The position numbers were made by a program, and so were the translations under genes. 32,958 bases of DNA, taken from positions 1 through 32,958 of the forward strand of contig JAKSYS010000690.1 in the NCBI GenBank assembly GCA_022925895.1, read 5' to 3'. Below, piece after piece: positions 1 to 32,958 of this stretch; within the stretch, counting starts at the first letter, position 1, and every line of letters begins with the position of its first letter. Origin of the DNA: Fragilaria crotonensis. Taxonomy: Eukaryota > Bacillariophyta > Fragilariophyceae > Fragilariales > Fragilariaceae. The notes under the pieces were generated by a model. That model did not search any database. It was not told the origin of the DNA and worked only from the letters and a program-made list of their open reading frames with translations.

Positions 1-927
1 TCGGCACTTCTCATTGTCACGTCGTCCCTTGTTGGGGGCGCATCTGCATTCGTCCCCCCGCACACCAACAAGTTGACCTCTGCCATTCGTGTCAATGTGG
101 TCGACGATAAGACTGAAGTTCGCGAATATTTCAATACAGAAGGCTTCAATCGTTGGAATAAGATTTACAGTGATAGTGATGAGGTCAATGGAGTTCAAAT
201 GGATATCCGAGATGGTCACTCTCAAACAATTCAAAAAATCTTGAACTGGGTCGAGGCAGATGGTGATATTAGCGGAAAGACTGTTTGTGATTGCGGTTGC
301 GGTGTCGGATCTCTTGCTATTCCTCTCGCTCAAATGGGTAAGTTGAAAATACTGCGCCTTCTTTGTATTCAAGACATTGATATGTTGTAGTTCATGACAA
401 TTTGTCGGCAACGCTCACTCATTTTTTTTCCTACATGACTTTATTGATGCGAATCATGGTTATCATGATCACGCTCATTTTCGACAGGTGCCAAGATTTC
501 AGCGTCAGATATTTCGGACAGCATGGCCAACGAAGCTGCTCGTCGTGCCAAGGCTGCGGGTGTGACGAATGCGGAATTCTACACTTCCGACTTGGAATCG
601 GTATCTGGAACGTACGACACCGTCACGTGCGTCGATGTGGCGATCCACTACCCGTCAGACAAAATGGCAGAAATGGTCGGCCATTTATGCAGTTTGGCGG
701 AGAATCGTGTCATGATTTCGTTTGCTCCCAAAACGTGGTATTATGACATTTTGAAGAAATTTGGTGAACTCTTTCCTGGTCCTTCTAAAACGACAAGGGC
801 GTACCTTCACGAAGAAACTGTCGTTCGTGAGGCATTGAGAAAAGCAGGCTTTGAGGTTGCGAGGGATGAAATGACTGCCACCAACTTTTACTTTTCACGA
901 CTTTTGGAAGCCAAACGTGTGCAGTAA
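1..927 (+). CDS. CHLM: Magnesium-protoporphyrin IX O-methyltransferase, plastid-targeted (5' partial, two exons)
   Basis: This enzyme transfers a methyl group from S-adenosylmethionine to Mg-protoporphyrin IX, the step after Mg-chelatase in chlorophyll synthesis, in the plastid. Coding exons are 1-337 and 488-927, giving 258 visible residues; the start codon lies left of the window. The first residues are a hydrophobic signal peptide ending ASA|FVP, the diatom bipartite plastid-targeting motif. The SAM-binding motif DCGCGVGS follows, then AKISASDIS after the intron. The stretches FNTEGFNRW, DIRDGHSQT, SFAPKTWYY and GELFPGPSKTTRAYLH are hallmarks of ChlM. The 150-bp intron (338-487) has a GTAAGT donor and a TTCGACAG acceptor, and splicing keeps the frame through Q-M-G-A-K. 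The stop is TAA. It converges on the ankyrin/BTB gene. I see nothing broken in the visible part. Confidence 0.95.
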
Positions 928-1243
928 AAAAGAAATAATGTTAGACAGTCCTGTCATTCAGCATGGAGTTCAATTATATGTGTAGTTGAATTGCCAACGG
1001 TCCCATCTGTACCGATCAGCAACCACCTGCTGACACGTCTTATAGAGGGTGCGTTTCCTGGTGGGTGTGAGGCCACGAGGTGTTGACCAAAGTAGCGATC
1101 ATATTCGTTTAGAGCTGAACAAAATGGTTGTTGCTACAATGTTCAAAATTCATTATTCATTACTCCCCATGTAATTCTAAAATATTCACATTCCGTAGGT
1201 CTTGCGCATCACCGCTGGTGCAGATAATGCCGAGGAATTTTTT
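928..1243. other. Intergenic spacer between convergent genes
   Basis: About 316 bp between the stop codons of CHLM (+) and the ankyrin/BTB gene (-). It should hold both 3' untranslated regions. I see no open frame, RNA gene or repeat in it. Confidence 0.6.
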
Positions 1244-2467
1244 TTAACTATGACTGCTGATTTCGTCAGCAGACCCAACAACCTCCTGCCCGAGTGCTTC
1301 CCCTCGCTTGCGCTTGTTGCTTCGAAAGGTTTCCATCCCAGACAAAAGGTCTTTCCACAATTCTGGAATTTGAATGGATAGACTCATCATTTCAGGCCTC
1401 ACCAACACTGTGGTTGCATTCTCGTAGATGAACTCGAAACATTTCTCTTGAAGCCTTGTTAAATGATGCAAGTGGGACAGTTCGAGCGCTTCTTGAATCG
1501 TGTCAATCGACAAGAATTCTACCAACCGATCCTCACAGTGCTCTTCCAGTGATTCCAACTGATACTCGGACGCCACCGATAAGATCGTATGCATGCAGGA
1601 GTAGTCATCCACTTGACCAGTGTACATGTATTTCAGAATCGATCGCATCGTGGATACTGAATTGGTGTTCCAAACGCGACTTTGTGAGTCTTTCCAAGGT
1701 CCTTGAAAGGCTGTCCTAAAGTACGGTGTGGCACGCACAAAACATCATCGGTGCGCATCCACGTCACCGTCTGGACACTGGAACGTAATGTCTGTAAACG
1801 TCGTGTCATAGAGCAATCGATGGTAGGTTGTTTGGATCGAGAGGTTCGCCAGCGAAATGCCATCATTCTCATGTTGTAATGACTGAAGGTCATGGGATGC
1901 CGCTTCTTGAAGAATAAGAGTCGCAACTTCATCCATCATATGACAACACTCGCGTTCGTGATTCGGAAGGGGAATCGTTTGAGAAAGAGTGCAACCTTGT
2001 CAGCAGTTTTGGGAGTTGCAATCAACCGAGGCATGCGTTCCAATCTTGCAGTACACCATACCGCTCGAGAGTGCCTTGGTGCACGCACCTGCTCGGAGCA
2101 ATGCTTTGACTATTCCCAAAGCTTGGTCCCCAAAGAAACAGTGATGATAGGCATTGCAAACAGCCACATGCAGGGGATGAATAGTACCACCCTGGCACCG
2201 TCGAAAGACACGACCGAGAGTTCGATGCAAATCCTTGGCCCGTTCCGTTTCGGCGGAGGATACAACTGCGACAGGAGGCAACCGAGGACTGCGATTTGGA
2301 TCAGCCCCATTTCGTTCCAAATACAATTCCACGACCGATTGTGAATTGGCGAGAATTGCATCGTGAAGATCACATGGTGACGTTCGAGCAGCTTTAGTTG
2401 CATTAGCATTCAGAATGGCGCCGTGATCCACATTCAGATTCACATGTGCCTCATTTCCATTTGCCAT
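1244..2467 (-). pseudogene. Ankyrin-repeat plus BTB/POZ protein with two in-frame TGA codons
   Basis: One continuous minus-strand frame of 407 codons runs from ATG at 2467 to the stop at 1244-1246. Residues about 32-60 (LHDAILANSQSVVELYLERNGADPN) and 92-130 (IHPLHVAVCNAY...VKALLRAGA) are ankyrin-like repeats. Residues about 215-320 form a BTB/POZ domain: FTDITFQCPDG, DAHR, then TPYFRTAF and LKYMYTGQ. Proteins of this build usually act as dimeric adaptors for cullin-3 ubiquitin ligases or in transcription; that role is inferred. The frame is interrupted by TGA at 2000-2002 (codon 156) and 1745-1747 (codon 241), with homologous-looking sequence continuing in the same frame after each. TGA ends other genes here, so reassignment is unlikely. 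I favour a decaying gene; sequencing error or readthrough are alternatives. The TTG upstream of 2467 is not needed as a start. Confidence 0.7.
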
Positions 2468-3851
2468 TCTAAATTGAAACAGTGACAATCAATGGCTCAA
2501 ACTTTGCTCGAAAATGTCCTCCTTACTGATTTGTTGGACTTCGAATTGAAGATTTGTGCTACGAAAGGAGAACTGATGATGAGGCAAGGGACTTTGTCGC
2601 CAATGTATCCACGATGAACGGCAGTGTGTCAGAGTCGTGTACAAGTCAAGTCTGTTTATGTTGTACTCTGGAGTCCGACTACTAGCTAGTGGTACAGAAA
2701 CATACACGTCTCAACGTCTCAACTCCTTGGTCTGAAAAGAAAAGTGAGTGAAGACATGCAAGCAGATGGTTTTCCAGGGCATAGGATACCGATCGATCGA
2801 TGGACTCAGACGATTATTACTGGAACATGTATGTAGCACAATAGTATCACAGTACCTTGACTCGTAGATACGGCGACTTTCGGAACGGACGATGCAACAA
2901 CTGATGCACAAATGTGCCACAAGAACCACTCAAAGTCACGTGCATACTTATGGCGAAGCAAGTTGGTAGGATCGAAACGACGGGATTCGTATTGTGGAGA
3001 GCCCTATATGAGCACAAGCTCACGCCAGCCTACTTATTAACGAGGCAGCCGGTACCACTGATCCACACATTATTAGAACGAAGTACTCCAGTACTCTGTT
3101 CTAATTTATCATATTAATTCGATATATTAGATGACACGGGGCACGAGCACAAGGGGACCGAACGATTGAACTGCAATCTGACGGATCTGCCATTAAAAGA
3201 GGAAGGCGTCTGCCAATCTACCGTACGAGTACTCAACCGGTAAAACTATATTCGAGTACGAGTACCGGAGTGCGATACCAAAACACTACGAGGAAGGACA
3301 GGCAAATGAAGTTTTGTCGTCTGGATATGGGTGAATGAAGAGCATGTACATAGCATCATGTGTCACTTGTCACTTGTAATACACGGAATAGCAAATGGAC
3401 CAACCAGGACTAAAAACCTAGCAATACCATCCCACAAGAGCCGCACAACCCGGTGGTATAGTTGAATCGCCATACCTGCTTGCTTTGATGGTGGTATCTC
3501 ATTATTGTATGGTGCCTTTGGCCTATCTGCTAGAGGGCGATGTAGCATTGGGCATACTCTTCTGTCAGTATCCTTTCAGTGCAGCTGTCGATTGGTTGGT
3601 AACAAAAGATCGGGTGAACCAGCACCAGCTTTATTTCATGAACCTTGGCTCTACGACCGCGATTGCCTTCCGATGGACCTGTCCAATTTATTACGGGTAG
3701 CATGGTATATTCCATCAACGACTGGCTGTCGCCAACCTATCATCGAACTTTCTGTGATATTCACACATGCAAGTATTACTAGTAGTATAAAAGGTAGCTA
3801 CATGCACACAAACTATATCCCCTGCATCGTCTATTAATAGTGTCCCTATGG
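2468..3851. other. Intergenic region, no gene supported
   Basis: About 1.4 kb. Short frames on both strands have no recognisable domains. It contains one copy of a 14-bp imperfect palindrome (3082-3095) found again at 15083-15096, and a TATAAAAG string at 3787 with no plus-strand gene after it. The promoter of the ankyrin/BTB gene should lie just right of 2467. Confidence 0.5.
3082..3095. repeat. Recurrent imperfect palindrome AGTACTCCAGTACT
   Basis: The same 14-mer, in reverse complement, occurs at 15083-15096. Its 10-bp core ACTCCAGTAC or GTACTGGAGT also occurs at 16211-16220, 16548-16557 and 23844-23853, all in non-coding DNA. The repeated half-site AGTACT suggests a binding site or a remnant of a dispersed repeat. 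Confidence 0.55.
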
Positions 3852-5562
3852 TTAACTAACAGTCGGTGATACACTAGGTTGAGGGGAGGGCATGGGGGAT
3901 TCCGTCGGCACCGTAGGATTGGATGGCGAAGGTGAAGGTCGCTGTGACGGGAACGGAGTCGAAGGCGTACTCGATGCCGTGACAGTAGGACTGAAGGACG
4001 GGGTGTCCGTCGGTGACAGCGTGGGGAATTCTGTTGGCGCCATGGATGGCGATTGTGTTGTTGGAGCTAATGAAGGAGACTCGGACGGCAGCGTGTCGTC
4101 GATCTGAGTGACTTCACCGATCTTCACAACATTGGGTAAGCTTGCGTCCACCACGTTGACGCTGAAAATATCACCGAATTCGACGTTCGACGGAGGGCGA
4201 TCGGGGGCATTTTTAAGGCAATAGCATTCCTTGCCATTGAAGATGTAGCCCAAATGTCTGTGATGAACGTTGACAAAAGGATGTAACCGAAAATCGTCGG
4301 CGAGGCTGCGACGAAAGGCGTCGTCAAAGAGTCTATCCTCGGACTTGCATCCCTTGCATTTTCCGGTAACCTTGAACCTGAAGCGGAAAGGGCGCATACG
4401 GCCAGACGTGTTCAAGTCCAACGACGACAGTAACCAATCGCCTAGATGATTCTTCAACTGTAATGTCTGTCCCAACAACCATACGGAAGAGCGAGTCGCA
4501 CACATTCTCAATAGAAGATGAGTAAGATTGAACGAACAAATCTTGGACAATCGTCAATTCCTCAGGTGTAATATTCTCAGGGTCTCCTTCCGCGTCGACT
4601 ACGATTTCCGAAGTAAACGTGTCTTGAAGACCGTCACATTCAACTTCTACGACTGGTGCAACACCAAGGGTTGCTGTGACACTTTGAGAAGGCCCTGTTC
4701 CGAAAGCGCTTGGATCTTCTTCCCATATGAGTTTTGAACTCGTCCAAACCTGGTGGGCGCGATGGGAGTTCCTTCTTGGCAATGCAATCGCAGTTGTACT
4801 TGCTTCGTTTCCACACCAACTTGGTTCCATCGGAGGGATTATCAATGGGTCTGCGATCCGACAAAGTGGCCCCGCCTGTTGACAGTGTATCCTTATAGTA
4901 CTGAAGGCGACGGAAGGCATCATCGAAAAGATTAGTCTCCTTTTTGCATCCACGACAGTAACCAACGGCATAGATCTTGAGAGAAAATCTTCTTGATCTC
5001 AGTGAAGTGCTGTCGACATTGCCGTAGAGAGCTCCAAGTCGTTCCAATTCTCGGTTTCCGCTTCCTGTATTTTCAAGTTCGGATGCGAAAATGGTAATTT
5101 TCGAAAGAGTATGGAACTCCTCATCGCAGAGACCATCCGCAACTTCATTGTAACTATTAAGGAAGGCATCTTCGAGAAGCTTAACTTCCTCTTCTGTAAG
5201 AAGCTCAGGCGTTCCCATGAATTCCCCCACCACGTCGGAGTCAAAATCGGATGGTTCGTACGTGCAAGTGTTGCCACCCAACACTGATGGTGTCCCTCTT
5301 GTCTTGAATGGATTGAAAATACCACTGTTGAAGATGGAAAGTCCCCGGTTCACATTTTGAAATTCATCCCCAAAGATGATTCTAAATCATCATCAATATC
5401 GTGATCAGCAAGTTCAAGATCAGCAAGCTCTGATTCCATGGAATCTGTCCCTGCTGATTCCACGGATGATGATGATGATGTGAACTGTAATGGCAATGCA
5501 TGCCCAAGTGAAACACATGATGCGCATGCAGATGCTGATAATAAGATACGAATTCCTTTCAT
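3852..5562 (-). pseudogene. Secreted two-repeat protein with SPT-rich tail, three frameshifts
   Basis: The gene reads leftward from ATG 5562, chosen because it is preceded by an ACAACAACA-type leader and starts a signal peptide (MKGIRILLSASACASC... to GHA-LP). Two homologous units of about 180 residues follow. Each has an acidic helix with LLTEEEVKLLEDAF or ITPEELTIVQDLF, then a Cys motif ending in LFDDAFRR (GYCRGCKKETN and GKCKGCKSEDR), then a C-x-C stretch and RPP. The C-terminus is a Ser/Pro/Thr array (SPT, APT, SPS units), typical of diatom extracellular proteins, ending at TAA 3852. Adjacent blocks lie in different frames and join near 5370 (GGGG run), 4725 (AAAA run) and 4453 (TT). Each join can be bridged by one base, and there is no room for introns. 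It is either a pseudogene or carries homopolymer assembly errors. The function is unknown; a cell-wall or adhesive role is only an inference. Confidence 0.72.
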
Positions 5563-6546
5563 TGTTGTTGTTGTTGGTTTGCTTTGGTGAATTTTACGTT
5601 CTTCACAACTCGTCGAAGCAGCAACAAAAAGTGATCGTGGCAAGGCAAGAGTAGTCTAATGATACGGGAAAAGTTCAATTGTGTAATATGACCCAAAGCG
5701 ATTGGAAACACCCCACCAATTAATAAACGAATCACGAGCACATGAAGAGACGCAAGTAACAATTACGATCAACCAGAAGGGCCGTCAATACCGGGAAACA
5801 CATACCAGTCCTTATAGAACATCTGATTCACGTAGAAGACAGTACCTAAGGCAGATGAGGATTTTCGGAATGTCCCGTCATGGTCGGCTTTGCTGGGATT
5901 ATGGGGTCACAGTCACTGTCGGATATGAATGTCGGTCATTTCGAAAACTCGACCACTTTCGTAGTCTTGAACTATGGCTTCGAACGGGCTGAAAAGACTC
6001 ACATGCACAGATTCGTCGCATCACCGAACATTGATTACGAGGAAAGATCTGTATATCGTATGAACAGGAAACATTTAACGAAACCCATCCATACAAATTT
6101 CCCGTACAACATGATATCTTCCAACCACGACGAGAAACCAAGACCCCACATAAGAACGACCAAATCGTCCCTATCCTTGTTTCGAATGCCTATTCGGTTA
6201 TATACATACACAGATACAAGGATGGTACGCACTATACTGGAGGTGCTGAGGTGCTCCAACTACAACAATCCCGATTCGATAACGATACCTTACTATGGAA
6301 CTACCGTTGCTAGATACTACGAGTCCCATTTAGTAGCGCGCAACCCGAAATGTCAATCGATACGGGGTCACGTCGTAATCGTGTATGTATTGAAGACAAC
6401 AAGAAATTGATGAATGCATGTAAATCAATATACGTACGGCTGTTTTCATATTCTGAAGACCCGACGTAGGCCTTGGTAGTGTATCAACGTAAATATTTTT
6501 AGCCTAAGTAAACGAAGAAAAATTAATGCGATAACATCAACGCTTC
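5563..6546. other. Intergenic region, no gene supported
   Basis: About 1 kb between the SPT-protein start and the first transposase remnants. It begins with the leader and promoter region of the SPT gene. A 176-codon plus-strand frame (5880-6410) has no recognisable domain and a composition like its antisense frames, so I do not call it a gene. Confidence 0.5.
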
Positions 6547-6873
6547 ACTCATGGGGGAATGAACGGGTCAATGAAGCTCAAATGTTTGCATCCCCGAGGC
6601 CTGCCTCATGGCATATTCTACTTTGATGCCTTGGGGATTGAGCAAAATGAGTGAGGCCTCGGGGATGAAGCTCCCAACTCCCAAAAATGTGATTATAACA
6701 AATGCCTTCATGCGGCTTCGTGATGACAAAAATCATCGACAGCAAGTGTGGAGAAAATGGTTGCCAGCCGAGACATGGGCTGAAATATTGACTTTATCAG
6801 GTCTTGTTGATGAAAGTGTGTAGAGTTGATGCTACCATGCTAAATGCAGCAATGATTCGAAGCAAACAATTCT
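6547..6873 (+). pseudogene. Frame-shifted N-terminal remnants of the downstream transposase
   Basis: Three short plus-strand stretches read as protein in successive frames before the long transposase frame. They are ATG 6571 to about 6650 (MKLKCLHPRG...), about 6620-6823 (...PTPKNVIITNAFMRL...WRKWLPAETWAEIL) and about 6810-6963 (...RSKQFFDGPAMDRFDGTNP). The last runs into the long frame at an AAAAA run (6938-6943), where one base would join FRVRFQ to KKFYYMLTDPFEQ. The first 20 or so codons of the long frame are therefore probably not native. I infer that these are parts of one longer transposase; the family of the N-terminal part is not recognised. Confidence 0.45.
6589..6667. repeat. Inverted repeat, 21-bp arms with two mismatches
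   Basis: Arms at 6589-6609 and 6647-6667 are reverse complements except for two adjacent bases, and enclose a 37-bp loop. The core CCCCGAGGCCT recurs as AGGCCTCGGGG. A 9-bp direct repeat ATGAAGCTC sits at 6571 and 6664. It lies at the left edge of the transposase remnants and may be linked to that element's end or to a later rearrangement. Confidence 0.7.
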
Positions 6874-9800
6874 TTGATGGGCCCGCAATGGACCGATTTG
6901 ATGGGACAAACCCTACTGGAATATTCCGTGTCAGATTCCAAAAAGTTTTACTACATGCTCACTGATCCATTTGAGCAGGCAGACTATCCCTGTCCTCTTG
7001 ACATCAAGTGGAAAGACAGTGTCATTTCGGTTGCCATGGAGGTGATGTCAGCAATCATAACAAGAAGTTCCGTTTCATCACTTTTCTCTGTGATGACGCT
7101 CAAGGATAAACTTCCGACGACTGCAGTCACTCAGGACAAGTCATCACAACCAAGCAAAGGAGACACTATACTGCATTTCTATGAGACTTCTGCTTCCACT
7201 AGAAGTGTCCTGGAATCAATCACAACGATGCGGCCTGCAGGGGCTTCGTCTCCGAATAGTACAAGTTCTTCCGATTGCCATCAGCAACAAGACAAAGAAG
7301 AGGAACGCCACGAAGGAATGCCATGCAATTTTGTACGAGACGATGCATCAGCATTTCACATCCAAGCCAGTACATTGTGTTTTTGGAATAGTCGAGATGC
7401 ATGGAATTTATTTGCGGGTGGAGGGAGCACATCTTTTGAGGAATTTTCAGCCGACATTGGCGGGGGTAATAATGTTCTAGACATTTTGGAGGGTCATGTT
7501 GTCGCTCTACAATCTGCAAGCAAAACTCTGAATGGCTGGCGAGATGTGGTGCAAGGGCGCGATGCTGAAAATGTTTGTTCTAAATCTGACATTTTTGTCT
7601 TGAAGAGCAGGGCAATCATTCTGTGCTTGGCATACCGCACTGCCATGCGGCACATGAATTCATGGACGTGGAAGCAGTGCTGCAGGGAAGCCTGCCGACA
7701 GCTCAATGAACTTGGTGTGGTGCAAGCTACGAAACCTAGAAGCGTTCAAGATTGGAATTTGGAGTTTCGTAAGTGCAGGACATTCCTTCACCCTGATCAT
7801 ATTGTGAGATGTGGGAAACGCCCTTTTCCACTTCTCTTCATGAAGTATCCCGATACAAAAGATCAAATAGCAGCATTCGGCTTAGGTAACCTGTCAATTC
7901 TGACAGTTGAATTAGTGCGAGTATTCTGCATTGAAGAGCTCTTCCCAAGTATATACCAGCAGTGGTGTAACGATCACGAAGGTCACCAAGCAGCATCATC
8001 GCTGACACAAGAACTTTTTCTGAAGGTACACGGAATTACAAATTTTGGAATTCCGACATGCTGGCGATGGATGCAACTAATTGGCTTCGCATATAGTATA
8101 CAACAAAAATCGTATTATGTTGACGGTCATGAACGTGATGACGTTGTTTTATCTCGCAAGCAATTTTGTCAGCAGTACCTCACTGAGCTTGAACCAAAAT
8201 GTTTACGATGGGTGCAATATGCTTTAAGTGAACTTGAAACGGCAAATCTCAATCCTGAGTTTGGCTACAAGTATATCAACGAAGATTGCAACAGCGTTTA
8301 CTATGAGTTTCATATTGACTACTGTTACAGTTGTCGTGGAAACGAGACGTTTGATGCCATGCATGGAAAAATTGCGTCGATGAGTGTACGTGCTCCTCCT
8401 AATTCAAGGCCGATTGAAATTTATGGTCAGGACGAATCAGTTTTCTCCCAATTTCTGTTTCCCTCAAAGAGTTGGGTTGGCCCGAATCAAGAGCGAGGAT
8501 TGTTTCCCAAATCGCTTGGTGAAGGACTCATGGTATCTGCGTTTGTGTCTCGCGACACTGGATTCGGAATGCCAATGACGGATGAAGACCTGACCATAGT
8601 CAATGCTTTGCGACGAGGAACACACTACATTGACCAAACTGCTGCACTCGAAGTCAACAAGCATACTCGGAAGCAGCCGTTGACGGAGTCTCCTTTTGTC
8701 CGGCACTTGCTGATCGGAGCCTCGAAAGGTGGCTATTGGAATAGCTACCATATGGCAATTCAACTTGAAGATGTTGTTGATTGCCTGAAAATTTTCCGAC
8801 CGCAATTTGACTTTGTTTTTATGTTCGATCACAGTCAAGGTCATGCTAGGAAAAAAGATGGGGCTCTTGATGCAGACAGTATGTCGCGGAGTTTTGGAGG
8901 CAAGCAACCAAAAATGCACTCATCTGTGATAACGAGTAACTGCCTTGGCCCATTTGATTCTATACTGCAGGTAGGCGATCAACAGAGCATGGTCTTTGAA
9001 GCCGATGACCAGGGTCCATGGTGGTTGGCTACAGCAGAACAAGCGAGACGGAAGTATGACAATCACGACAACCGTGGGCGCCCCCCCAAAAATGTACCAC
9101 GAACACGGAATGAGTTGGCATTTGCATTGCTCGAGGAATCAGGCATCACGGTAGAGTCCAATCGCCCATTGAATGAGCTGAAGGAACTTGTTGCTATCCA
9201 TGGCATCAGTCTGATGCACGAGAAAGTCTATGTCAACGAAGGTTGGCTTGGCAAAGCAAAAGGACTACTCCAAGTCTTATGGGAGCGAGGGTGGATTGAT
9301 CCGTCCAACTGCAAAGAACATGTGGACAAACAAGGAAACAAATTGATCAACACATCATTTTATACGCTTGGCGGACGGAAAGATATCTTGACTGGTCATA
9401 TTATTGAATCGTCTTCGCTTAAAGGGTTGATGGGCAACTGTTATGACTTCAAGACGGAAGAAACAGCTCTGCAATTTTTGGGCTCCCAACTTGGTTTGCG
9501 TGTGATGTTAACGCCAAAGTTTCATTGCGAATTCGCAGGTGAAGGGATTGAGTACACATGGGCACAGGCAAAGGCACTAATGAGGAGAACACCAATGCGA
9601 GAGAAAAAGGGTCGAGCCAACTTCATCAATCTTGTGACAAGGTGTCTTTGCCCAACAACAGTCTTGACAAAAGAAAGGGCCGCAAGAGCACGAGCCTACA
9701 TATGCACATATTATTACCTTGAACGAGAGACAAACAACATTGATGAGATTGCTGAAAATGTGCCTGGAATTGCCGCAGCTGCAAAACAGCAGCTCCTTTA

Positions 9801-9915
9801 TAAGAAGATTGAACAACTCATGAAACGATTTAAAACACATCGCTGTGCTTTGGACTTCGACATTCGCTTTGTCCTTGCAACATTGAAGGAAGGGAATGAA
9901 GATAATGCTGCCTAA
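6874..9915 (+). CDS. DDE-superfamily transposase, long intact frame
   Basis: An uninterrupted 1013-codon frame. It matches in layout the DDE transposases common in basidiomycete fungi and scattered in protists, which lie near the Tc1/mariner-IS630 type. Residues about 423-445 carry the signature YYVDGHERDDVV. The proposed catalytic residues are D520 in GQDES, D652 in FMFDHSQGH and E893 in GIEYTWAQAK. Between the last two lie an AT-hook-like RGRPPKN, a helical part (RTRNELAFALLEESG) and the family-typical block GWLGKAKGLLQVLWERGW. The start is uncertain: 6874 is TTG, ATG is at 6877, and the native protein probably began further upstream in another frame. It stops with TAA. No terminal inverted repeats were found by eye. 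An intact core this long suggests recent activity, or domestication. Exact family assignment needs a search. Confidence 0.8.
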   Translation: MMGPQWTDLMGQTLLEYSVSDSKKFYYMLTDPFEQADYPCPLDIKWKDSVISVAMEVMSAIITRSSVSSLFSVMTLKDKLPTTAVTQDKSSQPSKGDTILHFYETSASTRSVLESITTMRPAGASSPNSTSSSDCHQQQDKEEERHEGMPCNFVRDDASAFHIQASTLCFWNSRDAWNLFAGGGSTSFEEFSADIGGGNNVLDILEGHVVALQSASKTLNGWRDVVQGRDAENVCSKSDIFVLKSRAIILCLAYRTAMRHMNSWTWKQCCREACRQLNELGVVQATKPRSVQDWNLEFRKCRTFLHPDHIVRCGKRPFPLLFMKYPDTKDQIAAFGLGNLSILTVELVRVFCIEELFPSIYQQWCNDHEGHQAASSLTQELFLKVHGITNFGIPTCWRWMQLIGFAYSIQQKSYYVDGHERDDVVLSRKQFCQQYLTELEPKCLRWVQYALSELETANLNPEFGYKYINEDCNSVYYEFHIDYCYSCRGNETFDAMHGKIASMSVRAPPNSRPIEIYGQDESVFSQFLFPSKSWVGPNQERGLFPKSLGEGLMVSAFVSRDTGFGMPMTDEDLTIVNALRRGTHYIDQTAALEVNKHTRKQPLTESPFVRHLLIGASKGGYWNSYHMAIQLEDVVDCLKIFRPQFDFVFMFDHSQGHARKKDGALDADSMSRSFGGKQPKMHSSVITSNCLGPFDSILQVGDQQSMVFEADDQGPWWLATAEQARRKYDNHDNRGRPPKNVPRTRNELAFALLEESGITVESNRPLNELKELVAIHGISLMHEKVYVNEGWLGKAKGLLQVLWERGWIDPSNCKEHVDKQGNKLINTSFYTLGGRKDILTGHIIESSSLKGLMGNCYDFKTEETALQFLGSQLGLRVMLTPKFHCEFAGEGIEYTWAQAKALMRRTPMREKKGRANFINLVTRCLCPTTVLTKERAARARAYICTYYYLERETNNIDEIAENVPGIAAAAKQQLLYKKIEQLMKRFKTHRCALDFDIRFVLATLKEGNEDNAA

Positions 9916-12900
9916 CGGAATACATACTTGTTTAAAGTTGTGAGAGTGTTGTTTCTACGGTTGTAATTCTAAATGCAATTTCTACTTACGTTTGCTTTAT
10001 GGTCGAGTTGTGCTGTAGTAGTCTGTCTCAACAAAAGGGCAGCGATACTCTGCAGGAGCTAACAAAATTGACGACATTGAATTACAGTGCTGTTGTGTCG
10101 CAAGCATGATGAGTTCCCTGTCATTGCTGTCAAGGCTTTTGCTTGTCATCAACGACATCGTCTTCATAGTAATGACCGTTGAGCTGGCTGATGCAAGCCC
10201 TTTTCAAGCAGTCGATGAATCAGAATAGCCAGGCCAGAGTGTTTATTAATTCTTTGCTCAGGTTGTTCGGCGCTTTTCCATTATCAATCCCGACAGGTAA
10301 ATTTAGCATCAGGTTTTACGAAGGTATCTCAAGCTCACAATGTTTTGCTGTGTGGTACAATTCTCGCAGCGTACAGAATCCATTGAAACTCAGCGAGAAC
10401 AATCAAAAGTCCGCGACAGAGTATCAATCATCAAGCCTCCCCACGACAAATCGAACGTGGATTTGACAATATCCTTGCAAAGATGGACTCCATGATCCGG
10501 TCGCTTCTTAAACAGCTGCTCGGTATCATTCATCACCTTCCCTCTCTCCTTTCAAAATTTCTGCCGCTGTTTTGACCCAAGCAACAAAAATTCAAATCGC
10601 ATCTTGCACATCCGATTGCTCCAGACCAACAAGGTAAGCGATGAGAACTCCAGGTTCATCAGCAAGAAGAATGTAGCCGCATCTTAGGCACCTTGCTTGG
10701 TGGATCTTGTATCCATTATCCTCAAAACAAGTGTCGTTATCTTCCCGAGGCATTCATAATACAAAAAGAATTCTAATGAAGAGGATCTTTGCGTCATTTT
10801 GACTGCCATTCTTAAGGTAACCACCACACTCCTGTCAGCAGTACCACCGTCCTTTCCTGGGACACGTCTCACTTTTCTTTGCCCAGGAGCAGTTGACTCC
10901 CACTCTTCCTTGTTGTCGTTTCCACCGGGAACGAGTAGTAGTCACAATGCGTTCAAAATGGCCTTGAAAATACTTGAAGTGGGGCTTTGTTCTAACAACT
11001 GTACACAATTCTGCTCACATTTCCTTCGTCGCTTCGTTGTTATGTTGGAGTGTGACAACACTGTTTATTTTCCACTCAACATGTGAAATCACACACAATA
11101 TCTTCATAGAGGTCGTTAGCATCCATGATGTTGCAATCACAGTGAAAGAAAGCAGTGTCAGAAGAGCAGGATCGGAACACAATATGCCGACTGTATTCCA
11201 AACCTCAAAAAGGGACGCCTCCTCATCAGCGACCATCGCATTGTTTCTTTGCGGTCTACTGTAGTACCCAATACGTGAGGAGAAAGACAGAACAACTGAA
11301 TCCGAGGAGTTGGAGCAACCTTGTTCAACAGGACCCATTAGGACACAAGTTCAGCCTACATTACCTCTACTCCAACAATTCCAGTACTACCAGTACCACC
11401 AGAAGGCAAAGAGTCCTCCTACTTCGCGAGGCGACATGGATCAGGATCAGCGTAAGTCACTCAATAAAAGGCCAACAAAACGGTTTCGGCGCTGCAAGAT
11501 ACATAATTGGATGCGTCCGTGAATTTTGGTCGGACGGAGTCGTCTGTTTTTGCTGACGTCTACTATAGAGATTATTGATCTCCAGTAGAAATAATACGAC
11601 GTTGTATGCTGGGCTATTTGATTGTGAAAACAGCTGTATACATACACCAATTATCATTTATTGACACCAAATGTCATCCATGTCCTGCATACGAGTAGCG
11701 CACCACTCGGAGTACAGTATACGAATGCCAATACTACCTGTTTTCAAGAGAGAACGCACCCCTGCCTGTCGATGACATGTCGCGCCATGCACACCACCAA
11801 CCATGGGATGGATCACTATTCTCTGTTCTGTTGTCGGTAACGTAGAGACTGACATAAACTACCGGTAGGTTACAGTACACTTGATAACTAAACTCTTCTA
11901 CTATAGTGTCACTAGTAGACATGTTTATAACCACTCTATTCCAATGGTAGGTTGATTCATTTCATGTTGCTGGCCTCAGCAGGACGTGGGTGAATTGGTT
12001 AGGGACACAAGAAAAAGAAGAAGCAGTCAGCAGGAGCTATGTAACAGTAGAGAGGGGAACTAATGCAGGCATGGAAGGCTCATCAGAAAGAAGTAAGAAG
12101 CAATGGCATGAGACATTGCAGCAGCAGAGGAGTCTCAGTCAAGGGAGGACACGAAGTGGGATGTGGTAGGAAATTGTTGCTTGCAGTATCGGCTGCTCAG
12201 TATGACACTCGAGCACCGTAGGTAACAACGGATCAGAAGAATCCAAATGAAGTGGGATACTAGCATAAAGCAAGGAATGAATGCAGGAAAGTTGCTGTTG
12301 CACCCCATGTGCAGAGGAGTGGGAGGTACCAAGACATGCTAGCAGGAGCCAGTGTTTGCGGCGATGTCAGGGAGTGACGTAGCTTTGCAACAAGAATGTA
12401 GATTGCTGAAGGATTGGCAAGAATTTAGATTAGAGTGAGTATGGTTGTGAGATTGAGTGATTCAGAGAAGCATGGGCAAAGAAAAGGTTAGCAGCATTCT
12501 GGCCTTTCCAAATGGCAAGAGAGTAGTCTTGTTGATCTGCCACATTGCTCAAGAATGAGGTTTCGGACCATGCACGGCAGTGGTCAGCATAGATTGCAAT
12601 CAGCAAAACAAACTCATGGCCTATTCAAGACTGACCAGCAAGCCATGAAAGAAGTTTACCAATCCAATTTGACTTTGTCAGTTCAATTCCCAATCACCAG
12701 CAAAGAATTGAACACCGGGAGTACTGTCATGAGACGATGCAAGTGGAGTCAACACAATGCCAAGACTACTAATGGCCTGCTGGAGGAGAGCAGAGACTCT
12801 TTTTGATACTCCATAAGAGTTTCTTGAAAAGATGAATTGCTGAGTCTCCTAGCCACTGAACGAGGCAAAATCTGGATTAATTGATGATTACAGCAAAAGT

Positions 12901-13425
12901 GATGTTCATTGTAAGTTAAGAATAACAACAATTCCACCATGAAATGCTGTTTAGTGTTAAGGGGTAGTGTTTGATGATGTACGCTGTTACTGTTGTGTTC
13001 TTGTTTATATGACTGGCTGGATTGACTTTTGTCCAAGATTGTGGTATTGAGGATTGCCAAATATGAGCTCAGCTTCATCATACTTGAACTCAACTTGAGC
13101 CACATGTTCGGAAAGATGCATGTTAAGAACATGCATCAAACCTGACATAATTAGCCATCATCGACTGTCAATTGCAAGTGGCTCCTGTCAATAAATACAA
13201 TGCAATTTATGCAGATGTGTACAGCCTTGTTGTTTATTGTTTTCAAACTATGATGAGATGATAGCAGAGAGACAATGATATAGGATGTTGGCATAAGTTT
13301 TTCTAAGCTACTATGAGCAAGAAGATGTGACAGCAAAAGCAAAACAATGGTGTTTTGAAACATTGTTACACCAGCAGCCAGTTCAGATCTGTATCTGACT
13401 TAGAGCCAGCACCAGCCAATAACAA
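9916..13425. other. 3.5-kb region without a supported gene
   Basis: It starts with the 3' flank of the DDE transposase. Short pieces look protein-like, for example a hydrophobic plus-strand stretch near 10108-10227 (MMSSLSLLSRLLLVIND...) and a minus-strand hydrophobic one at 11015-11338. None extends into a recognisable domain, and frames are broken often. It may be a very old element or non-coding DNA. A short palindrome lies at 13115-13137. Confidence 0.45.
13115..13137. repeat. Short perfect palindrome with 3-base loop
   Basis: GATGCATGTT at 13115-13124 and its exact reverse complement AACATGCATC at 13128-13137 are separated by AAG. It could be a protein-binding site or simply a chance hairpin in AT-rich DNA. 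Confidence 0.6.
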
Positions 13426-13445
13426 CAAAAAAGCATAGAGACAAA
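13426..13445 (+). repeat. Target-site duplication, left copy
   Basis: A 20-bp direct repeat (CAAAAAAGCATAGAGACAAA) matches 14622-14641 with a single G/A difference. It flanks the LINE fragment and marks its insertion point. Confidence 0.85.
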
Positions 13446-14621
13446 AAACTCGAAATCTAAATTAACGTGCTGCCGCGATATTCGGCGGTACAAATACTCG
13501 ACTCGCACGGGTAGCCACAACTCTGGAGGGAATTGCAGGTACCGAGAATAGTTGTCCCTTGAGTGGTTTCCCCCGGCGACTAAGCGGACGGTATGGTGTT
13601 AAAGTATGATCGTATAGATCGCACGCCCGTGAGGAGTGCTCGCGTTTTCACTCTTTTTACACTCTCTGCAATGGTGGACGCATGCATCAGAATCCAATTC
13701 TTTGTAACGTGTATGGGATGTTTATCATGTGCTTCTGGTGTTTCCAACAAGAGGGCCTGGACTCTTGGTTCCATCATCCCGCGTTGGGAGTATAGTTCTG
13801 TGAGTTGTCTCCTTACTTCTTTTTGTTCTGCTTGCCGACGGCTGACCTCGTCTTTACCAAAGAGTTCCGAATTTCGACTTAAACCATAGCTTGTGCCATT
13901 TGTCCCATATTTTCGATATTAAGTTCACTTGCCATCGTTCCGACATGTATTGTTGCGTTGGATACTGCATCTCGTGATACCGTACTTGCACCTTGCTCCA
14001 CTCCTTCACAAATCTCCCTAGCCATAAGTGCCGCCATCCAATTCGGTTCTGCTGACGAATCAATTGATGTATATCGCTGGGATACTGACCTGGATCGAGG
14101 TGTGGATGATCTTCACCCTCCAACCATTGGGATAATGCACTGAGCAATAGTCGCTGAAGTTGAGGATAGGTCTTTGAGTCCTGACAATGCTGCTGAATAT
14201 CGTCGATGAACTGATTCCTCCAAAGTTCTCAGCTCGGGTGCGGACAACGAAGAATTTGGTCTCGATCCTCTTGGCGACAAGTGCAAAGCGGGCATGTTCG
14301 CTTACCTCCATCAAATTTGTTTCTCAAACCAGTCGTTGGGAGGATATCGTGGATGAACTTTACTATATGTGATCGCCTTTGCTTGTTCCGTTTCAACGCT
14401 TGACCATGGGCCGTCCAGTTAATACTTTCCGTTATCGAACCTGTCCAATTATGTTTGCCACTTATATATTCCAGTAACTGCGGTCCTGTTGCATTCATCC
14501 GGATCGTATCTTTGTATTTTGACGTGACAGTTCCTTCATCCGTCACTAAATGGGCTCGGGTGTCCACGTTTAATTGTGCCAATAGGGGTAGGTTGTGATA
14601 CGGTGTCTTGTCACCATCTTG
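13446..14621 (-). mobile_element. 5'-truncated LINE (non-LTR retrotransposon) insertion, 1176 bp
   Basis: A 20-bp target-site duplication brackets a piece that reads, on the minus strand, as only the C-terminal part of a LINE ORF2 plus about 134 bp of 3' UTR (13446-13579). This is the footprint of target-primed reverse transcription that stopped early. No poly(A) is visible at the 3' end. The host sequence into which it inserted continues on both sides (about 13100-13425 and 14642-15000). Confidence 0.85.
13580..14621 (-). pseudogene. LINE ORF2 C-terminal tail with zinc-knuckle, broken
   Basis: The frame starts inside the right target-site duplication (…LQ|DGDKTPYHNLPLL). It carries the ORF2 zinc motif C-P-L-C-x8-D-x-I-L-R-C-P (TCPLCTCRQEDRDQILRCPH), then helical tail sequence (QNRIGWRHLWLGRFVKEW, SKIWDKWHKLW). 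An in-frame TGA lies at 14229-14231, with clear homology resuming in the same frame (ELWRNQFIDDIQQHCQ); a CGA-to-TGA change would explain it. A frameshift near 13856-13862 moves the last part (GKDEVSRRQAEQ... to ...YFNTIPSA) into another frame that ends at 13580. The copy lacks endonuclease and polymerase domains and cannot move itself. Confidence 0.8.
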
Positions 14622-14641
14622 CAAAAAAGCATAGAAACAAA
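14622..14641 (+). repeat. Target-site duplication, right copy
   Basis: CAAAAAAGCATAGAAACAAA repeats 13426-13445 with one mismatch. The coding frame of the LINE tail begins directly inside this copy on the minus strand. Confidence 0.85.
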
Positions 14642-15957
14642 GCTCAGCATGAAGTTGTCCAGCACCTCTTCTTCTTGCCATCCCTGCATCAACCAGTAGC
14701 AAGCAATTGTCAGATATGAGACAACATGTTGTAAACAAAGCAGCCAATTGGCATTCAAATATGCTTCTTGAAATCTGCCTTGGTTCCAAAATATATAGCA
14801 GAGTGGCTTCATTGGAGATGCTCCTGCTCATTGAACAAAGCAAGATTGTGTATCATTCATCTTGTTGACCATGCTATAATGATAGCAGGAATGTCAGCGT
14901 CAAATTACACAGCAGCAGACAAGAGCAATGATGCAACAAGTTCCTCCTTCTCCTCCTCATTAACAAAGTTTACTTTGCATGGATTTCTGTTCAATAGGAA
15001 TGACCCGTAGACCCTAATGCAGACTAGGTTCTTAGGGGTATGTGAACAGCGGCTCAATGCCAGAACTAAGTACTGAATTGCAAGTACTGGAGTACTTCAG
15101 AGTCGTTTTATGTTTAAGATGTATCATGAGCCAAGGCCTCGACAGTGTATGATAAAAGGTAAAGGGGGAAAAACTTCTTTAACCTTTGGGAAATCATCAT
15201 TGCCTTTACCCCCTTATAGAAATTACCCGATAAGGAAATATCATTGCATTTACGCTTTAAGGAAATGCCTTACCTTTACCCTTCACCCCATATCAGAAAA
15301 TTACAACCACCGAATGAAAATCATTACCTTTACCATGTAAGGAAATGCTATGCCTTAACCTTTTACCCCTTATTTTTTTTAAAATTATAGGTCATTATTG
15401 GGTATTTTATGTGATTACAACAACAACTCCTTCATGCACATTGACACTCCGCATATTGAGTACATTTTAGCTGTCAATTATTTTCATGCTGATTGTAGAA
15501 TTAACAACAAGGTTTATTGGGTGTTACAAAATAGCTAAATTGACAATTATGATACACTTCTTCTTGAAAATTAGGCCACTCCGAGATATCTTGTCAGTCG
15601 GAGTCATCGTCTGCAAACGCGTTATCAAACTGGAAGTTCAGCATACCAACAATGCCGTTGTCCAGCAAGTCATCCTCCATCTACTTGTCATGTTCCATCT
15701 CTATCATGGTCACCAATGCATCAGTTGATTTATCTAGAGGCCAACTTGATCCATCGGTTATGATGCAACAAGAATAAAGTTTACTACTACCACTTGTAGT
15801 TGCATTCTTGAGTAAAGTGTAAAGATAAACCTGAAACTCAAAAGAATCAGATCATACCAGGAGTGTATCGTGTAGAACGTAAGAAAGTGCTGGCATTCTA
15901 CGCAAAATTATGGCTGGTCGTGGTTCATCTCTGGAACTGCCTCAAAGGGTAAGCAGA
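14642..15957. other. Gene-free region with repeats
   Basis: The first part is the right flank of the LINE insertion. The region holds a 14-bp palindrome copy at 15083-15096 and a cluster of CCTTTACC-type motifs at 15151-15375. I see no coding region with a recognisable domain. Confidence 0.5.
15151..15375. repeat. Cluster of CCTTTACC(CC)TTA motifs
   Basis: The string CCTTTACC, or a close variant, occurs about 15208, 15270, 15331 and 15358 on the plus strand, and once inverted (AAAGGTAAAGGGGG) about 15156. Interleaved copies of TAAGGAAATGC or TAAGGAAAT occur about 15231, 15259 and 15339. It looks like a degenerate tandem array with roughly 60-70 bp spacing, possibly the relic of a foldback element. 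Confidence 0.55.
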
Positions 15958-16115
15958 TCCGATTAGGTTTCACCAATTTGACGTCAGCGCGTACCAATCA
16001 GGATGCTCTCAGTATGTTACTGTCTTACTGTAGTACTGTATGTCAGTACGTTGAACGTGAAGACATCAGTACTGTGACGTGGGCGCTGACGTCAAATTGG
16101 TGAAACCTAATCGGA
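15958..16115. mobile_element. 158-bp hairpin element with perfect 33-bp inverted arms (MITE-like)
   Basis: Bases 15958-15990 and 16083-16115 are exact reverse complements over 33 bp, enclosing 92 bp without a coding frame. Each arm contains TTGACGTCAGCGC, so the palindrome TGACGTCA (a bZIP/CRE-type site) occurs in both. The interior is rich in GTACTG/CAGTAC. Perfect arms suggest a young miniature inverted-repeat element or a conserved hairpin. I do not see a clear target-site duplication. Confidence 0.7.
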
Positions 16116-16747
16116 CCCGTGTAGTTACCGGTACATAATCTTAAAGCAGGAAAATTGTTACGTTTACTCTGACGAGACAACTGAAAATCATTACTGTACC
16201 TTAACGTTTTACTGGAGTACATCTGTAGATGTGCTAATATTTTGGGTTGTGCTGCCGAGCTGCCAAGGCCAGCATGTGCTACTGATACTTGTTACTGGGT
16301 ATATTACTGACCCTAGTACCAAGAAGCATCATCATCATCATCGGCAACGTGACCATCATCAGATATCCAATTGCAATTGTGAAAAGACATGATAGATTGA
16401 ATTGATGTAAACCAGCTTCTCTACCTACGCATCATTCAGGCTATTTTTTGCGTAACTACAACTGTACAAGGAAAAATTTGGAGCACCTCTTCGATACTGC
16501 ACTTTGATGCCACTTTCATAAGCCAGTATCTTGAACTTGTAGCTGCAACTGGAGTACTAGTACGAGTTCCAGTCCCAGGCACACTAATTTGTCGTATGCG
16601 CAAGCTTTCTGTCAGGGGTGAGCGAAAACCCAAAAACCTTGAGTTCTGGAACCTGGAACCATGAGGGTTTTGGCAAAACCATAAAAGCAAAACATAACGT
16701 GCCTCCCCTGCCTTTTACACTCGCAGAATCCAGAGCATTACACTCGA
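16116..16747. other. 3' flank of the STRA6-like gene, no gene seen
   Basis: It holds a short (CAT)n run at about 16327-16342 and two further copies of the ACTGGAGTAC core (16211-16220 and 16548-16557). The last 40 bp before 16748 resemble the flank of the second STRA6-like copy at 20490-20535. Confidence 0.5.
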
Positions 16748-19624
16748 TCAAAAGTAATATTCAATATTCCGCAGTGCGCCGATTGAGGCGTCAGTAGGAA
16801 CCCACATACCAGCGTCAGCACGAACAACAGAAGGCTGCTCGTCACGAAATGCTTCGTTCGTCGCATACTTCGTAATGCTATCGTCGACACGGTATTTGCG
16901 AAGCCAAGGCATAAGGGCCATGACAAAGATCAAGCGCCATTGACCGCCGGCACGGTTAGCAAAGTGTTCGCCGTACTTTAACTTGAGCAAATAAATCACT
17001 CCCAGACGTTCCATGTAAGGATGACGATGGGCATCATGAAGGATCAAACCCTTTCGGAACTGCACGGGGTGGCCGTCTACAGATATGGGCCCAATCATCC
17101 CAACACCTGGGGCAAAGAGAGGTGTGTCAAGCCGCCCAATGTAAAGTGCACTTATCAAGAAAAGCTTGAACATTCGTACAACCATGGTCCCCACAGTTAG
17201 CCCAAGCGACCAGCATTCTTTCGCGAAGTGTGAGGGTTGCATCAACAAATGAGTCTCATTGGCATGGAGACACGTACCGAGGATGAGCATCAGGACATTG
17301 CCTCCAATCGGACTCTTGCGAAAGAATCCCACAAAGATAAACTGGCGCACGAATGTTAGAAGGAGTATCTTGACGGCGAGGGTCAGGAGGATTGCAATGA
17401 TGTTTGCAAGCAAGATAATCACCAGTGATCGAGTGGCGCTCCATACCAAGAAGAAAGTAAGAGTTGCAACAATTATCAAGATGGACAAACAACTGAACAA
17501 CGTTCCCCAGAAAGTTGATCCAAGCAGGATCGTGGTAACATCAGGTGCCTCGCGATATAAAGGAAAATTCCGGCACCGAAGGCTGCCGATGTAACCGCAG
17601 CGAAACTGCTGGATAGTGCTGACACTGGAAGGAATCAAAACAACTGCGAGTGAAGCTGCTGCGAGAAATGCAGTGACACAACCAACACCGACTGCACATC
17701 GAACTTCAGCCTCGGTTGGAAGCGAAGGATGAGGAAAAGCAAATGCTATTGTTGTCGGAGAAGGTGCCACAGAAGGGGCGTTCGTTGCAGGGTGGTAGGC
17801 TGATTGGACCAAGGGGTCGAGGCTCGTGTATAGGATAATGTAGAGGATGGCAACAAACCATTGGGACATGTTCATTGCGTAGAGACCGGCGTGGATAAAA
17901 ACGCCGTCCTCCTTGAACAAGGAACCGTTCCACATCCTTCGAAATGTATAAAAAATGCCCCCAACACGTTCGCGGTGGTCAGCAGTCGCTTGAAAGATCA
18001 TCATGGCTTTCGCACTGGCGCTCTTGAAGGAGGAAGCTTTCAACTTGACCCTCGCACTCTCGGCTTTACGAAGGATACTGCCATCGTGCTGAGCGAAAGC
18101 ATGGTCGACCATCCTCTTGATTTTGTACGCAGCCGCTTGCTTTGTGCAACACTCAGATTTCGCCATTTCACATGTCAACCAGAAGTTCGCAAAAGGAACG
18201 TTCTTCCACCTTGACCGCGGAATGAGGACGTAAAGAAGCCCCTTGATCTGAAACAGAAGGAGGAAGCAGCCCAGTGCAAGTGCAAAGCTGTACCCAAATT
18301 GCCCTGTAACAGACGAAGACTTGTTGGTGTTGATGATAGAGAATTCGACATCGAAGATATAGGACAACAGGCTTGTGAACATGATCGTTACAATTCCTAG
18401 CATGACTCCGACAAAGCTGGGAAGATTGTGCTTGAGGTGAACGGAATTACCAGCGGTTGACATCATGACGAAGATCGTTCCCAAAGTAATGAGCTGTACC
18501 ATAATTGTCAACCAGCGAATGATCGAGTTGGCGACGCGACAACCGAGCTCTGACATAAACGATGTCGTCGGACAATCCTGTCTGTGAAGCGCAATGACGC
18601 ATCGTATTGTGTGAGAGAAAGAGAGCGATGGTGACAAATGAAGGTTCTGTGTGAAGGCGATCGTAGACTTACAGTCCAACCGACATTACAAACCCAGATG
18701 CATACTGGTAGAGGACAACAACCACCAATACCCAGAGCAAGACATTGAAAGTTTTGGACTTATAATTCTCGGCGACAGTATCAATCGTTGTCAAAGTGAA
18801 GATCCGACGAATCTTGTCAGGGGCATCGTCGAAGTTCGCCTTGGCCAGTTCTTCATCGGGATCGTTGTCTTCCAAGTTTGCATCCAGAGACGTTCTGTCG
18901 AGAACGTCATCGTAATAAGTGGTTTCTCTAGTTTCCCATTCTGGATCGTATTGCTGAATGTCGGCGGTTGTGGCATTTACCAATTTTTTGTAATCAAACA
19001 TAGGCGAGCCATCTTTCTGTACCCCAGCTGCTTTGAGCATCTCATCAACCACCGCTGAAGTCACATCCTCCTCACCGTAAGTCTTCGCGATGTTCAGCAT
19101 CAAAGTTCGGTCTAAACGTACGGGTTCAGAGGATCCTGTGACATCCAAGGTGATCATCTTCAGTACTCTGTCGAAGAGAAATTCACTATCATCCCCAGCC
19201 CCAGTCTTACGAAGGTGTGGTATGAGCAAAATGCTGGCAAGCTCTACGAGATCAAAGACTGCGTCAGGAGATTCGTCAATGTCGCCGGCCAAACCGGGCA
19301 TAATATTATTTTCGACATACGTCAAGTCTACCTTGATGCCATGTCGAGAAAGGAGGAAATTGACGACGTCTTGGGCTGCAAGTATAAGGTTTCACCCAGT
19401 TAGATCAAGGTATCTATCAGGCATCCTGCAGTATCTGACAAAGCTCATTGTCGCCAGTGCCACTGGAGCAATCAGAGATAGTACTCGAACTGAACACCTA
19501 CCCACCACGTACCTGTTATCGATGCGTCCTGTCTCAGCGTCGGACCAGACTGATGCAGAGCTGAAATGTACTCAAGTTCCTTGCAATCGGCGTGTGCGCC
19601 AACCGGCTTCTCAAATGTAATCAT
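16748..19624 (-). CDS. STRA6-like multi-pass membrane protein with EF-hand-like N-terminal domain (three exons)
   Basis: Exons are 19624-19513, 19375-18673 and 18581-16748, with introns of 137 bp (GTACGT...TTGCAG) and 91 bp (GTAAGT...TCACAG); the frame is kept at both joins, giving 882 residues. Residues about 30-180 are soluble with degenerate EF-hand-like loops (DIDESPDAVFDLVE at 69-82; VQKDGSPMFDYKKL at 156-169). The first membrane helix is at about 246-271, and several more follow to about 760. The part from about 735 to 800 (GTMVV..., IGRLDTPLFAPG, the L-x-HDAHRHPYMERL region) resembles the C-terminal region of vertebrate STRA6, the retinol-uptake receptor, by my reading. Substrate in a diatom is unknown. 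The stop is TGA at 16748. The codon before ATG 19624 is open, so a longer N-terminus is possible. A decayed tandem copy lies upstream. Confidence 0.8.
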
Positions 19625-20535
19625 GATCCCCCTGTCCCCAAAGCCCAGTGCGTAGAGAGCGCAGCCCAGAGACTACCGGTAGTTTGTTTCCACCTGTTCT
19701 GCCAACAAACCAGATAGGTGACAAAAACAACAAACAGCCGATGAGAACAAAGATCACACACTGGCAAACTATTCAGCAGCTTGACGGCTTAAAGACTCTG
19801 AATGTTAGGGTCCACGTTGCTTTACGGTGCTGATGCTTTGCGTGTTGAAGAAGCGCTTTATGTTTTTACGCGGTTGCGTCAATGTAACAACTTAAAGTTG
19901 AAGCGTTGTAAGTGTTAGGGCATCTCGACTTGAAAGTTGGTGGGGTTGAGTGCATACGACTCGAAGTTAACGCGGTATAAGTGCGCCGTTATTCCTATGA
20001 TTACACTCTAATCTCTAATGAGCTCTTATGCATACGCAGCAGAATCGAACGGGTCCAAGAACCCAATCTGCGCTTTACCGTAGGACCGACGTATGACAAA
20101 TATCGAATATCGATTATTAGCGCCATGAACCCGCGACAGAATGTCATCAATTTGTCCTACAAGTCTACCAGGAAGGAAATAACTGCACCTAGTACCTTTT
20201 ATGTCATACCATATAAACTACAATATATATATATATGCGGTAAAAGGTATCCAGTTATGACTAATTTTCATTTGAATCCGAATCCAGTACATAGCCATAC
20301 TTCCGGTTATCGCACCATATCATACGGAGCATACAAGTATGTTGATGAATATCAGCATATCCGATAACCACATACGAGCAGCATGCATAAATAAGGAATA
20401 CACAAATATAGGGATATTTAACTTAGGCGTTGCTGTCGGACGTTGATTTTTTCAGGGGCCTTGAACCTTGAACATCACCATGTACTCACGCAGAATCCAT
20501 AACTTTGTGTCCTACTAGTAAGAGAGTACACTCGA
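19625..20535. other. Spacer between the tandem STRA6-like copies
   Basis: The first 300 bp or so (promoter side of the intact copy) align by eye with the flank at 23440-23740 of the second copy, for example CTATTCAGCAGCT, CTCTGAATGTT and TTGAAGAAGC. The remainder includes an (AT)n run near 20224-20234 and no recognisable gene. The short frame 19981-20367 has no known domain. Confidence 0.5.
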
Positions 20536-23439
20536 TCAAAAGTAATCAATCATCTCCACGGCGTCGATTGAGGGGTCGGTGATCATGAGAGGAACCCATA
20601 TACCAGCGTCAGTATGAGCGGCATGAGGCTGCTCGTCACGAAATTCTTCGTTTTTTCCAGCATATTTCGTAATGCTATCGTCAAGCCGGTAGCGGCGAAG
20701 CCATGGCATCAGGGCCATGACAAAGATCAAGCGCCATTGACCTCCGGCACGGTTAGCAAAGTGCACGCCGTACTTTAACTTGAGCAAATAAATCACTCCC
20801 AGACGTTCCATGTAAGGGTGACGATGGGCATCATGAAGGAGCAAACCCTTTCGGAACTGCACTGGGTAGCCGTCTACAATTAAGGGTCCAATCATGCCAA
20901 CACCTGGGGCAAAGAGAGGTGTATCAAGTCGCCCAATATAAAAGGAAGTTACCAAGAGAAGCTTCATCGTCCGGAAAAACATGGTTCCCAACGTTAGCCC
21001 AAGCGACCAGCATTCTTAAGCGAAGTGTAAGTGTTGCATTCACAAATGAGTCTCGTATCGGTAAGGAGGAGAAACGTACCTAGGGCGAGCATCAGGACAT
21101 TGCCTCCAATCGGATTCTTACGAAAGAATCCCACAAAGATAAACTTGCGCACGAATGTTAGAAGGAGTATCTTGAAGAATAGAGTCAAGAGGATTGCAAT
21201 GATGGTTGCAAGCCACTTTATCACCAATGACCGTGTGACGCTCCAAACCAAAAGAAAAGTTATACTACCAACCATAATCAAAACGGACAAAGAAGTGTAA
21301 AGGGTTCCCCAGAAGGTTGAACCAAGCAGGATCGTGGTAACATCAGGTGCAAAGCGATATGTGGGAAAAAAACGGCAACGAAGGCTTCCGATGTTACCGC
21401 AGCGAAACTGCTGGATCGTGCTGACACTGGAAGGAATCAAACAAGCGAGTGAAGCTGCAGCAAGAAGGCAGTAACACAACCGAGACCGATTGAAAATCGA
21501 ACTTCAGTCTCGGTTGAAACCAATATTGAAGAGGAGCAGGTGATGCCGATGGCGATGCCCTTGTTGTGGGAGGCGGCGCATCAGAAATGGTTATAGTGCT
21601 GTACTCGGATTGGATGGCAAGGTCGAGGCTCGCGTATATGATAATGAAGAGAATGACAACAAACCATTGGGATACATTCATCGCGTAGAGACCGGCGTGG
21701 ATAAAAACGCCATCCTCCTTGAACAGGGAACCGTTCCACATCCTTCGAAATGTATACAATATGCCTCCAACACGTTCGCGGTGATCAGCAGTCGCATGGA
21801 AGCTCATCATGGCTTTCGCATTGGCGCTCTTGAAGGAAGAAGCTTTCAACTTGACCCTGGCACTCTCGGCTTTACGAAGGATACTCCCATCGTGCTGAGC
21901 GAAAGCATGGTCGACCATGTTCTTGATTTTGTACGCAGCAGCTTGCTTTGTGCAACACTCAGATTTCGCCATTTCACATGTCAGCCAGAAGTTCGCGAAA
22001 GGAAGGTTCTTCCAAGTTGACCGTGGAATGAGGACGTAGAGAAGAGACTTTATCTGAAAAAGAAGGAGGACACAACCCAGTGCAAGCGCAAAGCCGTACC
22101 CGAATTGCCCTTCAGCAGACGAAGACTTGTTGGTGTTGATTAGAAAGAATTTGACTTCAAAGATGTACGACAACATGCTGGAGAACATGATCGTTACAAT
22201 TCCTAGCATAACTCCGACAAAGCTGGGAAGATTGTGCTGGAGGTGAATGGAGTTTCCAGCTGTTGACAATATGACGAAGATCGTTCCCAAAATAATGAGC
22301 TGTACCATAAGCATCAACCAGGCAACGATCGACTGGCCAACGCGACATCCAAACTCGGACATGAACGATGTCGTCGGACAATCCTGTCTGTGAAGCGCAA
22401 TAACGCATCGTATTGTGAGAGAGAGAGCGATGGTGACAACCCAAAGTTCTGTACGACGGCGACGATAGACTTACTGTCCAACCGACGTGTCAAAGTCAGA
22501 TGCATATTGGAAAGGGCTACAACAACGAACACCCAGAGCAAGACATTGAAAGTTTTGGACCTGTAATTCTCGGCGACAGTATCAATCGTTGGTAAAGTGA
22601 AGATCCGACGAATCTTGTCAGGGCATCGTCGAAGTTCGACTTGGCCAGTTCTTCATCGGGATCGTTGTCTTCCAAGTTTGCATCCAGAGACGTTCCGTCG
22701 AGAACGTCATCGTAATAAGTGGTTTCTCTAGTTTCCCATTCTGGATCGTATTGCTGAATGTCGGCGGTTGTGGCATTTACCAATTTTTTGTAATCAAACA
22801 TTGTGGAACCATTTTCTGTACCCCAGCTGCTTTGAGCATCTCGTCAACCACCGCTGAAGACACATCCTCCTCACCGTAGGTCTTCATGATGTTCAGCATC
22901 ATAGTTCGGTCTAAACGTACCGGGTCAGAGGATCCAGTGACATCCAAGGTGATCATCTTGAGAACTTTGTCGAAAAAATTTCGCAATCATGCTCGGCTCC
23001 AGTCTTGCGAAGGTGTGGTATGAGCAAAATGCTGGCAAGCTCCACGAGATCAAAGACTGCGTCAGGTGATTCGTCAATGTTGCCGGCCAAACCGGGCATT
23101 AGATTTCTTTCGACATATGTCAAGTCTGCCTTGATGCCATGTCGAGAAAGCAGAAAATTGACAACGTCTTCGGCTGCAAATGCAAGGGTTCACTGAGTAA
23201 GATCAAGATAAATACCAGTCTTGTGGTTTCTGACAAGGCTAATGGCCAGTGCTACTGGTGCAATCAGAGATTTATATGACTTCTCACTGTACTCAGCACC
23301 AGTAACGAACACCTACCCACCACGTACCTGTTATCGATGCGTCCTGTCTGAGCATCGGGCTAGACTGATGCAAGGCTGAGATGTACTCGAGTTCCTTGCA
23401 ATCGGCGTGTGCGCCAACCGGCTTCTCAAATTCAATCAT
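20536..23439 (-). pseudogene. Decayed tandem copy of the STRA6-like membrane protein gene
   Basis: Exon order and splice sites match the intact copy: exon 1 23439-23328, intron 23327-23174 with the same GTACGT donor and TTTGCAG acceptor, then exon 2 from 23173. Protein identity is high throughout, including the VDLVE-type acidic loop, the TM segments and the C-terminal STRA6-like block, ending ...MIDYF and TGA. Compared with the intact copy there are single-base deletions near 22972, 22806 and 22620, further indels near 22540 and in 21430-21500, and a TAA stop near 21016 (GCT TAA where the other copy has GCG AAA). The reading frame cannot give a full-length product. It may still yield truncated proteins or act as a source of antisense or gene-conversion events. 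Because the neighbouring copy is clean, decay is more likely than poor sequence. Confidence 0.85.
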
Positions 23440-23876
23440 GATCAGGCTGTCCACGGCGCAGAGTGTAGGGGGCGCAGTCCAGAGACCAGAGGGTTTCCAC
23501 TAGTAGTTCTGTCAACGACGAGCAAAAAGTGGACAAGCGATTTTACTTTTGCTCTGGCAAACTTACTATTCAGCAGCTCGGCTTCACTCTGAATGTTGGG
23601 GTAATCGTTAATGTAAGTTGCTGAGCACCGAACAATGATGACCTTGCCTCTGTTTGTTTATTGAAGAAGCACATTATGTTCACTTAGTTGCGATCATGGA
23701 ACAACGCGGTGCACGGGCATCTCGACTCAAAGTTAATGCGGTTTTCAGTCCTTGCGACTCCAAGCAATCGCGGTGTGAGTGCTTGATAACGCGAATTTTA
23801 TGAGCCAGTTTCTGAACGCGGATCACGACTCGAAATAGACGCTACTCCAGTACCCAGTACTACATGGTACCTGGAA
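23440..23876. other. Upstream flank of the second STRA6-like copy
   Basis: Homologous with 19625-19960 up to about 23740, so the duplication includes the putative promoter. After that the sequence is unique. ACTCCAGTAC at 23844-23853 is another copy of the recurrent 10-bp core. No gene is seen. Confidence 0.5.
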
Positions 23877-25159
23877 CTTAGGCGGTGTGTATACAGCAAA
23901 AAAAATACAAACTTGGATCCAAGTTTCCAAGTTCCCAACGGAATCTTAGGAATGAATTTGAATGTTAAATTTCGTCCTGGTCCACTGGCATGTATACAGC
24001 ACAATTGAAAACTTTGAATCCAAGTCGGAAACTCCCAAGTTTTCTTTTGAAGAAGACGAACGTGAGTAGCATTCTACTACCAGTAGACAAATGTTTTTGA
24101 GTGAAGATTCGTAAGGCGTCACGCATCATGCATCATGCACATACTGCATACTCCATGCAGGACCATGGACTTGTTACTAACTCTCTATCACTACATCATG
24201 ACTGCGACCGACAGCAGTCAAGCAATCTTCAACCGATATGCCTGAGTCTCATCAAGGAGGCAAAATGAAAAATAGCGGAATGAGTGCGAACAAAATGAGA
24301 GTGCAAGGAGAGCAACAGGAACAAGGAGAGCAGACGAAAACGAGAGCGAGAGCACCAGCAAACGCAACGAGAGCAACGACGAGCGAGAGCAGGAAACGAC
24401 GAAGCGAGTGGAACAACGACAGCAAGAATGAGTGTGATAGTGCAAGACTGCGAAAGCGAAATGAGAGCAAGTTCAAGAGCATGAACGAGAGCACAAACGT
24501 AAGCACAAACGAGAGCAAACAAATTGTAGAGCAAGAGCGAGAACGAGCGCAGCGATCAAGAATGAGTGCAAGGCAAGAGCAGCAACGAGCAAGAGCAAAC
24601 AAATGAGAGCGAGAGCAGCAAACGGAGCGAGTGTGAGTGGAAGGGCAGGAACGAGAAGAACAAACGACAGCAAATAAAAGCAAACGAGAGCTCGAAACAA
24701 GAGGAATGAGAGCTGGATTAAAAGCAAGTGCAAGAATGAAAATGGAAATGCGATGCTTGAAGCAATGGCTTGCACTACTATCTTAGACTAAACAGCTAAA
24801 ATAGGACTAGGGGGATCATTAAGTGGCTGATGAGCACCCTCTGGTGTAGCCTTATTGCTCATCATTAAAGTGGTGCACAACAATGATGAACGATGAGTGC
24901 ACTCCATTTTTAGTGCATCGTAGCAAGGGAAACGCGCGCAAATTGAGCGCATGCGAAACTTGGATAACCAAACTTGGCTAAAAAAATGTGGGCAACTTGG
25001 ATCTCCAAGTGGATCAAAGTTGAGTCTTACTAACTCGGAAATCCAAGTTAAGTCACGAATTAGGGAATCTATTTTGGTTTTTGGAAGTGAGATTCCGTTG
25101 GAAACTTGGAAACTTGGATCCAAGTTCGGAAAATTTTTGCTGTATACACACCACCTTAG
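23877..25159. mobile_element. Non-autonomous TIR element, about 1.28 kb
   Basis: The ends, 23877-23947 and 25090-25159, are inverted repeats about 70 bp long and roughly 87% identical. Both contain GGTGTGTATACAGCAAAAA and ACTTGGATCCAAGTTTCC. A second, weaker copy of the terminal sequence (ATGTATACAGCAC...GAATCCAAGT) lies at about 23991-24025. There is no transposase inside; the middle is a purine-rich minisatellite and AACTTGGAT-rich subterminal repeats near 24955-25060. A target-site duplication is not clear (GTACC occurs on both sides but not at matching distances). The superfamily is not recognised. Confidence 0.8.
24250..24770 (+). repeat. Degenerate GAGCAA/GAGCGA purine-rich minisatellite
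   Basis: About 500 bp built from GAGCRA, GAACRA and AAACGAGAGC-type units with strong purine bias on the plus strand. The frames that cross it are low-complexity (E/R/Q/S/N on plus, L/S/F/C on minus) and are by-products of the repeat. It forms the interior of the TIR element. Confidence 0.75.
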
Positions 25160-25439
25160 AGTACCAGACAGATAGAACTAGTAAACCCCGATACCGGGCT
25201 GATGTGATTTGGATCTCATTGGGACATCGACCCGTCAGGACTTCCTGGTGTTGAATCCACCAACAATTGCTCAGAGTCTGTGTGCGGTACAATACGGGGA
25301 ACGAAGTTTATTCCAAGCTCTGGGCCTCGGAAGCTTTTATCTTAGAGCAGGTCTTATCATGGGGTTAAGTGAGTCCCGAATCTGAAAAAAATCAAAAAGC
25401 AAGTCTTATGGGAGGGTATAAGTCATTTTTAGGGCGATC
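25160..25439. other. Spacer between TIR element and Harbinger element
   Basis: About 280 bp with no recognisable frame or repeat. It may belong to the left part of the Harbinger element, whose exact end I cannot fix. Confidence 0.4.
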
Positions 25440-25625
25440 CTTACGACAAACAAAACTTGCATACAAAAACAGAACTTGCAGCCAATTTTGTTAATTACAG
25501 TCCTTGAACAAAACTTGTCCCACAAAACTTGCAGCATGTTTTGGGAAACCGGGTTTCATGGTCTATTATCAAAAATTTGCAGCAAGTTTTGTTCGCCTCC
25601 GGGTTAACAAAACTTGCAGTGCAAC
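25440..25625. repeat. Subterminal CAAAACTTGCAGC repeats, both orientations
   Basis: The motif ACAAAACTTGCAGC or a close variant occurs at about 25446, 25470, 25508, 25523 and 25607, and inverted as GCAGCAAGTTTTGTT at about 25578. The piece AAAATTTGC-A-GCAAGTTTT is nearly palindromic. Clusters like this just upstream of a transposase usually serve as its binding sites. I do not find a matching right-hand cluster before 28165. Confidence 0.7.
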
Positions 25626-25772
25626 TTTGAAGTTTTCAAGATCGTGACACAAACAATCCACTGCTGTCGTGTTGCTATTGATGTCAACAAGGGCAGGCTG
25701 AATTCTTCATCCTCCTCAACAACTCCTCCATTTGTCCAACATTCCTTTATTTCATCTCCCCTTCTCTTAACG

Positions 25773-27502
25773 ATGGGAGCTGTTCAAAGTACTGAAAAAG
25801 ATGACCTTGCAACTCAAGCTGCTAAAGTCATTAAAAGCATCTATGGCGGGGGTGGCAACGACTCACGTCCAATCAAAGAATGCTTGTGCTACAATGATGA
25901 CCGCACATTGAATCAACTTCTGTATCAAGAATATCAGCAAAGAGAAGAAGATGAGGAGGATGCAAGGAGGAAACTTCAATTCATGTACCTGCAGTTTGCA
26001 CTTGAGCAACAGATGAGGCGAAGGCACGAATGAAGAATTCACTAGAGCCACCTACCAAACGAGCGAGAATGCAACACCCAAAATTTTGCACTGACCCAAC
26101 AACTGGAAATCCTCGCTCTGTCACGCCAAAACTTAGTCTATGGTGGATACTCTACATGCAAGATCCACAGCCTGATAATCCTCAATGGGCCAAGACCTTT
26201 AGGAAGCAATTTTGATTGCCGTACAACTCTTTCCTTCATCTACTGCAAATGGTTGAAAATGAAAGGGCTGTTTCGGGCGGTATGTTTCACAGATGGAGAG
26301 TTGATGGCACATGCAAGAACAGAAAAGTAAGTCCTATCGAACTATTAGTATTGGGTAGCTTACGTTACCTTGGTCGAGGGTGGACGTTTGATGATCTGGT
26401 GGAGAGTCGACTTTATTGACAAGGAGGTGTACCGCGTTTTCTTTCACAAATTCGTGGAGTTCGGCGCCAGAAGCTGTATCCCCTATATGACAACCCTTCT
26501 ACGTTAGAGGAATTACGAGACTGCGAACGTGAGTACAGAAATGCAGGCTTTCCTGGTTGCATCGGCAGCACGGATGCAACACACATACCTCTTGAGAAGA
26601 TGTCATTTGGATTAAGGCAAGCGCATCTTGGGTACAAGATGCCTTGCACCACTCGGATGTACAATTTGACGGTCAATCACCGTCGCAAGATATTGCACAC
26701 CACGACAGGCCATCCTGGAAGGTGGAATGATAAAACTCTCGTACGATATGATGGCTTCATGCATCAACTCCGAGATGGTGAGTTTGATTCCACGATGTCG
26801 TTTGTTTTGTCGAACAAAAGTGGAAGCGATGTCACAATCAAGGGTGCATATGTAATTGTCCACAATGGCTACCTGAAATGGCCTACAACTGTGCCTCCAT
26901 TGAAGCATTCTATGAATCGCAGTGAGATTCGATTCTCCCAATGGCTCGAATCCTTGCGAAAGGATGTTGAGTGTGCGTTTGGAATATTGAAAGGACGATG
27001 GCGAGTTCTCAAGACAGGAATTAGGATGCACAACAGCGAAGTTGCAGATAATATCTGGCTGACGTGTTGTGCTCTGCACAACCTTCTGTTGTATGTTGAT
27101 GGCCTGAGCGACGGTTGGAGAAATGGTGTTCCGTCCCACTGGGAGTTAGAGAGCGGAGAATTCGATGAAAGCGAGGTTCCCGATGCTATTCGGAGGTTGG
27201 TTGACCCGTCCGGAGCAAATTCACGTGCAATCCGTACCTACGATGGTACCACAATTGGATATAAGAACGACGCAGGACATAATGACAAATACAACAGTGC
27301 TGATGACGTTGCTGAAAGTTGTTCTCCGAGCACAACTTTTAGGAATGGAATGGCAGTGAAGGATTTGTCATTGACTTGTTTCCGTTCAATGCTTATTGAA
27401 CATTTCGACACTAAATTCCACGAAAATGATATGACGCGACTTGCCAAGAAACCACGACAAGTTCCCACCAGCACTATTCCTAATGGACATAAATTCATCT
27501 AA
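25773..27502 (+). pseudogene. PIF/Harbinger-type transposase (DDE_Tnp_4), inactivated
   Basis: The first part runs from ATG 25773 (MGAVQSTEKDDLATQ...) to TGA 26031-26033, which overlaps ATG 26030 of the next frame (ATGA). A one-base shift there would fuse the two. The second frame to 27502 has the family layout: helix-turn-helix-like N-terminus (LPYNSFLHLLQMVENE...SPIELLVLGSLRYLGRG), GCIGSTDATHIPLE with the first catalytic Asp (codon 26573-26575), GHPGRWNDKTL, and DVECAFGILKGRWRVL with the catalytic Glu (codon 26969-26971). The position where relatives have the second Asp, in IV-D-NGYLKW, is CAC (His) at 26861-26863. In-frame TGA at 26213-26215 interrupts KQF|LPYNSF. A pair of shifts around 26408 and 26468 creates the apparent stop at 26417-26419. 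The protein would not be active. Confidence 0.85.
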
Positions 27503-27540
27503 CTTCATTAGAGTCTAACCTTCATAAGTAGACAGCTCTA

Positions 27541-28165
27541 TTACCCTTCTCCGTCTGACTCGTATTTTCCGTCACGAATTTGTTGTTGGTTCGTGATACT
27601 TTCGTTTTCAAAGCAGTTGCCGCACCACCAAATCATATCCAGATGCCGCTTCTCTGAGCAACACAAAGTACAGACAAATCGCCGACACCTTCGGCACTTG
27701 TGAATACTTGGGTGGCGGAACATTCAACACAAATGTTTCCTGACGGTTGTTCTTGGGGCGGATCCTTCAAAACAACATCCAGAGGATATTCGCCATCTCG
27801 ATTATTGATGACGGAGTGTTCTTATCCGGGGTGTTCTTGTCTGGAGTCTTCTTGCTGAGAATGTTATTTTCAACAACGTCATCATCCTCCAGAACGTTCT
27901 CTTCGACCATCACGTGCTGGCCTGTCATCATCATCACCTTGTCTCGACGCTGGATTTCTCTCTCTTGCAAAGTCCTCAGCTCCGTTTCGAGATTTTCGAT
28001 TTCTCGGTCAAGTTCTCACAACGGTGTTCAACTCATCAGCAGCCAAACCCTTCTTCATTCGGAAGAGCTTCTCTGTTGCCCTGTCGCTTTTTCTTGTGAG
28101 TGCAGATATTTTGTCCCGGACAATAGCTACCTGCAAGGCACTTCGTTTCTGCAGTTCTCTCTCGA
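27541..28165 (-). pseudogene. Coiled-coil protein with C-terminal multi-Cys zinc-binding domain, frame-shifted
   Basis: Minus-strand pieces in different frames read as one protein. First is a long charged coiled coil (IERELQKRSALQVAI, RATEKLFRMKKGLAADEL, then ELDREIENLETELRTLQERE), then an acidic linker with TPDK repeats, then Cys pairs: NICVEC, HKCRRCRRFVCTLCC and WWCGNCFENE, ending in a TAA at 27541. Four Cys pairs imply binding of two zinc ions. Joins are needed near 28140, 28015, 27775 and 27720. It converges on the Harbinger transposase with only 38 bp between the stops. It could be that element's accessory DNA-binding protein, or a different transposon's protein tail; I do not recognise the family. 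Its 5' part is cut off by the LINE at about 28165. Confidence 0.55.
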
Positions 28166-28211
28166 TGTATCAACTGCAATGCGAAGGAGTTTCCCGCTGT
28201 CGATTTCAATC

Positions 28212-30059
28212 TCAATTCCTCATAAACAGGGACACTTGCCCAATGCCTTGTTCGACATAGAGATGACGGAAGTTCGCCCCACCCAACTCCAAAGGACCGT
28301 AGATGATCTCGCTCTTGGTATGCCGATTGAAACCGCAACGTGGGACAATGATCGACATCGCTTTCCGTTGTACCTGATCCAGTCGTTGTCGTGTAAGAGA
28401 TGAGCACGCTAACGGATAACCAACACTTGGGAGGTAGCAGGCATAATAAAAAGTCCATGTTTCGAGGCGTGTAAGTGGGCATGTCCACAGGAAGGTCGTA
28501 ATCTTGTCGCTCTTTGATTTGAGTTTTCGAAATTGTTCGGTTTGATTCCCAGCTGGTGCTTTATAGTGCCCTAATGTCTTATGTGCCTCATACGGTGACA
28601 GTAAGGGTAGTTGATGTGTCGTGCCGGTGGATCGATCTATGACACGCAACACTTCTTGGTGAGCAGATTGTTTCGGGGCCAAAAATGGTGCTCCTTGCTG
28701 TGTAAACCACCAATGGAGTACTTGGCACGAGGACTTGGATAATTCCAGTGCACCACCACTCGAGTGGAGTAAGTCATTCCACAATTGTGCATTCTTCTGC
28801 GTGCGTACCAAGATATCCCGAAGCGTCTCATCAGATCCTGGTGCTAAAAAATTGTTCGCCTGCCCATTGCAATCGTCCACAAAAGCTACTAATCCCAAAG
28901 ACGCTGACGTGCATTCATCCGGTGAATAATATACCGCAGGTGTTGCAGCCGTGTCATAGGCATCCATGAGACAACTCGACAGAAAACACCAGATCGCTGG
29001 GGAGTTGGCACTGCCCTGTCCCGTGCCATAGATGGGCTTGCTATCCGAATGTACGTAACCCTTTGGAGCGAGTCCTAATTCTGTACGGACCCTGAACTCC
29101 GCTCTCTCCAAGGTGACTGCATTGGCCTGAGTCACCGGAAGCGGAACGCCGAACTTCCGACTAACAATCATTGCTGCATTTTGAATCATTCGGTCGAAAC
29201 ATGCAAGCGCATCATAATTGATCAAGACCACTGACCGCCGAGTGGCACGAGAGATCTCACACTGGAGTTCCTCGATGAACACTGGATCCGTTGCATTTCG
29301 TCGTGGTCGAGACCCATACTGCCCATCATTTAATGCTGCCAGGGCCTCGGCTTGATACATCTGAATCCTCCACTTAATTCCCAAGGCGAGATTAAAGTCC
29401 GCTTCATAAATGTGAATCACTCGAGTACGATGTAACCGCACGTTATCCGGATCTTTGAAGAGAATTGTATTGGCAATTGTTTGCCAACGTTTATACGAAT
29501 ATCCTCGCTCAAGCGCATAATTCAACAGATTCAAGTGCAAAGTCCGCAGGTCGTTTTGCATCATGTCAAGCTCGTCTCGGTTTCTACGGAACTCTGGGGT
29601 CAATTCATCGTCTGGGAGGTGTGATGAGTATGAATGTCGTGCGATCAAGGCCTTATAGTGTCCGAGGTGTAATCCTGACGGAGACGTGGTGGTGGATTCC
29701 GACCAGACGCGCAATTTACTAATGAAGTCGTCCATTGAGATGGTTGGAAACGAGGGGGACGCTGCCATTTCGTGAACCTGTGTCATGTGCTGCAACAAGA
29801 GTCTCACATTTTTACTCACGTCATCGTCATCGTTCGTCCGGTGTTGATATGTGCCGTCCAAAATCCTCGTACTCGAAGGTCTATCCCCACAAAAGCCTAA
29901 GTCGTCGAGAAGTGGTGCAACAGTGAAGGGCGTTCCCTTGGCTTGTCCGAAATGAGCGGTTTCGTTCCTGTAATAACCGAACAATCTCAGTTGGTACATC
30001 GATCTGTCGCCATTCAGTACACATCTTGGGATTGTCGTCTGGATGCAAGGGAATTTCAA
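28212..30059 (-). CDS. LINE ORF2, reverse transcriptase part
   Basis: This part of the LINE polyprotein makes DNA from the element's RNA at the target nick. In the 615-codon frame, motif A is INYDALACFDR (Asp about 283), motif B is GTGQGSANSP (345-354) and motif C is FVDD (393-396), with FKDPDNVRLHRTRVI and GIKWRIQ upstream, as in non-LTR reverse transcriptases. The C-terminal part runs into LELGGANFRHLYVEQGIGQVS and stops at TGA 28212-28214. Homology then goes on in another frame for about 15 codons. Its first 36 codons overlap the endonuclease frame and are not native; true sequence begins at HFGQAKGTPF (about 29954). A one-base shift, or programmed frameshifting, is needed to join the endonuclease. 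All polymerase residues I can check are intact. Confidence 0.88.
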   Translation of the reverse strand: MKFPCIQTTIPRCVLNGDRSMYQLRLFGYYRNETAHFGQAKGTPFTVAPLLDDLGFCGDRPSSTRILDGTYQHRTNDDDDVSKNVRLLLQHMTQVHEMAASPSFPTISMDDFISKLRVWSESTTTSPSGLHLGHYKALIARHSYSSHLPDDELTPEFRRNRDELDMMQNDLRTLHLNLLNYALERGYSYKRWQTIANTILFKDPDNVRLHRTRVIHIYEADFNLALGIKWRIQMYQAEALAALNDGQYGSRPRRNATDPVFIEELQCEISRATRRSVVLINYDALACFDRMIQNAAMIVSRKFGVPLPVTQANAVTLERAEFRVRTELGLAPKGYVHSDSKPIYGTGQGSANSPAIWCFLSSCLMDAYDTAATPAVYYSPDECTSASLGLVAFVDDCNGQANNFLAPGSDETLRDILVRTQKNAQLWNDLLHSSGGALELSKSSCQVLHWWFTQQGAPFLAPKQSAHQEVLRVIDRSTGTTHQLPLLSPYEAHKTLGHYKAPAGNQTEQFRKLKSKSDKITTFLWTCPLTRLETWTFYYACYLPSVGYPLACSSLTRQRLDQVQRKAMSIIVPRCGFNRHTKSEIIYGPLELGGANFRHLYVEQGIGQVSLFMRN

Positions 30060-31782
30060 TTCTCGTTACTCCTTGTCTTAATTTATTCTTCCGTACGCCA
30101 CTAATCTTGCGAAATAACTGCTTGATATCTTCTGCCTTTTTCATATGTCTCAGCCGAGTTGCTGATTCTTTGTCCGATTGTTTCCCAGACGTTTCGAGTG
30201 CTGCAATTTTTCGTTGGCGTTCTTGATCTCGACGTTCATAGCTCTCAGCTATGATTGCCTTGATGGATGATTCAACCTTGCGAATTGCCGCAGAGCACTC
30301 ACTCGGCGTAGGGGGCAACGGCACTGGTGTTAATAATTGAGCCATCTCGCGCGTTAAGACACTGGAGTGATCGTAGTGTGTGCGAAGAGCTGACAAATGC
30401 TTCTTCAGTACGACAACTTGTTTGCGAGCTTCGGCAAGTTCCACCGACCATGCGGGTTCCCCAAACTTTTTCACTTTTGCTGCTGCTGCCAAGCTTGCCG
30501 TCAGAACATCTTGGTCCAGTCGTTCTGCAAAAGCATGACGATTGCCGGGTTGTGTCAATTGTACACTCCTAACGAAGGCGTTGTGATGATGGAACAGAAT
30601 CCGATATTTCTCCCGGATGTACTCCGTCACTTGCTGTGTATTATTCGACGACAAGTCCCTCTTTTCTGCTGATACCAATTGTTGAGTGTCGGAACCGAAT
30701 AGGGCATTGGAGTCAAAATCGAGATAGAAGCCTCTGTGATCGGACACTATATGTGCATTGAATGCTTCGTATCCAGCGGAGATCACAGCATCACCCACCG
30801 CGGGACTAGCAAGTGCATAGTCCAGGCGTTTCGTACCACGTGCATAAGTGACTGGGGGTGTAGAAGAATTTCGCCTTGCGAAGACATCGATGAGACCCAA
30901 TTCCCCTGCGATCTTGCTCATACCATCTGGGTCGGCCCCAAAAACTTCGTTGAAATCTCCGACTACCAGCAACAACGTGCCGACCGATGCGTATGTCTGT
31001 AACGCTTTCAGCAGATCCCTCCGGAACGCTGTTCGCGGGTTCAGAACTTGATCTTGTGTCAGTCTGAGGAGGCTGGCATGTTGAGCCGCCACTGTAATGG
31101 TACCTGGGCTAATCACCTTGTCCACGGGTTGATAGGCTGAAAAAACAGCAATCTTGCGTGTTCCTTTGCCTGTGAATTCCTGAACTACCCACCGTCCCCA
31201 TGGGTCACGGTCCTGACAAACAATACGTCCCATCAAGCTGTCTACCGTCAAAATCATTGTCCCCCCCGGTTTATAAGAATTTTCCACCGTTATTGGTGTC
31301 GTTCCGAGAGATATTCGATGTCGCTTCCAATGTTGCTTGGCAGAGTCAAACAAGGCACTCCGAATTCGAAATTGCGTAGTGTCTAAGTTATGTTCTTGCC
31401 CACAGAAGATGTCCGCCTGGACCTCTTTGATTGACCGGCAAATGTCATCAAACGTGCCTCCTCTCCGGTCGATAGAAATGCCGTTGACATTAATTGAATA
31501 GAGTCTTATGATACTCGAGTCTTTGGGTCCCAAGTCATCTCCCCAAGGAACGTTAGAACGCATATTCAGAGTTGTCAGTGTCGTTGGTCTCGAATCATTG
31601 TCCGTAATCGGCTTGGAAAATAACTGTCGCCATTGTAACTTCGCGCTGTCCAATATACTTATGGGAATTGACGTTGCGTTGTCGATAGGAATCGAAGTTC
31701 CGGAACCGACTGACTGTGCATCGTTTGACGGTAACTCAGTTTCCATCTCAGATGCCATCGACACTCGATTGTATTGGCTCAT
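29881..31782 (-). CDS. LINE ORF2, N-terminal APE-type endonuclease part
   Basis: This is the endonuclease/exonuclease/phosphatase domain that nicks the target to prime reverse transcription. Active-site motifs are all present: NVNGIS (Asn 100), FCGQEHNLD (Glu 130), GGTMIL, VVGDFNEVFG (Asp 276, Asn 278), KRLDYALAS (Asp 321) and SDHRGFYLD (Asp 348, His 349). A long helical linker with Arg/Lys-rich stretches (RRDQERQRKIAAL) leads to IEIPLHPDDNP and IVRLLQERNRS at about 29957. The true reading then moves into the reverse-transcriptase frame; the last 20 codons here are out of frame. ATG 31782 shares its A with the TAA of ORF1. With motifs intact, this copy is young or was active until recently. 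Confidence 0.88.
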   Translation of the reverse strand: MSQYNRVSMASEMETELPSNDAQSVGSGTSIPIDNATSIPISILDSAKLQWRQLFSKPITDNDSRPTTLTTLNMRSNVPWGDDLGPKDSSIIRLYSINVNGISIDRRGGTFDDICRSIKEVQADIFCGQEHNLDTTQFRIRSALFDSAKQHWKRHRISLGTTPITVENSYKPGGTMILTVDSLMGRIVCQDRDPWGRWVVQEFTGKGTRKIAVFSAYQPVDKVISPGTITVAAQHASLLRLTQDQVLNPRTAFRRDLLKALQTYASVGTLLLVVGDFNEVFGADPDGMSKIAGELGLIDVFARRNSSTPPVTYARGTKRLDYALASPAVGDAVISAGYEAFNAHIVSDHRGFYLDFDSNALFGSDTQQLVSAEKRDLSSNNTQQVTEYIREKYRILFHHHNAFVRSVQLTQPGNRHAFAERLDQDVLTASLAAAAKVKKFGEPAWSVELAEARKQVVVLKKHLSALRTHYDHSSVLTREMAQLLTPVPLPPTPSECSAAIRKVESSIKAIIAESYERRDQERQRKIAALETSGKQSDKESATRLRHMKKAEDIKQLFRKISGVRKNKLRQGVTRIEIPLHPDDNPKMCTEWRQIDVPTEIVRLLQERNRSFRTSQGNALHCCTTSRRLRLLWG

Positions 31783-31784
31783 TA
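31780..31784 (-). promoter_or_regulatory. TAATG stop-start junction of LINE ORF1 and ORF2
   Basis: The minus strand reads ACG-TAATG-AGC: ORF1 stop TAA and ORF2 start ATG share base 31782. The same UAAUG arrangement is known from the silkworm LINE SART1, where it gives ORF2 translation by termination and reinitiation. Use of that mechanism here is an inference. Confidence 0.75.
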
Positions 31785-32958
31785 CGTATCATCACGCCCA
31801 GCCGGATCACTTGGATTTGTGTATTGAGCATCCGGGGGGCTTGAATTTTGTTTGTGAGTTTGTGAAGTGGATTGTCGAACGAGGTCGTCATGAGATTGGC
31901 CCGATAAAGCACTGGCAATAACAGTATCCTGAGTTTCATCTGGAGGTCCTTCCTCGAAAAGGCACATTTGAACATCTTCAAGGTCGACTGGGGGACTTGC
32001 TGAATTCGAGATATTCTGCTCATCGTATTTCCGCGTTTTCTTCTTCTCGGGAGATCTGCGATACATTGAGTCCTCTGATGCCACGGATGTGCTGTCCCCC
32101 GTGCCTTGTAACTCAGTTGTGCGAGTGGATTCAGAAATTGTCGTCAACTGATGATGCGGCATTGGAAACGGCGGAAAAGCTGAATATGAAAAGTTACTTT
32201 CAACTTGAACACTGTTGCCGCTTGGCTGATGCATCAGTGTGTGCAACATGAGTCGCATGCTCTCCATCGTGATGTTGAAACCCGCGAACTGCGTTTGTAA
32301 TCCAGCCACTGTATGTGTCATTTCCGTTATGGTCTCCATAGTTTCTCGAAGACTTTGTTCATTTGCCGCCAATCTGTCCGACGAGTCTCGAGCTGATTCC
32401 CGGTTCGAACGTAGGAGTTCTCGACATTCGCGCATCTGATTTTCCAACTCCGTCATCCGCATGGTCGTTGACGATCTCAACGTATTGGTCAGAGAATGGG
32501 TAGAGGCTGTGTCGGCTCGGTCGTCAACTTCTTCCGACGTGAGACTGATATGGGATGATTTACCATGCATGTCCAGTTGAGTTTTGGGTTTTCCCTTAGG
32601 CGGTAGATTGGCACCCGACTTAAGTACTGACTTGATCGGATTAGAGACGTCAAGTCCTGGTCGTTTTACCAACGACGGCCACTGAGTGGTATTGTCACTG
32701 TTGACCGGTGCGTCCGACGAAGCTGAACGGTTTGCTGCAGCTGATGCGACAGCAGAAGGCGAAGATTTGACCGATGGCGGAGCTTTACTCCAAATATCGC
32801 TGGAGGACATTTTTGCCATAAAGTCTAGGTTAGTTTGAACAGTAGATGTAATGTGAATGACATCTGGTAAGTCTGGAATCCTTCTCGATACTTTGCTTCT
32901 CGGCGAGCAATCGGTCGTAAACGTTCCTTGTATTTCGCCACCATCGCTCGAATTTCTG
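31782..32958 (-). CDS. LINE ORF1, coiled-coil protein (5' end beyond window)
   Basis: Frame open from the window edge to TAA 31782-31784. ATG 32819 would give 345 residues, but 46 codons upstream are also open (…RRIPDLPDVIHITSTVQTN), so the protein probably starts outside the window. The N-terminal part is Ser/Pro/Ala-rich. Residues about 118-195 (from 32819) form a coiled coil (MTELENQMRECRELLRSNRE, ...LRETMETITEMTHTVAGLQ), as in trimeric LINE ORF1 proteins. The rest is polar, with a basic KKKTRK patch that may bind RNA or act as a nuclear signal. I see no CCHC knuckle in the visible part. ORF1 proteins bind element RNA and act as chaperones; here that role comes from position and build only. 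Confidence 0.72.
   Translation of the reverse strand, partial: RNSSDGGEIQGTFTTDCSPRSKVSRRIPDLPDVIHITSTVQTNLDFMAKMSSSDIWSKAPPSVKSSPSAVASAAANRSASSDAPVNSDNTTQWPSLVKRPGLDVSNPIKSVLKSGANLPPKGKPKTQLDMHGKSSHISLTSEEVDDRADTASTHSLTNTLRSSTTMRMTELENQMRECRELLRSNRESARDSSDRLAANEQSLRETMETITEMTHTVAGLQTQFAGFNITMESMRLMLHTLMHQPSGNSVQVESNFSYSAFPPFPMPHHQLTTISESTRTTELQGTGDSTSVASEDSMYRRSPEKKKTRKYDEQNISNSASPPVDLEDVQMCLFEEGPPDETQDTVIASALSGQSHDDLVRQSTSQTHKQNSSPPDAQYTNPSDPAGRDDT

Follow-up and report, generated by a model that had tools for sequence, protein, structure and literature searches.

A diatom gene family whose products may join a calmodulin-like module to a STRA6-like membrane part

What might a diatom do with a protein that begins like calmodulin and ends like STRA6, the retinol-uptake receptor of vertebrates? 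The question is raised by a gene in the window (by which we mean the whole 32,958-nt stretch of Fragilaria crotonensis DNA that was analysed), for which the initial annotation had proposed degenerate EF-hand-like loops fused to a STRA6-like membrane protein and, with them, calcium-controlled movement of a retinoid, a carotenoid derivative or another lipid. Our preferred reading, to which we give a probability of about 0.45, is that the product is a distant relative of STRA6 with a built-in calmodulin-like module, which would grip its own chain in cis and respond to calcium. That the architecture itself combines a STRA6-like membrane part with a calmodulin-like module seems, from the alignments set out below, quite probable; the full mechanism that we propose is appreciably more speculative, and we would put it at somewhat less than an even chance.

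The gene indeed lies on the minus strand at 19624-16748, and an 882-codon frame without a stop is obtained when only the two introns originally recognized are removed (intron 1, 137 nt, 19376-19512; intron 2, 91 nt, 18582-18672; both placed by reading frame and by comparison of copies). A third intron had been missed. Comparison with other copies identified it as the 60 nt at 17277-17218, a stretch bounded by GT...AG that in this copy (copy A) happens to be in frame and stop-free. At the same site, spliced alignment gave 58-65 nt in the other eight intron-bearing copies, in which the stretch contains in-frame stops or shifts the frame under the 882-residue reading; its removal leaves no stop codon in any of the nine copies that carry it, and it is absent from two others, C571 and C394 (C21 is too degraded to be informative on this point). 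The 882-residue, two-intron product is accordingly rejected. With the stretch spliced out, the protein has 862 residues and the gene three introns, copy A comprising 862 codons and a stop (16748-19624, minus strand) in exons at 19624-19513, 19375-18673, 18581-17278 and 17217-16748.

When the product was aligned, with splicing, to the 62-Mb diatom assembly, 12 genomic places were found, namely the window gene and 11 further copies or fragments: copies A and B in tandem on the contig of the window (C657), two on C147, three on C478, and one each on C125, C149, C21, C571 and C394, of which the last two form the most divergent type, with 32% identity to copy A. No relatives of the gene were found in viral and prokaryote contigs. 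Copy B, the tandem paralogue (20539-23439, minus strand; about 83% identical), has six frameshifts, but we reject its interpretation as a pseudogene, because its comparison with one of the C478 copies (C478_a) showed 15 gaps and 0 substitutions across 3.4 kb, which makes indel errors in the assembly likely. Copy A and C478_c similarly differ by 18 gaps and seven substitutions. It thus seems that the window locus was assembled a second time, with many errors, as C478, so that the frameshifts in copy B may be spurious. The region C147:25700-32800 holds a B-type copy that lacks 234 codons (457-690) and an A-type copy 98% identical to that of the window; these two copies perhaps represent the other haplotype.

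In three paralogue comparisons, whole-gene dN/dS was 0.29-0.32; residues 1-190 gave 0.20-0.24, and residues 736-816 gave 0.16-0.23. Apart from a short linker, in which dN/dS varies (0.07-0.54), the ends of the protein have the lowest values, and both are under purifying selection. A loop at residues 525-566, with dN/dS of 0.50-0.67, was the top region in two of the three comparisons (0.52 in the third). We also draw attention to the extreme C-termini of the four members that were aligned in detail, in all of which the last residue is aromatic (YYF, DYF, KFF and YIF; the ends of the C125 and C571 proteins rest on modelled introns); this residue is perhaps a trafficking signal.

Several other features of the window and the genome may be recorded here. 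The window contains a 1013-codon open frame with no Pfam match at E 0.01 (6874-9915, plus strand), a match to the transposase family DDE_Tnp_4 (26600-27502, plus strand; E 2e-18), a LINE-like element consisting of two overlapping frames (28212-31782, minus strand) that match an endonuclease/exonuclease domain (1.8e-13) and, weakly and below the cut-off, a reverse transcriptase (1.8e-4), and a weak tyrosinase match, also below the cut-off (31785-32957, minus strand; E 0.0045). Elsewhere in the genome, the silicon transporter family PF03842 is represented (best match 4e-193), which marks the genome as that of a diatom, and two or three silicon transporter units stand in tandem at C97:29749-33762 and at C771:21664-24330; C97 has one open frame of 1456 aa, and fused multi-unit silicon transporters are possible.

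How good is the case for calmodulin at the N-terminus? Pfam gives none: no EF-hand family was matched at E 10 by the whole protein, by the other members or by pieces of them. The EF-hand reading of the initial annotation nevertheless survives targeted tests, as a calmodulin-like module. A profile made from residues 1-189 of the four members found 144 PDB sequences at E <= 5 (best E 0.0024), of which the best 60 are all calmodulins, and the reversed profile found 0. With hhalign, residues 68-175 pair with residues 53-147 of calmodulin, a match that covers three EF units in succession (P 0.0005, as compared with 0.19 for the reversed N-terminal profile), and 0 of 200 window shuffles reached the score; MAFFT aligns the whole N-terminal stretch onto the four units of calmodulin in one register. 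The first two EF units on their own (residues 1-97) found nothing in the PDB, and an AlphaFold model of the N-terminal window piece was too low in confidence to use (pLDDT 34). At the level of sequence, residues 1-178 (18954-19624, minus strand, split by intron 1) resemble calmodulin, with four helix-loop-helix units.

Whether such a module could sense calcium depends on its loops. In the register given by MAFFT and hhalign, the EF2 loop of copy A (residues 71-82, DESPDAVFDLVE; 19242-19277, minus strand) retains the ligand positions 1, 3, 5, 9 and 12, and EF1, EF3 and EF4 are without calcium ligands. The EF2 ligands are retained in three of the four aligned members (C125 having T at position 5); in the fourth and most distant, C571, the loop has G at position 1 and H at position 12, and both of these ligands are lost. 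The calcium control originally proposed is therefore left with one loop of four, and with none of this support in C571.

The remainder of the protein appears to be an integral membrane part of about eight spans and a last intramembrane segment. From hydropathy and charge, we envisage four spans beginning with the hydrophobic segment at residues 242-270 (18678-18764, minus strand), a long basic loop (residues 393-500, 20 K+R and 9 D+E; 17897-18220, minus strand) that is taken as cytosolic, four further spans, and the last segment, so that both ends of the chain would lie inside. A Pro/Ser/Thr-rich, little charged and fast-evolving loop (residues 531-566; 17699-17806, minus strand) is taken as extracellular. 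Behind the long basic loop, the hydropathy profile shows a hydrophobic pattern like that of STRA6, the alignment to which is unreliable in the stretch of the 531-566 loop; the AlphaFold model of the membrane window piece was again too low in confidence to use (pLDDT 35).

It is in the last segment and the tail behind it that the likeness to STRA6 is concentrated, in three blocks, all on the minus strand. One (17126-17176) runs from R721 to GRLD (734-737) and aligns to the end of the STRA6 IM helix (R511, GRLD); the next (17012-17077), from D754 to HPYM (772-775), aligns without gaps to the JM loop of the zebrafish protein (D539, HPVM); and the third (residues 793-816; 16889-16960) aligns, again without gaps, to the calmodulin-binding segment BP2.

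Family-level and database searches gave this likeness no help. The Pfam search for the RBP_receptor family (PF14752), a check that the initial annotation had itself named, found no match at E 10 with the whole protein, with any of the four members or with C-terminal pieces, although the same scan scored zebrafish STRA6 at 3.4e-271. When the genome was searched with PF14752 there were 0 matches, the control being silent as well, and the zebrafish STRA6 C-terminus as query also found no match there. In the PDB, no STRA6 was among the matches listed for exon 3 alone, nor in the best 60 of the 94 found by the whole-family profile (top match calmodulin, E 0.14), and the C-terminal profile gave only six unrelated matches (best E 1.3). 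Membership in the RBP-receptor family is not claimed.

Direct comparisons were mixed. BLASTP with composition correction matched copy A to human STRA6 at E 1.6e-4 and to zebrafish STRA6 at 0.03, and the other members matched the zebrafish protein in the same C-terminal stretch at E 0.39-0.43. When 56 polytopic proteins served as controls, the four members placed zebrafish STRA6 at ranks 3, 3, 2 and 2 among 58, and human STRA6 at 1, 7, 36 and 51. With a STRA6 profile, copy A came first of 35, and C571 third on raw score and eighth on Z; HMM comparisons gave the members other than copy A ranks between 3 and 42, and placed reversed diatom sequences high as well. For the membrane part, a chained alignment was equalled by 0 of 300 shuffles at gap 10/0.1 and by three of 300 at gap 12/0, the plain local alignment of the whole part being weak (45 of 300 shuffles do as well). 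When the C-terminal part was aligned locally to STRA6 with hhalign, the score fell short of significance (equalled by 17 of 200 shuffles), and counts of identical columns were weak too (52 and 8 shuffles, out of 200 each, reach them).

Tests confined to the C-terminal tail were more decisive. For a STRA6 profile built on residues 500-622 of the zebrafish protein (in trimmed numbering), 1298 natural 110-residue tiles served as controls, among which 0, 0, 0 and 1 equalled the four members when long gaps were cheap, and 0, 0, 3 and 3 at gap 10/1; the soluble tail without the membrane end was beaten by 19, 10, 40 and 104 tiles. Scored as three ungapped blocks in order, the members reached 81.5, 77.5, 73.0 and 66.0, as against 41.0 for the best of 186 control proteins and 48.5-56.0 for the best shuffles (0 of 1000 per member reaching the score of that member), figures that flatter the match somewhat because the block limits were set after the alignment had been seen. 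The middle block alone is ordinary, and between nine and 33 of the 186 control proteins do as well. Taken by its aligned residues, the stretch 721-816 resembles the STRA6 C-terminus, and the STRA6 likeness initially suggested holds in this targeted form, far above natural and shuffled controls, although without a Pfam match.

Two details give the resemblance a possible functional sense. R721 and D754 are invariant in all four aligned members, and the spacings from R721 to GRLD (13) and from D754 to HP (18) are those of zebrafish STRA6, in which, by the numbering used here, residue 511 is R and residue 539 is D. A salt bridge between the IM arginine and the JM-loop aspartate of STRA6, at the retinol site, has been described (PMC5954442). 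The 24-mer aligned to BP2, compared without gaps, outscores all 1298 tiles in each of the four members (the reciprocal test was beaten by four of 1298), and it matches the peptide of entry 5k8q, which is zebrafish STRA6 BP2 crystallized with calmodulin; PMC10871162 describes this complex (5K8Q) and its calcium-dependent binding. The initial idea of a calmodulin-like module and a STRA6-like part in one chain is thereby sharpened, as every aligned member has a BP2-aligned segment. Taken overall, both halves of that idea have come through targeted tests, and its family-level Pfam test has failed.

How might such a protein work? With both of its ends in the cytosol, the N-terminal module would be able to grip a BP2-like segment, either in its own chain or in a dimer partner, and thus to play in cis the part that a separate calmodulin subunit has in STRA6. 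Binding of calcium by EF2 (residues 71-82) may alter this grip, and an altered grip would in turn change a lock formed by R721 and D754 beneath the lipid site, which could govern how a small hydrophobic molecule is released into the membrane. Calcium control and a hydrophobic ligand are both conjectural. Candidates for the ligand include an apocarotenoid, a sterol or another lipid, and we count in favour of this proposal the carotenoid cleavage oxygenases of the genome (nine matches on six contigs); a search for bacterial-type rhodopsin gave no match, its control being silent as well, and one for lipocalins gave a single weak match (E 0.0018). As no counterpart of the STRA6 carrier-binding loop could be recognized, in an alignment that is unreliable in this stretch, another donor, or none, would be expected.

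The same architecture could also be static. The module may be a fixed structural clamp on the C-terminal segment, neither binding calcium nor controlled by it, and we regard this as a somewhat unlikely but serious alternative: three of the four loops of copy A are without ligands, C571 has lost EF2 positions 1 and 12 as well, the module is still under purifying selection, and the role of calmodulin in STRA6 has itself been called enigmatic (PMC5954442). Retention of EF2 positions 1, 3, 5, 9 and 12 in three of four members is, however, hard to explain without the binding of calcium or magnesium.

Less likely again is that the membrane part is unrelated to STRA6, the protein being an EF-hand-regulated transporter of some other fold with an amphipathic C-terminal helix that has come to resemble BP2 by convergence. 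In its favour are the absence of a family-level match and of a confident model (pLDDT 35), and several whole-region tests that fell short of significance; it would not readily account for three blocks whose order, and whose distance from the last hydrophobic segment before them, are the same in all four members, or for a salt-bridge pair at identical spacing even in the member that is only 32% identical. That both resemblances are due to chance, in what would be a diatom membrane protein of an ordinary, fast-evolving kind, seems very improbable, even though no STRA6 match rose above any database-wide threshold and AlphaFold was of no help: two independent resemblances, each beyond its controls, would also have to fit each other by accident.

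If the preferred reading of a distant STRA6 relative with its own calmodulin-like module is pursued, its implications are considerable. Two papers on its evolution call STRA6 animal-specific (PMC5977736) and absent from invertebrates (PMC5133064), and full-text literature searches found no paper that links STRA6 and EF-hands to diatoms, oomycetes or choanoflagellates, or a STRA6-like protein to Phaeodactylum, though UniProt/InterPro may hold similar proteins that are already annotated. A diatom relative, if true, would make the origin of the fold far older and separate it from retinol-binding protein. One may tentatively suppose that STRA6 is a single branch of an older group of eukaryotic lipid or apocarotenoid exchangers, of which the diatom branch would be a self-contained, calcium-gated form with an EF-hand module that works the intramembrane lock via its own BP2 helix. 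Since such a natural fusion would unite the regulator with the helix on which it docks, the enigmatic role of calmodulin in STRA6 would become testable on a single protein.

Finally, it is useful to set the protein beside the systems that it most resembles. STRA6 is a dimer with nine membrane helices and an IM helix. Like STRA6 (zebrafish, PDB 5SY1; PF14752), the diatom protein has, at the level of sequence, an IM helix end with GRLD, the IM arginine, the JM-loop aspartate, HPxM and a BP2 segment, and its long basic loop precedes a hydrophobic pattern similar to that of STRA6; unlike STRA6, it has no PF14752 match, only four hydrophobic segments ahead of the long loop where STRA6 has five (as read from hydropathy), no recognizable carrier-binding loop, and a calmodulin-like module within the chain instead of a separate calmodulin. 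Its likeness to calmodulin, again at the level of sequence, extends to four helix-loop-helix units that align in a single register across some 175 residues, and shows in the profile and hhalign matches as well; the protein differs from calmodulin in having ligands only in EF2 (in copy A), in its membrane part and in the lack of a Pfam EF-hand match. For the principle of a fused regulator, the closest parallels are the mitochondrial carriers SCaMC and aralar/citrin, which have a membrane fold unrelated to that of the diatom protein and in which a fused calmodulin-like EF-hand domain controls transport by calcium.
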